DNA of 64,000 nucleotides from Alphaproteobacteria bacterium. Lineage in GTDB: Bacteria > Pseudomonadota > Alphaproteobacteria > Caulobacterales > Caulobacteraceae. A program made the translations under genes and the position numbers. Position 1 is the stretch's first letter. Each line of letters opens with the position of its first letter. The stretch is taken from assembly GCA_018820665.1 (NCBI GenBank), contig JAHJNW010000084.1:1-64000 (forward strand), read 5' to 3'. Below, in pieces: positions 1-64,000 of the stretch. The notes beneath the pieces were generated by a model. That model did not search any database and had not been told where the DNA came from. It saw only the letters and a list, made by a program, of their open reading frames with translations.

Positions 1-1187
1 GCGGCGCGGAGGCGGACGCCGCCCCGGCCCTGCCCGCGTGGGTCGCCGCGCCCGTGGCCGGCCAGCGCGCCACCATCGCCCGCTTCCCCGGCGCCAACGC
101 CCTGGTCATCTCCGCCTCGGGCGACACCCAGCGGATGCTGTCGGAGGTCATCCGCCAGCTGGACCAGCGCCGCCAGCAGGTGCTGATCGAGGCCATCGTT
201 GTCGAGCTGTCGGACACCGCGGTCAAGGAATTGGGCGTGCAGTGGCTGCTGGCCGGCGAGGACGGCGTGCCGATCGGCATGACCAACTATTCCGACAGCG
301 CCACGCCGCTTTTGCCGATCGCCGGCGGGCTGGCGTCCGGCCAGTTGGACGAGGACGACCCGCTGCGCGAACAGCTGCGGAATCTGGCGGTGAACTCGTT
401 GCTGGGGGCCAACGGCTTCGTCGGCGGGGGCGGCGGAAGCCTCGGCGACGGCCTGTTCGGCTTCATCATCAATGCGGCCAAGAGCGACGACGGGTCGAAC
501 CTGCTGCAGACGCCGTCGCTGATGACGCTGGACAATGAGGAGGCGACCATCCTCGTCGGCCAGGAAGTGCCGATCACGACCGGCGAGACCCTGCTGGACG
601 GCAACTCCAACCCGTTCCGCACGACCCAACGTCAGGACATCGGCGTCAAGCTGATCGTCCGGCCGCAGATCAACGCCGGCGGTTCGATCACCCTGTTCCT
701 GCGTCAGGAGGTATCGAGCATCAACGGCGTTCTTACCAACTCCGCCAGCGATCTGGTGCTGAACAAGCGCGAGCTGGAGACGACTCTGGTGGTCGACGAC
801 GGCGACATCGCCGTGGCCGGCGGCCTGCTGGACCAGAACGACCGGCTGTCGATCGACAAGGTGCCGGGGCTGGGCGACATCCCCTATGTCGGCGCCCTGT
901 TCCGCTCGACCAGCCGGCAGCGCGGGCGGACCAATCTGATGGTCTTCATCCGCCCGACCATCATCCGCAGCCCGGCCGACGCCCAGACCCTGGCCGCCGA
1001 CCGCTGGGGCTATATGCGCCAGCAGCAGCTGAACAACGACCCGACCGTCGAGCCGGGCCTCGACGAGATGCTGCGCGATTACATGCGGACCCAGGCGCCG
1101 GTGGCGCCGCCCTATGCGGTCACGGCGCCGGTCGGCGAGGTCACCTATGCGCCGCTGCCGCCGGCCCAGTCGACGCCGCAGGAGTGA
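1..1187 (+). CDS. gspD: Type II secretion secretin GspD (3' part; start outside window)
   Basis: This is the C-terminal part of the outer-membrane secretin, the ring-shaped channel through which folded proteins leave the periplasm. The reading frame is open from base 3, giving 394 visible residues. It shows the end of an N-domain with the pattern VISASGDTQRMLSEVIRQLD, then the secretin core (LLQTPSLMTLDNEEATILVG, the VPITTGE motif, VRPQINAGGSITLFLRQEV) and the closing stretch PGLGDIPYVGALFRS. A proline-rich tail of about 50 residues follows. The N0 to N2 domains and any signal peptide lie upstream of the window. The next gene, gspE, starts 7 bases after the stop. Family assignment is firm; the missing 5' end is due to the window border, not damage. 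Confidence 0.95.
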   Translation, partial: GAEADAAPALPAWVAAPVAGQRATIARFPGANALVISASGDTQRMLSEVIRQLDQRRQQVLIEAIVVELSDTAVKELGVQWLLAGEDGVPIGMTNYSDSATPLLPIAGGLASGQLDEDDPLREQLRNLAVNSLLGANGFVGGGGGSLGDGLFGFIINAAKSDDGSNLLQTPSLMTLDNEEATILVGQEVPITTGETLLDGNSNPFRTTQRQDIGVKLIVRPQINAGGSITLFLRQEVSSINGVLTNSASDLVLNKRELETTLVVDDGDIAVAGGLLDQNDRLSIDKVPGLGDIPYVGALFRSTSRQRGRTNLMVFIRPTIIRSPADAQTLAADRWGYMRQQQLNNDPTVEPGLDEMLRDYMRTQAPVAPPYAVTAPVGEVTYAPLPPAQSTPQE

Positions 1188-1194
1188 CGGCGGC

Positions 1195-2694
1195 ATGATC
1201 ACCCTCGTCAATCCGACCCTGCCCTACGGCTTCGCCAAGCGGCACGGCGTGATCCTGCTGGACGCGGGAGAGATCGCCCTGGTCGGCCTGCGCGAGGGGG
1301 CCGATCCGTCAGCGCTGGTGGAGACGCGCCGGGCGCTGGGCCGGCCGCTGCGCATCGAGCGGCTCAGCCAGGCCGATTTCGACCGGCGGCTATCGCAGGT
1401 CTACGCCGGCGACCATCTGAACGCCGCCGACGGCGAGGACCTGGACATGCCGTCGGGGCTGGACAGTCTGATCGACGACATCCCCGCCGCCGCCGACCTG
1501 CTGGACACGGCCGACGACGCCCCGGTCATCCGGCTGATCAACGGCATCATCGCCGAGGCGGTGCGGGCCGGGGCCTCGGACATCCATCTGGAGCCGTTCG
1601 AGACGGCCCTGACGGTGCGGATGCGGGTCGACGGCGTGCTGCGCGAGGCCCTGTCGCTGAGCCCGCGGATCACCCCGCTGCTGGTGTCGCGGATCAAGGT
1701 CATGGCGCGGCTGGACATCGCCGAGAAGCGGGTGCCGCAGGACGGGCGCATCCCCCTGACCCTCGGCGGCAAGACCCTGGACGTGCGCGTCTCGACCCTG
1801 CCGTCGCGGGCCGGCGAGCGGGTGGTGCTGCGCATCCTCGACAAGGACCAGGCCGATCTGAAGCTGGATCAGCTGGGCATGACCGGGGAGACGCTGGACG
1901 CCTTCCGCGCGGCGCTGCGCGAGCCGAACGGGATTATTCTGGTCACCGGGCCGACGGGGTCGGGCAAGACCACCTCTCTGTACGCCGGCCTGTCGCTGCT
2001 GAACGATGCGACACGCAACATCCTGACCGTCGAGGATCCGGTCGAATACGCCATCGACGGCGTCGGCCAGACCCAGGTCAACACCAAGGTCGGCATGACC
2101 TTCGCCGCCGGCCTGCGCGCCATCCTGCGCCAGGACCCGGACGTGGTCATGGTCGGCGAGATCCGCGACGTCGAGACGGCCCAGATCGCGGTCCAGGCCT
2201 CGTTGACCGGGCATCTGGTGCTGTCGACGGTGCACACCAACGACGCGGCGGGGGCCATCACCCGGCTGCGGGACATGGGCATCGAACCCTTCCTGCTGGC
2301 CTCGACCCTGCGGCTGATCGTGGCCCAGCGGCTGGTCCGCCGGCTGTGCCCGGCCTGCCGCCAGTCCGAACCGGCGGACAAGGCGACGGCGCGTCTGATC
2401 GGCTGCAAGACGAGCCAGCCGGTGTGGCGGGCGCACGGCTGCGCCCACTGCCACCAGACCGGCTATGTCGGACGCGTCGGCCTGTACGAGGCCATCACGG
2501 TCGACGACCGGCTGCGCCGGCTGATCGCCGCCGAGGCTGACGAGGACGCCATCAATGCGGTGGCCTTCGAACGGACCGACACCCTCGCCAAACGGGCCCG
2601 GGCCTTCGTGCTGGGCGGGCTGACCTCGGTCGAGGAGGCGGTACGGGTCACGCGTCAGGACGCCGGGGCGTTGCGGGACGAGGCGGCGGCCTGA
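1195..2694 (+). CDS. gspE: Type II secretion cytoplasmic ATPase GspE
   Basis: GspE is the hexameric ATPase that powers pseudopilus assembly on the cytoplasmic face of the inner membrane. The 499-residue product has the Walker A motif GPTGSGKTTSLY near residue 252, the Asp-box and Walker B region (RQDPDVVMVGEIRDVETA), and a C-terminal zinc-binding tetrad of two CxxC pairs (CPAC near 385, CAHC near 416), typical of GspE. I chose the ATG at 1195, 7 bases after the gspD stop. The open frame runs upstream to 1114, but that part overlaps gspD and reads as arginine-rich nonsense. The stop overlaps the gspF start (ATGA), so the two are probably translationally coupled. Confidence 0.96.
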   Translation: MITLVNPTLPYGFAKRHGVILLDAGEIALVGLREGADPSALVETRRALGRPLRIERLSQADFDRRLSQVYAGDHLNAADGEDLDMPSGLDSLIDDIPAAADLLDTADDAPVIRLINGIIAEAVRAGASDIHLEPFETALTVRMRVDGVLREALSLSPRITPLLVSRIKVMARLDIAEKRVPQDGRIPLTLGGKTLDVRVSTLPSRAGERVVLRILDKDQADLKLDQLGMTGETLDAFRAALREPNGIILVTGPTGSGKTTSLYAGLSLLNDATRNILTVEDPVEYAIDGVGQTQVNTKVGMTFAAGLRAILRQDPDVVMVGEIRDVETAQIAVQASLTGHLVLSTVHTNDAAGAITRLRDMGIEPFLLASTLRLIVAQRLVRRLCPACRQSEPADKATARLIGCKTSQPVWRAHGCAHCHQTGYVGRVGLYEAITVDDRLRRLIAAEADEDAINAVAFERTDTLAKRARAFVLGGLTSVEEAVRVTRQDAGALRDEAAA

Positions 2695-3911
2695 TGGCGG
2701 CGTTCGACTATGTGGCGGTGGACGCCGGCGGGCGCACAGTGACGGGCGCGCTGACCGCCGCCGACGAGGGCGCGGCGCGCGGCCTGCTGGAGCGGCGCAA
2801 GCTGATGCCGCTGGAGATCACCGCCGGGCGCGGCGCCATGCAGAAGGTCGACCGGGTCAAACAGGGAAAGGGCGGCAAGCTGAACGCCAAGACCCTGGCC
2901 CTGACCACGCGTCAGCTGTCGACCCTGGTGTCGGTCGCGCCGATCGAGGAGGCGCTGCGGACCATCGCCCTGCAGGCCGACCGGCCGGCCGTGCGGCGGG
3001 TGCTGGAGGGGGTCCATGGCGGGGTCATGGAGGGCCGGCGGCTGTCGGACGCCATGGCGCTGCAGGGGCAGGCGTTTCCGCCGCTGTACCGGGCCATGGT
3101 CTCGGCCGGCGAGACCTCAGGCGCGCTGGAGCCGATCCTGGAGCGGCTGGCCGACGGGCTGGAGCGCGACCAGACCGTCCGCGGCAAGGTGATCACGGCC
3201 CTGGTCTATCCGGCCGTCCTGGCGGTGGTGGCGCTGGGCGTCATCGGCGCGCTGATGACCTTCGTCGTGCCCAAGGTGGTCGACCAGTTCGACAGCATGA
3301 ACCAGACCCTGCCGCTGCTGACGCGGCTGGTGATCGGCGTCTCCGATCTGATGCGCGACTGGGGCTGGCTGGCCGGGCTGTTGCTGCTGCTGGCGGGGTT
3401 GGCCGGGGCGGTGGCGTTGCGGAACCCGGCGTTCCGGCTGCAGGCCGATACGGCGCTGCTGCGGCTGCCGCTGATCGGCCGGCTGACGCGCGACCTGCAC
3501 GGCGCCAAGATGGCGCGAACCCTGTCGACCATGATCGCGGCGGGCCTGCCGGTGCTGGAGGGGCTGACGATCACCGGCCGCACCGTCTCCAACCGCCGCC
3601 TGCGTCTGGCGACCGAGGCCATGGCCGACGCCGTGCGCGAGGGCGGCGGCCTGTCCGCCGCCATGCGCCGCGCCGACGTCTTCCCGCCGATCCTCGTCTA
3701 TATGACCGCCTCGGGCGAGAGCAGCGGCCGGCTGGAGCCGATGCTGGAGCGCGCCGCCGACTATCTGGAGCGCGAGTTCTCGACCTTCACGGCGGTGATG
3801 CTGAGCCTGCTCGAGCCGGCCATCATCGTCGTCATGGGCGGCGTCGTGGCGATGATCGTGCTGGCGATCCTGCTGCCGATTCTTCAGATCAACACCCTGG
3901 CCATGGGGTGA
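2694..3911 (+). CDS. gspF: Type II secretion inner-membrane platform protein GspF
   Basis: GspF is the polytopic platform protein that contacts GspE and is thought to pass its motion to the pseudopilus. The 405-residue product has the usual duplicated T2SSF domain. The first copy runs about residues 65-195 and the second about 265-390. Each has the pattern M(V/T)xxGExSGxLExxLExxAxxxE, seen here as MVSAGETSGALEPILERLAD and MTASGESSGRLEPMLERAAD. Hydrophobic segments follow each copy (VLAVVALGVIGALMTFVVP, LLLLLAGLAGAVAL, and the C-terminal IIVVMGGVVAMIVLAILLP). Length is normal for the family. It overlaps gspE by one base and is followed at once by gspG. Confidence 0.95.
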   Translation: MAAFDYVAVDAGGRTVTGALTAADEGAARGLLERRKLMPLEITAGRGAMQKVDRVKQGKGGKLNAKTLALTTRQLSTLVSVAPIEEALRTIALQADRPAVRRVLEGVHGGVMEGRRLSDAMALQGQAFPPLYRAMVSAGETSGALEPILERLADGLERDQTVRGKVITALVYPAVLAVVALGVIGALMTFVVPKVVDQFDSMNQTLPLLTRLVIGVSDLMRDWGWLAGLLLLLAGLAGAVALRNPAFRLQADTALLRLPLIGRLTRDLHGAKMARTLSTMIAAGLPVLEGLTITGRTVSNRRLRLATEAMADAVREGGGLSAAMRRADVFPPILVYMTASGESSGRLEPMLERAADYLEREFSTFTAVMLSLLEPAIIVVMGGVVAMIVLAILLPILQINTLAMG

Positions 3912-3925
3912 GGAAAGTGAGCGTC

Positions 3926-4375
3926 ATGACTGAACAAGAACAGAAAACCGCCAAGAGCCGTCGCAAGCGCAGCGGCTTTACACTGGTCGAGCTGATGGTG
4001 GTGATCGTCATCATCGGCCTGCTGGCGACGGTGGTGGCGATCAACGTCCTGCCCAGCCAGGACCGGGCCATGGTCGGCAAGGCCCAGGCCGACATCTCGG
4101 TGCTGGAGCAGGCGATCGAGACCTATCGCCTCGACAACCTGACCTTCCCCGACGACCTGCAGGCCCTGGTCACGCCGCCGGCCGGACTGGCCCGGCCCGA
4201 ACGCTATCGCGAAGGCGGCTATGTCCGTCGTCTGCCGGAAGACCCGTGGGGTAATCCCTACCAGTACCGCCGCCCGAGCGCGCACGGCGGCCAGTTCGAC
4301 GTCTTCTCCCTCGGAGCCGACGGTCGCGAAGGGGGCGAGGGCAATGACGCCGACCTCGGCAACTGGCAGGTTTAA
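3926..4375 (+). CDS. gspG: Major type II pseudopilin GspG
   Basis: GspG is the main subunit of the periplasmic pseudopilus. After a basic leader (KSRRKRSG) comes the prepilin peptidase site G/FTLVELMVVIVIIGLLA, with cleavage expected after Gly17 and the conserved Glu at position +5. The rest matches GspG, with a calcium-loop-like C-terminus (DVFSLGADGREGGEGNDADLGNW). I prefer the ATG at 3926 because GAGGAAAG lies about 10 bases upstream. An in-frame GTG at 3908 overlaps the gspF stop and would add six residues. Unlike gspH and gspJ, its leader is of ordinary length. Confidence 0.93.
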   Translation: MTEQEQKTAKSRRKRSGFTLVELMVVIVIIGLLATVVAINVLPSQDRAMVGKAQADISVLEQAIETYRLDNLTFPDDLQALVTPPAGLARPERYREGGYVRRLPEDPWGNPYQYRRPSAHGGQFDVFSLGADGREGGEGNDADLGNWQV

Positions 4376-4901
4376 GGGCGCTATCGCTCGCGACACGGTC
4401 GCTCGCTGCTTGAGCGCCGACGACCGCGCTCAAGCAGCGCCGCGCCGCGCGTGGCGCGATAGCGCCAGAAAAGCGCGCGCGGGCTTCACGCTCGTCGAGC
4501 TGCTGATGACGGTGACGATCATCGGTCTGGCCGCCGGCGCCGTGGTGCTGGCCGTGCCGGATCCCCGGCCGTCGGTGGCGGCGGACGCCGAGCGCTTCGC
4601 CGCGCGCCTGTCGCGGGCGCGCGAGGAGGCGGTGCTGACCAACCGGCCGGTGGCGGTCGAGGCGACGACGGCGGGCTATGGCTTCTCCGTCTTCGACGGC
4701 GCGGACTGGTCGCCGCTGAGCGACGGGCCGTTCGGGCAGGAACGGTGGAGAGAGGGCGTGTCGGTGTCGCCGACGGAACCGGTCCGGGTGGTGTTCGATC
4801 CGACCGGCGTGGCCGAGCCGGCCACCCTGACGCTGAGCCGCGACGGGCGCGCCTCGCGCATCGAGATCGACGGGGCCGGCGAGGTGACGATCAATGGTTG
4901 A
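4344..4901 (+). CDS. gspH: Minor pseudopilin GspH with repeat-derived leader peptide
   Basis: GspH is a minor pseudopilin of the type II secretion tip complex. The 185-residue product carries G/FTLVELLMTVTIIGLAAGAVV, and the rest fits the GspH fold (SRAREEAVLTNRPVAVE, then FDPTGVAEPATLTLSRDG). The oddity is the N-terminus: with the ATG at 4344, which is preceded by GAGGGC, the leader before the cleavage glycine is 47 residues. Pseudopilin leaders are usually about 6-20 residues (in this operon GspG has about 17 and GspI 9). Almost all of the extra length is encoded by a palindromic element at 4377-4466. The start overlaps the gspG end by 32 bases. No start codon was seen between the element and GFTLVE, so the element appears to be translated. 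Confidence 0.88.
   Translation: MTPTSATGRFKGAIARDTVARCLSADDRAQAAPRRAWRDSARKARAGFTLVELLMTVTIIGLAAGAVVLAVPDPRPSVAADAERFAARLSRAREEAVLTNRPVAVEATTAGYGFSVFDGADWSPLSDGPFGQERWREGVSVSPTEPVRVVFDPTGVAEPATLTLSRDGRASRIEIDGAGEVTING
4377..4466. repeat. Palindromic element copy A, in frame inside gspH leader
   Basis: This 90-bp stretch has perfect outer arms of 11 bp (4377-4387 with 4456-4466) and perfect inner arms of 13 bp (4404-4416 with 4427-4439), so its RNA would fold into a long hairpin. Bases 4386-4406 match the left arm of copy B (5271-5291) at 20 of 21 positions and are read in the same frame (ARDTVAR here, ARDAVAR there). It lies entirely within gspH, just upstream of the codons for the prepilin cleavage site. 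It resembles in kind the palindromic elements known to insert in frame into coding genes of other alphaproteobacteria such as Rickettsia. I cannot say whether it belongs to a named family. Confidence 0.85.
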
Positions 4902-5256
4902 TCGTACCGCGAGAGAGGGCTTCACCCTGATCGAGCTGCTGGTCGCCGTGGCGGTGTTCAGCCTCGCCGCCATGGCCTTGCTGAATTTGTCGGGCGAGAA
5001 CACCCGGTCGGCGGCGCGGGTCGAGACGCGGACGCTGGGCGGGCTGGTGGCCGAGAACCTGGCGGTCGAGGCGATGATCGCCCCGCAGATCGCCGAGGGC
5101 CAGACCTCGGGCGTGGTTCCGCTGGCCGGCCGTCAGTGGACCTGGACCCGCGCCGTCGAGGGCGTCGACGCCGGCATGCTGCGCATCGACATCGCGGTCG
5201 CGACGGACGAGGGCCAGGCGGCGGATCGCGTGCTGTTCCGGGCGCGCGTGTCTTGA
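4894..5256 (+). CDS. gspI: Minor pseudopilin GspI
   Basis: GspI is a minor pseudopilin that nucleates the tip with GspJ and GspK. The 120-residue product has a short nine-residue leader (MVDRTAREG) followed by FTLIELLVAVAVFSLAAMALL, with the conserved Glu at +5. The C-terminal part, including AGRQWTWTRAVEGVD, agrees with the T2SSI domain. It overlaps the gspH end by 8 bases and its own stop overlaps the likely gspJ TTG start. The normal leader of this gene is a useful contrast with its repeat-bearing neighbours on both sides. Confidence 0.92.
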   Translation: MVDRTAREGFTLIELLVAVAVFSLAAMALLNLSGENTRSAARVETRTLGGLVAENLAVEAMIAPQIAEGQTSGVVPLAGRQWTWTRAVEGVDAGMLRIDIAVATDEGQAADRVLFRARVS

Positions 5257-5945
5257 ACGTGGCCCCTCACGCTCGCGACGCGGTCGCTCGCTTCTTGAGG
5301 GGCGGGATGCTGCACGTCCGCGCTCATGCAGCGAGCGACCGCGTCGCGAGCGGTAGCGCACCACGACGCGACGGCTTCACCCTGGTCGAGGTGCTGGTCT
5401 CGCTGTTGATCTTCGCAATGATCGCGGCGGCGGGGGCGGCGGTGCTGAGCCTGTCGATCGACAACCGCTTCGCCATCAAGGCCGCCACCGACCGCACCGG
5501 CGACCTGCAGCGGATGCGCAGCCTGCTGAAGGCCGATCTGGGGCAGGCCAGCGGCCGGCGCTCGCGCGGCCCGACCGGCCGGCCGATGCCGCAGCCGATG
5601 AGCGGCCCGACGGCGCCGGGCGATCCGGTGCTGGTGCTGACGCGGGCGGGCTGGACCAATCCCGGCGAACAGCCGCGGCCGTCGCTGCAGCGGGTCGAAT
5701 ACCGGCTGGTCGAGGACCGGCTGGAGCGGCGCGTCGCCACCCATCTGGACGGGGCGCGGCCGGGGCCGCCGCAGGTGCTGTACCGCGGCGTGAGCGACGT
5801 GACCGTGGCCTTCGTCAGGGATGGACAGGAGACGCCGGCCTATATCGTCACGGCGGAGCGGCCGCTGCCCGACGCGGTGCGGATGCGGATGACGCTGGAC
5901 GGCTATGGGCCGGTCGAGCAACTGTTTCTCGTGGGCGGCGGCTGA
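5253..5945 (+). CDS. gspJ: Minor pseudopilin GspJ with repeat-derived leader peptide
   Basis: GspJ is a minor pseudopilin of the tip complex. The mature part begins GFTLVEVLVSLLIFAMIAAAG and continues with GspJ-like sequence (DLQRMRSLLKADLGQ, VEYRLVEDRLERRV). The frame is open far upstream, but the upstream part lies in gspI. The plausible starts are TTG at 5253, overlapping the gspI stop as TTGA, or GTG at 5259. From the TTG the leader before the cleavage glycine is 41 residues, most of it encoded by palindromic element B. The stop overlaps the gspK ATG. The exact start is uncertain; the family call is firm. Confidence 0.88.
   Translation: MNVAPHARDAVARFLRGGMLHVRAHAASDRVASGSAPRRDGFTLVEVLVSLLIFAMIAAAGAAVLSLSIDNRFAIKAATDRTGDLQRMRSLLKADLGQASGRRSRGPTGRPMPQPMSGPTAPGDPVLVLTRAGWTNPGEQPRPSLQRVEYRLVEDRLERRVATHLDGARPGPPQVLYRGVSDVTVAFVRDGQETPAYIVTAERPLPDAVRMRMTLDGYGPVEQLFLVGGG
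5271..5351. repeat. Palindromic element copy B, in frame inside gspJ leader
   Basis: A perfect 21-bp inverted repeat (5271-5291 with 5331-5351) flanks a 39-base centre. Because of the symmetry, both strands encode ARDAVAR-type peptide in one frame. Its left arm matches copy A at 20 of 21 bases, but its centre and right half differ from copy A. It starts within a few codons of the gspJ start and ends six codons before the prepilin cleavage glycine, the same relative place as copy A in gspH. Two diverged copies under 1 kb apart, both in frame and both in the part of the protein that is removed, suggest a mobile or spreading element tolerated at this site. Confidence 0.88.
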
Positions 5946-6931
5946 TGCGGCGCGGCGCGAACAAACGCGAGGGCATGGCCCTGCTGACCGTGCTGCTGCT
6001 GGTGGCGGTGATGTCGGTGGTGGCGGTGGCCGTGCTGGACGACGTGCGCTTCTCGGTGCGCCGGGCGACCAACGCCGAGACCCAGGCCCAGGCCCAGTGG
6101 TACGCCTCGGGCGCCGAGGCCCTGGCCCGGCGGCAGGTGGCGGCGCTGCTGACGCTGGGCCCGGCGCGGACGCCGCTGGAGCCCGAATGGAACGGTCGGC
6201 GGCTGAGCTTTCCGATCGAGGCGGGGGCGATCAGCGCCGTGGTCACCGACGGCCAGGCCTGTTTCAACCTCAACAGCCTCGTCGAGGGCTTCGGCGAGGA
6301 CCTGTTGGCGCGGCCGCTGGGGACGGCGCAATTCCTCGCCCTCGGCCGGGCCGTCGGCGCGCCGGACAGCCGCATGCGGGCGGTGGCCGACGCCCTGACC
6401 GACTGGCTGGACGCCGACGGGACCGCGCGACCGCTGGGGGCCGAGGACGGGGCCTATGCGGGGCTGGCGACGCCGTACCGGACCGGCGGGGTGATGCTGG
6501 CCGAGGTCAGCGAGCTGCGCGCGATCAAGGGCGTCGACGCTGACCTGTATCGCCGGCTGCGGCCGTTCGTCTGCGCCCTGCCGACCAGCCAGCTGTCGCC
6601 GCTGAACGTCAACACCCTGACCCCCGAACAGGCGCCGCTGTTGATGATGCTGAGCGACAACGCCCTCGGTCCCGAGAGCGCCCGGGCCGTGATCGCCCGA
6701 CGGCCGCAGGGCGGGTGGTCGGACGCCGCCGCCTTCTGGGCCGAGCCCGCCATGGCGACGGCGACCGTCCCGGAAGAGGTTCGCAATCAGGTCACCGTCC
6801 TGACCCGCTACTTCAATCTCCGCGTCGAGGTGGACTATGGCGGCGGCCGCGCCGTCCGGACCGCCCTCCTCCACGCACAGCCCGGCGGCGCCGTCCGCAC
6901 CGTCATCCAGCGCTGGACCCCCGAAGAATGA
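5945..6931 (+). CDS. gspK: Minor pseudopilin GspK (tip subunit)
   Basis: GspK is the large minor pseudopilin at the tip of the type II secretion pseudopilus. The 328-residue product begins with MRRGANKREG, then MALLTVLLLVAVMSVVAVAVL, a GspK-type prepilin segment without Glu at +5, as is usual for this subunit. The central alpha-helical domain with SAM-like repeats is recognisable (ADALTDWLDADG, PLNVNTLTPEQAPLLMML). It overlaps gspJ by one base and its stop overlaps the gspL ATG. Family call is secure from the N-terminal segment, length and position. Confidence 0.92.
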   Translation: MRRGANKREGMALLTVLLLVAVMSVVAVAVLDDVRFSVRRATNAETQAQAQWYASGAEALARRQVAALLTLGPARTPLEPEWNGRRLSFPIEAGAISAVVTDGQACFNLNSLVEGFGEDLLARPLGTAQFLALGRAVGAPDSRMRAVADALTDWLDADGTARPLGAEDGAYAGLATPYRTGGVMLAEVSELRAIKGVDADLYRRLRPFVCALPTSQLSPLNVNTLTPEQAPLLMMLSDNALGPESARAVIARRPQGGWSDAAAFWAEPAMATATVPEEVRNQVTVLTRYFNLRVEVDYGGGRAVRTALLHAQPGGAVRTVIQRWTPEE

Positions 6932-8034
6932 AACCGATCCGCCTGATCCTGATCCCCACCCTGCCCGGCCAGCCGGCGCCCTTTATGATCGTCGCCGCCG
7001 ACGGCGGGGTGCTGCAGCGCGGCGTGCTGGAGCTGGACCCGCCCGAGCGGCCGGAGGCGATGCGCACGGTGGCGGTCTGCCCGGGCGCCGACGTCAGCAT
7101 CCGCTGGCTGGAGCTGCCGGCCGGCGGGGCGGCCCAGCTGCGCGCGGCGGCGGCCTGGCGGTTGCGCGAGGATCTGGCGGTGACCCCCGACCGGGTGGCG
7201 ACCGTGGTCGGACCGCCGCCGGGCCCGGACCAGCCGCGGTTGGTGGCGGTGGTCAGCCATGGGCTGCTGCAGGCCTGGTCGGACTATCTGGAGGCGCTGG
7301 GGGTGCGCGCCGACGCCCTTGTCCCGGACATGCTGACCCTGCCCGAGCCGGAAGAGGCGGACGTCCTGCTGGCGGTGACCTTCGGCGAGGCGGTGGCGCT
7401 GCGCGGGCGTCAGTTCGCGGCCACGGTGCAGCCGGACCTCGTCGATCTGGTCGCGGCCGATCGCCGGGTGGCGGCGGTGCAGGATCCGGCGGCGGTCGAG
7501 CGGGCGCTGGCCACGGCGGCGCAATTCCCCGCGATCAATCTGTTCGACAACGGCGTGCGCGACGTGACGGTGCTGCGCGGCGGCTGGCGGCGGGCCATGG
7601 GCCTTGCCGCGGCGCTGGTCGTTTCGCCGCTGGTGCTGATCGCCGCGTCGGCGGTGCGCGACGACGGCGTGGCCCGCCGGCTGGACGCCGGGACCGTCGC
7701 CGCGATTGTCGCCGCGGAGCCCGATCTGGCGCGGCAGCCGGATCCGGTCGCCGCCCTGCGGGCGCGGGCCGCCGTGGCGCCGCCGCCGGGCGGGGTCACC
7801 GGCGCCGCCGCCGCCCTGTTCACCGCCGTGGAAGGCGTCGAGGGCGCCGAGCTCGACATGCTGTCGGCGGGAGCCGACGAAGGGGTCAGGGCGACGCTGA
7901 GCCACCCGACCTGGTCGGACATGAAGGCGATCGACCAGCGGATGGTCGCGGCCGGCATGACGGTTACCGAAACCGCCACCCTCGAGGACAACGGCCGGGT
8001 GGTCAGCGACATCAGCATCGGAGCCCGCCCATGA
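6928..8034 (+). CDS. gspL: Type II secretion inner-membrane protein GspL
   Basis: GspL links the ATPase GspE to the periplasmic assembly. The 368-residue protein has an actin-like cytoplasmic domain (about residues 1-215), one hydrophobic segment near residue 222 (GLAAALVVSPLVLIAASAV) and a short periplasmic ferredoxin-like domain. I chose ATG 6928, which overlaps the gspK stop (ATGA); the frame is open further upstream but that part lies in gspK. Sequence conservation in this family is low, so the call rests on domain layout and on its place between gspK and gspM. Confidence 0.88.
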   Translation: MKPIRLILIPTLPGQPAPFMIVAADGGVLQRGVLELDPPERPEAMRTVAVCPGADVSIRWLELPAGGAAQLRAAAAWRLREDLAVTPDRVATVVGPPPGPDQPRLVAVVSHGLLQAWSDYLEALGVRADALVPDMLTLPEPEEADVLLAVTFGEAVALRGRQFAATVQPDLVDLVAADRRVAAVQDPAAVERALATAAQFPAINLFDNGVRDVTVLRGGWRRAMGLAAALVVSPLVLIAASAVRDDGVARRLDAGTVAAIVAAEPDLARQPDPVAALRARAAVAPPPGGVTGAAAALFTAVEGVEGAELDMLSAGADEGVRATLSHPTWSDMKAIDQRMVAAGMTVTETATLEDNGRVVSDISIGARP

Positions 8035-8507
8035 ACCGGATCATCGCCCAGCTGCAGCAGGCGTGGGACGGACGCACGCGTCGCGAGCAGCAGATGCTGA
8101 TCGGCATGGCCGTGCTGGCCACCGCCGTGGTGTTGTGGCTGGGTGTGATCCGGCCGCTCAACGCCTGGCGCGACGAGGCCGGCCGCGACCGGGCCCGGGC
8201 CGAGGCGGATCGGGTCGAGGTGCAGAACGCCTTGGCCCGGCTGGCGCCGGCTGCCGGCCGCGGGGCGCGCGGCGCCGATGTTCAGGGTCTGGAGCCGGTG
8301 CTGCAGCAGACGGCGACGGCGGCGGGGCTGGAGCTCACCACCGGCATGGACGCGTCCGGCCGGCTGGGCTTCCGCATCGCCCGGGCGACAAGCGCCGAGG
8401 TGTTCGGCTGGCTGGCCGCGCTGGAGACGACCCATGGGCTCCAGCCCGCCAGCCTCGGGGTGATCGAGAACGCCGACGCCTCGCTGCAGGTGGAGGGGGC
8501 GTTCTGA
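8031..8507 (+). CDS. gspM: Type II secretion protein GspM
   Basis: GspM partners GspL in the inner membrane. The 158-residue protein starts at ATG 8031, overlapping the gspL stop. It has a short cytoplasmic N-terminus (QQAWDGRTRREQQML), one membrane segment at about residues 22-42 (MLIGMAVLATAVVLWLGVI) and a periplasmic ferredoxin-like domain. The pattern RTRREQQML before the membrane segment is typical of GspM. It ends the gsp operon in this window; gspN and the prepilin peptidase gspO do not follow. Confidence 0.88.
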   Translation: MNRIIAQLQQAWDGRTRREQQMLIGMAVLATAVVLWLGVIRPLNAWRDEAGRDRARAEADRVEVQNALARLAPAAGRGARGADVQGLEPVLQQTATAAGLELTTGMDASGRLGFRIARATSAEVFGWLAALETTHGLQPASLGVIENADASLQVEGAF

Positions 8508-8751
8508 GCCGCCCCTCTCCCGCCGGCCGACGACCGCGGGCGAGGGCGAGAACCGATGATCCCGGCCGCCCTTGCCGTCGGAGGCCCGGTCGGGTAAAGA
8601 CCCCGCCCTCGCTGGCGTCGCGTCCAGCGGGGGATTCCAGGGCTCGCCCCCTGTCGCATCCAACATTCTGCCGTTATCTCCCGCTACAGGCCGCCGTCCG
8701 CCGCTCTCCGCGCCGACCGTTCGCGCGCTGATCGTGCTATTGGACCAAGCC

Positions 8752-10956
8752 ATGCCCTTCCCCGCCAGTCATCCCGCGCTCGATCGCGCGCTCTCCGCCC
8801 GTGGTTACGCCGAGCCGACGCCGGTCCAGTCCGCCGTCCTCGAGGCCTCGCTCAACGAAGACGGCTCGGGCCGCGATCTGCTGGTCAGCGCCCAGACCGG
8901 CTCGGGCAAGACCGTCGCCTTCGGCCTGGCCCTGGCCCCGACCCTGCTGGGCGAGACCGAGAAATTCGCCGAGTTCGGCGCGCCGGTCGCCCTGGTCATC
9001 GCCCCGACCCGCGAATTGGCGCTGCAGGTCTCGAACGAGCTGCAGTGGCTGTACGCCCAGACCGGGGCGCGGATCGTCTCCTGCGTCGGCGGCATGGACC
9101 CCAAGGTCGAGCGCCAGGCGCTGAACCGCGGCTGCCATATCGTCGTCGGCACGCCCGGCCGTCTGCGCGACCACGTCGAGCGCGGCTCGCTGGACCTGTC
9201 GACGCTTCAGGCCGTGGTGCTGGATGAAGCGGACGAGATGCTGGACATGGGCTTCCAGGAAGACCTGACCTTCATCCTCGACGCCGCCCCCGCCGAGCGC
9301 CGCACCCTGCTGTTCTCGGCGACGCTGGCGCGCGACATCGTGCAGCTGGCCAAGACCTATCAGAAGAACGCCCTGCGCATCGACACGGTGGCGGGCAACG
9401 TCTCCCACGCCGACATCGAGTACAAGGCGATCCGCGTCGCCCCGAACGAGATCGAACTCGCCGTCGTCAATGTGCTTCGCTATTTCGAGGCCCCGGGCGC
9501 GCTGGTGTTCGCCAACACCCGCGAGCGGGTCAAGCATCTGACGGCTTCGCTGCGCGAGCGCGGCTTCTCGGTCGTCGGCCTGTCGGGCGAACTGACACAG
9601 AGCCAGCGGTCGGAAGCCTTGCAAGCCCTGCGCGACGGCCATGCGCGGGTCTGCGTCGCCACCGACGTGGCCGCGCGCGGTCTGGACCTGCCCGATCTGG
9701 GCCTGGTCATCCACGCCGAGATCCCGGTCAACAAGGCCGGCCTGCTGCACCGTTCGGGCCGCACCGGCCGGGCCGGCAAGAAGGGCGTCTCGGTCCTGCT
9801 GGTCAGCTATACGCGTCGCCGCAAGGTCGAGCTGATGCTGCAGTCGGCCTCGATCAACGCCGAATGGTCGGGCCCGCCCTCGGCCGAGATGATCGTCGCC
9901 AACGACCGCAAGCGGATGCTGGCCGATCCGGTGCTGACCGCCCCGGTCGAGGACGAGGACACCCTCGCCCTGGGCCGCCAGTTGCTGGAGACTAGCACGC
10001 CCGAACAGATCGCCGCCGCCCTGATCCGGCTGTACCAGCAGAAGCTGCCGGCGCCGGAAGACGTGTTCGACGACGAGCGGATGAAGCGCCAGCAGGCCAC
10101 CGGCAAGAACGACAAGGGCCAGCCGGACGTGCCCTATACGGACTTCGCCCGCGGCGGCGACATGGCCTGGTTCCGCATCAACATCGGCCGCGACAAGAAC
10201 GCCGATCCGAAATGGCTGATGCCGACCATCTGCCGACTGGGTCACGTGACCAAGCGCGACATCGGCGCGATCAAGATCTTCGAGCGCGAGACCAAGTTCG
10301 AGATCACCGAAGAGATGAAGGCGAAGTTCGAGGCGGCCATCGCCCAAGGCCTCGAGGACGGAGTCAAGATCGAGCCGGCCGTCAAGCCGGGTCCGTCGGA
10401 GAAGCCGGTCAGCCGCTGGGACAAGAAGCCCGGCGCGGGCGGCGACCGTCCGGAGAAGAAGCCGTGGAAGGCGCGCGAGGAAGGCGGCGACAAGCCGGCC
10501 TGGAAGCCGCGCGAGGACCGTCCGCAGGGCGAGAAGAAGCCGTGGGTCAAACGCGACGACGCCGCCCCCGCCGCCGAGGGCAAGAAGCCCTGGGTCAAGC
10601 GCGAGGACGGCGACAAGCCGGCGTGGAAGGCCCGCGAGGACAATCCGCAGGGTGAGAAGAAGCCGTGGGTGAAGCGCGACGACGCCGCTCCGGCGGCTGA
10701 GGGCAAGAAGCCGTGGGTCAAGCGTACGGCCGGCGATCCGACGCCCGAGGGCAAGAAGCCTTGGGTCAAGAAGCCGGCGGCCGAGGGCAAGACGCCGTGG
10801 GCGCCGCGCTCCGACGCCGAGGCCGCTCCGGCCCCGGCGGGCGACAAGCCGTGGAAGGGCAAGCCCAAGGGCGGCGACCGTCCGTGGGCGGCCAGGGACG
10901 CGCGCGGCAAGCCGGCGGAGCCCCGGGCGCCGTACAAGGGCAAGACCCCGCGCTGA
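8752..10956 (+). CDS. DEAD-box ATP-dependent RNA helicase (DeaD/CsdA type)
   Basis: An RNA helicase likely to act in ribosome assembly or cold adaptation. The 734-residue protein has all core motifs: AQTGSGKT (residues 47-54), PTREL, TPGRL, DEAD (158-161), SAT, and GRTGRAGKKG of motif VI. After the core comes a DbpA-type RNA-binding domain (about residues 465-530, MAWFRINIGRDKNADPKWLM). The last 190 residues are a Lys/Trp/Pro-rich tail with repeats of the type KKPWVKR. I chose ATG 8752, which begins in the family's normal N-terminus; the frame is open upstream to 8572 without family similarity. The 244 bases before it hold only imperfect hairpins and no clear gene. Confidence 0.93.
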   Translation: MPFPASHPALDRALSARGYAEPTPVQSAVLEASLNEDGSGRDLLVSAQTGSGKTVAFGLALAPTLLGETEKFAEFGAPVALVIAPTRELALQVSNELQWLYAQTGARIVSCVGGMDPKVERQALNRGCHIVVGTPGRLRDHVERGSLDLSTLQAVVLDEADEMLDMGFQEDLTFILDAAPAERRTLLFSATLARDIVQLAKTYQKNALRIDTVAGNVSHADIEYKAIRVAPNEIELAVVNVLRYFEAPGALVFANTRERVKHLTASLRERGFSVVGLSGELTQSQRSEALQALRDGHARVCVATDVAARGLDLPDLGLVIHAEIPVNKAGLLHRSGRTGRAGKKGVSVLLVSYTRRRKVELMLQSASINAEWSGPPSAEMIVANDRKRMLADPVLTAPVEDEDTLALGRQLLETSTPEQIAAALIRLYQQKLPAPEDVFDDERMKRQQATGKNDKGQPDVPYTDFARGGDMAWFRINIGRDKNADPKWLMPTICRLGHVTKRDIGAIKIFERETKFEITEEMKAKFEAAIAQGLEDGVKIEPAVKPGPSEKPVSRWDKKPGAGGDRPEKKPWKAREEGGDKPAWKPREDRPQGEKKPWVKRDDAAPAAEGKKPWVKREDGDKPAWKAREDNPQGEKKPWVKRDDAAPAAEGKKPWVKRTAGDPTPEGKKPWVKKPAAEGKTPWAPRSDAEAAPAPAGDKPWKGKPKGGDRPWAARDARGKPAEPRAPYKGKTPR
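10486..10731 (+). repeat. Tandem 123-bp repeat in helicase tail
   Basis: Two near-identical in-frame units of 123 bp (10486-10608 and 10609-10731) encode 41 residues each, beginning GDKPAWK and containing GEKKPWVKRDDAAPAAEG and a second KKPWVKR. Partial copies of the KKPWVK unit continue to about 10770. The repeats make the protein's tail strongly basic with regularly spaced Trp, suited to weak RNA binding or phase separation, though that role is inference. Copy number may vary between strains. Confidence 0.85.
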
Positions 10957-10995
10957 GTCGCGATCGACCGCCCGGGCGAAGGATTGCCCTGCGCC

Positions 10996-11009
10996 TGTAA
11001 CCGTTTACG
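10996..11009. promoter_or_regulatory. Candidate LacI-family operator upstream of sugar ABC ATPase
   Basis: TGTAACCGTTTACG has the central CG and GTAA/TTAC half-sites common to LacI-family operators; it matches TGTAAACGTTTACA at 12 of 14 positions. It lies 36 bases upstream of the ATPase start at 11046. No LacI-type regulator gene is in this window, so the cognate regulator is unknown. Confidence 0.45.
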
Positions 11010-11045
11010 GTGATCGCAAAGCAAGAAGCGACGGGCAGGAAATCT

Positions 11046-12128
<1,083 letters not shown>

Positions 12129-12170
12129 CGCCTGTGTTGCATCGCACAACGACGTGGCCCTAGATGGGGC

Positions 12171-13208
12171 ATGTCCGCCCCCGCCCTGCTGACCGTCGAT
12201 CTGCACGCCCTCGCCGCCAACTTCCGCACGTTGGAGACGGTCGGCCGCGCACCGGTGCATCCGGTGGTCAAGGCCGACGCCTACGGCCTCGGGGCCGAGG
12301 CCTGCGCCCGGCGGCTGGCCGCGGAGGGCGCCCGGACCTTTTTCGTCGCGCGCGTCAGCGAGGGCGAGCGCCTGCGCGCGGCCCTCGGCGGCGGCCCGGC
12401 CATCTATGTGCTGGACGGCTGCCTGACCGGACGGGCCGGGCGGCTGCGCGCGGCCGACCTGCGACCGGTGTTGAACACGGAGGCCCAGCTGGCGGAATGG
12501 CGGACGGCGGGCGGCGGGGCCTGCGGCGTCCAGATCGACACCGGCATGAACCGGCTCGGTTTCGGCGCGGCGACCGCCCCCGAACCGTTCGACGGACTGA
12601 GGCTGGTGATGAGCCATCTCGCCTGCGCCGACGATCCGGCCGAGCCGATGAACGCCCGCCAGCGGGACGCCTTCGCGGCGGCGGCGACGCGCTATCCCGG
12701 GGTGCTGCGGTCCTTCGCCAACTCCGGCGGCGTCTTCCTCGGCGAGTCCTATGCCTTCGACGCTACCCGGCCCGGCATCTGCCTTTACGGCGGCGGGCCT
12801 GAGGGGCGGCCGGACGAACGGATCCGGCCGGTGGCGACCCTGACAGCCGAGGTGCTGCAGCTGCGCGACGTGCCGGCCGGCGAGACGGTCGGCTATTCGC
12901 GGGGCTTCACGACCACGGAGACGACGCGGGTCGCGACGGTGGCGGCGGGCTACGCCGACGGGGTGCTGCGCAGCTACAGCCCGCGCGGCATGGTGGCTGT
13001 CGCCGGGACGCTACGGCCGATCGTCGGCCGGGTGTCGATGGATGTGTGCGCGGTCGATGTCACCGGACTGGATGTCGCCGTGGGCGACCAGGTCGAGCTG
13101 TTCGGCGGCCAGCGGATGATCGATGACGCGGCGACGGCGGCGGGCACCATCGCCTGGGAGCTGCTGACCTCAATCGGGTCGCGCGTGCCCCGGGCCTACG
13201 TCGGCTGA
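12171..13208 (+). CDS. alr: Alanine racemase
   Basis: This PLP enzyme interconverts L- and D-alanine for peptidoglycan. The 345-residue protein has the PLP-lysine motif VVKADAYGLGAEAC (Lys34), the substrate-site stretch QIDTGMNRLGF, ANSGG, and the second catalytic tyrosine region VAAGYADG. The family's N-terminus begins right at ATG 12171. Length is close to normal for the alphaproteobacterial form. It precedes radA, an arrangement shared with related genomes, where dnaB often lies upstream; here an ABC ATPase takes that place. Confidence 0.94.
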   Translation: MSAPALLTVDLHALAANFRTLETVGRAPVHPVVKADAYGLGAEACARRLAAEGARTFFVARVSEGERLRAALGGGPAIYVLDGCLTGRAGRLRAADLRPVLNTEAQLAEWRTAGGGACGVQIDTGMNRLGFGAATAPEPFDGLRLVMSHLACADDPAEPMNARQRDAFAAAATRYPGVLRSFANSGGVFLGESYAFDATRPGICLYGGGPEGRPDERIRPVATLTAEVLQLRDVPAGETVGYSRGFTTTETTRVATVAAGYADGVLRSYSPRGMVAVAGTLRPIVGRVSMDVCAVDVTGLDVAVGDQVELFGGQRMIDDAATAAGTIAWELLTSIGSRVPRAYVG

Positions 13209-13294
13209 GGCCGCCGGACCGCCTACGTCAAAATCGGACGTATGCCGACCAGAGCCCCCTGCCCCGCCGCGCCCGACTCCTGTAAGCCAACAGC

Positions 13295-14659
13295 ATGGCT
13301 CGAGACGGTGCAATCTATGTTTGTCAGTCCTGCGGGGCGGTCCACGGCAAGTGGTCGGGCCAGTGCGGGGCCTGCGGCCAGTGGAATTCGATCGTCGAGG
13401 AGAGCCGCTCGGCGCCTCCGGGAGCGATGAAGCCGGCGGCGAGCAGCCGCACCCGCGGGGTCCAGTTCGAGACGCTGCAGTCGGACACCCCCGAGCCGCC
13501 GCGCATCGTCACCGGGGTGACCGAGTTCGACCGGGTCTGCGGCGGCGGGGTGGTGCCGGGCTCGGCGATCCTGCTGAGCGGCGATCCGGGGGTCGGCAAG
13601 TCGACCCTGCTGCTGGACGTTGCCGGGCGAGCGGCGCTGTCGGGCCGGCGGGTGGCCTATATCTCGGGCGAAGAGGCGGTCGAGCAGATCCGGGCACGGG
13701 CGAAGCGGATGGGACTGGAGAAGGCCCCGGTGGAGCTGGCCTCGGCGACGGCGCTGCGCGAGATACTCGGGACGCTGAAGCGCGAGAAGTTCGACATCGT
13801 CATCGTCGATTCGATCCAGACCCTGTGGTCCGACGCGCATGAGGCCGGGCCGGGGTCGGTGACCCAGGTGCGGGCCTGCGCCGGGGAGATGGTGCGGCTG
13901 GCCAAGTCGCAGGGGGTGGCGGTGGTGCTGGTCGGCCATGTGACCAAGGACGGCCAGGTCGCCGGGCCGCGCGTGGTCGAGCATATGGTCGACGCGGTGC
14001 TGAGCTTCGAGGGCGAGCGCGGCTATCCGTTCCGTATCCTGCGCGCCGGCAAGAACCGCTTCGGGGCGACCGACGAGATCGGCGTGTTCGAAATGGGCGA
14101 CGCCGGCCTGCGCGAGGTCGCCAATCCCTCGGCCCTGTTCCTCGGCGAGGGCAAGGACCGGGCCCCGGGCGCGGCGGTGTTCGCGGGGATCGAGGGCTCG
14201 CGGCCGGTGCTGGTCGAGGTCCAGGCCCTGGTGTCGAAATCGGCCTATGGCACGCCGCGCCGGGCGGTGGTCGGCTGGGACACCGGGCGGCTGGCCATGG
14301 TGCTGGCGGTGCTGGAGGCGCGCTGCGGCTTCGGCTTCGGCGATCAGGACGTCTATCTGAACGTGGCCGGGGGGCTGCGCATCAATGAGCCGGCGGCCGA
14401 TCTGGCGGCGGCGGCGGCGCTGGTCAGTTCGGCGACCGACATGCCGCTGCCGCAGGGTTGCGTGGTGTTCGGCGAGATCAGCCTGTCCGGGGAGATCCGC
14501 GCCGTCGGGCGGGCCGAGGCGCGGCTGCGCGAGGCCCAGAAGCTGGGCTTCGACCGGGCCCTGTCGCCGGTGCTGACGGTCAAGGACAAAGGGGTCCAGG
14601 TGACGTCGGTGAACCGGTTGACGGAAGCGGTCGAACGAATCTCGCAAAACCGCTACTGA
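13295..14659 (+). CDS. radA: DNA repair protein RadA/Sms
   Basis: RadA is a RecA-like helicase that promotes branch migration in recombination repair. The 454-residue protein has the N-terminal four-cysteine zinc finger (Cys10, Cys13, Cys24, Cys27), Walker A GDPGVGKS (96-103), the RadA-specific KNRFG motif (in GKNRFGATDEIG), and the C-terminal Lon-protease-like domain (GGLRINEPAADLAAAAALVS). Length is normal. It starts 86 bases after alr. The next gene, cvpA, follows after 29 bases. Confidence 0.96.
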   Translation: MARDGAIYVCQSCGAVHGKWSGQCGACGQWNSIVEESRSAPPGAMKPAASSRTRGVQFETLQSDTPEPPRIVTGVTEFDRVCGGGVVPGSAILLSGDPGVGKSTLLLDVAGRAALSGRRVAYISGEEAVEQIRARAKRMGLEKAPVELASATALREILGTLKREKFDIVIVDSIQTLWSDAHEAGPGSVTQVRACAGEMVRLAKSQGVAVVLVGHVTKDGQVAGPRVVEHMVDAVLSFEGERGYPFRILRAGKNRFGATDEIGVFEMGDAGLREVANPSALFLGEGKDRAPGAAVFAGIEGSRPVLVEVQALVSKSAYGTPRRAVVGWDTGRLAMVLAVLEARCGFGFGDQDVYLNVAGGLRINEPAADLAAAAALVSSATDMPLPQGCVVFGEISLSGEIRAVGRAEARLREAQKLGFDRALSPVLTVKDKGVQVTSVNRLTEAVERISQNRY

Positions 14660-14688
14660 AGATCGATCGCCCCTTTTTCCGAGCGCCC

Positions 14689-15282
14689 ATGACCGGCTTC
14701 GACGTCATCGCCATCCTGGTCATCCTGGCCTCGGCCGCCGCCGGCTGGGTGCGCGGCGGCACGCGCGAGATCATCACCCTGTTGAGCTTCGTGCTGGCGG
14801 CCTTTCTGGCGCTGGTGGCCCTGCCGGTGACGGCGCCGATCGGGCGCGGCCTGATCGATCCGGACTGGGCCGGCGCCATCCTCGCCGCCGTCGCCTCCTT
14901 CCTGCTGATCTATTTCGGAATCCGCATCTTCGGCTCGATGCTGTCGAAGCGGGCCCAGGCCCATCCGCAGCTGGGCGGCGTCGACCGGATCGTCGGCATT
15001 TTCGTCGGCGCCGGACGGGCGCTGGTGCTGCTGGGGGCCATCCATCTGGTCGTGGTCGCGGCCATGCCGGGCGAGAAGACGCCGCGCTGGCTGACCGAGG
15101 CGGCGCTGCGCCCGCTGACCGCCGGCGCCGCCCGGGCGATCCAGATCGTCCTGCCGGGCATCGGCCGCGGCGCCGACGCCCTGACGCCGGTCGTGACTTC
15201 ATCCGTGAGCAAAGGGTTTTCCCGCGAAGAAGCCTTGCCCCCGACGCAATCGGGGCCTACCTCCCCGCGCGTCGCCCCCTAG
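14689..15282 (+). CDS. cvpA: CvpA family inner-membrane protein
   Basis: CvpA is a small polytopic membrane protein named for colicin V production; its biochemical role is not settled, although it is often linked to purF. The 197-residue protein shows four hydrophobic segments (DVIAILVILASAAAGWV; IITLLSFVLAAFLALVAL; AILAAVASFLLIYFGI; IVGIFVGAGRALVLLGAI) and the family motif GxxRG early on. I chose ATG 14689; the frame is open upstream into radA without similarity. purF begins about 30 bases after its stop, so the two are probably co-transcribed, as in many proteobacteria. Confidence 0.9.
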   Translation: MTGFDVIAILVILASAAAGWVRGGTREIITLLSFVLAAFLALVALPVTAPIGRGLIDPDWAGAILAAVASFLLIYFGIRIFGSMLSKRAQAHPQLGGVDRIVGIFVGAGRALVLLGAIHLVVVAAMPGEKTPRWLTEAALRPLTAGAARAIQIVLPGIGRGADALTPVVTSSVSKGFSREEALPPTQSGPTSPRVAP

Positions 15283-15311
15283 TACACATGCCGGTCATCG
15301 GAGCCCCGACG

Positions 15312-16817
15312 ATGCCCCATTCCATCGCCGAACCCGTCGTTCACCGCGACCATTGGCGCGATCCCGACGATGATCAGCTGCGCCTCGAGTGCGGCGTCTG
15401 CGGCGTATGGGGCGCGGAGCCCGACGCCGCCTCGGCGGTCGTGGCTCTCGGCCTGCACGCCCTGCAGCATCGCGGCCAGGAGGCCTGCGGCATCGCCAGC
15501 GTGCACGAGGCGCGCTTCCATACCGAACGGCACATGGGTCTGGTCGGCGAGGCCTTCGGCGGGGCCGATCTGTCGGAGCGGATGCCCGGCTCGGCGGCCA
15601 TCGGCCACACGCGCTATTCGACCTCGGGCGGTTCGTTCCTGCGCAACATCCAGCCGATGTTCGCCGACCTGGACAGCGGCGGCATCGCCATCGCCCACAA
15701 CGGCAATCTGACCAATTTCCTGTTCCTGCGGAACCAGCTGGTCAGCGAGGGGGCGATCTTCCAGTCGACCTCGGACTCCGAGGTGATCCTCCATCTGATC
15801 GCCCGCAGCCGGAAGGCCAAGATCGTCGACCGCTTCATCGACGCCCTCGGCCGGATCGAGGGCGGTTACGCCCTCGTCTGCCAGACCCGCTCCAAGATGA
15901 TCGGCGCGCGCGACCCGCTGGGCATCCGCCCGCTGGTTCTTGGCCGGCTGGACGGCGCCTGGGTGCTGGCGTCCGAGACCTGCGCCCTCGACACCATCGG
16001 CGCGACCTTCGAGCGCGATGTCGAGCACGGCGAGGTCGTGGTCATCGACAAGGACGGGCTGCAGTCGCTGAAGCCCTTCCCGACCCGCGCCGCCCGGCCC
16101 TGTCTGTTCGAATATGTCTATTTCTCGCGGCCCGACAGCATCGTGAACGGCCAGTCGGTCTATGAGGTGCGCAAGCGGATGGGCCACCGGCTGGCGCGTG
16201 AGCATGCGGTCGAGGCGGATGTGATCGTCCCGGTGCCGGACTCCGGCGTGCCGGCGGCGCTGGGCTACGCCCAGGAGAGCGGCATTCCCTACGAAATGGG
16301 GATCATCCGCAGCCACTATCTGGGCCGCACCTTCATCCAGCCCAGCCAGGGCGCCCGACAGAAGGGCGTGCGCATGAAGCACAGCCCCAACCGCTCGGTG
16401 CTGGCGGGCAAGCGGGTGGTGCTGATCGACGATTCGATAGTGCGCGGCACGACCTCGGTCAAGCTGGTCCGGGCCGTGCGCGCCGCCGGAGCGACGGAGG
16501 TGCACCTGCGCTCGGCCTCGCCGCCGATCCTGTGGCCGGACTTCTACGGCATCGACATGCCCGAGCGGGACCAGCTGATCGCCGCCAATCACACTCTGGA
16601 AGAGATGCGGGCCCACCTCGAGGTCGATTCGCTGGGCTTCCTGTCGGTCGACGGGCTGTACGACGCCATGGAGGCCGGACCGCGCGACCCGCGCAATCCG
16701 CAGTTCACGGACCACTACTTCACCGGCGAATACCCGACCCGGCTGCTGGATCGCGAGATCGAGGAAGGCGGGCGCGAGGTCGCGGCGCGGCAACTTTCGC
16801 TGCTGGTGAGCGCTTAG
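15312..16817 (+). CDS. purF: Amidophosphoribosyltransferase
   Basis: PurF makes 5-phosphoribosylamine from PRPP and glutamine, the first step of purine synthesis. The N-terminal glutamine amidotransferase domain begins ECGVCGVWG; the Cys in ECGV is the nucleophile after removal of a short propeptide (26 residues from this start). The phosphoribosyltransferase signature VVLIDDSIVRGTTS is near residue 370. I chose ATG 15312 because GGAG lies 8 bases upstream; ATG 15288 has no visible ribosome-binding site. The 501-residue length is normal. Confidence 0.95.
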   Translation: MPHSIAEPVVHRDHWRDPDDDQLRLECGVCGVWGAEPDAASAVVALGLHALQHRGQEACGIASVHEARFHTERHMGLVGEAFGGADLSERMPGSAAIGHTRYSTSGGSFLRNIQPMFADLDSGGIAIAHNGNLTNFLFLRNQLVSEGAIFQSTSDSEVILHLIARSRKAKIVDRFIDALGRIEGGYALVCQTRSKMIGARDPLGIRPLVLGRLDGAWVLASETCALDTIGATFERDVEHGEVVVIDKDGLQSLKPFPTRAARPCLFEYVYFSRPDSIVNGQSVYEVRKRMGHRLAREHAVEADVIVPVPDSGVPAALGYAQESGIPYEMGIIRSHYLGRTFIQPSQGARQKGVRMKHSPNRSVLAGKRVVLIDDSIVRGTTSVKLVRAVRAAGATEVHLRSASPPILWPDFYGIDMPERDQLIAANHTLEEMRAHLEVDSLGFLSVDGLYDAMEAGPRDPRNPQFTDHYFTGEYPTRLLDREIEEGGREVAARQLSLLVSA

Positions 16818-16875
16818 AGTCGGCAATACGGCAGCGGCTCCGCCGCCGCCCTCCTCTCGTGAAACGCAGGAACGC

Positions 16876-17220
16876 ATGATCCAGCTCGGCTACTTCACGA
16901 TCGACACCCACGACATCGACAAGGCGCGCGCCTTCTATGCCGCCCTGTTCGGCTGGACCTTCGACGAGGCCCAGTCGCATCCGACCTATGCCCATGTCGC
17001 GGGCGGCGCCCCCTCCTTCGGCTTCACCAAGGCCGAGCGGCCGAGGAATAACGAGCACCTGTATTTCCGCGTCGAGGACGTCGACGCCCTGTGCGAGCGG
17101 GTGGTCGAACTGGGCGGCAAGGCCGCCATTCCTTCGGACAGCGAATCCGGACGGACGGCCGTCGTGTCTGACGACCAGGGCGTCAGCTTCAGCCTGTGGC
17201 AACCCGCGCCGGGCCTCTGA
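16876..17220 (+). CDS. VOC (glyoxalase/bleomycin resistance) family protein
   Basis: A 114-residue single-module VOC protein. It starts with the typical strand and helix (LGYFTIDTHDIDKARAFYAALFGW) and includes HLYFRVEDVDALCERVVELGGK and SDDQGVSFSLWQP. Family members include lyases, dioxygenases and resistance proteins, and most short ones like this have no known substrate. Metal ligands are not obvious apart from His and Glu residues near the expected strands. It lies 58 bases after purF and 46 bases before the dehydrogenase. No function can be assigned from sequence. Confidence 0.8.
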   Translation: MIQLGYFTIDTHDIDKARAFYAALFGWTFDEAQSHPTYAHVAGGAPSFGFTKAERPRNNEHLYFRVEDVDALCERVVELGGKAAIPSDSESGRTAVVSDDQGVSFSLWQPAPGL

Positions 17221-17266
17221 AGCGGTTTCGCTTTCGGCCGGGGCGGCGGCGCGCTATCAGGCCGCC

Positions 17267-18019
17267 ATGTCCGACCTTCCCCTGAAAGACCGCATCGCCC
17301 TCGTCGTCGGGGCCTCGCGCGGCATCGGCTATGAGAGCGCCCTGGCGCTGGCCAAGGCCGGGGCGCATGTGATCGCCACGGCGCGGACACAGGGCGGGCT
17401 GGAAGAGCTGGACGACGCCATTTTCGCAGCGACCGGCCGGCATGCCACCCTGATCCCGTTCGATCTGGTCGACGGCGGCGCCATCGACCGGCTGGGCGGG
17501 GCGATTTTCGAGCGCTTCGGCCGGCTGGACATCTGGGTGCAGGCGGCGGCGACCATGGGGGCCGAGGGCCTGACGCCGGTCAGCCACGCCGACCCGCGCG
17601 GCTTCGCCAAGGTCGAAAAGACCAATTTCACCGCCGTCTATCGCCTGATCCGCTCGCTGGAGCCGCTGCTGAAGGCGTCCGACGCCGGGCGGGTGATCCA
17701 TGTCACGACCAGCGTCGCCAGCGTGCCCAAGGCCTTCTGGGGCGCCTACGCCGCGACCAAGGCCGGGGCCGAGGCGCTGATGAAATCCTGGGCCGACGAG
17801 ATCGAGTCCATGCCGATTCGCGTCTCGATCGTCGATCCCGGCCGGATGCGGACCCAGCTGCGGGCCCAGGCCTATCCGGGCGAAGATCCGGAGACGGTCG
17901 TGCATCCTTCGGCCATCGGACCGCTGGTGGTCGAGCTGGCGCGCGACGACCGTGAGCCGCCGCTGGAGGTCAAGTTCAGGGACTGGAGCGAAGGCCCCTC
18001 GGTCCAGGCGCTGGTCTGA
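17267..18019 (+). CDS. Short-chain dehydrogenase/reductase
   Basis: A 250-residue NAD(P)-dependent oxidoreductase of the classical SDR family. It has the nucleotide-binding GASRGIG (residues 15-21), the Asp of the adenine ring site (PFDLVDGG), the catalytic Ser region (TTSVASVPKAFWG) and Tyr-Lys pair YAATK. The usual NNAG is replaced by QAAATMG. I chose ATG 17267, where the family N-terminus begins; the upstream frame overlaps the VOC gene. It belongs to the alphaproteobacterial purF-SDR neighbourhood. Substrate is unknown. Confidence 0.87.
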   Translation: MSDLPLKDRIALVVGASRGIGYESALALAKAGAHVIATARTQGGLEELDDAIFAATGRHATLIPFDLVDGGAIDRLGGAIFERFGRLDIWVQAAATMGAEGLTPVSHADPRGFAKVEKTNFTAVYRLIRSLEPLLKASDAGRVIHVTTSVASVPKAFWGAYAATKAGAEALMKSWADEIESMPIRVSIVDPGRMRTQLRAQAYPGEDPETVVHPSAIGPLVVELARDDREPPLEVKFRDWSEGPSVQALV

Positions 18020-18027
18020 CCGTCCCG

Positions 18028-18825
18028 ATGGGCCGCCAGCTCCCGCACGGACAGTTTATGGGGGCCTTGAACCGGTCGATCAGCGCCGGAGGCTTCGAGG
18101 TCGATCTGCGGGTGGCGACCCTGCCGCCCGAGGCGGTTGCGGAACACTCCCACGACACTGCCCATTTCATCCTGCCGCTGGCCGACGGCTATCGCAGCCT
18201 CGCCCGCGATCCGCTGACGGACCGGTCGGTGTTCGCGGCGGGCAGCGCCATCTACAACCCGCCGGGCGTGGTGCACCGTGACTGTTTCGACGTGGCGGGC
18301 GGGTTGTTCCTGTCGGTGAGCGTACCCGCAGGTCTGCCGGGCGGGCTCGATCATCCGTCCCTGCTGCGCGGCCCGGCCGAAACGGCGATGCGTCGGCTCG
18401 TCGGCCTGAGCCTGTCGGCCGGCGACGGCGACGGCCTGCTGGCCGAGGATCTGGCCCTGACCCTGACGGCCGCGGTGGCCGATGCCGGGGAGCCCTCCCG
18501 CCACGCGCCCGACTGGCTTGCGCTCGCGGCCGAGATCGTCGCCGACCTGTCGATGACGCCGGGGCTGGAGATTCGCGACATCGCGGCCCGGGTCGCCGTC
18601 CATCCCGTGCATCTGGCGCGGGCGTGGCGGCGTCATTTCGGGCAGTCTCCAGGGACCGCCATCCGCTATCGCCGCGCCGATCAGGCCGCCGTGCATCTGG
18701 CGCGCGGCGAGGCCCTGGCCGACGTCGCCGCGGGCACGGGCTATGCGGACCAGAGCCACATGACGCGGGAGTATGTCCGCATCTTCGGCGTCACACCCGG
18801 CGCCTTTCGGGGCGCCGTGGTCTGA
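18028..18825 (+). CDS. AraC-family transcriptional regulator
   Basis: The 265-residue protein has an N-terminal cupin-like sensing region (HDTAHFILPLADGYRSLA, YNPPGVVHRD) and a C-terminal double helix-turn-helix of the AraC type (DIAARVAVHPVHLARAWRRH and ADVAAGTGYADQSHMTREYV followed by GVTPGAFR). It begins 8 bases after the dehydrogenase and ends about 75 bases before a serine hydrolase gene. It may control either neighbour. An ATG at 18058 is an alternative start. The ligand is unknown. Confidence 0.87.
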   Translation: MGRQLPHGQFMGALNRSISAGGFEVDLRVATLPPEAVAEHSHDTAHFILPLADGYRSLARDPLTDRSVFAAGSAIYNPPGVVHRDCFDVAGGLFLSVSVPAGLPGGLDHPSLLRGPAETAMRRLVGLSLSAGDGDGLLAEDLALTLTAAVADAGEPSRHAPDWLALAAEIVADLSMTPGLEIRDIAARVAVHPVHLARAWRRHFGQSPGTAIRYRRADQAAVHLARGEALADVAAGTGYADQSHMTREYVRIFGVTPGAFRGAVV

Positions 18826-18899
18826 GCAGGTTCCACCTGTTCAAGACCGGGCGGGCGAAATCAGGATTCTGGAGCGACCGTTTGAAACGAGGTTTTCCC

Positions 18900-19994
18900 G
18901 TGCGCATCGCCACTCTCGCCCTGTCCACCCTTCTGCTCGTCGCCCAGCCCGCACAGTCCCGCCAGGCGGATGGCTGGCGGCAGGCCAGGCCGGAGGCCGA
19001 GAACGCCTCCGCCGAGGCGTTGACCGCCATGGACGCGGCGGTGCGGGCCGGGACGTTCCAGCAGATCACCAGCGTTCTGATCAGCCGGAATGGTCGCCTG
19101 ATCCACGAAGCCTATTTCGATGACGGCGGCGCGGACGCCCGGCGCAACACCCGGTCGGCGACCAAGACCGTCACGGCCATGCTGGCCGGGGCCGCCATCG
19201 CCCGGGGGCGGCTGGCGACCTCGACCCCGGTCGCGCCGCTGCTGGCCCAATGGGGACCGTTCGACAACCCCGACCCGCGCAAGGACGCCATCACGGTCGA
19301 GGATCTGATGACCATGAGCTCCCTGCTGGAATGCGACGACGACAATTCGTTCTCGCGCGGCAACGAGGAGCGGATGTATCTGATCGAGAACTGGGTCGGT
19401 TTCGCCTTCGATCTGCCGGTGCGCGGGTTTCCGGCATGGGCCCCTCGCCCCGAGGCGTCGCCGTACGGGCGCGCGTTCAGCTACTGCACCGCGGGCGTCA
19501 CCAGTCTGGGCGCCGCAGTCCAGTCGGCGACGGACCAACCGCTGCAGGACTTCGCGCGCGAGGTACTGTTCGCGCCGCTGGGGATCGAGGGCGAGGAATG
19601 GCAGTTCTCGCCGCTGGGTCTCGCTCAAGGCGGCGGCGGGCTGGGCCTGAAGAGCCGGGATCTGCTCAAGCTGGGGCAGATCTTGCTCGACGGCGGGCGG
19701 TGGAACGGCGCGCAGGTCCTGCCCGAAGCCTTCGTCACGGCGATGACCTCGCCGCACGCCAGCGTCGGCGATGGACGCGGCGACTATGGCTATCTCGTCT
19801 GGCTGCCGACCTACACGGTCGGCGGGCGGCCGCTGAAGGCGTTCGCCATGGCCGGAACCGGCGGAAACAAGGTCGTCGTGGTCCCGGAGCTGGAGGCCGT
19901 GGTGGTGGTCACGACCACCAACTACGGAGTGCGCAACCCCCACGGACTGGCGGACGCCCTGATCGCCGGGCACGCGCTGGCGGCGCTGGACTGA
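18900..19994 (+). CDS. Exported serine hydrolase, class C beta-lactamase family
   Basis: A 364-residue protein of the beta-lactamase/penicillin-binding fold family. GTG 18900, with GAGG 7 bases upstream, gives a signal peptide MRIATLALSTLLLVAQPAQS. The catalytic SxxK is SATK (Ser86, Lys89), and a KTG-like element is seen in MAGTGGNK. The YxN triad appears as FSYCTAG, where Thr replaces the expected Asn, so the activity may be esterase or peptidase rather than beta-lactamase. It is convergent with der, only one base apart. Confidence 0.83.
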   Translation: MRIATLALSTLLLVAQPAQSRQADGWRQARPEAENASAEALTAMDAAVRAGTFQQITSVLISRNGRLIHEAYFDDGGADARRNTRSATKTVTAMLAGAAIARGRLATSTPVAPLLAQWGPFDNPDPRKDAITVEDLMTMSSLLECDDDNSFSRGNEERMYLIENWVGFAFDLPVRGFPAWAPRPEASPYGRAFSYCTAGVTSLGAAVQSATDQPLQDFAREVLFAPLGIEGEEWQFSPLGLAQGGGGLGLKSRDLLKLGQILLDGGRWNGAQVLPEAFVTAMTSPHASVGDGRGDYGYLVWLPTYTVGGRPLKAFAMAGTGGNKVVVVPELEAVVVVTTTNYGVRNPHGLADALIAGHALAALD

Positions 19995-19995
19995 C

Positions 19996-21618
19996 CTACT
20001 TCTTCGGCACGTGTTTCTGGCCGGTGCGGACCCGGCCGGAGCGCGAGACCTGACGGGCCCCGCCGCGCGCGCCCTTCTGGACGGCGACGGACGAGCCGGC
20101 CTTCTTGTTGGCGCTGGACTTGAGGCCGGCGAGCGGCTTGGTCTTGCCCTTGCCGGCCTTCTTCTGCTCCAGCGCCTTGCCGGGCAGGTTGGACAGGCGG
20201 TCGGCCTTCTCTGCCTTCTTGAGCACGCGGCGCGGGGCGGTCTTGGCGTCGCCCTTGTAGCGTTCCGGGCCCGATTTTGAGCCGCCGGGCGCATAGGGGT
20301 TCTCGCTGCCGGCCTTGACGATCAGCCGGATCGGCGTGCCGGGCAGGTCGAAGGATTCGCGCAGATTGTTGACCAGATAGCGTTTGTACTGCTCGGGCAT
20401 GGCCTCGGCGCGGCTGGCCATCAGCAAGAAGGTCGGCGGCCGGGCCTTGGTCTGGGCCATGTATTTGGGCTTGATCCGCTTGCCGTCGACGGCGGGGGGC
20501 GGATGCCTCTGGGTGGCCAGGGCCAGCCAGGTGTTGAGGTCCTTGGTCTTGACCTTGACCGACCAGGTCGCGTGGGCCTGAAGCACGGCGGGCATCAGCC
20601 GTTCGACGCCGCGGCCGCTGTGCGACGACAACGCGACGAAGGGCGAGCCCTTGAGCTGGGGCAGTTTGTCCTCGGCCATCTGGGTCAGTTTGGCGAGCCG
20701 GGCCTGGGGCTCGGTCTCGAGGTCCCATTTGGCGGCGACATAGACCAGGGCCCGGCCCTCGCGCTCGACCAGATCGGCCAGTTGCAGGTCCTGGGTGTCG
20801 AAGGCGTCGTCCTTGTCCATCACCAGCACGACGACCTCGGCGAAGGTGATGGTGCGGATGGTGTCGGCGACCGACAGCTTCTCCAGCTTCTCCTGCACCC
20901 GGGCCTTGCGGCGCATGCCGGCGGTGTCGACCAGACGGATGTTCTGGCCCTCGTATTCCCAGTCGACCGAGATCGAATCGCGGGTGATGCCGGCCTCGGG
21001 ACCGGTCAGCATGCGGTCCTCGCCGATCAGCCGGTTGATCAGGGTCGACTTGCCGGCGTTCGGACGGCCGATGATGGCGATGCGGATCGGCTTGTCGGGC
21101 TCGTCGATCTCTTCGATGAAGATGTCGGCGCTGGCGGTGACGATGGCTTTATAGAGATCGGCCATGCCCTCGCCGTGCTCGGCCGAGATCGGCACGGGTT
21201 CGCCGAAGCCGAGGGCATAGGCCTCGCCGATGCCGCCGCCGCTCTCACGGCTTTCGGACTTGTTGGCCAGCAGGACGACGGGCTTGTGCTGGTGGCGCAG
21301 ACGGTCGGCGAAGATGCGGTCGAGGGCGGTGACGCCTTCCCGCGCATCCATCATGAACAGGATCAGGTCGGCGTCTTCCAGAGCCGCCTCGGTCTGTTCG
21401 CGCATGCGCGATTCGAGGCTTTCGTCGGTGACGTCCTCATAGCCGGCGGTGTCGATCAGCGTCAGATCCATGTCGCCGATATTGCCGTCGGCGTAGCGAC
21501 GGTCGCGGGTCACGCCCGGGCGATCATCGACCAGCGCGAGGCGCTTGCCGACAAGGCGGTTGAACAGTGTCGACTTGCCCACGTTCGGGCGGCCAACGAT
21601 GGCGACTTTGAGAGCCAT
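19996..21618 (-). CDS. der: Ribosome-assembly GTPase Der (EngA)
   Basis: Der is the double GTPase needed for 50S subunit assembly. The 540-residue protein has two G domains, each with a P-loop (GRPNVGKST at 10-18; GRPNAGKST near 190), DxxG (DTAGYE; DTAGMR), and NKS/AKWD-type G4 elements, then the KH-like domain ([16 protein letters not shown]). It ends in a basic tail of about 75 residues rich in Lys and Gly, longer than in most relatives. It is the last gene of a minus-strand cluster after panB, a TPR gene and bamB, starting 33 bases beyond the bamB stop. Confidence 0.95.
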
Positions 21619-21651
21619 GTCGGCCTTCTAACGCAGATTGGGAGCCAGGGG

Positions 21652-23073
21652 TCAGCGAATGCTGATCAACTGTCCCTCGTCGGTGAGCACGTAAAGGGCG
21701 CCGTTGTAGGCGGCCGGGGCGAGGTAGACGGGCGCGCCGAGCTTGAGGGTCGCGGTCTGCTCGCCGGTCTTCGGGTCGAAGGCGACCAGTTCGCCGAAGG
21801 AATTGGTCAGCACCAGCCGGCCGGAGGCAAGCAACGGACCCGACCAGATCGGCCGCACGGTGCGATCCCACCAGCCGAAGACGCCGCCTTCCTGACGCGC
21901 GCGTCCCTCGTTCAGGTCGCGGGTCCAGTAGACCTGTCCGGACTCGCGGTTGACCACCGTCAGTTCGCCGCCCTTGGAGACGACATAGACGACGTCGCCC
22001 ACAGGCAGGGGCGCATTGACGCCGGAGATGGGCAGCTGCCATTTCGGCTGGCCGGTGCGGACGTCGATCGCCGACATGACCCCGGAATGGCCGACGGCAT
22101 AGACGACGCCGCGGCTGACGACGGGGCGGCCGGCGATGTCGCGGATCTCGGACAGGGCGCTGGTGCGGCTGGTGCGCGAAAGCACCTGCTGCCAGACCGC
22201 CTGGCCGGTGGCGGCGCGCAGGGCGACCAGTTCGCCGGACGAGAACGGCGCGATGACCGTTTCGCCGGTCACCGCCGGGCTGGAGGCTCGCATGATCCGG
22301 GCCGGTTCGGGAAGGCCGCGATAGGTCCAGAGCTGCTGGCCCGTGTTCACGTCGAGGGCGAACAGCTGATTCTCGACGTCGACGACATAGACGCGCGAGC
22401 CTGCGACCGTGGGCGCTCCGTGAACCGGGACGTCGACGGGGGTGGTCCAGATAATGGCGCCCGTCGCCTGGTCCACGGCGGTGATGGTGCGGTAGCCGGA
22501 TGAGATGAAGACCTTGCCGCCGCCGACCGCCACGCCGCCGCCGAAGCCGCCGCCGGTGGCCCCGCCGCCGAGGCCGAGGCTGAACATGCTGCGGCGGAAC
22601 TCGGCCTCGTCCGGTTTGACGCTGACCGTCCAGGCGACGGATCCGCTGCCGGAATCGACCGCCGTGACGGTGGCTTCGCCGTCCATGGCGAAGACGCGGC
22701 CGTTGTCGGCCACGACCGGCGACATGACCTGACGCCGGGCTGCGGAGCCGGCGCCGATGTCACGGCGCCAGGCGATGGCGAAATCAGCCGCGGCGGCGAC
22801 GTGCTCGACGGCATTCTCGGCATTGCCGCCCGGTTGGGTCCAGGCCGTCGCCGGTTGCGGGCCAGGCAGGAAGAATTCACGGCCGGACAGGGCGGCGGAG
22901 GGCGCCAGCTGCTGCTCGAACTCAAGGACGGAGACGCGATCGCCCGCGGTCGCTGTCGCCTGGGGTTCATCGCCCCCGCCGAGGCCGAACGGCAGGGCCC
23001 GACGGACCGTGCCGCAGGAAGCGACGGTGACGGCGAGGCCGAAAAGCAGGGCGACTTTAAGCACGCGGTTCAT
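21652..23073 (-). CDS. bamB: Outer-membrane assembly lipoprotein BamB (PQQ-like propeller)
   Basis: BamB is the beta-propeller lipoprotein of the BAM complex that inserts outer-membrane proteins. The 473-residue product begins MNRVLKVALLFGLAVTVASC; Cys20 is the likely lipidated residue. The remainder is made of repeated PQQ-like blades (e.g. ITAVDQATGAIIWTTP, LFALDVNTGQQLWTYRG, MSAIDVRTGQPKWQLP, LVAFDPKTGEQTATLKL). I chose the ATG at 23073 with AGGA upstream because it gives a proper lipoprotein signal; a GTG at 23100 overlaps the TPR gene stop and would add nine residues. The YfgM-BamB-Der order is also seen in enterobacteria, which supports the call. Confidence 0.9.
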   Translation of the reverse strand: MNRVLKVALLFGLAVTVASCGTVRRALPFGLGGGDEPQATATAGDRVSVLEFEQQLAPSAALSGREFFLPGPQPATAWTQPGGNAENAVEHVAAAADFAIAWRRDIGAGSAARRQVMSPVVADNGRVFAMDGEATVTAVDSGSGSVAWTVSVKPDEAEFRRSMFSLGLGGGATGGGFGGGVAVGGGKVFISSGYRTITAVDQATGAIIWTTPVDVPVHGAPTVAGSRVYVVDVENQLFALDVNTGQQLWTYRGLPEPARIMRASSPAVTGETVIAPFSSGELVALRAATGQAVWQQVLSRTSRTSALSEIRDIAGRPVVSRGVVYAVGHSGVMSAIDVRTGQPKWQLPISGVNAPLPVGDVVYVVSKGGELTVVNRESGQVYWTRDLNEGRARQEGGVFGWWDRTVRPIWSGPLLASGRLVLTNSFGELVAFDPKTGEQTATLKLGAPVYLAPAAYNGALYVLTDEGQLISIR

Positions 23074-23096
23074 GGCGGACGTCCTGATGACGGGGT

Positions 23097-23861
23097 TCAC
23101 GGGCGGGCCGGCTGGGCCGGAGCGGCCGGGCCCGCCTGCGGTCGCGGCGTGGCGGCGCGGGCGGCGGACGCTTCCGCCGCGGCCATGGCGTCAACCGTGG
23201 CCTTGAGGTTCGGGGCCGTACCGGCGTCGATCGAGGCGATCGCCAGACCGGCGCGCTGGCTGATCTCGCGCGGCGTGTCGAGGCTGTTCTTGAGCACCAC
23301 GAAGGTCGAGCGGGCTTCGGCGGCCTGGCCGTTCTGCAACTGCGCCATGGCGAGCGCTTCACGGGCGAAGGCGCGCAGGGGCCGATCATCCTCCGTCAGC
23401 GGTTCGAGACGGGCCTGGACGTCCGCGAGGCTGGCGGTGTCCATCAGCAGCAGGGCGGCCTTCAGGGCCGCGCCGTCGCGCAGCAGGGGATCGCCGGCGG
23501 CCCCGGCGGCCTCGTCGAACAGCTCGACGGCGGCGGGAATGCGGTTCTGCTGCACGGCGATGCCGGCGCGATGCTGCAGGGCGAGCGCCTTGTAGGCGGC
23601 GTTGCCTTCGTCGGCGGCCTGTTTGAAGGCGGCGTCAGCGCCGGTCGGGTTGTCGGCCTCAAGCGATTCGAGGCCGCGTTGGTAGGCGATCGAGGCCTTG
23701 TCGGCCTTGCCCGTCTCCATCGTCTGCCAGCCCCACCAGGCCAGGGCGGCGATCAGGGCGACGAGAAGCACGCCGCCGACAACCGGCAGCCAGGTGCGGG
23801 CGAGCCGCTTGTATCGATCGGAGCGAAGCTCCTCCTCGACCTGATCGAAGACATCAACCAC
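23097..23861 (-). CDS. YfgM-like TPR membrane protein
   Basis: The 254-residue protein has a short cytoplasmic N-terminus (VFDQVEEELRSDRYKRLA), one membrane segment at about residues 24-45 (TWLPVVGGVLLVALIAALAWWG) and TPR-like helical repeats (YQRGLESLEADNPTGADAAFKQAADEG and following). This is the layout of YfgM, an accessory of the SecYEG translocon linked to periplasmic chaperones. The C-terminus is rich in Ala and Pro. Its stop overlaps the alternative bamB GTG, so translation may be coupled. Confidence 0.85.
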   Translation of the reverse strand: MVDVFDQVEEELRSDRYKRLARTWLPVVGGVLLVALIAALAWWGWQTMETGKADKASIAYQRGLESLEADNPTGADAAFKQAADEGNAAYKALALQHRAGIAVQQNRIPAAVELFDEAAGAAGDPLLRDGAALKAALLLMDTASLADVQARLEPLTEDDRPLRAFAREALAMAQLQNGQAAEARSTFVVLKNSLDTPREISQRAGLAIASIDAGTAPNLKATVDAMAAAEASAARAATPRPQAGPAAPAQPARP

Positions 23862-23940
23862 GGATAAGTCGCCCCAAAAGTCGCAGAAAATCCAACCGGT
23901 CGGACCCTAGAGACTCGCATCCCCCGCCGCAACGCGGCCG

Positions 23941-24644
23941 TTAGGGGGAAACCGGCTTTTTCGAGAAGTAGGTCTCGACTTCGGCAGGAAAACGGCGGGC
24001 CCTGACATCATCGGCATAGGCGGCGACCGCGCGGCCGATCTCGCCACGCAGATCGGCGTAGCGGCGGACGGATTTCGGCGTCCATTCGAACAGGCCCAGC
24101 ATGTCGGACACCACCAGCACCTGGCCGTCGCAGGCGGCCGAAGCGCCGATGCCGATGGTCGGCTTGTCGATGGTTTCGGTGATCTCGCGCGCCAGACCTT
24201 CCGCCACACCCTCGATGACCACCGAGAAGGCGCCGGCGTCGGCGGTGTCGCAGGCGGACTGGAGGATACGGGCCCGTTCGCCGTCTTCCTTGCCCTTGGC
24301 CTTGACGCTTCCATCGATATTGATCGACTGCGGCAACAGGCCGACGTGGCCCATGACCGGGATGCCGCGCTTGACCAGATAGTCGATGGGCGCGGGGGCG
24401 GTCGGACCGCTTCCAGCGTCACGGCCTGGGCCCCTGTCTCCTTCAGGACGCGGACCCGGCAGTGCCGGGCAGACCATGGACCGCCATGCCGAGGCTGTCG
24501 CCGACAAGGAGCGCATCGCAATGCGGGTCAATGATCTCGCCGGGCGTCACAGCAGGTCAGCATGACGATCGGCTCGCCGCCGTTGCGCGCCCGAATGTCC
24601 GGGACGGTCAGGCGTTTGAGGGATTCCTGCTTCTGGCTGGACCT
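23941..24644 (-). pseudogene. panB: Degraded panB (ketopantoate hydroxymethyltransferase)
   Basis: PanB makes ketopantoate from 2-ketoisovalerate in pantothenate synthesis. The C-terminal half is intact in one frame ([19 protein letters not shown] to the stop at 23941, with [17 protein letters not shown]). Upstream, remnants lie in three different frames: KRLTVPDIRARNGGEPIVML, then [15 protein letters not shown], then [15 protein letters not shown]. The breaks are a short deletion after IVMLT, loss of about 40 codons after GLPGTAG, and an apparent one-base loss after VTLE. The expected start codon reads AGG (24642-24644) instead of ATG. A deletion this large is hard to explain by sequencing error alone. 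The gene order with the TPR gene, bamB and der supports panB as its origin. Confidence 0.87.
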
Positions 24645-24710
24645 GGACGACCCCTGACTGGGGAGCCGTAGATAGAGGGCCGCCTGCCCGGCCTCACCCT
24701 CCGGAGGGCG

Positions 24711-25130
24711 TCAGACTTCCTGCGACAGCTTCATCACCCCGGCCGCAGCGAGGACGATGAGGGCCCCGGCCGCGATCCAGAACAACTGCATGCCGCCCAT
24801 GGAGCCCAGTTCGAGATTCGCGAGACCCACCTGCTCGAGGCCGGACTGAACCGCTCCCTGGACGTTCAGCGAGGCGGACTGGATCCCCTGCCCGAGGGCG
24901 TCGCCGGCGACCACGCCCTCGCGGGCGCCGAGATCAATGTCGATGGACATCGTTTCGCGCACCGCCACCGCGCCGCCGGCCAGTCCGGCCAGCGAGAGGG
25001 CGAGGAAACGCACCCGGGAGCCCTTCTGCAGCCGCTGCTCGACCTGGGCGGTGAACAGGGTTGCGTCGGGCATCGCGGGCGCCCGGGCGAACAGGCGCTC
25101 GACGAAGGGATCGAACTCGTCAGCCGACAT
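24711..25130 (-). CDS. Small membrane protein downstream of ECF sigma (putative anti-sigma)
   Basis: I do not recognise a named family. The 139-residue protein starts at ATG 25130, overlapping the end of the sigma gene by 11 bases, which suggests coupled translation. It has a soluble N-terminus (ADEFDPFVERLFARAPAMPD), a hydrophobic stretch around residues 45-57 (FLALSLAGLAGGA), a middle region, and a C-terminal membrane segment (LFWIAAGALIVLAAAGVM). Position and topology fit an anti-sigma factor, but no zinc-binding HxxxCxxC motif is seen. Confidence 0.72.
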   Translation of the reverse strand: MSADEFDPFVERLFARAPAMPDATLFTAQVEQRLQKGSRVRFLALSLAGLAGGAVAVRETMSIDIDLGAREGVVAGDALGQGIQSASLNVQGAVQSGLEQVGLANLELGSMGGMQLFWIAAGALIVLAAAGVMKLSQEV

Positions 25131-25680
25131 GCTGCGTTCTCCCCAGGGGCTGCGCGGGTTCCGGCTGGAGCCGGGCGCGGAGTTTATCCAGACCACGTTT
25201 GACATGAGACTTCACCGTACCGAGTGGCAAATTCAGGGCGGAGGCGATCTCGGGATGCGCCATGCCCGCTCCGTGACAAAGAGAGACACAGAGCCGTTCG
25301 GGTTCGCTGAGGGTCCTGAGCGCTTCGTCGAGATCCATCAGGCCCGCCTGATCGGCGGCAGGCGCGACGTCTTCCTGTTCAACTTCAGCGATGTAGCGGG
25401 CTTCTTTCGCGACCCGTTTGATGTAGAGACGCGCCGCGATCCGCTTGACCCAGGCCGCGAAGGTCCCCTCGCCGCGGAACTCGCCGCACCGCTGGAAGGC
25501 CTGGATGAAGGCGTCCTGGGCGATGTCGTCGGCGAGCGAAGGCTGGGCCCCCATCCGCCGCAACAGGCCGCGCACCGCCGAGCTGTGGCGACGCACGAGC
25601 TCTCCAAATTCCCGCCGCCCGCCCGCCGCCGCGAGGGCGGCGAGCTCGACGTCGTGCCGGTCGATCAAGGCCTGGGTCAT
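25120..25680 (-). CDS. ECF-type RNA polymerase sigma factor
   Basis: The 186-residue protein has sigma region 2 (VRRHSSAVRGLLRRMG, ADDIAQDAFIQAFQ, FAAWVKRIAARL) and region 4 with a helix-turn-helix (LSEPERLCVSLCHGAGMAHPEIAS, LPLGTVKSHVKRGLDKLRAR). This is the core of an extracytoplasmic-function sigma factor. The ATG at 25680 is the only start giving the normal N-terminus. It sits between two small membrane-protein genes on the same strand, and the downstream one overlaps it. The signal sensed is unknown. Confidence 0.92.
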   Translation of the reverse strand: MTQALIDRHDVELAALAAAGGRREFGELVRRHSSAVRGLLRRMGAQPSLADDIAQDAFIQAFQRCGEFRGEGTFAAWVKRIAARLYIKRVAKEARYIAEVEQEDVAPAADQAGLMDLDEALRTLSEPERLCVSLCHGAGMAHPEIASALNLPLGTVKSHVKRGLDKLRARLQPEPAQPLGRTQHVG

Positions 25681-25706
25681 AATATGTCCCCCGTCTCGTC
25701 CCGGAC

Positions 25707-26105
25707 CTATTCCTTGTTCGGGTTGAAGAAGCTCAGGACGATGAAGGCCAGGCCGATGACGGTCGGAATGCAGGCGATGCCCAGCAGGCCGCTGTCGACG
25801 CCGTCGTTCCAGCTGTTCCCGCCAAGGTCGGTCACGATTCCGAAGGCGGCGATGCCGATGCCGACCGCCAGCCAGATCACGCCGCGGCGCAGATCGCGGG
25901 AACGGGACGGCAGTTTGCTTGCGACGTCCCGCGTCAGGGCGTCGATCAGATCCGGCGGCAGATCCTGGCCCTTGTCGATGGCGTGCCGGACCGTGGCCTG
26001 AACCTCGCGCTTTTCCCGGGACTTCAGCCAGGTGGGGCCGACGATGATGGCGGTGATGGTGCCAAAGACCGCGAAGATCGCGAAGATCGGAATGAAGTCT
26101 TCCAT
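25707..26105 (-). CDS. DUF6249-like membrane protein upstream of ECF sigma
   Basis: A 132-residue protein with three hydrophobic segments: DFIPIFAIFAVFGTITAIIV at the N-terminus, and GVIWLAVGIGIAAFGIV and LLGIACIPTVIGLAFIVLSFF at the C-terminus. Between them is a charged region with KSREKREVQATVRHAIDKGQ and PDLIDALT, which resembles the DUF6249 group often found beside ECF sigma genes. I chose ATG 26105 because the frame upstream carries no similarity. It is probably first in a three-gene operon with the sigma factor and the putative anti-sigma. The family name is from memory. Confidence 0.75.
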   Translation of the reverse strand: MEDFIPIFAIFAVFGTITAIIVGPTWLKSREKREVQATVRHAIDKGQDLPPDLIDALTRDVASKLPSRSRDLRRGVIWLAVGIGIAAFGIVTDLGGNSWNDGVDSGLLGIACIPTVIGLAFIVLSFFNPNKE

Positions 26106-26195
26106 TGGAGTCCTCAATGTTCGACCGGAGCCTGATGCCTCGGCCTTCTGACGACAAGAGGCGGCGGCGGGACCGTACAGATGCGCGCGGGCGGA

Positions 26196-26227
26196 TGAAA
26201 CTTTCGTAAGGCGGGCGAGGCCGTCTA
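26196..26227 (+). promoter_or_regulatory. Weak candidate ECF-type promoter before EEP gene
   Basis: TGAAACTTTC at 26196 and CGTCTA at 26222 resemble the AAC-containing -35 and CGTC-containing -10 elements of ECF promoters, about 27 bases before the EEP start. The spacing is slightly long. The adjacent divergent ECF operon makes regulation by that sigma possible, but this is inference. Confidence 0.25.
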
Positions 26228-26253
26228 CAGTCGCCCAAACACAGGAGTCCGCC

Positions 26254-27072
26254 ATGATCGACCGCCGGATGATTCTGGCCGGCCTCGCCGCCGCGCCCCT
26301 CGCGGTTCCGGCGGCCGGGTGCGCCACCGCGCCGGCCGGGAACCGGGCCGGGCTCAGCCTGGTCTGCTTCAACATCTGGCATAACCAGGGCGACTGGACC
26401 GCCCGGCAGCCTCTGCTGATCGAGGCCATCCGCGCGCAAGCGCCGGACGTGATCGCCCTGCAGGAAGTGCTGGAAGACGCCGCCGTCGGCCTGCCCAACC
26501 AGGCGCGCACGATCGCGGACGCGCTGGGCGGCTATGAGATGCATTTCGTCTCGACCGATCCGGAGGGCGCGCCGCGCCGCTATGGCAACGCCATCCTGAG
26601 CCGCCTGCCCGTGCTGGCGCACGACTCGAGGAAGCTGGAGCCTCTGGACGACTTCCGCACCGCCATCCGGGCGCGGATCTCCGTTGGCGGACGGGCCGTC
26701 GACATTGTGAACACCCATCTGGCGTGGCAGCCGGATCAGGCCGCGGTGCGAGCGGAGCAGATCGCCGATCTGATGGCGTGGCTGCCGCAGGACGGGACGC
26801 CGCTGATCGTCATGGGCGACTTCAACGCCGCGCAGGAGGACGCGGGGCTGACCGCCCTGACCGGAACCCGTTTCTTCAGCGCCCTGCCCCGCGGCGCGGC
26901 GGCGACGACGTTGAACCCGGCCAAGGGGCATGCGCCGCGGGTCATCGACCACATCTTCGCAGAGAGCGACCGGTTCGAACGGGTCGACGCCGCCCTGCTG
27001 GGCGCCTCGCCGGTTGACGGCGAGCATCCCTCCGACCATTTCGGTGTCGCCGCCAGACTCAGGCTGCGCTGA
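26254..27072 (+). CDS. Endonuclease/exonuclease/phosphatase (EEP) family lipoprotein
   Basis: A 272-residue protein of the EEP superfamily of Mg-dependent phosphodiesterases. The motifs are CFNIWHNQGDW, DVIALQEVL (catalytic Glu), VNTHLAW, MGDFNAAQED (Asp-Asn pair) and PSDHFGVAARL (terminal Asp-His). The N-terminus, DRRMILAGLAAAPLAVPAAGC, ends in a lipobox (AAGC), so it is probably exported and lipidated. AGGAG lies just upstream of the ATG. Substrates in this family include DNA, sphingomyelin and phosphoinositides; none can be chosen here. It diverges from the ECF sigma operon. Confidence 0.87.
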   Translation: MIDRRMILAGLAAAPLAVPAAGCATAPAGNRAGLSLVCFNIWHNQGDWTARQPLLIEAIRAQAPDVIALQEVLEDAAVGLPNQARTIADALGGYEMHFVSTDPEGAPRRYGNAILSRLPVLAHDSRKLEPLDDFRTAIRARISVGGRAVDIVNTHLAWQPDQAAVRAEQIADLMAWLPQDGTPLIVMGDFNAAQEDAGLTALTGTRFFSALPRGAAATTLNPAKGHAPRVIDHIFAESDRFERVDAALLGASPVDGEHPSDHFGVAARLRLR

Positions 27073-27135
27073 CCCGCAACTGCCCCGCCGGCCTCGCGTT
27101 CACTACACGCCGCCCACACCCTCCGGAGAGTCCTC

Positions 27136-27375
27136 ATGGTCCAGATCACCTATCGCATCGTCGAGCATGACGGGGGCTGGGCCTATCGGCTGGGCGACAC
27201 CTACTCCGAGACCTACCCCGATCATGACTCGGCCCGGGCCGGCGCCGTCGCCGCCGCGCGCGAGCAAAAGGTGCCGGACGAAGACGCCCTAATCGAATAC
27301 GCCGACGCCTCGGGCCGCTGGATCACCGAACGCGCTGACGGACACGACCGCCCGGAAACCGAAGTCGAGGGCTGA
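27136..27375 (+). CDS. Small DUF2188-like protein
   Basis: A 79-residue acidic protein beginning VQITYRIVEHDGGWAYRLGD, with YPDHDSARAGAVAAAREQ in the middle. The pattern of two strands followed by a helix with a conserved glycine-tryptophan is that of DUF2188-type proteins, which have no known function. GGAG lies about 10 bases before the ATG. It follows the EEP gene by 63 bases on the same strand. No other clue to its role was found. Confidence 0.72.
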   Translation: MVQITYRIVEHDGGWAYRLGDTYSETYPDHDSARAGAVAAAREQKVPDEDALIEYADASGRWITERADGHDRPETEVEG

Positions 27376-27463
27376 CGGCGCTCCGGCTTCCAAGCAACGC
27401 CTTGTGATCGATCGAGGGTAGGCGCGGGGCGGCGCGCCGTTTAGTCCTGCGTCATCTGCAAGA

Positions 27464-27477
27464 TGGAACCGGTTACA
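27464..27477. promoter_or_regulatory. Candidate LacI-family operator abutting bglX start
   Basis: TGGAACCGGTTACA is a 14-bp palindrome with one mismatched pair and a central CG, the pattern of LacI-family operators for plant-sugar genes. Its last base is the A of the bglX ATG, so a bound repressor would cover the ribosome-binding region or the transcription start. Confidence 0.5.
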
Positions 27478-29759
27478 TGCGTCACCTGCCCCTCCCCGCC
27501 CCGACCCGCCGCGCGCTTCTGGCGGGAGGCGCCCTGACGGCGGGGCTGATGATGGCGCCGCGGATCGCGGCGGCGCAGGTCCAGGCCAATCTGGCGCGGG
27601 TCGACGCCCTGATCGCCCGTATGACAATCGAGGAGAAGGCCGGTCAGCTGACGCTGCAGAACGATCCGTTCCGCTGGCGCCCGGAGGGGGTCAACCCCGG
27701 CGACACCCTCGACGCCAGCCAGGAAGGGACCGCCGCCGAGATTCGCGCCGGCCGCATCGGCGCGCTGTTCAACGGCGTCGGTGCAGCGACGACCCGGCTG
27801 GTGCAGGAGATGGCGGTCAAGGACAGCCGGCTGGGCATTCCCCTGCTGTTCGCGGCCGACATCGTCCACGGCCTGAAGACCACCTTCCCCGTCCCGCTGG
27901 GCGAGGCGGCCAGTTGGGACGTCGATCTGGCCGAGCGCACCGCCCGGGCGGCGGCGGTCGAGGGCGGCGCGGCGGGCGTGCACCAGACCTACGCCCCGAT
28001 GGTCGACATCGGCCGCGACCAGCGCTGGGGCCGGGTCGTCGAGGGCTCGGGCGAGGACGTTCTGCTCGGCAATCTGTTCGCCGCGGCGCGGACGAAGGGC
28101 TTCCAGGGCGATGACCTCAAGGCCTGGTCGTCGCTGCTGGCCTGTCCCAAGCATTTCGTCGCCTATGGCGCGGCCCAGGCGGGGCTGGACTACAACTCGA
28201 CCGACATGAGCGAGCTGGAACTGCGCTCGGTCTATCTGCCGGCGTTCAAGGCCGCCTTCGACGCCGGCGCCCTGTCGACGATGAGCGGCTTCAACGACCT
28301 GAACGGCGTGCCGACCAGCGGCAACAAATGGCTGCTGACCGACATCTTGCGCGGCGAATGGGGTTTCACCGGCTTCGTCGTCTCGGACTACACCTCCGAA
28401 CAGGAGCTGGTCGCCCACGGCTATGCCGCCGACGACCGCGACGCGACGCGCCTCGCCCTGATGGCCGGCGTCGACATGTCGATGAAGAGCGGCCTCTACA
28501 TCAAACACATCCCCGGACTGGTGCAGGCCGGCGAGGTGCCGGTGGCGCGGGTCGACGAGGCGGTGCGGCGGGTGCTGATGACCAAGGCGGCGCTGGGCCT
28601 GTTCGAAAACCCCTATCGCGGCTCGGACGTGCGCACCGAACGTCGGGTCCACGGCAGCCGCGAGCATCTGGCCCTGGCGCGCGAGGCCGGGCGCAAGTCG
28701 ATCGTGATGCTGAAGAACGACGGCGGCCTGCTGCCGCTGGCGAAGACCGGCCAGCGCATCGCCCTGATCGGCCCCTTCGGGGCGGACCGGGCCGATCTGT
28801 TCGGGCCGTGGTCGATCTTCAAGGACGAGGACCTGGCCGTGTCGCTGGAGCAGGGGCTGCGCGCGGCGATGGGCGACGGCGCCTCGCTGAGCGTGGTCAA
28901 GGGATCGGACGTCGAGGCGCCGCTGGACGGCGGCATCGAGGCGGCGGTGATCGCCGCCTCCCAGGCCGATGTGGTGCTGCTGGCGATCGGCGAGAGCACC
29001 AATATGTCGGCTGAGGCCCAGTCGCGGGCCGACATCGGCATTCCCGAGCCGCAGCTGGCCCTGGCCGAGGCGGTCGCAGCGACCGGCAAGCCCGTGGTGG
29101 TGATCCTGCGCCACGGCCGGGCGATGGAGCTGTCCGGCGCGGTCAAGGACGCCCCGGCGATCCTGGCGACCTGGTTCCTCGGCTCCGAGACCGGCCATGC
29201 GGTGGCCGATATCCTGTTCGGCGACCATGCGCCGACCGGCCGACTGCCGGTCAGCTTCCCGCATCTTTCAGGCCAGTCGCCGTTCCACTACGCCCACAAG
29301 AGCACCGGACGCCCGGCGGCGTCGCGCAGCGAGGGCTTCAAGGCCCAGTTCCGCGAGACCTCGAACACCGCCCTGTACCCGTTCGGCCATGGGCTGACCT
29401 ATGCGCCGGTGGCCTACTCCGCGGTGCGGCTGTCGGCGCCGACCATGGCGTGGAACGGCGGGCTCACGGCGACGGTCACCCTGAGCAACAGCGGATCGCG
29501 CGAAGCGTCGGAAGTCGTTCAGCTTTATATCCGCGATCGGGCAGCCTCGATCACCCAGCCAGTGCGGCTGCTGAAGGGGTTCCGGCGCGTCACCGTGCCC
29601 GCGGGCGGATCGGTCGAGGTGTCGATCCCGCTGACCTTCGCCGACCTGCTGTTCCTCGGACCGGACCTGGAGCCGACCGTCGAGCCGGGGCTGTTCGACG
29701 TCTGGCTGGCCCCCGACGCCCAGGCCGGAGAGGCGGCGCAGTTCACGCTGAACCGCTGA
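27477..29759 (+). CDS. bglX: GH3 beta-glucosidase, Tat-exported
   Basis: A periplasmic beta-glucosidase of glycoside hydrolase family 3, which removes terminal glucose from beta-glucans. The 760-residue protein has a twin-arginine signal (TRRALLAGGALTAGLMMAP). The N-terminal barrel domain carries the catalytic nucleophile in GFVVSDYTS and substrate-site motifs KHFVAYGAAQAGLDYN; the alpha/beta sandwich domain begins near IVMLKNDGGLLPL. A fibronectin-III-like domain ends the protein. This is the BglX layout at its usual length. Another in-frame start is not apparent, so the operator-like palindrome next to the ATG is notable. Confidence 0.93.
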   Translation: MRHLPLPAPTRRALLAGGALTAGLMMAPRIAAAQVQANLARVDALIARMTIEEKAGQLTLQNDPFRWRPEGVNPGDTLDASQEGTAAEIRAGRIGALFNGVGAATTRLVQEMAVKDSRLGIPLLFAADIVHGLKTTFPVPLGEAASWDVDLAERTARAAAVEGGAAGVHQTYAPMVDIGRDQRWGRVVEGSGEDVLLGNLFAAARTKGFQGDDLKAWSSLLACPKHFVAYGAAQAGLDYNSTDMSELELRSVYLPAFKAAFDAGALSTMSGFNDLNGVPTSGNKWLLTDILRGEWGFTGFVVSDYTSEQELVAHGYAADDRDATRLALMAGVDMSMKSGLYIKHIPGLVQAGEVPVARVDEAVRRVLMTKAALGLFENPYRGSDVRTERRVHGSREHLALAREAGRKSIVMLKNDGGLLPLAKTGQRIALIGPFGADRADLFGPWSIFKDEDLAVSLEQGLRAAMGDGASLSVVKGSDVEAPLDGGIEAAVIAASQADVVLLAIGESTNMSAEAQSRADIGIPEPQLALAEAVAATGKPVVVILRHGRAMELSGAVKDAPAILATWFLGSETGHAVADILFGDHAPTGRLPVSFPHLSGQSPFHYAHKSTGRPAASRSEGFKAQFRETSNTALYPFGHGLTYAPVAYSAVRLSAPTMAWNGGLTATVTLSNSGSREASEVVQLYIRDRAASITQPVRLLKGFRRVTVPAGGSVEVSIPLTFADLLFLGPDLEPTVEPGLFDVWLAPDAQAGEAAQFTLNR

Positions 29760-29769
29760 GGCCGGGCTT

Positions 29770-30117
29770 TCAGCCCAGCGCGGCGGCGTAGAGGTCGGGC
29801 TTGAAGCCGACCAGGGTGCGGTCGCCGAGGTCCAGCACCGGACGTTTGATCATCGACGGCTGGGCCAGCATCAGGGCGATCGCCCGGTCAGCCGTCAGAT
29901 CCGCCTTGTCCGCCTCGGGCAGGGCGCGGAATGTCGTGCCGGCGCGGTTCAGCACCGTCTCCCACCCGTGCTCGGCGACCCAGCCGCGCAGCCGGGCCTC
30001 GTCGACGCCGGCCTTCTTGTAGTCGTGGAAGAGGAAGGCCACGCCGTTCTGGTCGAGCCAGACGCGGGCCTTCTTGACGGTGTCACAGTTGGGGATGCCG
30101 TAGAGAGTCAGGGTCAT
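29770..30117 (-). CDS. ArsC/Spx-like reductase family protein (YffB type)
   Basis: A 115-residue thioredoxin-fold protein of the ArsC/Spx family. It begins LTLYGIPNCDTVKKARVWLD with a single active-site cysteine (Cys11); the second Cys of Spx-type CxxC is absent (NCDTV). MIKRPVLDLGDRTLVGFKPD matches the family's conserved RP motif. This is closest to YffB, a glutathione-dependent member whose substrate is not established, rather than a true arsenate reductase, and no ars genes are nearby. It is convergent with bglX. Confidence 0.85.
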   Translation of the reverse strand: MTLTLYGIPNCDTVKKARVWLDQNGVAFLFHDYKKAGVDEARLRGWVAEHGWETVLNRAGTTFRALPEADKADLTADRAIALMLAQPSMIKRPVLDLGDRTLVGFKPDLYAAALG

Positions 30118-30311
30118 GGCGGGTGTTTGCCGAGAGGACCTGCGAACCGCAAGCCGCGATAGAGCGTCTCAGGACCGTTGAATGGTGAGTCGCAGCGGAC
30201 AATCCATGCCCTCAGCGGCCCATTTCGCCCCTTCAGCGCAAATTTGTTGCCGAGCCGGCTTGTGCGACGCAGCAAGGCATGGTTACCTCGTTGCTGAACT
30301 GGAGTGTCCAC

Positions 30312-30464
30312 GTGGCCCACCGCGCCCGCATCGCTGACCGCACCATCGCCGTTTCGGCGATCGCGGCCATGCGCGCGCCGCACGCCCTGAACGCCCTCAA
30401 CATCCTTATTCTCGCTGTATCGCTGCTCCTCCTTCCCGGAGCGGTGTGGATGCACGCAACCTGA
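30312..30464 (+). CDS. ilv operon leader peptide (attenuation control)
   Basis: A short leader of 50 codons if read from GTG 30312, which has GGAG 7 bases upstream. ATG 30279 and ATG 30369 are in-frame alternatives. Near its end the peptide reads NILILAVSLLLLPGAV: ten Leu, Ile or Val codons within sixteen. Several are codons rarely used in this GC-rich genome (CTT, ATT, GTA, CTC), which would slow ribosomes further. The stop is about 30 bases before a terminator hairpin. The control codons, alternative hairpins and position before ilvD make this a classic ribosome-mediated attenuator. It is shorter than most gene callers accept. Confidence 0.82.
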   Translation: MAHRARIADRTIAVSAIAAMRAPHALNALNILILAVSLLLLPGAVWMHAT

Positions 30465-30523
30465 ACCCAAGCCCCTTCAGGATCGCCCGCAGCCACCCGC
30501 TCCCGAAAGGAAGCGGGTTTTTT
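30438..30523 (+). promoter_or_regulatory. Alternative hairpins of the ilv attenuator
   Basis: Bases 30438-30449 (GGAGCGGTGTGG), inside the leader codons just after the Leu run, pair with 30493-30503 (CCACCCGCTCC) over 11 bp with one bulged base. This antiterminator uses the left arm of the terminator at 30496-30517, so the two structures exclude each other. A ribosome stalled on Leu/Ile codons would leave the first segment free and favour read-through into ilvD. Confidence 0.8.
30496..30523 (+). terminator. Intrinsic terminator of the ilv attenuator
   Basis: CCCGCT at 30496-30501 pairs with AGCGGG at 30512-30517, with two further C-G pairs and a GAAA loop, followed by six T residues at 30518-30523. 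It lies 41 bases upstream of the ilvD start. Confidence 0.88.
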
Positions 30524-30564
30524 GTTGCGCGCGGTCCGGACCTTACCCGGAACCCACGCCCGCC

Positions 30565-32307
30565 ATGATGCAAGATTTCACCCCGAACGACCGGCCGCCG
30601 AACGCGCGCAGCCGCGCCGTCACGGCCGGCCCCAGCCGGGCCGCCGCGCGCAGCTATCTGCGCGCCGCGGGCATGCAGGACGCCGACTTCGAAAAGCCGA
30701 TGATCGCCGTGGTCAACACCTGGTCGTCGGTCACCCCGTGCAACATGCACCTGGACCGGCTGGCCAGGGACGTCCGCGCCGGCATCATCGCGGCCGGCGG
30801 CTATCCAGTCGATTTCAACACCATCGTCGTCACCGACGGCATCTCCATGGGCACGGCCGGCATGAAGGCCTCGCTGATCAGCCGCGAGGTCGTCGCCGAC
30901 TCGATCGAACTGGCCGTCGAGGGCCACCAGCTGGACGGCGTGATCTGCATCGTCGGCTGCGACAAGACCATCCCGGCGGCAGCCATGGCCCTGGCGCGGA
31001 TGGATATCCCGGGTCTGGTCTATTACGGCGGCACCATCCTGCCCGGCCGCATCGGCGCGCGCGAGGTTTCGGTCCAGGACATCTTCGAGGCCATCGGCGC
31101 CCACGCCGCCGGGGCGCTGGACGACGCCGGCCTGCAGGCGGTCGAGAGCGCGGTCTGCCCGGGGGCCGGCGCCTGCGGCGGCCAGTTCACCGCCAACACC
31201 ATGGCCATGGCCCTGACGGTCATGGGCCTGTCGCCGATGGGGGCCAATGACGTGCCCGCCGTCGATCCGGCCAAGGGCGCCGAGGGCGAACGCTGCGGCC
31301 GGCTGATCGTCGAGCGCGTCTTCGCCGGCGACACGGCGCGTAAATACATCACCCGGGCCAGCCTGAAAAACGCCGCCGCCGCCGTCTCGGCCTCGGGCGG
31401 ATCGACCAACGCCGTGATGCACCTGACCGCCATCGCGGCCGAGGCCGGCGTCGAGTTCGGCATCGAGGACTGCCATCAGGCCTGCGTCGACGCCCCGGTG
31501 ATCTGCGACCTGAAGCCGGGCGGCCGCTTCCTGGCCTCGCACCTGTTCGCCGCCGGCGGCACGCGGCTGGTGACCCAGCGGATGGCGGCGGCGGGCAAGA
31601 TCGTCAACGCCCCTACCGTCAGCGGCCGCAGCCTGTTCGCCGAGGCCGCCGAGGCCGAGGAGACCCCGGGCCAGCAGGTCGTCGCCGACTTCGCCACCCC
31701 GGTCATGGCGCGCGGCAGCTACGCCGTCATCTATGGCGACATCGCGCCGGACGGGGCGGTGATCAAGCTGACCGGCCACAAGGTCGACCGGTTCGAGGGC
31801 CCCGCCTGCGTCTTCGACTGCGAGGAAGACGCCTTCCACGCGGTCCAGGACGGCTCGGTCGGCGAGGGCGACGTCATCGTCATCCGCTACGAGGGGCCGA
31901 AAGGCGGGCCCGGCATGCGCGAGATGCTGCAGGTCACCGCCGCCCTGAAAGGTCGCGGCGTCGACAATGTCGCCCTGATCACCGACGGCCGCTTCTCGGG
32001 CGCCAGCTACGGCTTCGTCGCCGGCCATGTGTCGCCCGAGGCGGCGGCGGGCGGCCCCATTGCTCTCATTCGCGACGGCGACCGGATCGCCATCGACGTC
32101 GCCAACCGCCGGATCGACGTCGACGCCGATCTGGCGAAGCGCCGGGCGGAGTTCGCGCCCCAATGCCTCCGCCCGGCGCACGGAGTCTTCGCCAAATACC
32201 GCGCCTCGGTGGCCTCCGCCGCCCAGGGAGCCGTCACCATTCCCGATCCGCCGCCGGTTCAGCGACCCGCCGAAACCGCAGCCCATTCCGCCCGAGAGGA
32301 CGCCTGA
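30565..32307 (+). CDS. ilvD: Dihydroxy-acid dehydratase
   Basis: IlvD converts 2,3-dihydroxy acids to 2-keto acids in valine and isoleucine synthesis and depends on an Fe-S cluster. The 580-residue protein has the conserved cysteines (TPCNMHL Cys59, GCDKTIPA Cys132, GACGGQFTANTM Cys204) and the C-terminal GRFSGASYGFVAGHVSPEA motif. It starts at ATG 30565, or ATG 30568, after the attenuator. It is first in a nine-gene operon and only 3 bases separate it from ilvC. Confidence 0.96.
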   Translation: MMQDFTPNDRPPNARSRAVTAGPSRAAARSYLRAAGMQDADFEKPMIAVVNTWSSVTPCNMHLDRLARDVRAGIIAAGGYPVDFNTIVVTDGISMGTAGMKASLISREVVADSIELAVEGHQLDGVICIVGCDKTIPAAAMALARMDIPGLVYYGGTILPGRIGAREVSVQDIFEAIGAHAAGALDDAGLQAVESAVCPGAGACGGQFTANTMAMALTVMGLSPMGANDVPAVDPAKGAEGERCGRLIVERVFAGDTARKYITRASLKNAAAAVSASGGSTNAVMHLTAIAAEAGVEFGIEDCHQACVDAPVICDLKPGGRFLASHLFAAGGTRLVTQRMAAAGKIVNAPTVSGRSLFAEAAEAEETPGQQVVADFATPVMARGSYAVIYGDIAPDGAVIKLTGHKVDRFEGPACVFDCEEDAFHAVQDGSVGEGDVIVIRYEGPKGGPGMREMLQVTAALKGRGVDNVALITDGRFSGASYGFVAGHVSPEAAAGGPIALIRDGDRIAIDVANRRIDVDADLAKRRAEFAPQCLRPAHGVFAKYRASVASAAQGAVTIPDPPPVQRPAETAAHSAREDA

Positions 32308-32310
32308 ACC

Positions 32311-33324
32311 ATGGCCATCACCATCTACACCAATGACGATATCCGGCCCGGCGCCATCGCCGGCCAGCGCATCGCCATCATCGGCTACGGCTCGCAGGGC
32401 CGGGCCCACGCCCAGAACCTGAAGGACTCCGGTCACGACGTGGTCGCCGGCGTCCGTCACGGCGGCAAGGGCTGGCGCAACGCCACCGCCGACGGCGTCC
32501 CGACCGCCGAGCCGGCCGAGGCCGTCCGGGACGCGGACATCATCGCCATCCTGACCCCGGACATGGTCCAGGCCGAGGTCTATCGCGACATCATCGAGCC
32601 CAACGCCAAACAGGGCGCGGCCATCCTGTTCGCCCACGGCTTCTCGATCATCTACGGCCGGATCACGCCGCGCGCGGACATGGACGTCATCCTGGTCGCG
32701 CCCAAGGGGCCGGGCGATCTGGTCCGGCGCGAGTTCCTGCGCGGCCGCGGCGTCCCCTCCCTGTTCGCCATCGAGAAGGACGCCACCGGCAAGGCCCGCG
32801 ACCGCGCTATGGGCTACGCCCGGGGCAATGGCGGCGCGACCGGCGGTCTGCTGGAAACCACCTTCCGCGAGGAGACCGAGACCGATCTGTTCGGCGAACA
32901 GGCCGTCCTGTGCGGCGGAGCCAAGGAGTTGGTCATGTCCGGCTTCAACACCCTGGTCGAGGCCGGCTACCAGCCGGAGATCGCGTACTTCGAGTGCATG
33001 CACGAGCTGAAGCTGATCGTGGATCTGTTCTACGAAGGCGGCATCACCAAGATGAACGAATTCATCTCGGAGACGGCGAAATGGGGCTCGGTCAAGTCCG
33101 GCCCCCGCGTCATCACCGACGAGACCCGCGCCCGCATGAAGACCATCCTGGACGAGATTCAGTCGGGTCAGTTCGCCAGCGAATGGATCGCCGAGAACGA
33201 GGCCGGCAAGCCGCGCTACGACGCCTGGGTCAAGTCCGACGGCGAGCAACCCATCGAGATCACCGGGGCGAAGCTGCGCGAACGCATGGCCTGGCTGCAC
33301 GCCCCCAAATCGGAAGCCGCCTGA
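32311..33324 (+). CDS. ilvC: Ketol-acid reductoisomerase
   Basis: IlvC isomerises and reduces acetolactate and acetohydroxybutyrate with NADPH and Mg. The 337-residue protein is the short class I form: the nucleotide-binding motif [17 protein letters not shown] near residue 25, the catalytic His region LFAHGFSI, and the Mg-binding stretch [13 protein letters not shown] and [13 protein letters not shown]. Length is normal. It sits 3 bases after ilvD and 3 bases before ilvB, so all three are surely co-transcribed. Confidence 0.97.
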
Positions 33325-33327
33325 GTC

Positions 33328-35034
33328 ATGACCGCCTCCGCCGTCCGTATCCCCGAACCCGCCGCCGCCCCCAGAAGCGGCGCCCGCCTGCTCGTCTCCA
33401 CCCTGGAGCGGCTGGGGGTGGAGGTCGTGTTCGGCTATCCGGGCGGCGCGATCATGCCGGTCTATGACGCCCTGGCCGGGTCGAAGCTGCGCCACATCCT
33501 GGTCCGGCACGAACAGGCCGCCGCCTTCGCCGCCGACGCCTGGGCCCGGCGCAGCGGCAAGGTCGGCGTCTGCCTGGCCACCTCCGGGCCGGGGGCCACC
33601 AATCTGATCACCGGCATCGCCAATGCGATGATGGATTCCATCCCCATCGTCTGCATCACCGGCAATGTCGCCCAGGGCGTCATGGGCACCGACGCCTTCC
33701 AGGAGATCGACATCCTGGGCGTCACCCTGCCGATCGTGAAACACTCCATCCTGGTGCGCGATCCGGCCGACATCCCGGCGGCGGTCGAGGAGGCGTTCCA
33801 TATCGCCGCCTCCGGCCGACCCGGTCCCGTGCTGATCGACCTGCCCAAGGATGTTCAGGTCGGTCAGACCAGCGAGGACTTTGGCTTCCCGTATCCGAAC
33901 GCGGTCACGCCCATCGACCACGACGCCATCGCCGCGGCGGCCCAGGCCATCCGCGAGGCGCGGCGGCCGCTGATTTATGTCGGTGGCGGCGTGAAGATCG
34001 GCCGGGCCACGGAACAGGTCCGCGCCTTCGCCGACGCCACCGGCATCCCGTCGGTCGCGACGCTGAACGCGCTGGGGACCATCCCCACGGACGCCCCCGG
34101 CTTCCAGGGCATGCTGGGCATGCACGGCACGCGAGCGGCCAATGAGGCGGTGCAGGAGACCGATCTGCTGATCGTCTTTGGGGCCCGGTTCGACGACCGC
34201 GCCACGGGCAAGCTGGCCGAGTTCGCCCCGCACGCCCGGGTCATCCATTTCGATATCGACGCCTCGGAGATCGGCAAGCTGCGCGAGACCTGGATCGCGG
34301 TGGCGGGCGAACTGGCGCCAGGCGTCGAGGCCCTGACCGCGCATCTGGCCGGCCAGACCCTGAGCATCGATCCGTGGATGATCCACTGCGCCAGCCGGGT
34401 CCAGCGCACCGCCTTCCGCTACGCCGACGCGCCGGGCGAAGGCGTCTTCGCCCCTGCCCTGCTGCGGGCGGTGTCGGAAGCGGCGGGCGACGATTTCGTC
34501 GCCGCCTGCGACGTCGGCCAGCACCAGATGTGGGCCGCCCAGCACTGCCGCTTCTCGAAGCCGGAGGCCCACATCACCTCGGGCGGACTGGGCGCCATGG
34601 GCTTCGGCCTGCCCGCCGGCATCGGGGCCAAGCTGGCCGATCCGGAGGCGACAGTCGTGGTCGTCGCCGGCGACGGCGGCTTCATGATGAACGTCCAGGA
34701 GCTGGCCACGCTGCGCCGCTACGGCGTCGCGGTGAAGATCCTGCTGCTGGACAACAGCTCGCTGGGCCTGGTCCGGCAGTGGCAGGAGCTGTTCTTCGCC
34801 GGCAACTATTCGGAGATCGACCTGTCCGACAATCCGGACTTCGTCCGGGTCGCCGAGGCCTTCGGCGTCGAGGCCTTCCGAATTAGCCGGCGCGAGGAGG
34901 TCGAGGCCGGGATCGCCCGCCTGCTGGCCGCCGACGGCCCCTGCCTCGCGCACGTGATCATCGATCCCCGGGAGAATGTGTGGCCGCTGGTCCCGCCCGG
35001 AAAGAGCAATGCCGAAATGATGGAAGGCGCCTGA
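33328..35034 (+). CDS. ilvB: Acetolactate synthase, catalytic subunit
   Basis: This ThDP enzyme makes acetolactate or acetohydroxybutyrate, the committed step of branched-chain synthesis. The 568-residue protein has the catalytic glutamate in RHEQAAAFAADAWAR (Glu62), the FAD-binding middle domain, and the ThDP motif GDGGFMMNVQELATLRR followed by LLLDNSSLGLVRQWQ. It is followed after one base by an IlvM-like small subunit, which makes this pair resemble the IlvGM type more than IlvBN or IlvIH; I use ilvB for the large subunit in the general sense. Confidence 0.95.
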   Translation: MTASAVRIPEPAAAPRSGARLLVSTLERLGVEVVFGYPGGAIMPVYDALAGSKLRHILVRHEQAAAFAADAWARRSGKVGVCLATSGPGATNLITGIANAMMDSIPIVCITGNVAQGVMGTDAFQEIDILGVTLPIVKHSILVRDPADIPAAVEEAFHIAASGRPGPVLIDLPKDVQVGQTSEDFGFPYPNAVTPIDHDAIAAAAQAIREARRPLIYVGGGVKIGRATEQVRAFADATGIPSVATLNALGTIPTDAPGFQGMLGMHGTRAANEAVQETDLLIVFGARFDDRATGKLAEFAPHARVIHFDIDASEIGKLRETWIAVAGELAPGVEALTAHLAGQTLSIDPWMIHCASRVQRTAFRYADAPGEGVFAPALLRAVSEAAGDDFVAACDVGQHQMWAAQHCRFSKPEAHITSGGLGAMGFGLPAGIGAKLADPEATVVVVAGDGGFMMNVQELATLRRYGVAVKILLLDNSSLGLVRQWQELFFAGNYSEIDLSDNPDFVRVAEAFGVEAFRISRREEVEAGIARLLAADGPCLAHVIIDPRENVWPLVPPGKSNAEMMEGA

Positions 35035-35035
35035 C

Positions 35036-35302
35036 ATGACCGCTGACACCCTGCACCTGCATATCGACCGCGCCGACGGCTCGCTCCAGCGCCTGATCGG
35101 CCTGGTCGAGCGCCGCGGATTCCACATCGACGGCATGACGCTGAGCGACGAGGGCCACGGCCGCCGCGTCGAACTGGCCGTGCGCGGCCGCGACGACGGC
35201 CGCTGCCCCCACACCCTGGGCCGGCAGATCGACAAGCTGTTCGGCGTCACCCGCATCACGCCGACGTCGGCCGCCGCCTTCCAGCCCGAGGTAGCGGCAT
35301 GA
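35036..35302 (+). CDS. IlvM-like acetolactate synthase small subunit (single ACT domain)
   Basis: An 88-residue protein that begins DTLHLHIDRADGSLQRLIGLVERRGFHIDGM, an ACT domain with the pattern of the short acetolactate synthase regulatory subunit IlvM. It lacks the second domain present in the longer IlvN/IlvH subunits of about 160-180 residues. In enterobacteria the IlvGM isoenzyme with such a subunit is little inhibited by valine; whether this holds here is inference. The stop overlaps the leuA start (ATGA). Confidence 0.85.
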   Translation: MTADTLHLHIDRADGSLQRLIGLVERRGFHIDGMTLSDEGHGRRVELAVRGRDDGRCPHTLGRQIDKLFGVTRITPTSAAAFQPEVAA

Positions 35303-36525
35303 CCAAGGTTCAAACCGCCGTCGCCGCCGATCCGGACAAGGTCGTCGTCTTCGACACCACCCTGCGCGACGGGGAGCAGGCGCCCGGCTTCTCCATGGGG
35401 CCGGACGACAAGGTGCGCATGGCCCATGTGCTGGCCGCGCTGAAGGTGGATGTGGTCGAGGCCGGCTTCGCCGCCGCCTCGCCCGGCGACGAGGAAGGCG
35501 TCCGGCGCGTGGTCGGCGAGGTCGAAGGCCCGGTCTTCTGTTCGCTGGCGCGCTCGAACGAGGCCGACATCGACGCGGCGTATCGCGCCCTGCGCGGGAC
35601 GGAGGAGCGGCGCTGCCACATCTTCCTGGGCACCAGCCCGATCCACCGTTCGGCCAAGCTGAAGATGTCGAAGGCCGAGGTGCTGGCCGCCGCCGGGCGG
35701 GCCGTCGCCTATGCCCGCACCCGGTTCGAGGATGTCGAATTCAGCCCCGAGGACGCCATCCGCACCGAGCCGGAGTTCCTGGCCGAAGTATGCGAGGTCG
35801 CCGCCGCGGCGGGGGCCACGACCCTGAACATCCCCGACACCGTCGGCTATTCCACCCCGGGCGAGATCGGCGACATCTTCCGCAACCTGATCGCGACCGT
35901 CCGCGCCCGCTTCCCCCAGGTCGTCTTCTCGGCCCACTGCCACGACGACCTCGGCATGGCCGTCGCCAACTCGCTGGCGGCCGTCGAGGCCGGGGCGCGT
36001 CAGGTCGAGGGCGCGATCAACGGCATCGGCGAGCGGGCCGGCAACGCCTCGATCGAGGAGATGGTCATGGCCATCCGCACCCGCTCGGACCGTTATGGCC
36101 TGCACACCGGGGTGGACGCGACCCATCTGGTCCGCGCCAGCCGACTGCTGAGCGAGATCACTCACACCCCCGTGGTCCGCAACAAGGCCATCGTCGGCCT
36201 GAACGCCTTCGCCCACGAGGCCGGCATCCACCAGCACGGCATGATGGCCGATCCCTCGACCTATGAGATCATGCGGCCGCAGGACGTGGGCTTCGAGGGC
36301 ACCTGGTTCGTGCTGGGCAAGCATTCGGGACGCCACGCCGTTGCCAAGCGCGCCGAGACCCTCGGCCAACCCGTCAGCGGCGTGCACCTGGCCGCCGCCT
36401 TCGCCGGCTTCAAGGCCCGGGCCGACGAGATCGGCGAGATCAACGACCACGAACTGCTGGCCATCATCGAGGCCGCCCGACCCGTCACCCGTCAAGAGGA
36501 GCCCGCCTATGCGGCCGCTGGCTGA
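35299..36525 (+). CDS. leuA: 2-isopropylmalate synthase lacking the regulatory domain
   Basis: LeuA condenses 2-ketoisovalerate with acetyl-CoA, the first step toward leucine. The 408-residue protein has the DmpG/HMGL-type barrel: FDTTLRDGEQAPG with metal ligand Asp19, SAHCHDDLGMAVANSLAAVEAGARQVEG, NGIGERAGNASIEE, and the linker region HQHGMMADPSTYEIMRPQDVG and LGKHSGRHA. It ends soon after that linker; the C-terminal leucine-binding allosteric domain of about 120 residues found in typical LeuA (about 520 residues) is absent. It lies in the middle of the ilv-leu operon and overlaps ilvE by 17 bases. Homocitrate synthase is a less likely alternative, given the leuCDB genes that follow. Confidence 0.9.
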   Translation: MTKVQTAVAADPDKVVVFDTTLRDGEQAPGFSMGPDDKVRMAHVLAALKVDVVEAGFAAASPGDEEGVRRVVGEVEGPVFCSLARSNEADIDAAYRALRGTEERRCHIFLGTSPIHRSAKLKMSKAEVLAAAGRAVAYARTRFEDVEFSPEDAIRTEPEFLAEVCEVAAAAGATTLNIPDTVGYSTPGEIGDIFRNLIATVRARFPQVVFSAHCHDDLGMAVANSLAAVEAGARQVEGAINGIGERAGNASIEEMVMAIRTRSDRYGLHTGVDATHLVRASRLLSEITHTPVVRNKAIVGLNAFAHEAGIHQHGMMADPSTYEIMRPQDVGFEGTWFVLGKHSGRHAVAKRAETLGQPVSGVHLAAAFAGFKARADEIGEINDHELLAIIEAARPVTRQEEPAYAAAG

Positions 36526-37474
36526 ACACATCTGGATCAATGGCGAGCTGACGCCGTGGGCGGACGCAAAGATCCATGTGATGAGCCACGCGCTCCACTA
36601 CGGCACCTCGGTGTTCGAGGGCATCCGCGTCTATGACACCCCGGACGGGCCGCGCGGCTTCCGCCTGACCGACCATGTGCGGCGGCTGTTCGACAGCGCC
36701 CGGATGTATCATTTCCAGCTGCCGTGGACCGAGGCCGAACTGGTCGAGGCCTGCAAGGCGACGGTGCGGGCGACCGGCCTGCGCAGCGCCTATGTCCGGC
36801 CCATCGCCTTCCTCGGCCAGTGCGGCATGGGGGTGACGCCCTCTCCCGACAATATGAACATCGACGTGGCCATCGCCGCCTTCCCGTGGGGCGCCTATCT
36901 GGGCGAGGAGGCGCTCGAGAAGGGCGTCGACGCCTGCGTCGCCAGCTGGTCTCGCATCGCCCCCAACACCGTGCCCTCGGGGGCCAAGGCGGGCGGCAAC
37001 TATCTGTCCTCCTATCTGATCGGGCGGGAGGCGCGGGTCGGCGGCTTCGGCGAAGGCATCGCCCTGGGCACCGACGGCCGGCTGTCGGAAGGCGCGGGCG
37101 AGAACCTGTTCCTGGTCAAGGACGGCGAGATCATCACCCCGCCGGCCGCGGCCTCCATCCTGATGGGCATCACCCGCGACAGCGTGCTGAAACTGGCGCG
37201 CGGCCTCGGCTACGAAACCCGCGAGCAGATCCTGCCGCGCGAGGCCCTGTATGTCGCCGACGAGATCTTCATGACCGGCACGGCGGCCGAGATCACCCCG
37301 GTGCGGTCGGTCGACGGGATCGCGACGCGCTGCGCCGGACCGGGGCCGGTGACCAGGGCGGTCAACGCCGCCTTCCGCGGTCTGTTCGACGGGAGCACGC
37401 CCGACCGGTTCGGCTGGCTGGAGCCCATCGCCGCCCCCGCCGCCGCGCCCAAGCGCGAGGTCGAGCATGCCTGA
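36509..37474 (+). CDS. ilvE: Branched-chain amino acid aminotransferase
   Basis: IlvE transfers an amino group to the keto acids of valine, leucine and isoleucine. The 321-residue PLP protein has the lysine in SGAKAGGNY (Lys160, the same number as in the E. coli enzyme), [14 protein letters not shown] and the [11 protein letters not shown] and [12 protein letters not shown] motifs of fold type IV aminotransferases. I chose ATG 36509 with AGAGGA upstream, which gives the normal N-terminus [13 protein letters not shown]. It overlaps leuA before it and leuC after it (8 bases). Confidence 0.94.
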
Positions 37475-38879
37475 GACCCTGTTCGACAAGGTCTGGAACC
37501 GGCACGTGGTCACGCCGGAGACGGTGGACACGCCGGGCGTCCTCTATGTCGACCTGCATCTGGTGCATGAGGTCACCAGCCCGCAGGCCTTCAGCGAGAT
37601 CGAGGCGCGCGACCTGCCCGTGCGCCGCCCCGACCGCACCTTCGCCACCCTCGACCATTCGACCCCGACGCTGCCCGCGGGCGCTGACGGCGAGCGGCCC
37701 TATGTGACGCCCGCGGCGCGGTCGCAGGTCGAGCGGCTGGAGGCCAACTGCGCGCGGCACGGCATCCGCCTGGCCGGATGGGACAGCGATGATCGCGGCG
37801 TGGTCCATGTCATGGGACCGGAGCTGGGCCTGACCCGTCCCGGCATGACCGTCGTCTGCGGCGACAGCCATACGGCGACCCACGGCGCCTTCGGGGCCCT
37901 GGCCTTCGGCATCGGCACCTCGGAGGTCGGTCACGTGCTGGCCACCCAGTGCCTGCTGCAGCGCAAGCCGAAAGCCATGCGGGTCACCGTGACCGGAAAG
38001 CTCCAGCCCGGCGTCTCGGGCAAGGATGTGGCCCTGGCCGTGATCGCCCGCCTCGGCTTCGGTGGCGGCACCGGCCATGTCATCGAATATGCCGGCGAGG
38101 CCATCCGCTCGCTGGACATGGAAGGGCGGATGACGGTCTGCAACATGTCGATCGAGGCCGGGGCCCGGGCCGGGATGATCGCCCCCGACGCCGTCACCGT
38201 CGCCTGGCTGCAGGGCCGTCGTTACGTTCCGTCGGGCGAGGCCTTCGGACGCGCGGCCGCCGACTGGCTGACGCTGAAGAGCGACCCGGGGGCGGTGTTC
38301 GATTCCGAGATCGAGATCGACGGGGGAGCGATCCGGCCGATGGCCACCTGGGGCACCACGCCGGACGCCGGCTCGCCGGTCGGCGCCCTCGTTCCGGCGC
38401 CGCGCGACGCCTCGGACGAGAAGGCCTTGGCCTATATGGGCTTCGCCGCCGGAGAGGCGACCACCGGCCATCCGGTCGATGTCGTCTTCGTCGGCAGTTG
38501 CACCAATGGCCGCCTGCCCGACCTGCGCGCCGCCGCCGAGGTGCTGCGCGGCCGCAAGGTCAGCCCGGGCGTCCGCATGCTGGTGGTGCCGGGGTCCGAG
38601 GCCGTGCGCCGCGACGCCGAGGCCGAGGGTCTGGACCGGGTCTTCATCGAGGCCGGGGCCGAATGGCGGCTGCCGGGGTGTTCGATGTGTATCGCCATGA
38701 ACGGCGATTTCGTCGCCCCGGGCCAGCTGGCCGTCTCGACCTCGAACCGCAATTTCGAGGGCCGGCAGGGCAAGGGCGCGCGCACCATCCTCGCCAGCCC
38801 CGCCACCGCCGCCGCCAGCGCCATCGCCGGGGTGCTGACCGACCCGCGCGTCTATTTGAAGGAGGCGGTCGATGCCTGA
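37467..38879 (+). CDS. leuC: 3-isopropylmalate dehydratase large subunit
   Basis: LeuC is the Fe-S subunit of isopropylmalate isomerase. The 470-residue protein has aconitase-type motifs: [32 protein letters not shown], the cluster cysteine in [14 protein letters not shown], and [10 protein letters not shown] with the other two. [10 protein letters not shown] at the N-terminus is typical. It overlaps ilvE and leuD by 8 bases each, so the operon is tightly coupled. Confidence 0.96.
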
Positions 38880-39462
38880 GCCCTTGCAAGTCCTGACCTC
38901 GCAATGCGTGGTCCTCAGCCAGGCCAATATCGACACCGACCAGATCATTCCGGCGCGCTTCCTGACCACCACCACGCGCGAGGGGCTGGGCAAGGCCGCC
39001 TTCTACGATTGGCGCTATGAGACCGACGGCACGCCCAGGCCCGAGGCGGTGCTGAACCGGATCGATCCGGCCGAGCGGCGCATCCTGCTGGCGGGGCCGA
39101 ATTTCGCCTGCGGCTCGTCGCGCGAACACGCGCCCTGGGCCCTGGTCGACTACGGCTTCCGGGCGGTGATCTCGACCTCGATCGCCGACATCTTCACCTC
39201 CAACGCCCTCAAGACCGGCCTGCTGCCGATCGAGGTCGACCAAGCGACGTGGGACGACCTCGCCGCCTTCCCCGATCAGCCGGTCACCATCGATCTCGAG
39301 GCCGGAGAAATCCGCCGCGGCAACGCCGCGCCGACACCCTTCACGGTCGAGCGGTTCGCCCGCCGCTGCCTGCTGGACGGCGTCGACACCCTGGGCTGGC
39401 TGCAAGCCCGCCTGCCCGACATCGCGGCTTATGAAGCCGCTCACGAAATGGAAACCGCCTGA
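38872..39462 (+). CDS. leuD: 3-isopropylmalate dehydratase small subunit
   Basis: LeuD is the small subunit that completes the isopropylmalate isomerase active site with LeuC. The 196-residue protein has the swivelling-domain motifs [13 protein letters not shown] and [25 protein letters not shown]. Length is normal. It overlaps leuC by 8 bases, and its stop overlaps the leuB start by one base (TGATG). Confidence 0.96.
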
Positions 39463-40562
39463 TGCCCGCTCCCCGCACCTATGAGATCGTCGTCCTGCCC
39501 GGCGATGGCGTCGGCCCCGAGGTGACCCACGCGGCCCAGGCCGTGCTGACCGTGGTCGGCGATTTCTTCGGCCACAAATTTCGCTTCAGGGAGCATCTGA
39601 TCGGCGGGGCGGCGATCGATGCGACGGGCGACCCGCTGCCGCCGGAGACGGTCAGCGCCTGTCTGGCCGCGGACGCCGTGCTGCTGGGCGCGGTGGGCGG
39701 TCCCAAATGGGACGGCGGCGCGCGCCGGCCCGAGGAAGGCCTGCTGGGCCTGCGCAAGGCCATGGGCCTGTTCGCCAACCTGCGGCCGTTGCAGGTCTCG
39801 CCGGTGCTGGCCCACCGCTCGCCGCTGAAGCAGGAGATCGTCGAGGGCGTCGACCTGATCGTGTTCCGCGAGCTGACCGGCGGCATCTATTTCGGCGAGA
39901 AGACCCGCACCGCCGACCGCGCCACCGACCTGTGCGAGTACACCGTCCCCGAGATCGAACGCATCGCCCGCGCCGCCTTCAAGACCGCCCAATTGCGGCG
40001 CGGCAAGGTGACCTCGGTCGACAAGGCCAATGTGATGGAGACCAGCCGCCTGTGGCGCGAGGTGGTCACGCGCATCCACACCGAGGAATTCCCGCGCATC
40101 GAACTGGAACACGCCCTGGTCGACTCCATGGCCATGCACCTGATCCGGAAGCCGCGCGAATACGACGTCATCCTGACCGAGAACATGTTCGGCGACATCC
40201 TGTCGGACGAGATCTCGGTGCTGGGCGGCTCGATCGGCCTGCTGCCCTCGGCCTCTCTGGGCGCCGACGGCCCCGGCCTGTTCGAACCCATCCACGGCTC
40301 GGCTCCTGACATCGCAGGTCAGGACAAGGCCAATCCGGTCGGGACCATCCTGTCCGCCGCCCTGATGCTGCGACACAGCCTCGGACTGGAGGACGAGGCC
40401 GGTTCGGTCGAGGCGGCCGTGGCGGCTGTGCTGTCGGCCGGCGCCGTGACCCAGGACCTGGGCGGGACGCTGGGCACGCGCGCGGCGGCAAACGCCGTGA
40501 TCGACGGGCTGCGCGCCATCCACTGGGCCGCGGCCCACCGCATCCAGATGCACTGGGCGTAG
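39462..40562 (+). CDS. leuB: 3-isopropylmalate dehydrogenase
   Basis: LeuB oxidises and decarboxylates 3-isopropylmalate with NAD and is the last leucine-specific enzyme before transamination. The 366-residue protein has [11 protein letters not shown] at the N-terminus, the substrate arginines in [13 protein letters not shown], the Lys in [12 protein letters not shown], the Mg-binding aspartates in [16 protein letters not shown], and the NAD-binding [17 protein letters not shown]. It is the last gene of the operon. The 240 bases from its stop to the threonine leader carry no further gene and no clear terminator. Confidence 0.96.
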
Positions 40563-40662
40563 CGTGAGAGGTGAAACCGTGTCGTGTGGAGCGCACATCC
40601 GGCGGATCGGGCGTGTGGCCGTGCAAAATCGCCCCCGTCAGGGAATAAAATTGCAGCGTGAC

Positions 40663-40690
40663 TTGACGCGCGCCGTTTCAGTCCGCAGCC
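40663..40690 (+). promoter_or_regulatory. Candidate promoter of the threonine operon
   Basis: TTGACGC at 40663-40669 and GCAGCC at 40685-40690, separated by 15 bases, resemble the housekeeping promoter pattern of Caulobacter biosynthetic genes (TTGACGS then GCTANAWC). The -10 match is poor. It lies upstream of the threonine leader peptide, as required for attenuation. Confidence 0.33.
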
Positions 40691-40802
40691 TGTCGTCCGA
40701 CTTCAATGTGAGCCCGGTCCCTTGAACCGTTCCGCCGCCTTCTTCCCCGTCCGTCCGACCGCCTCGCGCGGCGGTGCGGGCGTGCGCGCCAGCGGCCTCG
40801 GT

Positions 40803-40853
40803 ATGACCACCTCGATCACCACCATCACCACGCTCATGGCGGGGACAGGTTAG
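40803..40853 (+). CDS. thr operon leader peptide (attenuation control)
   Basis: ATG 40803 to TAG 40853 encodes MTTSITTITTLMAGTG: seven Thr and two Ile codons among sixteen, the pattern of thr leader peptides, which use Thr and Ile as control codons. No strong ribosome-binding site is visible; in-frame GTG 40782 and TTG 40722 could start a longer leader with the same end. It is far too short for normal gene callers. The peptide, the hairpins after it, and the homoserine-pathway genes downstream all support the call. Confidence 0.83.
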   Translation: MTTSITTITTLMAGTG

Positions 40854-40914
40854 CGCGCACCACACTCAGGATCGCTCCAACCCAACCCCGCCCGGACCCC
40901 CGGGCGGGGTTTTT
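40838..40914 (+). promoter_or_regulatory. Alternative hairpins of the thr attenuator
   Basis: GGCGGGG at 40838-40844 pairs with CCCCGCC at 40886-40892, and GGTT at 40848-40851 pairs with AACC at 40879-40882, across a 3x3 internal loop. The first segment lies in the leader codons right after the Thr run, and the second is the left arm of the terminator, so antiterminator and terminator exclude each other. Confidence 0.78.
40886..40914 (+). terminator. Intrinsic terminator of the thr attenuator
   Basis: A perfect 9-bp stem (40886-40894 with 40901-40909, CCCCGCCCG with CGGGCGGGG) and a six-base loop are followed by five T residues. It lies 43 bases before the aspartokinase-homoserine dehydrogenase start. 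Confidence 0.92.
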
Positions 40915-40957
40915 CATTTCCGCCTTCCCCCAATCAGCCTCATTCGAAAGTCCTGCC

Positions 40958-42706
40958 ATGCCCAGCCTCGCCCTCCTTCGACAGAAACCGGCGCCCGCCG
41001 CCGCCCTCCCCCTGCCCGGCGCACCCGTGGTGGTGATGAAGTTCGGCAGTTCGGTGCTGGCCAGTCCGGCCGACGCGCCCGCCGTCGCCTCCGACATCTA
41101 TGCCGAGGTCCGGCGCGGCCGCCGCGTCGTCGCCGTGGTCTCGGCCTTCGCCGGCGAGACCGACCGGCTGCTGGCCGAGGCGCGGCTGCTCGGTCTTGCG
41201 CACGACAACCCCCTGCTGCCGGCCTATGTCGTGCAGGGCGAGGAGCGGTCGGCGGCCCTGACGGCCCTGGCCTGCGACCGGATCGGGCTGGACGCTGCGA
41301 CCCTGACGGTGCGCGAGCTCGGCATCCTCGCCGAGGGGCCGTGCGAGCACGCCCGCCCCGTCGCCCTCGATCGCGCCGCGCTGGAGCGGGCGCTGGAGCG
41401 GCATGAGGTCGTGGTGGTGCCCGGCTTCGGCGCTCTCGGGCCCGACGGCCGGGCGGTGCTGCTGGGCCGGGGCGGGTCGGACCTGACCGCCCTGTTCCTC
41501 GCCGCCGAGCTGGGCCTCGACCACGTCCAGCTGGTGAAGGACGTCGACGGCCTCTACGACCGCGACCCCAACGCCGATCCCGACGCCCGCCGCTACGATC
41601 AGGCCAGCTGGGCCGAGGCCAAGGGCTTGGGCGGCGGGCTGGTGCAGCCGGACGCCCTCGACCTGGCCGAGGCGCGGCGGCTGTGCGTCGAGGTTCGCAA
41701 CCACGCCGACGGCCACCGCACCGCGATCGGGGCCGAGGGCGCGCCGCCGCGCCGCGTGCCGCCGCGTCGCCGGCTGAAGGTCGCGGTGGCCGGTTGCGGC
41801 GTCGTCGGCGGCGGGGCCCTGTCGCGGCTGCTGGGCGACGCCCGCGTCGAGGTCGTCGGCGTGCTGGTGCGCGATCCGGCCAAGGCCCGTGACATCCCCG
41901 GCTTCCCGGCGGCCGCCTTGGCGCCGCTGTTGGTGGACAATGCCGCCGCCCTGCTGGACCGCGACCCGGACATCCTGCTGGAGGCCTTGTCGGAGGCGGA
42001 GGCCGGTCACGCCGTGATCCGCGCCGCGCTGGAGCGCGGCGTCGATGTGGCCAGCGCCAACAAACAGGCGGTCAGCCGCGACCCCGCCGGCCTGCTGGCC
42101 CTCGCCGAGGTTCATGAGGCGAAACTGCTGTGGTCGGCGTCGATCGGCGGCGGCGCGCCCATGGTCGAGACCCTGCGCGCGGCCCGCGCCGACGGCCCGG
42201 TCGCGGGCTTCGAGGCGGTGCTGAACGGCACGGTCAACTTCATGCTCGAACGGCTCGGCGACGGCGCCTCGTTCGACCAGGCCCTGGCCGAGGCCCGCGC
42301 TGCCGGTTTCGCCGAGGAGGATCCCTCCTCCGACCTCGAAGGCCTCGACGCCGCCGCCAAGGTGCGCTTGCTGGCGTTCGAAGCCTTCGGCCTGATGCCG
42401 GACGAGGGGGACATCCCGCGCGACGTGCTGTCGCCGGACGCCCTCCCGCCGGCCGGCGCGCGCCAGCTGTGTCGATGCCGGCTGGACAACGGCCGGGTCG
42501 TCGCCGAGGTTCGTCTGGTCGCCGGCGCGCTCGATCCGCTGTTCGCCGCGCTGAACGGGGAGCGCAACGCCTTGAAGGTCATAGGCCCGGATGGATCGGC
42601 GGTGCGGTGCCGGGGTCGCGGCGCCGGCCGCTGGGCCACGGCCGAGAGCCTGCTGGCCGACCTCGGCGAGCTCGCCGCCCGCCGCTTCGCGCTTCAGGAC
42701 GCCTGA
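40958..42706 (+). CDS. Compact aspartokinase-homoserine dehydrogenase fusion (no ACT domains)
   Basis: A 582-residue two-domain protein resembling ThrA/MetL but shorter (ThrA is about 820). Residues about 24-255 form an aspartokinase-type domain: VVVMKFGSSVL in place of KFGGTSV, LLGRGGSDLTALFLAAELG and LVKDVDGLYDRDPNADPDARR. Residues from about 272 form homoserine dehydrogenase: VAVAGCGVVGGG, ASANKQAVS, SASIGGGAPMVETL, NGTVNFML and the EDPSSDLEGLDAAAKVRLLAF signature. The ACT-domain region that normally lies between them, and mediates threonine inhibition, is missing. The start at 40958 follows the thr attenuator; an ATG at 41036 would remove 26 residues. Both activities look plausible but the kinase motif is atypical. 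Likely role: aspartyl phosphate and homoserine formation for Thr and Met. Confidence 0.85.
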   Translation: MPSLALLRQKPAPAAALPLPGAPVVVMKFGSSVLASPADAPAVASDIYAEVRRGRRVVAVVSAFAGETDRLLAEARLLGLAHDNPLLPAYVVQGEERSAALTALACDRIGLDAATLTVRELGILAEGPCEHARPVALDRAALERALERHEVVVVPGFGALGPDGRAVLLGRGGSDLTALFLAAELGLDHVQLVKDVDGLYDRDPNADPDARRYDQASWAEAKGLGGGLVQPDALDLAEARRLCVEVRNHADGHRTAIGAEGAPPRRVPPRRRLKVAVAGCGVVGGGALSRLLGDARVEVVGVLVRDPAKARDIPGFPAAALAPLLVDNAAALLDRDPDILLEALSEAEAGHAVIRAALERGVDVASANKQAVSRDPAGLLALAEVHEAKLLWSASIGGGAPMVETLRAARADGPVAGFEAVLNGTVNFMLERLGDGASFDQALAEARAAGFAEEDPSSDLEGLDAAAKVRLLAFEAFGLMPDEGDIPRDVLSPDALPPAGARQLCRCRLDNGRVVAEVRLVAGALDPLFAALNGERNALKVIGPDGSAVRCRGRGAGRWATAESLLADLGELAARRFALQDA

Positions 42707-42707
42707 G

Positions 42708-43655
42708 ATGGCGGTGTTCACCCCCGTGGAGGAGGCCGAGGCCGAACCCTTCATTAGTCGCTTCGGCCTCGGGTCGTTGCGCGCCCTGACGCCGATCGCC
42801 GAGGGTGTGGAGAACACCAACTACCGCCTCGATACGGATCAGGGACGGTTCGTCCTGACCCTGTTCGAGGGCCGGACCGACGAGGCCGCCCTGCCCTTCT
42901 GCCTCGGGCTGACGCGCCACGCGGCGGAACGCGGCCTGCCCTGCGCCAGCGCGCTGGTCGACGCCGGCGGCGAGGCGATCGGACGGCTGAACGGCCGGCC
43001 CGCCGCCATCCTCGACTGGCTGCCGGGCGTGGCGAAGACCGAGCCGTCGCTCGACGATCAGGCGGCCGCCGGCGCCCTGCTGGCCCGCCTGCATCTGGCG
43101 GCGGCCGACTATCCGGCGGAACGGGCCAATCCCGTGGGCGCCGCCGCCCGCCGGGCGCTGTTCGAGCGGTGCGACACGCGGGCCGCGGGCGCCGACCGAC
43201 GGATCCTCGAGCGGCTGGCGCCGTGGGTGGCGGCCCACGCGCCTGACCCCGCCGCCGGCCTGCCGCGCGGCCCCATCCACGCTGACTATTTTCCGGACAA
43301 CCTGCTGTTCGAGGGTGGCGCGCCCAGCGGCCTGATCGACTTCTATTTCGCCTGCGTCGACGCCCTCGCCTACGACCTCGCCATCGCCCTGTCGGCCTGG
43401 GGGTTCGACGCCACGGGAGCCCCGCTTCCCGCCGCGCTGCACGCCTTCCAGTCGGGCTATGAAGCGGTCCGGCCGCTCAGCGCGGCCGAGCGCGCCGCCC
43501 TGCCCGAACTGGGCGCGGTCGCCGCCGTGCGCTTCACCCTGACGCGTCTGCACGACCGGCTGTTCCACGACCCGGCAGCCCTGGTCACGCCCAAGGATCC
43601 CGCGCCGTTCCTGCGTCGGCTCGACTGGTGGACCGGGGCGCCGCTGGCCGCCTGA
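42708..43655 (+). CDS. thrB: Homoserine kinase (APH-fold type)
   Basis: ThrB phosphorylates homoserine. The 315-residue protein is the phosphotransferase (APH/choline kinase) fold type found in alphaproteobacteria, not the GHMP type: AVFTPVEEAEAEPFI at the N-terminus, GVENTNYRLDTDQGRFVLTLFE, and the catalytic loop IHADYFPDNLLFEGG with the metal Asp in GLIDFYFAC. I chose ATG 42708, one base after the fusion gene stop; the upstream frame overlaps that gene. It is convergent with thrC, and their stop codons directly abut. Confidence 0.92.
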   Translation: MAVFTPVEEAEAEPFISRFGLGSLRALTPIAEGVENTNYRLDTDQGRFVLTLFEGRTDEAALPFCLGLTRHAAERGLPCASALVDAGGEAIGRLNGRPAAILDWLPGVAKTEPSLDDQAAAGALLARLHLAAADYPAERANPVGAAARRALFERCDTRAAGADRRILERLAPWVAAHAPDPAAGLPRGPIHADYFPDNLLFEGGAPSGLIDFYFACVDALAYDLAIALSAWGFDATGAPLPAALHAFQSGYEAVRPLSAAERAALPELGAVAAVRFTLTRLHDRLFHDPAALVTPKDPAPFLRRLDWWTGAPLAA

Positions 43656-45044
43656 TCAGCGCGCGCCGATCGCGGCCAGCACGGCTTCCAGCGTCGGCTC
43701 GACCGTCTCGAACCGCTCGGCGCGACCCTCCAGCCCCTCGAGCTGCGACGGCCGTTCCGGGGCGAAGCCGAGGGCCGCCTCGACGGCTTCCGGGAATTTG
43801 GCCGGATGGGCCGTGGACAGGGCCACCACCGGGCCGGCCGAACGGTCGAGCGCCCGCGCCGCGTGCAGGGCCACGGCCGTGTGCGGGCAGATCACCCGGC
43901 CGCATTCGGCCCAGGTGCGGGCGATCTCCTGCGCCGTCTCCGCCTCGCTGACCGAAACCGCCGACACCTCGCGCCGCAGCGCCGCCAGCAGGTCGTCCGG
44001 CAGGGTCACGCGCCCATTCCGGCTGAAATCCTCGAACAGGCCGCGTGTCAGATCGGCGTCGCGACCCGAGGCCTCGAACACGAGGCGCTCGAAATTGGAG
44101 GGCGCCTGCACGTCCATGCTGACGCTGGCGGTGGGGTGGGCCGGCGCCTGCTGATAGACTCCGCTCTCCAGCGCCCGCGCCAGGGCGTCATTGCGGTTCG
44201 TCGCCGCCACCAGCCCGGCCATCGGCACACCCATCCGACGCGCGCCCCAGCCGGCGAAGGCATCGCCGAAATTGCCGGTGGGCACGACATAGGTCGCCCT
44301 GCCCGCTTCTGAGCCGAGGGCGCGGGCGGCGCTGGCGTAGTAGGGAATCTGCCCGGCCAGACGGGCCCAGTTGATCGAGTTGACGGAGCTGAGCCGCCGC
44401 GCAGCGCGCAGTCCGGGATCTTTCAGCAGGGCTTTCACCAGCCGCTGGCAATCGTCGAAGTCGCCGCGGACGGCGAGGTTGAGGACATTGTCGGCCACGG
44501 TGGTGGTCATCTGCAGCCGCTGCACCGGCGACACCCGGCCCAGCGGATGCAGCACCACCAGATCGATCCGTTCGACGCCGCCGAAGGCGCGCACGGCGGC
44601 GGCGCCCGTATCCCCGCTGGTCGCCGTCACCAGCAGCAGCCGTTCGTCGCGCACGGACAGGGCGGCCTCGGCCAGCACCGCCACCATCTGCATGGCGTAG
44701 TCCTTGAAGGCCGCCGTGGGCCCGTGGAACAACTCGAGCACGAACAGGCCGGGGCTCAGTTCGACCAGCGGCGTCGCCTCAGGCCGCAGGAACTGCTCGG
44801 ACAGCCGCACCGTGGCCCGGTCCAGCGCGCCCGTCGGCAGGGCCTCGCCGATGAACGGCGCCAGCACCGCCGAGGCCAGGGCGGCGGCGCCCGGATCCGA
44901 CGGCATCTGCCGCAAACTCGGCCAGTCGCGGGGCACGTAGAGCCCGCCATCCGGCGCGACCCCGGCCAGCAGGGCGCCGGCGAAATCCACTTCCGGCGAG
45001 GTTCCGCGCGTGCTGATGTAGGCGGGCGAGAATGACACGGCCAT
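43656..45044 (-). CDS. thrC: Threonine synthase
   Basis: ThrC converts phosphohomoserine to threonine with PLP. The 462-residue protein has the family N-terminus [11 protein letters not shown], the PLP lysine in [12 protein letters not shown] (Lys114), [13 protein letters not shown], and [18 protein letters not shown] chose ATG 45044, where similarity starts; the longer frame upstream is not family-like. It is on the strand opposite thrB and the fusion gene, so it needs its own promoter, in the 132-base gap shared with proB, and is outside the threonine attenuator. Confidence 0.95.
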
Positions 45045-45176
45045 TGGAGTTCCAGCGGCCGGGCATGGCCGACGCCATTTGACCGTTCCGGCGAGGGCGA
45101 TGCAACAGGGACTGGCGGCGTTCCGGCGCGCGCAGCAAGCCTTGGCAGCCATCGGGCGGACCGCCATGGTGACGCC

Positions 45177-46337
45177 ATGCACGCCGACGCCCTCGCCCAC
45201 ACGAACGATCTTCACGACGCCGGCCGCGCGCTGGCGAACGCGCGTCGCGTGGTCATCAAGATCGGCTCGTCCCTGCTGATCGACTCCGACCGGGGCGACG
45301 TGGACGGCGCCTGGCTCGAGGCCATGGCCGGAGAGGTCGCGCGGCTCCGGGGCGAGGGCAAGGCGGTGATCGTCGTCTCATCTGGCGCCGTGGCCCTTGG
45401 CCGTCGCCGCCTCGACCTGCCTCCCGGCGCTCAGCTGGACCGGAAACAGGCCGCCGCCGCCGTCGGCCAGTCGATGCTGATGCAGGCCTGGACCGCCGCC
45501 CTGGCCGGCCGCGGTCTGGTCGCCGCCCAGATCCTGTTGACGCGCGAGGACACCGAGCGCCGGCGGCGCTGGCTCAATGCCCGCGCCACGCTGGAGGCCC
45601 TGCTGGCGCTCGGCGTCGTACCGGTGGTCAATGAGAACGACACCGTGGCCACCGAGGAAATCCGCTACGGCGACAACGACCGGCTGGCGGCGCGCACCGC
45701 CCAGCTGGCGCGGGCCGATGTATTGGCGCTGCTATCCGACGTGGACGGGCTCTACACCGCCGATCCGCGCCGGGACACGACCGCCCTCCACATCCCGTTT
45801 CTCGCCGACCTGACACCGGCGGCGGTGGCGGCCGCCGAGGGTCCCAATCTCCAGAGCGGCGTCGGCACGGGCGGCATGGCCACCAAGTTAATGGCGGCGC
45901 GGATCGCCCGCTCGGCCGGCTGCTCGACCCTGATCCTGTCGGGCGTGAGCCATGCCCCGATTACGGCCCTTGCGCACGGGGCCAGGGCGACGCTGATCGC
46001 CGCGCCGGCCACGCCCATGACGGCCTACAAGCAGTGGATCGCCGGCAGTCTCGAGCCCGCCGGGGCTCTGGTGGTCGATGCCGGCGCAGCGACCGCCCTG
46101 GCGGGCGGCAACAGCCTGCTGGCCTCGGGTGTGATGGAGGTGCGGGGCGATTTCGATGCGGGCGACTGCGTGCGGGTGGTCGGTCCGTCGGGCCCGATCG
46201 GCGTCGGCCTGACCGCCTATGCCGCCGCCGACTGCCGCCGCATACAGGGACGCCACAGTCGCGAGTTTGAGAGCCTGCTGGGCTGGAAAGGCCCCGGCGT
46301 GGCCATCCACCGGGACGATCTGGTGCTGGGCGCTTAG
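45177..46337 (+). CDS. proB: Glutamate 5-kinase
   Basis: ProB phosphorylates glutamate, the first step of proline synthesis. The 386-residue protein has the amino acid kinase domain ([74 protein letters not shown]) and a C-terminal PUA domain ([23 protein letters not shown] and onward). proA is not adjacent. It diverges from thrC and overlaps the convergent DUF1501 gene end by 4 bases. Confidence 0.95.
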
Positions 46338-47515
46338 GCCCGAACCAGATGGTCGAGCGGCGGCGCCTCGGCGGCGCTGCCGGGGAAGACGCGGGCGTCC
46401 AGCGCCGCCCGGTCGACGCCGAGATGATCGCGCAACACGCCCTTGAACACCGAGCGGATGTCCAGCGTCGGGGCCAGGTCCCGGTCCTCGAACAGGCGGT
46501 TGGGCGCCAGGGTCGGCCAGTCGCCGATCGGCCCGCCGGCCTTCAACGCCCCGCCGGCCAGCAACAGGGAAGAGGCCGTGCCGTGGTCGGTGCCCTGGGT
46601 GCCGTTGGCGTGGGCGGTGCGGCCGAATTCGGTGGCGACAATGACGATCGTCCGCGCCCAGTCCTCTCCCAGCCCCTGCCGCACGCCGGCGATCAGCTGG
46701 TCCAGCCCGCCGAGGCGGACGACCAGCTGCGCATTCTGCCGCGCATGGGTGTCCCAGCCGTCGACCGACAGGGCGACCAGATCGGCGCCCGCTTCGCCTG
46801 TCATCAGTCGGGCCACCGCCGCGCCCAGGCCGGCGACGTCGTTGCGGCGCGGGGTCGAGCCGTCGCCGGTCATCATCGCCTGGGCTTCGGTCTCCAGCCC
46901 GCGCGCGAGACTGTTCCCGAGCATGGGATCCTCGACATAGAGGTCCTGCAGCAGGGAGGCGATGCGGTCCTCGCCCCTCACCACGCCGCCCGGCGCCCAG
47001 CTGGAGGTCGGGGCGGCGCCGCGCAGGATCAGTGGGGTCTGGGCGCCGATCGACAGACCCTTGCCGCCACTGGCGGCGAGGGCCCGATTCAGCCAACCGT
47101 CCGTCTGCTGACGAAGTCCGCCACCGCCGTTTTCGAGCACGTCCTGGGCGTCGAAATGCGACCGCACCCGCGCCGGGATGGCCACGGCCGGAGCGAACCG
47201 TAGCTGGCCGGCGCCGTACAGGCCATGCAACGCCGTCAACGCCGGATGCAGGCCAAAACCTTCGGCCAGGGCCAGTGCGCCGTTCGCCTCGCCCGACGCG
47301 GGGATCGCCAGGCCGCCGCGCAGGGCGACGTAATCGGGATCGCCGTACGGAACGGTCACCGACAGGCCGTCCATGGCCCCGCGGGCGATGACGACGACCA
47401 GCTTGTCGCGCGGCCCCCTCGCCTGCGCCGCGGCCTGCCCGGCGAAGGCGAGACTGATGCCGGACGCGGCGGCGCCGAGCAGGAAGCGGCGGCTCATCTG
47501 AACGAAACGGGTCAT
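46334..47515 (-). CDS. Exported DUF1501 family protein
   Basis: A 393-residue protein with a twin-arginine-like signal ([24 protein letters not shown]) followed by a sulfatase/alkaline-phosphatase-like fold typical of DUF1501: [55 protein letters not shown] and [23 protein letters not shown]. The family has no established activity. DUF1501 genes are almost always paired with DUF1800, as here: the 5' end overlaps the DUF1800 stop by 4 bases. Confidence 0.9.
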
Positions 47516-49011
47516 CGGCGCTGGAACTCCGGCGACAGCAGAAACAGGGTCATGGCCTCGGACCGGCTCTCGGCCCGGGCGATCATCTGTCGGGCGCGGT
47601 CGCCCAGGCGGGGGCCGAGGGCCGCGGCGGCGACGGCGTCCGGGTCGCTCGCCGCGGACCGCTCGCCCACGGCCTTGGCCCAGTTCAGGCGTTTGACCAG
47701 GGCGTCCGGCCCGGCCCAGTCCTCGGCCGTATCGGGCCAGCCCTCGGGCGAGGGCGCGGCGAACATCGGCTGGCCCATCTGCAGCAGGGCCTGCCGCAGC
47801 GGTTCGATCCGTTCGGGGCTGGTCCCGAGGGCGCGGTGGGTTGAGATGACGAACTCATAGGGCGTCTTGACCTTGACGGCCCGCGGCTCCCAGGCATCCG
47901 GAGCCGCGATCAGCGCCCGCGCGACGACGGCGAGGTCGCCGCCGGATCCGGTCCAGGCCTGCCCAAGCCGGGCTACCAACGCCGGCGGCGGCTGGTCGGC
48001 GACGAAATGGGCGGCGATCCGGTGCGCCATGCGTCGCGCCGTCTGCGGACGGTTGGCGAGATCCCTCAAGATCGCCTCGCCCTGCTCCACGCCGCCAGCG
48101 CCGTGACGCCGGCCCATCACCGTGCGGTCGCCCGGCTCATGGAGGACGGACCGAAAGACGAAGCCGCTCCCGGCCGGCTCGCCGGTGCGGGCGGCGCGAC
48201 GAGCGCCTGCCTGACCGCGACCCTGCCGTTGACCCATGCCCTGATCGGGGGCGGCCGGAACGGACCAGCCGGTCAGCGCCCGCGCGAATTCGGTGACGTC
48301 CGCCTGGGTGTAGCCGCCGTCGGCGCCGACCGTGTGCAGTTCCAGCGCCTCGCGCGCCAGGTTCTCGTTCAGACCGGCTTCGCGACGGCGGCCGGCCTGA
48401 CTGTTCGGCCCGGTCGAGCGGACCTGGTCGAGGTACAGCAGCATGGCGGGATGCTGTTCGGCGGCGACGGCAAGATCCTCGAATCGACCGAACACATGCG
48501 GCCGGATCGCTTCCCGCTCATACTGGCCCATGAAGACGCCGGACTGGAATTTGGTCGCCGAGACGGTGAAGACATTGGCCCAGAACAGGGCCCATAGTTC
48601 GGCGAAACCAGACTCCGTCGTGGCCGCCAGCCGGGCCCGGGCAAGGAACGCCTGCGCCGTATCGAGGGTGAGGGCGCGGCGACTGTCGCGCCGGGCGTCG
48701 AACGCGGCCTGGGCGGCGGGATCGTTCAGGGGCGCGTCGCCGGCCGCACTGTCGCTCATCGCGGCGTCCGAACCGGTCGCCCGGCGCGCCTGCCGGACCT
48801 CGCCCGACTCGCGCTGATAGGCGAGCAACTGTTCCATCCGCCCGGCCGAGCTGGTGAACGTACCGGGCGGATTGGGCGCGCCCTGAGGCCGCACCTGCGC
48901 TTCCAGCCAGCCGCGCGGATCGGCCGCGATGTCGGCCAGTTCGCCAGGGCGGGCGCCGAGCCCGAACCGGGTCAGGGCGATCGCGGCGTCGAGGTCTCCG
49001 GCGTTTCGCAT
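47512..49011 (-). CDS. DUF1800 family protein
   Basis: A 499-residue protein with the DUF1800 pattern: AIALTRFGLGARPGELADIA at the N-terminus, the central ELWALFWANVFTVSATKF, FGRFEDLAVAAEQHPAMLLYLD and LNENLAREALELHTVGADGGYTQADVTEFARALTGWS, and the C-terminal KTPYEFVISTHRAL. Function is unknown; members are large secreted or periplasmic proteins partnered with DUF1501. No clear signal peptide is visible from ATG 49011. The 151 bases between it and the GH53 gene show nothing convincing. Confidence 0.9.
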   Translation of the reverse strand: MRNAGDLDAAIALTRFGLGARPGELADIAADPRGWLEAQVRPQGAPNPPGTFTSSAGRMEQLLAYQRESGEVRQARRATGSDAAMSDSAAGDAPLNDPAAQAAFDARRDSRRALTLDTAQAFLARARLAATTESGFAELWALFWANVFTVSATKFQSGVFMGQYEREAIRPHVFGRFEDLAVAAEQHPAMLLYLDQVRSTGPNSQAGRRREAGLNENLAREALELHTVGADGGYTQADVTEFARALTGWSVPAAPDQGMGQRQGRGQAGARRAARTGEPAGSGFVFRSVLHEPGDRTVMGRRHGAGGVEQGEAILRDLANRPQTARRMAHRIAAHFVADQPPPALVARLGQAWTGSGGDLAVVARALIAAPDAWEPRAVKVKTPYEFVISTHRALGTSPERIEPLRQALLQMGQPMFAAPSPEGWPDTAEDWAGPDALVKRLNWAKAVGERSAASDPDAVAAAALGPRLGDRARQMIARAESRSEAMTLFLLSPEFQRR

Positions 49012-49162
49012 CGCGGGCTCTCCGGTCGTTCCGGGTTCAACGCCGGCCGACGCGTGTTCCGTCGCGAGCCGTCACCGGGTGCGGGCGCCGGGAGTCCGAT
49101 GGCCCCGTTCGCGACCTCGGCAGGATCGCCGGCTGGACCGATGACCGGGCGCCGACCCGGAC

Positions 49163-50578
49163 CTACCGGCGCCGGGCGCCGTCGTCCGCGTGGATCAGGG
49201 CCGAGCCGGTCTCGCCCACGACCGCGTGGACGAAGCCGTCGGCGCCCGGCAGCAGGCCCTGATCGAACGGCCGCTGGTCGAAGACCTGATAGCGGATGGC
49301 CTGTCCCGGCGCGAGGTCGGTCTCGAAGGTCCAGAGGTCCGGATCATCGGCGTCCGGGGTCAGCCGGACCACCATCTCGTTGGAGCCGAGGAAATCGCCC
49401 CAGAGCCAGAGCGGCGCCGTCTCACCGGCGGCCCGGCGAACGCCGATGGTGACCGGCTGCGGCTCGACATAGGCGTGGCGGGTGTACTGCGCCGCCGCGG
49501 TCAGTTCATTGCCCCGCCGCCAGTCGAAGAAGGTCGCATTCTCCCAATTCGATCCCACGCCCCAGCGGGTCGAGCAGCGCGTCGAGACCCAGGCCGGTTC
49601 CCAATAGACCACGCCGACGCCGCCGTTCGACTTCACCGTCTGGGTGATGTCGACCATGTAGCGGTGCTGGCCCTCTTCGGTCGCGGGATACTCGGGCAGC
49701 AGGGTGTCGGGACCGAGCAGATTGGGCGAGGCGTCCTCGCCCTCATTGGTGAAGGGATAGGAGGTCTCGACGACGATCACCTCGACCGCATAGCGGTGCC
49801 GCAGGCGGTTGATCGTCGCGCCGAGCCCCTCCAGCCCCTGGGTCGACCATTTGCGATAATAACTGACGCCGATCAGGTCGAAGTCGGTGACCCCGTGCTC
49901 CGCGGCGGCCGCGAACCACGGCTCGACATTCTCGGGCTGGGCGATGTGGAGCATGACCAGCGGCTGGACCGAACTCGCCGCGCTGGCGTCACGGACGGCG
50001 CGGATGCCGGCGTTGAGCAGGGCGGCGTTGCGCGGCCAGTTGATGCCCGGACGGGTCTCCTTCCAGTCCAGTTCGCCCATCAGTTCGGGATTGGTCTCGT
50101 TGCCGACCTGGACCAGGTCCGGCATCAGCCCGTCGGCGTCGAGCGCGGCCAGTGTCTCCCGGGTATAGTCGTACAGCGCCTGAGACAGGGCCGGGACATC
50201 GTCACGGATCGGTCGCCAGGCCTTGGGCACGATCTGCTTGTCGCCGTCGGCCCAGTCGTCGGAATAGTGGAAGTCCAGCAGCACCTCCATGCCTTCCGCC
50301 TTGGCCCGGCGGATGGTCTCGCGCACGTCGTCGAGGTCGGAATAGTCGGTCCATTCCGCATCGTTCCAGATGCGCACCCGGACCAGATTGGTGCCGGCCT
50401 CGGCGAACAGCCGGTAGGGATCCATGACCTCGCCATTGACCCGATAGACGGCGCCGCAGTCTTCCATCTCGTTCACATACGAGAGGTCCGCGCCGAAATA
50501 GAAGACGGACTGGGCGGCGGCGGGACCGGCGGCCGCGACGGTGAGGGCGGCCAGGGCGGGCGTCAGGAAGCGGATCAT
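49163..50578 (-). CDS. GH53 arabinogalactan endo-beta-1,4-galactanase
   Basis: A secreted galactanase that cuts the beta-1,4-galactan of pectin side chains. The 471-residue protein has a signal peptide (FLTPALAALTVAAAGPAAAQ), then the family 53 barrel: GADLSYVNEMED, NLVRVRIWNDAEW, LLDFHYSDDWADGDKQ, the acid/base Glu in QVGNETNPELMG (Glu161) and the nucleophile in VVETSYPF (Glu271). A C-terminal extension of about 90 residues (from VTIGVRR) resembles the small beta domains found on other GH53 enzymes. It lies 54 bases after the receptor gene in the same operon. Confidence 0.93.
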   Translation of the reverse strand: MIRFLTPALAALTVAAAGPAAAQSVFYFGADLSYVNEMEDCGAVYRVNGEVMDPYRLFAEAGTNLVRVRIWNDAEWTDYSDLDDVRETIRRAKAEGMEVLLDFHYSDDWADGDKQIVPKAWRPIRDDVPALSQALYDYTRETLAALDADGLMPDLVQVGNETNPELMGELDWKETRPGINWPRNAALLNAGIRAVRDASAASSVQPLVMLHIAQPENVEPWFAAAAEHGVTDFDLIGVSYYRKWSTQGLEGLGATINRLRHRYAVEVIVVETSYPFTNEGEDASPNLLGPDTLLPEYPATEEGQHRYMVDITQTVKSNGGVGVVYWEPAWVSTRCSTRWGVGSNWENATFFDWRRGNELTAAAQYTRHAYVEPQPVTIGVRRAAGETAPLWLWGDFLGSNEMVVRLTPDADDPDLWTFETDLAPGQAIRYQVFDQRPFDQGLLPGADGFVHAVVGETGSALIHADDGARRR

Positions 50579-50632
50579 GGAACTCTACCGGGCAAGGGCC
50601 CGCGGGCGGCGCTGGTCCGCCCGCGGGACAGG

Positions 50633-53260
50633 TCAGTAACGCAGGGTGATGTCGAAGCTGAAGCGACGGCCGTAGTGGTCGTAGCGCGCCAGCCGGTCGG
50701 GACTGTTGTCGTAATGGACCCGCACCGGCTCGTCGGTGAGGTTGCCGGCCTGGAAGCGCAGGCCGACCTGGTCGGACACCTGGTAGGAGGCGCTGAAGTC
50801 GAGGATGCCCTCGCTCTCCAGGGTCCGCAGGGCCGAGCCGTCCCAGCCGTCGATGACGGTGAAGGGGCTGTGATATTTGTAGCCGAGGCGGCTCTCGAAC
50901 CGGCCCTTGCTGTACCACAGGTCGATCGTCGCGGTGCGCTCCGCCAGACCGGTTCCCTCCAGCGGGTCATTGGCCGGGTAGAACTCCTTCACGTCGGAAT
51001 TGACCAGGGCCAGGTTGGTGTAGATGCCGAAGTCCTGCAGGCCCGGAATGAAGCTGAACGGAGTCTGGAAGGTGAACTCGGCCCCCGAGATGCCGCCGCC
51101 GTCGCCATTGAACGGGCCGGTGACATTGTAGGTCACGCCGTCGATCTCGACCGGCCGGGTTGAGTAGCCGATGTGGCTGTCGACATCCTTGTAGTAGACG
51201 GCCGCGGCGAACAGGGCCTCGGGCGCGAAATACCACTCGTAGGACAGGTCGAACTGGGTGGCGCGGAACGGCTCGAGCAGCGGGTTGCCGGCGCTGCCGG
51301 TGGGCGGCGGGGCGGTGTTCCACAGGGTTCGGCCGGCGCGCAACTCGTCCAGCGGCGGCCGGGCGATGGTCCGGGCCGCGCCGAAGCGGAGTTGCCGGTC
51401 CTCGGCCAGTTCGAGCGTCAGGTTCAGGCTCGGCAGGACCTCGACATAGTCGTTGTCGATGCTGACCGGGGTCAGCGGACCGCCATTGACCGACTCATAG
51501 CCGTTGCTGGTCGTCTCGGTCGCAACGACCCGGACGCCGACGTTGCCGGTGACCGGCAGGCCGCCCCACTGGCTGACGAAGTCGGCCTTCACATAGGCTT
51601 CGGCGACCTGCTCCTCGACGTCCCAGCCCGAACCGAGCACCTCGGAATTGGCCGGCTCGACGAAGCCGCCATAGGCGGCCTGGGCGAGGGCGTCGAAATC
51701 GCCGTTCAGCAGCGGCGGAGCCTCAAAATCGTCGACTGTGAAGCTGCTCAGCAGATCGGCCGGCAGGGCGGCGATGATCGGCGCCTGGAACCACTGCGTC
51801 ATGCGGTAACCCTTGGAGCGATCCGAGACGCGGGCGCCGAAGGCGACCTCGGTCACCCCGGTGTCGCCGAGGTAGCGCCGGGCGTCGAACCGCCCCGCCA
51901 TCAGTTCGTCTTCCAGATGACCGCCGTCGGTCTGACCCGGCACCCAGGTCGGGAGGGCCTGAATGGTCGGATCGGCCGGGTCGGAACTGGTCGTCACCGA
52001 CGGGGCCACGCTGGCGCGCATGTCGAACGCCAGCCAGTCGGGATAGACCTCGGTGAACACCGCCTGCCAGGTGTTTTCGCGCTCGGCCTTCGAATAGGAC
52101 AGGTCGCCGTGCACGGTCCAGTCGCCCGCCGTCCAGCGACCGTTCAGGCCGGTGACGAACAGGGTCTTGTCCTCCTCATAACGGGCGACGACGTTGGTCA
52201 CCGAGACGAAGGGCAGGTTGGCCGCCACGACGGTGTTGTCGATGATGGTGTAGGACGCGCCGGGGTCGTTATAGGCCCAGGCCGAACCGCCGGCCCAGTT
52301 GCCCATGGCGCCGTTGCGGCCGTACCAGGCCTGGTTCTGGTCCTCGCCGATGTCGATCTGGGAATAGAGGACGTCGAAATTCAGCTCGAAGTCGGCGTTC
52401 GGACGCCACTGCAGGGCGCCGTTCAGGCCGGTGCGGTCCTCAGCCAGCCGTTTGACCTCGGTCTGGGCGCCCCAGGGCGTGGCGTCGAGATCGCCGTCGC
52501 CGTCGATGTCGCCGGGCTCTCCGCCGGTCTCCTCGTCATTGAAGCCCCAGCCCTGGAACGAGGCGAAGCCGTTGCGCTGTTCCTGGCGGCTGATCCCCAG
52601 ATTGACGCCGAGCGTATCCGACAGGCGGCGGGTGAAGCTGGCGGCGGCGCGATAGCCGAGCGGATCGTAGTCCGGCAGGTTTTCGCCGGACTCATAATAG
52701 ACAAGGCCGGCGCTGGCGGCGATCGCGGGCCCGGAATAGTCCAGCGGCTTGACCGTGCGGATGTTGATCGTCCCGGCCACGCCGCCGGCGATCAGGTCGG
52801 CCGACTGAGATTTATAGACCTCGACGCCCGAGACCACCTCGGACGGATAGATCTCCCAGCGCACATTGCGGTCCGGCTCGGACGAGGCCACCTCGCGGTC
52901 GTTGACCAGGCCCAGCACCAGACGCGGGCCAAGGCCGCGGATCGCCGCCTGGCTCTGGTTGCCGCGGTCGCGGGTGCCGTTGATGCCGGGCAGACGCACC
53001 AGTTCCTCGGCGATGGTCACATTCGGCAGCTGGCCGATGTCCTCGGACGAGATCGCCTCGATGACGAGGGCGGAACGCCGCTTGACCTCAATGGCGTCGC
53101 GCAGCGAGGCGCGGATGCCGGTGATGATCACCTCCTCGACCTCGGTCGCCTCGTCCTGGACGGGGGGCGGGTCCTGGGCCCAGGCCGCCGCCGGCAGCGC
53201 CAGCCCCGCGGCCAGAGCCATGGCCGATACGCCCGTCAGGGTCTTTCTCTGAATCGTCAT
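50633..53260 (-). CDS. TonB-dependent receptor, carbohydrate type
   Basis: An outer-membrane receptor probably importing galacto-oligosaccharides. The 875-residue protein has a signal peptide ending AAAWAQ, a TonB box region (EVEEVIITGIRASLRDAIEVKR), the plug domain (ALVIEAISSEDIGQLPNVTIAEEL, LVNDREVASSEPDRNVRWEIYPS, VYKSQSADLIAGGVAGTINI) and a large beta-barrel ending in the aromatic motif FSFDITLRY. The ITGIRASLRDAI pattern is typical of the sugar receptors of Caulobacterales and Sphingomonadales. It sits between the GH2 and GH53 genes, which suggests its substrate. Confidence 0.92.
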   Translation of the reverse strand: MTIQRKTLTGVSAMALAAGLALPAAAWAQDPPPVQDEATEVEEVIITGIRASLRDAIEVKRRSALVIEAISSEDIGQLPNVTIAEELVRLPGINGTRDRGNQSQAAIRGLGPRLVLGLVNDREVASSEPDRNVRWEIYPSEVVSGVEVYKSQSADLIAGGVAGTINIRTVKPLDYSGPAIAASAGLVYYESGENLPDYDPLGYRAAASFTRRLSDTLGVNLGISRQEQRNGFASFQGWGFNDEETGGEPGDIDGDGDLDATPWGAQTEVKRLAEDRTGLNGALQWRPNADFELNFDVLYSQIDIGEDQNQAWYGRNGAMGNWAGGSAWAYNDPGASYTIIDNTVVAANLPFVSVTNVVARYEEDKTLFVTGLNGRWTAGDWTVHGDLSYSKAERENTWQAVFTEVYPDWLAFDMRASVAPSVTTSSDPADPTIQALPTWVPGQTDGGHLEDELMAGRFDARRYLGDTGVTEVAFGARVSDRSKGYRMTQWFQAPIIAALPADLLSSFTVDDFEAPPLLNGDFDALAQAAYGGFVEPANSEVLGSGWDVEEQVAEAYVKADFVSQWGGLPVTGNVGVRVVATETTSNGYESVNGGPLTPVSIDNDYVEVLPSLNLTLELAEDRQLRFGAARTIARPPLDELRAGRTLWNTAPPPTGSAGNPLLEPFRATQFDLSYEWYFAPEALFAAAVYYKDVDSHIGYSTRPVEIDGVTYNVTGPFNGDGGGISGAEFTFQTPFSFIPGLQDFGIYTNLALVNSDVKEFYPANDPLEGTGLAERTATIDLWYSKGRFESRLGYKYHSPFTVIDGWDGSALRTLESEGILDFSASYQVSDQVGLRFQAGNLTDEPVRVHYDNSPDRLARYDHYGRRFSFDITLRY

Positions 53261-53301
53261 CCTCGTCTCCTCCCCTCATCCACGCAGTGTCGCGCGGTTT
53301 G

Positions 53302-55818
53302 TCATTGTCTTGTGGTCCGGAACCGTCCGCCGGACTCGAGCTCAAGCGTTGCGGGGCGCAGCCCCTCGGCCCGCGCCGCCAGGCGGATCGGACCGGGCCG
53401 GCGCTCGGTCTGCACGACGGCCTGGGCCAAGCCGTTGAACAGCTGGCGGGAGCTGGCGCGGTCCGGCTCATGGCTGACCGGATTGCCGTTGCCGACCCCG
53501 ATCACGCGAGCGGGCCCGTCGATCTCGAACACGACCCGGTCATCGGCGAGCGGCGCGGGCCGGCCGCGGGCGTCCAGCGCCCGGGCGGTGATCATGGCCA
53601 CGTCCTCGCCATCGGCCGACAGGCGGACCCGGTCGGCGGTCAGCTCGATCCGGGCGGCCGGACCGGCGGTCTCGCGCCGGACCCGGCTGACCAGCCGCCC
53701 GTCCTTCCAGCCGCGCGCTTCCAGGACGCCAGGCGCGAACGGCACGGACCACTCCAGATGGCGGTTGCGGACGACGTCCTTCGCGCCCTGCGAGCGGCCG
53801 TTCAGGAACAGCTCGACCCGGTCCAGATTGGAATGGACCCAGACGTCGATCGCCTCCCCTTCCCGCCCGGCCCAGTTCCAGTGCGGGAACAGGTGCAGCA
53901 GCGGCTCCGGCCGCCACCAGGCGCGGTAGTACCAATAATTGTCCTTGGGGAAGCCGCAGGAATCCATCGCCCCGAAATAGGAGGCGACGCTGGGCCAGCG
54001 GTTGAACGGCGTCGGCTCGCCGCGATAGTCGAAGCCGGTCCAGATGAAGCCGCCGGCGATGTAGGGCCGCTCGGCCGCGAGTGTCCACCACTCCTCGGCG
54101 GTCGAGGCCCACCACGGGTGTTCGCGATCATAGGCCGGCACGATGTGGCGCGCGTCGTCGCGGATGTATTCGCCGCGCGTCGAGACCGTGCTGCCGGTCT
54201 CGGAGCCGAGGATCGGCTGGTCCGGGAACCGGGCGTGATACGGCTCCATCTGCGGCGTGCGGTAGTTGAAGCCGAGGATGTCGACGACTGGGGATATGCC
54301 TTCGCCGAAGTCCTGGTCCTTGGCCGCCGTGACCGGGCGCGTCGGGTCGAGGCGGTTGACCAGTCGCTTCATGGTGCGGGCGATGGCGGCGCCCCGGGCC
54401 GTGCCCTGGATGGCCTGTTCCTCGTTGCCGATCGACCAGGCGATCACCGAGGGGCGGTTGCGGTCGCGCCGGACCAGTATGGCCAGTTCGTTCAGGGCGG
54501 CCGCGTCCGACGACATCCGCCGCGTCTCGTTGATCACCAGCATGCCCAGCCGGTCGCAGGCGTCCAGCAGCTCGGGCGTCGGCGGATTGTGCGAGGCGCG
54601 ATAGGCGTTGCAGCCCATCGCCTTCAGCTGTTCGATCCGCCAGACCTGCAGGCGGTCGGGCACGGCGGCGCCGACCCCGGCGTGGTCCTGATGGCAGCAG
54701 GCGCCGAGCAGCTTCAGCGGCTGGCCATTCAGCAGGAAACCGCGCCTGGCGTCGAACTGCGCCTTGCGCACGCCGAACAGGGTTTCGACCCGGTCGACAA
54801 CGCGACCATCGGCGACGATCTCGGTCAACAGAGTGTGCTGCTGCGGCGTCTCGACGGACCACAGCGGGGCGACGTCCCACGCCGCCGGCAGGGTCGCCTT
54901 GCCCGCGTCCCAGGCCCCAAGGGTCAGCGGCGCCCTCGCCTCCGTTACAACGGTCCCGTCGGGGGCCTTGATGGTGCAGACCACGTCGCAGACCCGCCGC
55001 TCGCCCGAGGCGTTGGCGACATCGACTATCAGCTCGGCTCGCGCGCCCGCGCCGCTGGGTCGGGCCCGGACGGTGACGCCCCACTGCGGCACGTGCAACG
55101 GATCGACCGTCGTCAGCCAGACGTGGCGATACAGGCCGGCCCCTTCATAGAACCAGCCCTCGCCGAGGCTCGCATCGACACGCACGGCCAGCTGATTGAT
55201 TTCGCCCGGGGTGGCGAAGTCGGTGATGTCGACCGAAAACGGCGTATAGCCGCCCTCGTGCTCGTGCACGATGAAGCCGTTCAGGAAGACCACGATGTCG
55301 CGAAACGCGCCGTCGAACTCCAGCGACAGCCGCCGCCCGGCCATCTCCGCCGGGATGGCGACCGGCAGGCGGTACCAGCCGACGCTGGTGTCCGGATATT
55401 CGCGCCCCAGACGCTTGAAGCCGTGCGCCGCGCGCGGATCATCCTCCCCTTCCGGCGGCGGCGCCGGGCTGGGCGTGAAAGGCAGGTCGATGGCCCAGTC
55501 GTGCGGAACCTGCACCCGGCTCCAAGCCGAATCGTCGAAGTCCGCCGCCACCGCCGTCGCCAGTTCAGTCCCCGCCTTGGCGTAGGTCCGCTGGTTGCGG
55601 CCGAAGCCGAAGTCCCGATCCGGATCGGACGCATGGCCGAGCGCGAATCGCCAGTCGAAGGCCAGTTTGCGCCGTTCGCGGGTGCGGGGCTCAGGGGCGG
55701 GCACGGACTGGGACACGGCCGGCGTCGCGCCGGCCAGCGCGGTCGCCCCCGCCGCAAGCAGCAGCGTGCGGCGATCAGCGGTCAGACGTCCCGATAGTGG
55801 CGTGCCCCTGGCGTCCAT
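53302..55818 (-). CDS. GH2 beta-galactosidase, exported
   Basis: A glycoside hydrolase family 2 enzyme, likely releasing galactose from galacto-oligosaccharides. The 838-residue protein has a Tat-like signal (ADRRTLLLAAGATALAGATP), the sugar-binding jelly roll (VPHDWAIDLPF, GWYRLPVAIP), the Ig-like domain, and the barrel with acid/base Glu in IAWSIGNEEQ and nucleophile in ILGSETGST. Extra C-terminal domains (DUF4982-like, FPHWNWAGREGEAIDVWVHSN) follow. I chose ATG 55818 because GGGAGA lies 4 bases upstream. It is first in the operon and diverges from the GntR gene. Confidence 0.92.
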   Translation of the reverse strand: MDARGTPLSGRLTADRRTLLLAAGATALAGATPAVSQSVPAPEPRTRERRKLAFDWRFALGHASDPDRDFGFGRNQRTYAKAGTELATAVAADFDDSAWSRVQVPHDWAIDLPFTPSPAPPPEGEDDPRAAHGFKRLGREYPDTSVGWYRLPVAIPAEMAGRRLSLEFDGAFRDIVVFLNGFIVHEHEGGYTPFSVDITDFATPGEINQLAVRVDASLGEGWFYEGAGLYRHVWLTTVDPLHVPQWGVTVRARPSGAGARAELIVDVANASGERRVCDVVCTIKAPDGTVVTEARAPLTLGAWDAGKATLPAAWDVAPLWSVETPQQHTLLTEIVADGRVVDRVETLFGVRKAQFDARRGFLLNGQPLKLLGACCHQDHAGVGAAVPDRLQVWRIEQLKAMGCNAYRASHNPPTPELLDACDRLGMLVINETRRMSSDAAALNELAILVRRDRNRPSVIAWSIGNEEQAIQGTARGAAIARTMKRLVNRLDPTRPVTAAKDQDFGEGISPVVDILGFNYRTPQMEPYHARFPDQPILGSETGSTVSTRGEYIRDDARHIVPAYDREHPWWASTAEEWWTLAAERPYIAGGFIWTGFDYRGEPTPFNRWPSVASYFGAMDSCGFPKDNYWYYRAWWRPEPLLHLFPHWNWAGREGEAIDVWVHSNLDRVELFLNGRSQGAKDVVRNRHLEWSVPFAPGVLEARGWKDGRLVSRVRRETAGPAARIELTADRVRLSADGEDVAMITARALDARGRPAPLADDRVVFEIDGPARVIGVGNGNPVSHEPDRASSRQLFNGLAQAVVQTERRPGPIRLAARAEGLRPATLELESGGRFRTTRQ

Positions 55819-55892
55819 TCTGTCTCCCCGACGCGCCATGTGCCCGGCGCTGTCCGGGGCAAAGAAACCTTGGCCATCCGGAATGTCAACGA

Positions 55893-55905
55893 ATTGTCTG
55901 ACAAT
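55893..55905. promoter_or_regulatory. Candidate GntR/FadR-type operator
   Basis: ATTGTCTGACAAT is a perfect 13-bp palindrome around one central base. It fits the TNGTC-N-GACNA pattern bound by FadR-subfamily GntR regulators. It lies between the divergent GH2 and GntR starts, 75 bases from the former and about 70 from the latter, so one bound dimer could control both directions. Confidence 0.65.
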
Positions 55906-55976
55906 ATATGAAAATCATTTCACCCATGGCGCGAGGGCGACAGTGTGAGGACTCGCCGGGCTGGCCGCGCAGGGCT

Positions 55977-56756
55977 ATGGAAAACCGCATGACGAGCTCA
56001 AGGCACAGCGGGACCCGGACCCACGGCATCGTCCAGGATCTGGGCGCAGCGATCGTCACCGGGACCTATGCCGACCGGCCCTTTCCCGTCGAGTTCGAGC
56101 TGGCGCAACGCTATCAGGCCAGCCGTTCAGCGGTCCGCGAGGCGGTGAAGATGCTGACCGCCAAGGGCCTGCTGCGGGCCCGCCCGCGTCAGGGCACCTG
56201 GATCCAGGCCGAGGAGTTCTGGAACCTGCAGGACCCGGATGTGCTGCGCTGGATGCTGCAGCGGCGCTTCTCCCTGCCGCTGCTGATCGAGTTCACCGAG
56301 GTCCGGCTGGGGATCGAGCCGGCCGCGGCCGGCCTCGCCGCCCTCTCCGCCACCCCTGCGCAGAGCGCCCGCATCGCCGAGGCGATCGGACGGATGGACG
56401 CCGCCGGCCGGGGCGAGGACGACTCGCTGGAGTCCGACATCGCCTTCCACTCGGCGGTGCTGAAGGCGACCGGAAATCGCTTCTATGCCCAGCAGTGCGA
56501 GCTGATCGAGACGGCCCTGCGCTTCAGCATTCGCCAGACCAACTCCTACAAGGGCGTCAGCCTGGCCAGCATCGAGGATCACCGGCGCGTCGCCGACGCC
56601 ATCCTGGCGGGCGACGCGGCCGGCGCCGAAGCGGCGATGCGCTATCTGGTGCAGGAGGCGCTGGCGCTGATGCAGGCGGCCCTCGCCCGGACTGGCGAGC
56701 CCGAGCCGTCGGAAACCGTGCTGCCCTTCCCGTCGGCCCACAGACCGACGGGATAG
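55977..56756 (+). CDS. GntR-family (FadR subfamily) transcriptional regulator
   Basis: A 259-residue regulator with an N-terminal winged helix (GAAIVTGTYADRPFPVEFELAQRYQASRSAVREAVKMLTAKGLLRARPRQGTW pattern, residues about 19-75) and an all-helical FCD domain (FTEVRLGIEPAAAGLAA, DIAFHSAVLKATGN, EDHRRVADAILAGDAAGAE), whose Asp and His residues often bind a metal and an organic acid. Its place divergent from the galactan-use operon suggests control of GH2, receptor and GH53. The effector may be a galactose-derived acid such as galactonate, which is inference. Starts at 55989 and further upstream at 55908 are possible. Confidence 0.88.
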   Translation: MENRMTSSRHSGTRTHGIVQDLGAAIVTGTYADRPFPVEFELAQRYQASRSAVREAVKMLTAKGLLRARPRQGTWIQAEEFWNLQDPDVLRWMLQRRFSLPLLIEFTEVRLGIEPAAAGLAALSATPAQSARIAEAIGRMDAAGRGEDDSLESDIAFHSAVLKATGNRFYAQQCELIETALRFSIRQTNSYKGVSLASIEDHRRVADAILAGDAAGAEAAMRYLVQEALALMQAALARTGEPEPSETVLPFPSAHRPTG

Positions 56757-56759
56757 GCG

Positions 56760-56780
56760 GGCTCGACTGCCGAGTCAGCC
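56760..56780. terminator. Weak hairpin between convergent genes
   Basis: GGCT/AGCC and GACT/AGTC arms separated by one bulged base close a GCCG loop between the gntR stop and the M16 peptidase stop. There is no T-run, so a terminator role is only suggested by the convergent position. Confidence 0.28.
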
Positions 56781-56789
56781 GCAGTGCGC

Positions 56790-59522
56790 TCAGCGCAGCC
56801 GCGCGCCCTCGGCGTCCCATACCTCGACCTCGCCCAGACCGGCCGCGCGGACCCCCGCCTCGATCTTCGACAGGTCGCCGACGATCACCCAGGTCATCGC
56901 CGCCGGATTCAGGATCCCGGCCGCCTGGGTCACAGTCTCGGGCGTCACCGCCGCATAGCGGTCCGGCAGAGTCGTGATCCACTCGTAGGGCCGCTGGAAG
57001 CGGGTCACGTGACGCAGATAGCCGACCATCGCATTGTTGGTCTCGAACCGGTCCGGGAGGGTCAGCACCTCGCCGCGCCGGTAAAGGTCCAGCTCCGCCT
57101 GCGTCGCCGCGCGCGTCCCGCCGATCTCGTTCAGCTCGCGGGCGATCTCGGCCAGGGCCTCGGCGGTGCGGTCGGTCTGCACGCTGGTCGAGACGGCGAA
57201 CACCTGCGGCCCGAGGGCCTCGCTGACATAGCTGTTGGCGCCGTAGGTCCAGCCCCTCTGTTCGCGAAGATTCATGTTGAGTCGGGCGGTGAAGCCGCCG
57301 CCCAACACGCCGTTCATCATCTCCAGATCGAAATTGCGCGGATCAAGGCCGGTCGGCGCGACCTGCCCGACGCGGATCACCGACTGGATGGCGCCGGGCT
57401 TGTCGACCAGGACGATGCGCGGCGCGGTCTGGCCGGCGACCGCCGCGATGGTCTTCTCGCCCCGCGGCAGGGCCGGCGCGCGCCAGTCGCCGAAGCCCTT
57501 CTCGAGCGCCGCCATCAGCTCGTCGAAACTCGCATCACCCGCCGCGAAGATCACGGCGTTGTCCGGCCGGATGAAGCTGTGGTGGAAGGCCTGGACATCG
57601 TCCCGGGTGAAGGAGGCGATGGTCTGCGCCCGACCCGCCAGCGGCGCGCCATAGGCGTGGTCGGGGCCGTAGACCAGATGGCTGAACACCCGGCCGGCGA
57701 TGCCGTCGGGATCGACCAGCGCCTGCTGCAGGCCCGACAGGGCCATAGTCCGTTCACGCTCGAGATCACTCTCGTTGAAGCTCGGCTCGCGGACATAGTC
57801 GGCCCACAGCGCCACTGTCTCGTCCAGCGAACGGGTCAGGGCCGAGACCGCGAAATTGGTCGTGTCCGAGTCGCTGTAGGCGTACATCCGCGCGCCCAGC
57901 ATCTCCTGCGCCAGGGTGAACTGCTGGCCCGTCATGTCGCCCGTGCCGTCGTCCATCAGGCCGACGGCGAAGCCCTGCAGGCCGGGCTTCAGCGCCTGAT
58001 CGGCGCCGCCGCCGGCGTCAAAGCCCATGACGATCTCGACCGTCGGCGTGCCCTCGCGCTGCGAATGGATCACCCGGATTCCGTTCGACAGCCGTCCCTC
58101 ACGGACCGGCGGCAGGGTCAGGGCCGGCATCGGCCCCATCGCCGGCAAGCCGCTGCGGTCGGCCAGATCCTCGCCCGCTGCGAAGGTCGCCTGCGGCACG
58201 ACCGCCAGCCGGTAGTTCGGCCGGCTCAACCATTCCTGGGAGGCGGCTTTCACCTCACCAGCCTCGAGGGCGTCGAACCGCGCCAGATCGCGTTCGAACT
58301 CGCCGGGATTGTTGTCGAACATCATCCCGCCCGACAGCATCATGGCGCGCACATACAGCGACTCCAGCGAGCGGACGTTGTCGCCATAGGCGCCGATCTT
58401 GATCCGCTCCAGCTCTTCCGCCGTCGGGCCCTCGGCGAGGAATTCCGACACCACGGCCTGCAGCGCCGCCTCGGCGTCGGCCCGGTCGACCCCGGCCTTC
58501 AGCCGCATGTCGATGGTGAAGATGCCGGCGATGGCCGAGCTCTCGTAGTTGGCTGAGACGCTCGTGGCGAGCTGGCGGTCGAACACGAGGGCCTGATGCA
58601 GGCGGGACAGGCGGCCCCGTCCCAGCACCGACGACGCCATGCGAAGGGCCTGGCTCTCGTCGGAGCCGCTGCCGGGAACCGGCCAGCTCCAGGCGATCGC
58701 CGTCTCGGGCACAGTCTCGGCCACGACCTCGGTTTTCACCCGGTCCAGCAACGGCGTCCATTCGGTCATCCGCCCGACCGGCGGCCCCGGCGGCACGCTG
58801 GCGAAATAGCGGGTCATCAGCTCGCGGGCCTGTTCGACGGTCACATCGCCGGCCAGCGTCACCACGGCGTTGGACGCACCGTAGTAGCGCCGGAACCAGT
58901 CCTTCACATCCTCCAGCGAGGCGGCGTCGAGGTCTTCCATCGAGCCGATGATCGAATGGCGATAGGGGTGGTTGGCCGGGAACAGCGCCTCGGCCCGCAG
59001 TTCCGGCATGGTCGCATAGGGACGGTTCTCGTAGGTCCGTTTCTCGTTCTGGACGACGCCGCGCTGCTCATCCAGCTTGGCCTGGGTGACCGCGCCGAGC
59101 AGATAGCCCATGCGATCCGACTCCAGCCACAGCACCCGCTCCAGCCCCCCGGTCGGCACCACGGCGTAGTAGTACGTCTGGTCCAGCGAGGTGGCGCCGT
59201 TGACGGCGGAGGCGCCGATCTCCTGCAGCGGCGGCATGTATTCGTCGTCGCGATGCTCCGAGCCGTTGAACATCAGATGCTCGAACAGATGGGCGAAGCC
59301 GGACTTGCCGGCCGGCTCATTCATCGAACCCACATGGTACCAGACCGCGACCGCCACCTTGGGCGTCGAATGATCCTCGTGGACCACGACGCGAAGACCA
59401 TTGGGCAGGGTGAACTGCTCATAGGGGATCAGGGCCGGTTCCTGCGGCGCGGACTGCGCGAAGCCCGCCCCGGGCGTCAGGACCATCGCGGCCGACGCGA
59501 GCACCAGAATCATCTTCTTCAT
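56790..59522 (-). CDS. M16 family zinc metallopeptidase (pitrilysin type, tandem domains)
   Basis: A periplasmic or outer-membrane-associated peptidase. The 910-residue protein has a signal peptide (MILVLASAAMVLTPGAGFAQ) and two M16 halves. The first contains the inverted zinc motif HLFEH (residues 78-82) with the distal glutamate stretch VVQNEKRTYENRP; the second half (from about residue 480, LSNGIRVIHSQREGTPTVEIVMGFDAGGG) lacks HxxEH, as is usual. I chose ATG 59522, the start of the signal peptide. It lies 73 bases after a TonB-dependent receptor gene in the same direction, so the pair may be co-transcribed. Confidence 0.92.
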   Translation of the reverse strand: MKKMILVLASAAMVLTPGAGFAQSAPQEPALIPYEQFTLPNGLRVVVHEDHSTPKVAVAVWYHVGSMNEPAGKSGFAHLFEHLMFNGSEHRDDEYMPPLQEIGASAVNGATSLDQTYYYAVVPTGGLERVLWLESDRMGYLLGAVTQAKLDEQRGVVQNEKRTYENRPYATMPELRAEALFPANHPYRHSIIGSMEDLDAASLEDVKDWFRRYYGASNAVVTLAGDVTVEQARELMTRYFASVPPGPPVGRMTEWTPLLDRVKTEVVAETVPETAIAWSWPVPGSGSDESQALRMASSVLGRGRLSRLHQALVFDRQLATSVSANYESSAIAGIFTIDMRLKAGVDRADAEAALQAVVSEFLAEGPTAEELERIKIGAYGDNVRSLESLYVRAMMLSGGMMFDNNPGEFERDLARFDALEAGEVKAASQEWLSRPNYRLAVVPQATFAAGEDLADRSGLPAMGPMPALTLPPVREGRLSNGIRVIHSQREGTPTVEIVMGFDAGGGADQALKPGLQGFAVGLMDDGTGDMTGQQFTLAQEMLGARMYAYSDSDTTNFAVSALTRSLDETVALWADYVREPSFNESDLERERTMALSGLQQALVDPDGIAGRVFSHLVYGPDHAYGAPLAGRAQTIASFTRDDVQAFHHSFIRPDNAVIFAAGDASFDELMAALEKGFGDWRAPALPRGEKTIAAVAGQTAPRIVLVDKPGAIQSVIRVGQVAPTGLDPRNFDLEMMNGVLGGGFTARLNMNLREQRGWTYGANSYVSEALGPQVFAVSTSVQTDRTAEALAEIARELNEIGGTRAATQAELDLYRRGEVLTLPDRFETNNAMVGYLRHVTRFQRPYEWITTLPDRYAAVTPETVTQAAGILNPAAMTWVIVGDLSKIEAGVRAAGLGEVEVWDAEGARLR

Positions 59523-59595
59523 CGTGTGTCCTGACGTGTGGAAAGCGGCCGGCGCGTCATCGACGCGCCGGCCGTGGGCAGGGCGGGGAGCGCGA

Positions 59596-62500
59596 TCAGA
59601 ACGTGGCCGAGAGGCCGATCTTGAAACTGCGGCCGCCGAGGTAGGTCGCACGGGTGTAGTATTTGGGCGTGCCGCCCTCCCCACCGAAGGTCTGCTCGAG
59701 GTCCGGATCCCCGGTGCCGTTGAGCAGGTCGTTGGCCTCAACATAGATGCGGAAGCTGCCGGACTGCGGGCGCAAATAGTATTCCGCGCGGAAATCGAGC
59801 GTCTCTACACCTTCGCTGTAGACGCTCAGACCGCGCGGCTGGAACAGGCTCAGCGCCCTCGACTGATAGCCGTAGGCCAGCGTCGCATCGATATCGTACT
59901 TGTTGTAGGTCAGCGCCGCCGTGCCCGAATGGGCCGGCTGCTGAACGAACGGCAAGTCATTGAAGGTGTAGACGTTGTCCGGAATCGGGTCATAGGCCCA
60001 GTTGTACTGGTCGGTGCGTGAGCTCTCGGTATAGGTGTGATTCAGGAACACCCCGAGGCCGCTCCAGATCCCGGGCAGGAAGTCGAAGCGCCGCTCCATC
60101 TGGGCCTCGATGCCCCAGATCGTCGCCACTTCGTCGCTGTTCACCGGACTGCCGCCGGTGATGAAGACCGAACCGGGGTTGGCAGGGTCGAAATAGGGCG
60201 CGCCGTTGAAATAGGGGTGATCCGGCAAGGTCACCGCCGACAGCACCGCCGGGCCATTGGTGATGTTGTTCTGCAGCAGATTGTCGATCCGCTTGTAGAA
60301 GCCGCTCAGCTTGATGATGCCGATCCCCGAATAGTACTCGACGCTCAGGTCGAAATTGTCGGTGGTCGCCGGCTTCAGATCGGGATTGCCGCTGTTGATC
60401 TGCAGGATCGGCTTGACGCCTTCCGGACCCGGAATCGGGAAGTTGATGAAGGCAATCCGCGTCTCGCTGGAGAGCTGACCGATGGCGGGGCGAGCGACCG
60501 AGAGGAAATAACCGCCGCGGAAGATCAGATCGTCATTGACGCGATAGTTGAACAGCACCCGCGGCAGGATGTCTTCCGCCGTGGCTTCCTGGGTAACCAG
60601 CCGCGTGAACTCGTTCTGGAAGATGAAGTCCACGCCGATGCCGCCGCCATTCTCGGGCAGGATCGGGCCGGTATAGACGGGGAAGTTCAGATTGGTGGCT
60701 TCCAGCTTGGTGTTGTTGTAGCGCACCCCGCCGATCACCTCGAGTTTGCCGATGTCGATCCGGGCCTGGAGATAGGCGGCGAAATTGGTTTCCTCGGTGG
60801 TCTCATTGCCCTGGTCAGGGTGCGGCGTGATCGGGGTCAACGTCAGCCCTGATCCGCCGGCGACATAGCTGCCCAGATTCTCGACGAAGTCCCGGATGGT
60901 CGCCTCGCTGAGCGTGGAGAAGCCGGGCGCGGTCAGGCCGATGCGCGTCAGGTCGGACGGTTCGAAGGCAAAGCCCAGCGCCGACACCGGAATATTGCCG
61001 CCGAGCTGGCTACGGGTGAGATTGCTGCGGAACTCAGCCCGTTCGTACAGCGCGCCGACCTCGACATAGTTCAGCAAACCGCCGCCCGAGGTCCAGCGCG
61101 CGCTGCCGCTGGCCGTATAGCGGTCGTTGCTGCCCTCTGACTCGTCGATCTGTCCGCTGGCGTTGTCGATGGTGAAGGCGGACGGATCGTTGACCACAGC
61201 CCAGCCCTGGCTGCTGAGCAGCGGCAGGGGAATGCCGCTGCCGCTGCGCGGACCAAAGCCGGTGATGATGACGCCGGTGTCCGGATCGACGGCCTCGGGC
61301 AGGAACAGCGCCGCGGTCGCATCCGTATCGGGCATCCGCAGCTGGGTGCTGAAGCTGGCCGGATGCCGCTCCGTGCCGTGGGCGTAACCAGCCAGATATT
61401 TGAACTCGAACTGGCCGAGGGTGGTCTTGCCGTTCACGCTGTAGGTGTCGGTGATCTGCCGCACGTCGCGGTCATAGGAATACGCTTGCGAGCGCGAGAT
61501 GGCGGCGTTGCCCGGCGTCAGATCAAGCGCCAGCTGGGCGTTGGTCCCGCCCGGCGGCACAACATATTCTGCGGCGGTCGAGAAGGTGTCCGACAGGGAG
61601 AAGAAGTCGGACCGCGCCTCGGCGTGCTGGAAGTCGAACTTCAGGTTCGTATGGCTGGCAATCTGCCACTCGGCGGAGAGCGTCGCGGCGAGGGTCTCGG
61701 CTTCATTGTGGAAGAAGCTGGTGACGAGGCCGCCCGGATAGGCCTGATCCTCGCCGTCGATGAAGGGGAAGTTGAACAACGGATCCAGGGCTTCCAGCGT
61801 CGTGACCGGATCGCCGTTCGAGTCCAGCGGCAGGTAGCGGCCGAAATTGAGACGTCCACCGTTGCTGCCCGAGTCATAGGCGATCGAGCGGGTCGAGTGC
61901 TTGCGATACTGGACCGAGGCGCTGAGGCCGAAATTGCCGCCGAATGTCCTGGCGACAGTAGCCGACGCCAGATAGTCGTTGCCGAAATCGTCCGGGACCT
62001 GACCGCCCTCGACCAGCACGTTGATATAGCGTTCGGGCCGATCGAGCGGCGACATCGTCTCGATCTCTATCAGCCCGCCCGTGCCCGCGCTGTCCTGGCT
62101 GGGCAGCAGCGATTTGTTGATCGTGATCCGGCTGACGGAGTCGGCGAGCAGGTTCGACAGATCGGCCGAACGACCGAGACCATTGCCGACCGGCAGGTTC
62201 AAACCGTTCAGCTTGACCGCGTTCATGTCGGGCTCGAGCCCACGCACGATCACATTGGTTCCGTCACCAGTCACTGAGTTTCGCTGGAAGGACACGCCCG
62301 GCGCCCGGCGCAGCGCCTCGGAGAAGGTCGTGCCGGTGAAGTTGCCGAGATCGTCGGCCGAGATCACGTCGGCGCTGTTTTCGGCGGTCCGCTGCAGGTT
62401 GAGCGCATTCGCCCGCGCGCTGCGCGAGCCGTAAACGAGGACGTCATCGACCGTCCCGACCGAAGTTCCTCCGAGGATGAACACCTGGGCCCGCGCCGAG

Positions 62501-63039
62501 CCGGGCGAGATGGTCACCGTCTCGACGAGGGTGTCGTAGCCCAAAAACGAGACTTCGACGGTGTAGGACCCGGCCGGCAGCGACGGAAACCGAAAGCTGC
62601 CGAAATCGTCGACGCTGGTGGTCTGACCCGTCTCGACGATGCGCACCAGCGCGCCATCCAGACCGCGGTTGCCATCGGCGAGAGAGACCTGGCCGATCAG
62701 GGAACCCGGACCCTGCCGGACCTGCTGCCCGGTCGCGGCGCCGTTGACCACGAACGAACCGCCGTCGGTGATGCTGAGCCTCAGCCCGGAGCCGCGCAGA
62801 ACCGTCTCATAGGCGGTGCGCGCCGAAAAACTTCCGCGCAGCGGCGGCGCCGCCCTGCCCCGCAATTCCTCGCCGGAGAACACCACATTGGTATCGGTCT
62901 GCGCAGCGATGGCGCGCAGCGAGGTCTCGAGCGGCTGGGCCGGCAGATCAAAAGCATAGAGCGCCTGGGCCTGGGCCTGGGTCGCCAGAACGAGCGTGCT
63001 GGCGCTGACGGCCAACATGGCCAGTGTGCGTGAATACAT
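59596..63039 (-). CDS. TonB-dependent receptor with N-terminal STN signalling domain
   Basis: A large outer-membrane receptor of the transducer class. The 1147-residue protein has a signal peptide (YSRTLAMLAVSASTLVLATQAQA), an STN domain (about residues 28-95: FDLPAQPLETSLRAIAAQTDTN), a carboxypeptidase-regulatory-like domain (about 118-180), then plug (VISADDLGNFTGTTFSEALRRAPG) and barrel, ending GRSFKIGLSATF. I chose ATG 63039 with a run of G just upstream; an ATG at 63051 is in frame. The FecR gene upstream fits signalling through STN to an anti-sigma factor and a FecI-type sigma outside the window. The substrate is unknown; the partner peptidase hints at a peptide or protein. Confidence 0.92.
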   Translation of the reverse strand: MYSRTLAMLAVSASTLVLATQAQAQALYAFDLPAQPLETSLRAIAAQTDTNVVFSGEELRGRAAPPLRGSFSARTAYETVLRGSGLRLSITDGGSFVVNGAATGQQVRQGPGSLIGQVSLADGNRGLDGALVRIVETGQTTSVDDFGSFRFPSLPAGSYTVEVSFLGYDTLVETVTISPGSARAQVFILGGTSVGTVDDVLVYGSRSARANALNLQRTAENSADVISADDLGNFTGTTFSEALRRAPGVSFQRNSVTGDGTNVIVRGLEPDMNAVKLNGLNLPVGNGLGRSADLSNLLADSVSRITINKSLLPSQDSAGTGGLIEIETMSPLDRPERYINVLVEGGQVPDDFGNDYLASATVARTFGGNFGLSASVQYRKHSTRSIAYDSGSNGGRLNFGRYLPLDSNGDPVTTLEALDPLFNFPFIDGEDQAYPGGLVTSFFHNEAETLAATLSAEWQIASHTNLKFDFQHAEARSDFFSLSDTFSTAAEYVVPPGGTNAQLALDLTPGNAAISRSQAYSYDRDVRQITDTYSVNGKTTLGQFEFKYLAGYAHGTERHPASFSTQLRMPDTDATAALFLPEAVDPDTGVIITGFGPRSGSGIPLPLLSSQGWAVVNDPSAFTIDNASGQIDESEGSNDRYTASGSARWTSGGGLLNYVEVGALYERAEFRSNLTRSQLGGNIPVSALGFAFEPSDLTRIGLTAPGFSTLSEATIRDFVENLGSYVAGGSGLTLTPITPHPDQGNETTEETNFAAYLQARIDIGKLEVIGGVRYNNTKLEATNLNFPVYTGPILPENGGGIGVDFIFQNEFTRLVTQEATAEDILPRVLFNYRVNDDLIFRGGYFLSVARPAIGQLSSETRIAFINFPIPGPEGVKPILQINSGNPDLKPATTDNFDLSVEYYSGIGIIKLSGFYKRIDNLLQNNITNGPAVLSAVTLPDHPYFNGAPYFDPANPGSVFITGGSPVNSDEVATIWGIEAQMERRFDFLPGIWSGLGVFLNHTYTESSRTDQYNWAYDPIPDNVYTFNDLPFVQQPAHSGTAALTYNKYDIDATLAYGYQSRALSLFQPRGLSVYSEGVETLDFRAEYYLRPQSGSFRIYVEANDLLNGTGDPDLEQTFGGEGGTPKYYTRATYLGGRSFKIGLSATF

Positions 63040-63140
63040 GAATCCCCCCATGGGAGCCCCATCCCTTCGGACCCCACAAGAGTAGACGCAGCGCGGCCGC
63101 AAAACCGACACGATCGGGACACAAAAAAATCACCGCCCCG

Positions 63141-64000
63141 TCAGCGCTTGATGTGCAGGGCGTCATCCTCCTTCTCGATGCGCAGCCCGTGCAGGGTCGC
63201 GGCCGCTTCGGCGAAGTCCGGCGCATTGGTCGCGAAGACGCCGGAGACCGGCAGGGCCGCGACCCGGGGATCGTCGACGACGATCACCGGACCGCCATAG
63301 CGGTTCAACTCGGTCACGGCCTCGCCCAGCGGCGTTTCGCTAAAAACGGTCTGACCGCGCCGCCACGCGGTCGCGGCCTCGATGGACCCGGGCTCGATAC
63401 GGCGCGGGCCGTCCAGCGGCTCGGTCAGCTTCTCGCCGGGCCGGAGCACCAAAGGCGCCTCAACCGCGCCGCCCGTTCGCGGGCGGTCGTGCGAGACGGC
63501 GACCTTCCCCTTGATCAGGGTGACGACCACGTCGTCGCGGGTCCGGCGAACCGTGAAGACGGTGCCTAGCGCCACAACGCGCGTGTCCCCGGCGACCACG
63601 ACGAAAGGCCTGTCAGCGTCATGCGCGACCTCGAACATCGCCTCGCCCCGATCCAGTTCGATCTGGCGGCGCTCCGCATTGAACCGGACGTCCACCTGGG
63701 TGTCGGTGTTCAGCGCAATGCGGCTGCCGTCGGCGAGCGTCGCCACCTTCTGTTCGCCAGCCGCCGTCGCATAGGCCCCGGCGTCCGCCAGCGACCACCA
63801 GAGCGCGCCGAAACTGACGACCACAGCCAGACAGGCCGCCATGGCCGCCGGGTACAGCATCCGCCGTCGGGCGACGGGCGGGGGCGGATACAGCTCCTCC
63901 TGTCCGTATCGCGCCGCACGCGGCAGGATCGCCCAGGTTTCATTGGCCCGCTCGAACGCCTCGGCATGGGCGGGATCGGCCGCCAGCCACGCATCCAGAG
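63141..64000 (-). CDS. FecR-type anti-sigma factor (5' end outside window)
   Basis: FecR proteins span the inner membrane and relay a receptor signal to a FecI-type sigma factor. The open frame runs from 63141 to the window edge, 285 or more codons. The cytoplasmic part visible (LDAWLAADPAHAEAFERANETW) is the DUF4880 motif. A membrane segment follows (AACLAVVVSFGALWWSL), then the periplasmic FecR domain (VATLADGSRIALNTDTQVDVRF, AMFEVAHDADRPFVVVAGDTRVVALGTVFTVR), and a C-terminal STN-like DUF4974 domain (FSETPLGEAVTELNRYGG). A start at the internal ATG 63860 would cut off the cytoplasmic domain. It is upstream of the STN-bearing receptor in the same direction. Confidence 0.92.
   Translation of the reverse strand, partial: LDAWLAADPAHAEAFERANETWAILPRAARYGQEELYPPPPVARRRMLYPAAMAACLAVVVSFGALWWSLADAGAYATAAGEQKVATLADGSRIALNTDTQVDVRFNAERRQIELDRGEAMFEVAHDADRPFVVVAGDTRVVALGTVFTVRRTRDDVVVTLIKGKVAVSHDRPRTGGAVEAPLVLRPGEKLTEPLDGPRRIEPGSIEAATAWRRGQTVFSETPLGEAVTELNRYGGPVIVVDDPRVAALPVSGVFATNAPDFAEAAATLHGLRIEKEDDALHIKR

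Follow-up and report, generated by a model that had tools for sequence, protein, structure and literature searches.

By its sequence features, an element on the forward strand of the analyzed stretch of DNA (64 kb, referred to here as the window) is most probably (about 0.9) a transcription attenuator of the ribosome-mediated kind, through which the level of charged threonyl-tRNA would control the thrA-thrB operon. The host genome is that of a Brevundimonas (Alphaproteobacteria). The sequence features that define this class of attenuator are found at the locus: a leader ORF enriched in the relevant codon, an intrinsic terminator, an overlapping antiterminator, and threonine-making genes downstream. 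An earlier note on this DNA had proposed a threonine attenuator, and that reading is borne out by the Thr-rich leader and the competing folds, by their conservation and covariation, and by the position of thrA-thrB. Threonine attenuation is a classical mechanism that is well known from Gammaproteobacteria. The element described here is very probably a further classical case, with a mechanism that is known and a bacterial order and enzyme for which no prior report was found.

The C-terminal part of the leader peptide (40803-40853) translates as MTTSITTITTLMAGTG and ends at the stop codon TAG (40851-40853). Its seven Thr and two Ile residues in 16 codons agree with the composition originally claimed. 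Exactly one ORF in the window, on either strand, ends with at least six Thr in 16 codons, against a chance expectation of 0.15 such ORF ends per window, on average, in second-order Markov windows. A Thr-rich ORF end combined with a 9-bp terminator occurred in 0 of 40 such simulated windows. The enrichment is also a property of related loci, including those of a second leader-bearing family of the Caulobacterales that we take to be the Maricaulaceae. All 97 leaders tested carry at least four Thr in their final 20 codons (median, seven), and Thr accounts for 37% of leader residues in Brevundimonas and 31% in the second family, as compared to 7–8% for Ile. The signal is probably threonine alone, since Ile codons are few and inconsistently present, and a dependence of the leader on isoleucine was dropped for the same reason.

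The length first proposed for the leader, 16 codons, has to be revised. A leader of about 43 codons that starts at TTG 40722 (40722-40853; (M)NRSAAFFPVRPTASRGGAGVRASGLGMTTSITTITTLMAGTG) is more likely, and translation probably begins there rather than at ATG 40803. The longer leader is favored because starts of the TTG 40722 type are locked to a conserved TTGAC motif, a probable -35 element of a putative promoter, which lies at 40663-40667 in the window and recurs in each of the 60 distinct Brevundimonas loci. An in-frame GTG, TTG or ATG occurs 55–67 nt (sd 2.1) after TTGAC in 59 of these loci, where the candidate nearest the expected spacing was taken if there were several; the remaining locus, L071, has no start codon at that spacing. 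Start-to-stop length varies from 37 to 48 codons while the start position stays fixed relative to TTGAC. In Brevundimonas loci, the first ATG close to the Thr run is more scattered in position (sd 15.5), and ATG 40803 itself is unconserved, being ACG in the close relative L032. In every locus examined the leader frame stays open over 45 codons or more; a second reading frame is open as well in 56 of 60 Brevundimonas and 30 of 38 second-family loci, and codon positions in the upstream half of the leader give no hint that its peptide is conserved. Leaders of the second family have ATG starts about 40–52 codons before the stop.

Two mutually exclusive folds can be drawn downstream of the Thr codons. 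The terminator consists of region 3 (40884-40895, 5′ arm) paired with the first part of region 4 (40900-40914, comprising the 3′ arm and a U run at 40910-40914). Its stem, 40884-40895 with 40900-40911, has 12 pairs, of which 10 are perfect G-C or C-G pairs and two are A-U, closed by the loop ACCC and followed by TTTTT, with a folding energy of -26.6 kcal/mol (z = -4.8). The hairpin and its five Ts are thus as first described, and the stem is longer than the perfect 9 bp originally given. In the antiterminator, GGCGGGG of region 2 (40838-40844) pairs with CCCCGCC (40886-40892) of region 3, a double use of region 3 that alignment A2 also supports. Additional helices within 40848-40882 are formed by GGUU (40848-40851) with AACC (40879-40882) and by GCG (40855-40857) with CGC (40873-40875), for a total of -26.3 kcal/mol (z = -3.0). 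As the earlier note held, the antiterminator begins inside the leader, with region 2 overlapping codons 12-14 of the 16, and competes for region 3. Both folds use region 3, and their energies are almost the same, as a switch predicts; extended antiterminator stems equivalent to that of the window also fold in the other loci. Most relatives also possess a GCCC-NNNC-GGGC hairpin just 3′ of the Thr codons, which is weak in this genome. A separate observation from alignment A2 is the strong conservation of a stretch that starts at the leader stop codon (40851-40858 in the window; TAGCGCGC in most Brevundimonas) and falls in the inner antiterminator, where pairing is weak.

In the proposed mechanism, RNA polymerase would start downstream of TTGAC 40663, with ribosomes translating the leader ORF behind it. 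If threonyl-tRNA is ample, the ribosome would reach the stop codon at 40851-40853 and cover region 2, leaving region 3 to pair with region 4 and terminate transcription near 40914. If it is scarce, the ribosome would be expected to stall at the early Thr codons and leave region 2 free; pairing of region 2 with region 3 would then preclude the terminator and allow transcription of thrA-thrB. Early Thr codons should matter most, since a ribosome stalled at the last ones would itself cover region 2. The GCCC-NNNC-GGGC hairpin of most relatives could shield region 2 in the absence of leader translation.

Loss of the Thr codons or of the competing pairing in close relatives, which would have counted against attenuation, was sought and found in none: every one of the 60 readable, distinct Brevundimonas loci retains the Thr run, antiterminator and terminator, as do 38 loci of the second family. 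The outer antiterminator helix is paired in 94.6% of cells across the 60 loci. This conservation bears on an alternative explanation in which the hairpin ends transcription of the upstream ilv-leu operon as an ordinary intrinsic terminator, and the adjacent Thr-rich ORF is there by chance. The gene leuB does end upstream on the same strand, at 40562, and the hairpin alone would suffice as its terminator. Such an account is extremely unlikely, given that no locus has lost the Thr run or the competing arm, that leuB and the leader are separated by a TTGAC of the leader's own, and that the element stays in front of thrA where leuB is out of reach. In fact, leuB was found ahead of the leader in only about a sixth of Brevundimonas loci, namely those of the clade to which the window belongs and of a few more; where the upstream gene is a different one, the leader is still present with thrA-thrB next. 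The closeness to an ilv attenuator that was pointed out earlier does exist in the window, but is a local, clade-specific arrangement, because the leader accompanies thrA without leuB elsewhere. That neighboring element looks like a Leu/Ile/Val attenuator, with a leader peptide, MRAPHALNALNILILAVSLLLLPGAVWMHAT, at 30369-30464 and a terminator-like hairpin at about 30495-30526, followed by ilvD.

Covariation was assessed both within and between the two families. Pair counts on the Brevundimonas alignment showed no both-side changes in the antiterminator, and are uninformative for this helix because its arms hardly vary; the terminator and the protector hairpin, in turn, pair more often than slid controls within this genus. 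A model-fitted joint alignment (A3) was too gappy for pair counts and went unused. As the arms are too invariant within Brevundimonas, an alignment-free swap test was employed, in which region 2 of each species is paired with its own region 3 or with region 3 of another species, and the arm sequences and their register do differ between the families. Cognate antiterminator duplexes averaged -31.9 kcal/mol versus -27.3 kcal/mol for swapped ones (sd 0.86), with 0 of 20000 permutations as good, and the result holds after the removal of row and column effects and of two A+T-rich sequences. The terminator likewise passes, so that the covariation of both hairpins, which had been suggested as a check, is seen across the two families at p < 5e-5; representatives were thinned by similarity and the permutations ignore the tree, which means that these and the following p values treat the sequences as more independent than they are. 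The middle antiterminator helices alone gave p = 0.015, and a control swap of the Thr-codon stretch against region 3 had no effect. By group, p was 0.15 for Brevundimonas alone and < 5e-5 for the second family; the evidence for antiterminator covariation therefore lies mostly in the second family and in between-family differences, the Brevundimonas arms being too conserved.

Two further alternatives retain the leader and change what it does. In one, stalling on the upstream ORF alters ribosome access to thrA and thereby controls its translation and not its transcription. Translation-coupled uORFs rely on the same kind of stalling, and the thrA start is only 43 nt past the U run. Nevertheless, translational control is very improbable here, as a strong hairpin and T run are conserved in all loci and covary, and the antiterminator competes with the terminator hairpin rather than with the thrA start site. 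In the other, the main product is the terminated RNA or the leader peptide, which acts in trans, with attenuation secondary. A precedent is found in the Sinorhizobium trp attenuator, whose RNA (rnTrpL) and peptide (peTrpL) have functions of their own (PMC10117765). A trans-acting role as the main one is likewise very improbable for the Brevundimonas leader: changes in the upstream half of the peptide are spread over the three codon positions without bias (192, 188 and 222), and the parts that are conserved are those that attenuation requires. Transcription attenuation is thus the reading preferred in what follows.

The first gene past the U run is thrA (40958-42706, forward strand), whose 582-aa product is a fused aspartokinase-homoserine dehydrogenase according to Pfam (AA_kinase, NAD_binding_3, Homoserine_dh) and NCBIfam models. 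Pfam detected no ACT domain in this protein, and its score against the enterobacterial-type model NF006959 (bifunctional aspartate kinase/homoserine dehydrogenase I) was 152.4 bits, far from the curated cutoff of 726. Co-linear with it is thrB (42705-43655, forward strand), a homoserine kinase gene of the PRK05231/thrB_alt type (NF003558, TIGR00938), which comes after thrA in almost every Brevundimonas locus. A threonine synthase gene lies beyond the pair on the opposite strand. With ThrA devoid of ACT domains, attenuation may be the main threonine control of the enzyme. A parallel is seen in the LeuA of the window (35299-36525; 408 aa), where only the HMGL-like and post-HMGL domains were identified and the C-terminal regulatory domain was not found; attenuators are associated with both operons.

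The leader is closely tied to thrA. A covariance model of the leader region was run against 398 genomes of the order; of the 47 Brevundimonas genomes among them, it matched all 30 that have a full-length thrA and not one of the 17 that lack it. In the second family, 37 of 38 matches lie directly before an ACT-less fused thrA, with ~40% identity and a Thr-rich leader, and a further locus (L028), outside the covariance-model matches, was found by reading. Matches in three genomes (G076, G134 and G292) were rejected as false for want of a thrA; two of these genomes belong to another Caulobacteraceae genus and one to the second family. Some related ACT-less fused thrA genes of other Caulobacterales (L024, L025, L026, L027 and L029) show no visible Thr leader, which counts against the reading. 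A class-wide draw of 289 genomes yielded no thrA homologue at E below 1e-60 outside of Brevundimonas, a stringent threshold at which more distant fusions may be missed.

Two observations on paralogues and gene loss can be added. A second homoserine dehydrogenase, whose aspartokinase part is degenerate, is encoded elsewhere in the genome that contains the window (locus L150; G000:C53:11822-13033), right after a gene for a PLP enzyme of Cys/Met metabolism; no Thr leader was seen at this Met-linked paralogue. In addition, two near-complete Brevundimonas genomes (G010 and G032) had no homoserine dehydrogenase match listed to the one query used, suggesting that the pathway was lost and that these strains may require threonine and methionine.

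In the gene tree, Brevundimonas thrA groups with the Met-linked paralogue family, apart from the thrA of the second family. Leaderless genes separate the two leader-bearing groups, such that the character of having a leader requires two changes. For this reason, two origins of the Thr attenuator are conceivable, as are its transfer and a single ancient leader that was later lost in places.

How far the element resembles known systems depends on the level of comparison. The earlier note saw in it a mirror of the enterobacterial thr attenuator, and this is apt for the mechanism. Like that of E. coli and other Gammaproteobacteria (RF00506, ThrL), it combines a Thr-rich leader ORF with an antiterminator that opposes a terminator, upstream of genes for a fused aspartokinase-homoserine dehydrogenase and a homoserine kinase. 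The likeness does not extend to the details. The window RNA scores 15.3 bits (E = 2) against the Rfam model RF00506 (Thr_leader), for which the gathering threshold is 55, and a scan of the whole 64-kb window found no Rfam family at its gathering threshold. Unlike the E. coli leader, that of the window is probably ~43 codons long with inconsistent Ile codons; ThrA is a separate, ACT-less fusion of different architecture in a different bacterial class, and thrC is outside of the operon in most loci. Within the Alphaproteobacteria, trp and branched-chain attenuators (e.g., Sinorhizobium trpL/rnTrpL) share the class and the mechanism, while the amino acid and operon differ. Another short ORF with a cluster of Thr codons is SEP5 of Sinorhizobium meliloti, a possible leader peptide in a 5′ UTR with six Thr codons (plus three Lys), upstream of a gene called aspartate dehydrogenase and conserved in Sinorhizobium only (PMC10117765). 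SEP5 is likened here by its description alone, and its downstream gene differs. The open literature searched yielded no account of a Thr attenuator in Caulobacterales, with an earlier mention in the survey of Vitreschak et al. 2004 being possible.

The finding extends classical threonine attenuation to a large and well-sampled order of Alphaproteobacteria and makes about 100 aligned examples available for an RNA family. Carriers in culture include B. diminuta and B. vesicularis, so that the prediction is testable with ordinary reporters; Maricaulis maris is presumably another. The system also offers a testable case of control shifting from the enzyme, here ACT-less, to RNA. It can be proposed, tentatively and with the odds still against it, that attenuation has replaced allosteric feedback in this lineage, as the ACT-less ThrA and the LeuA without its regulatory domain would have it, and that the Thr attenuator perhaps arose twice within the Caulobacterales.
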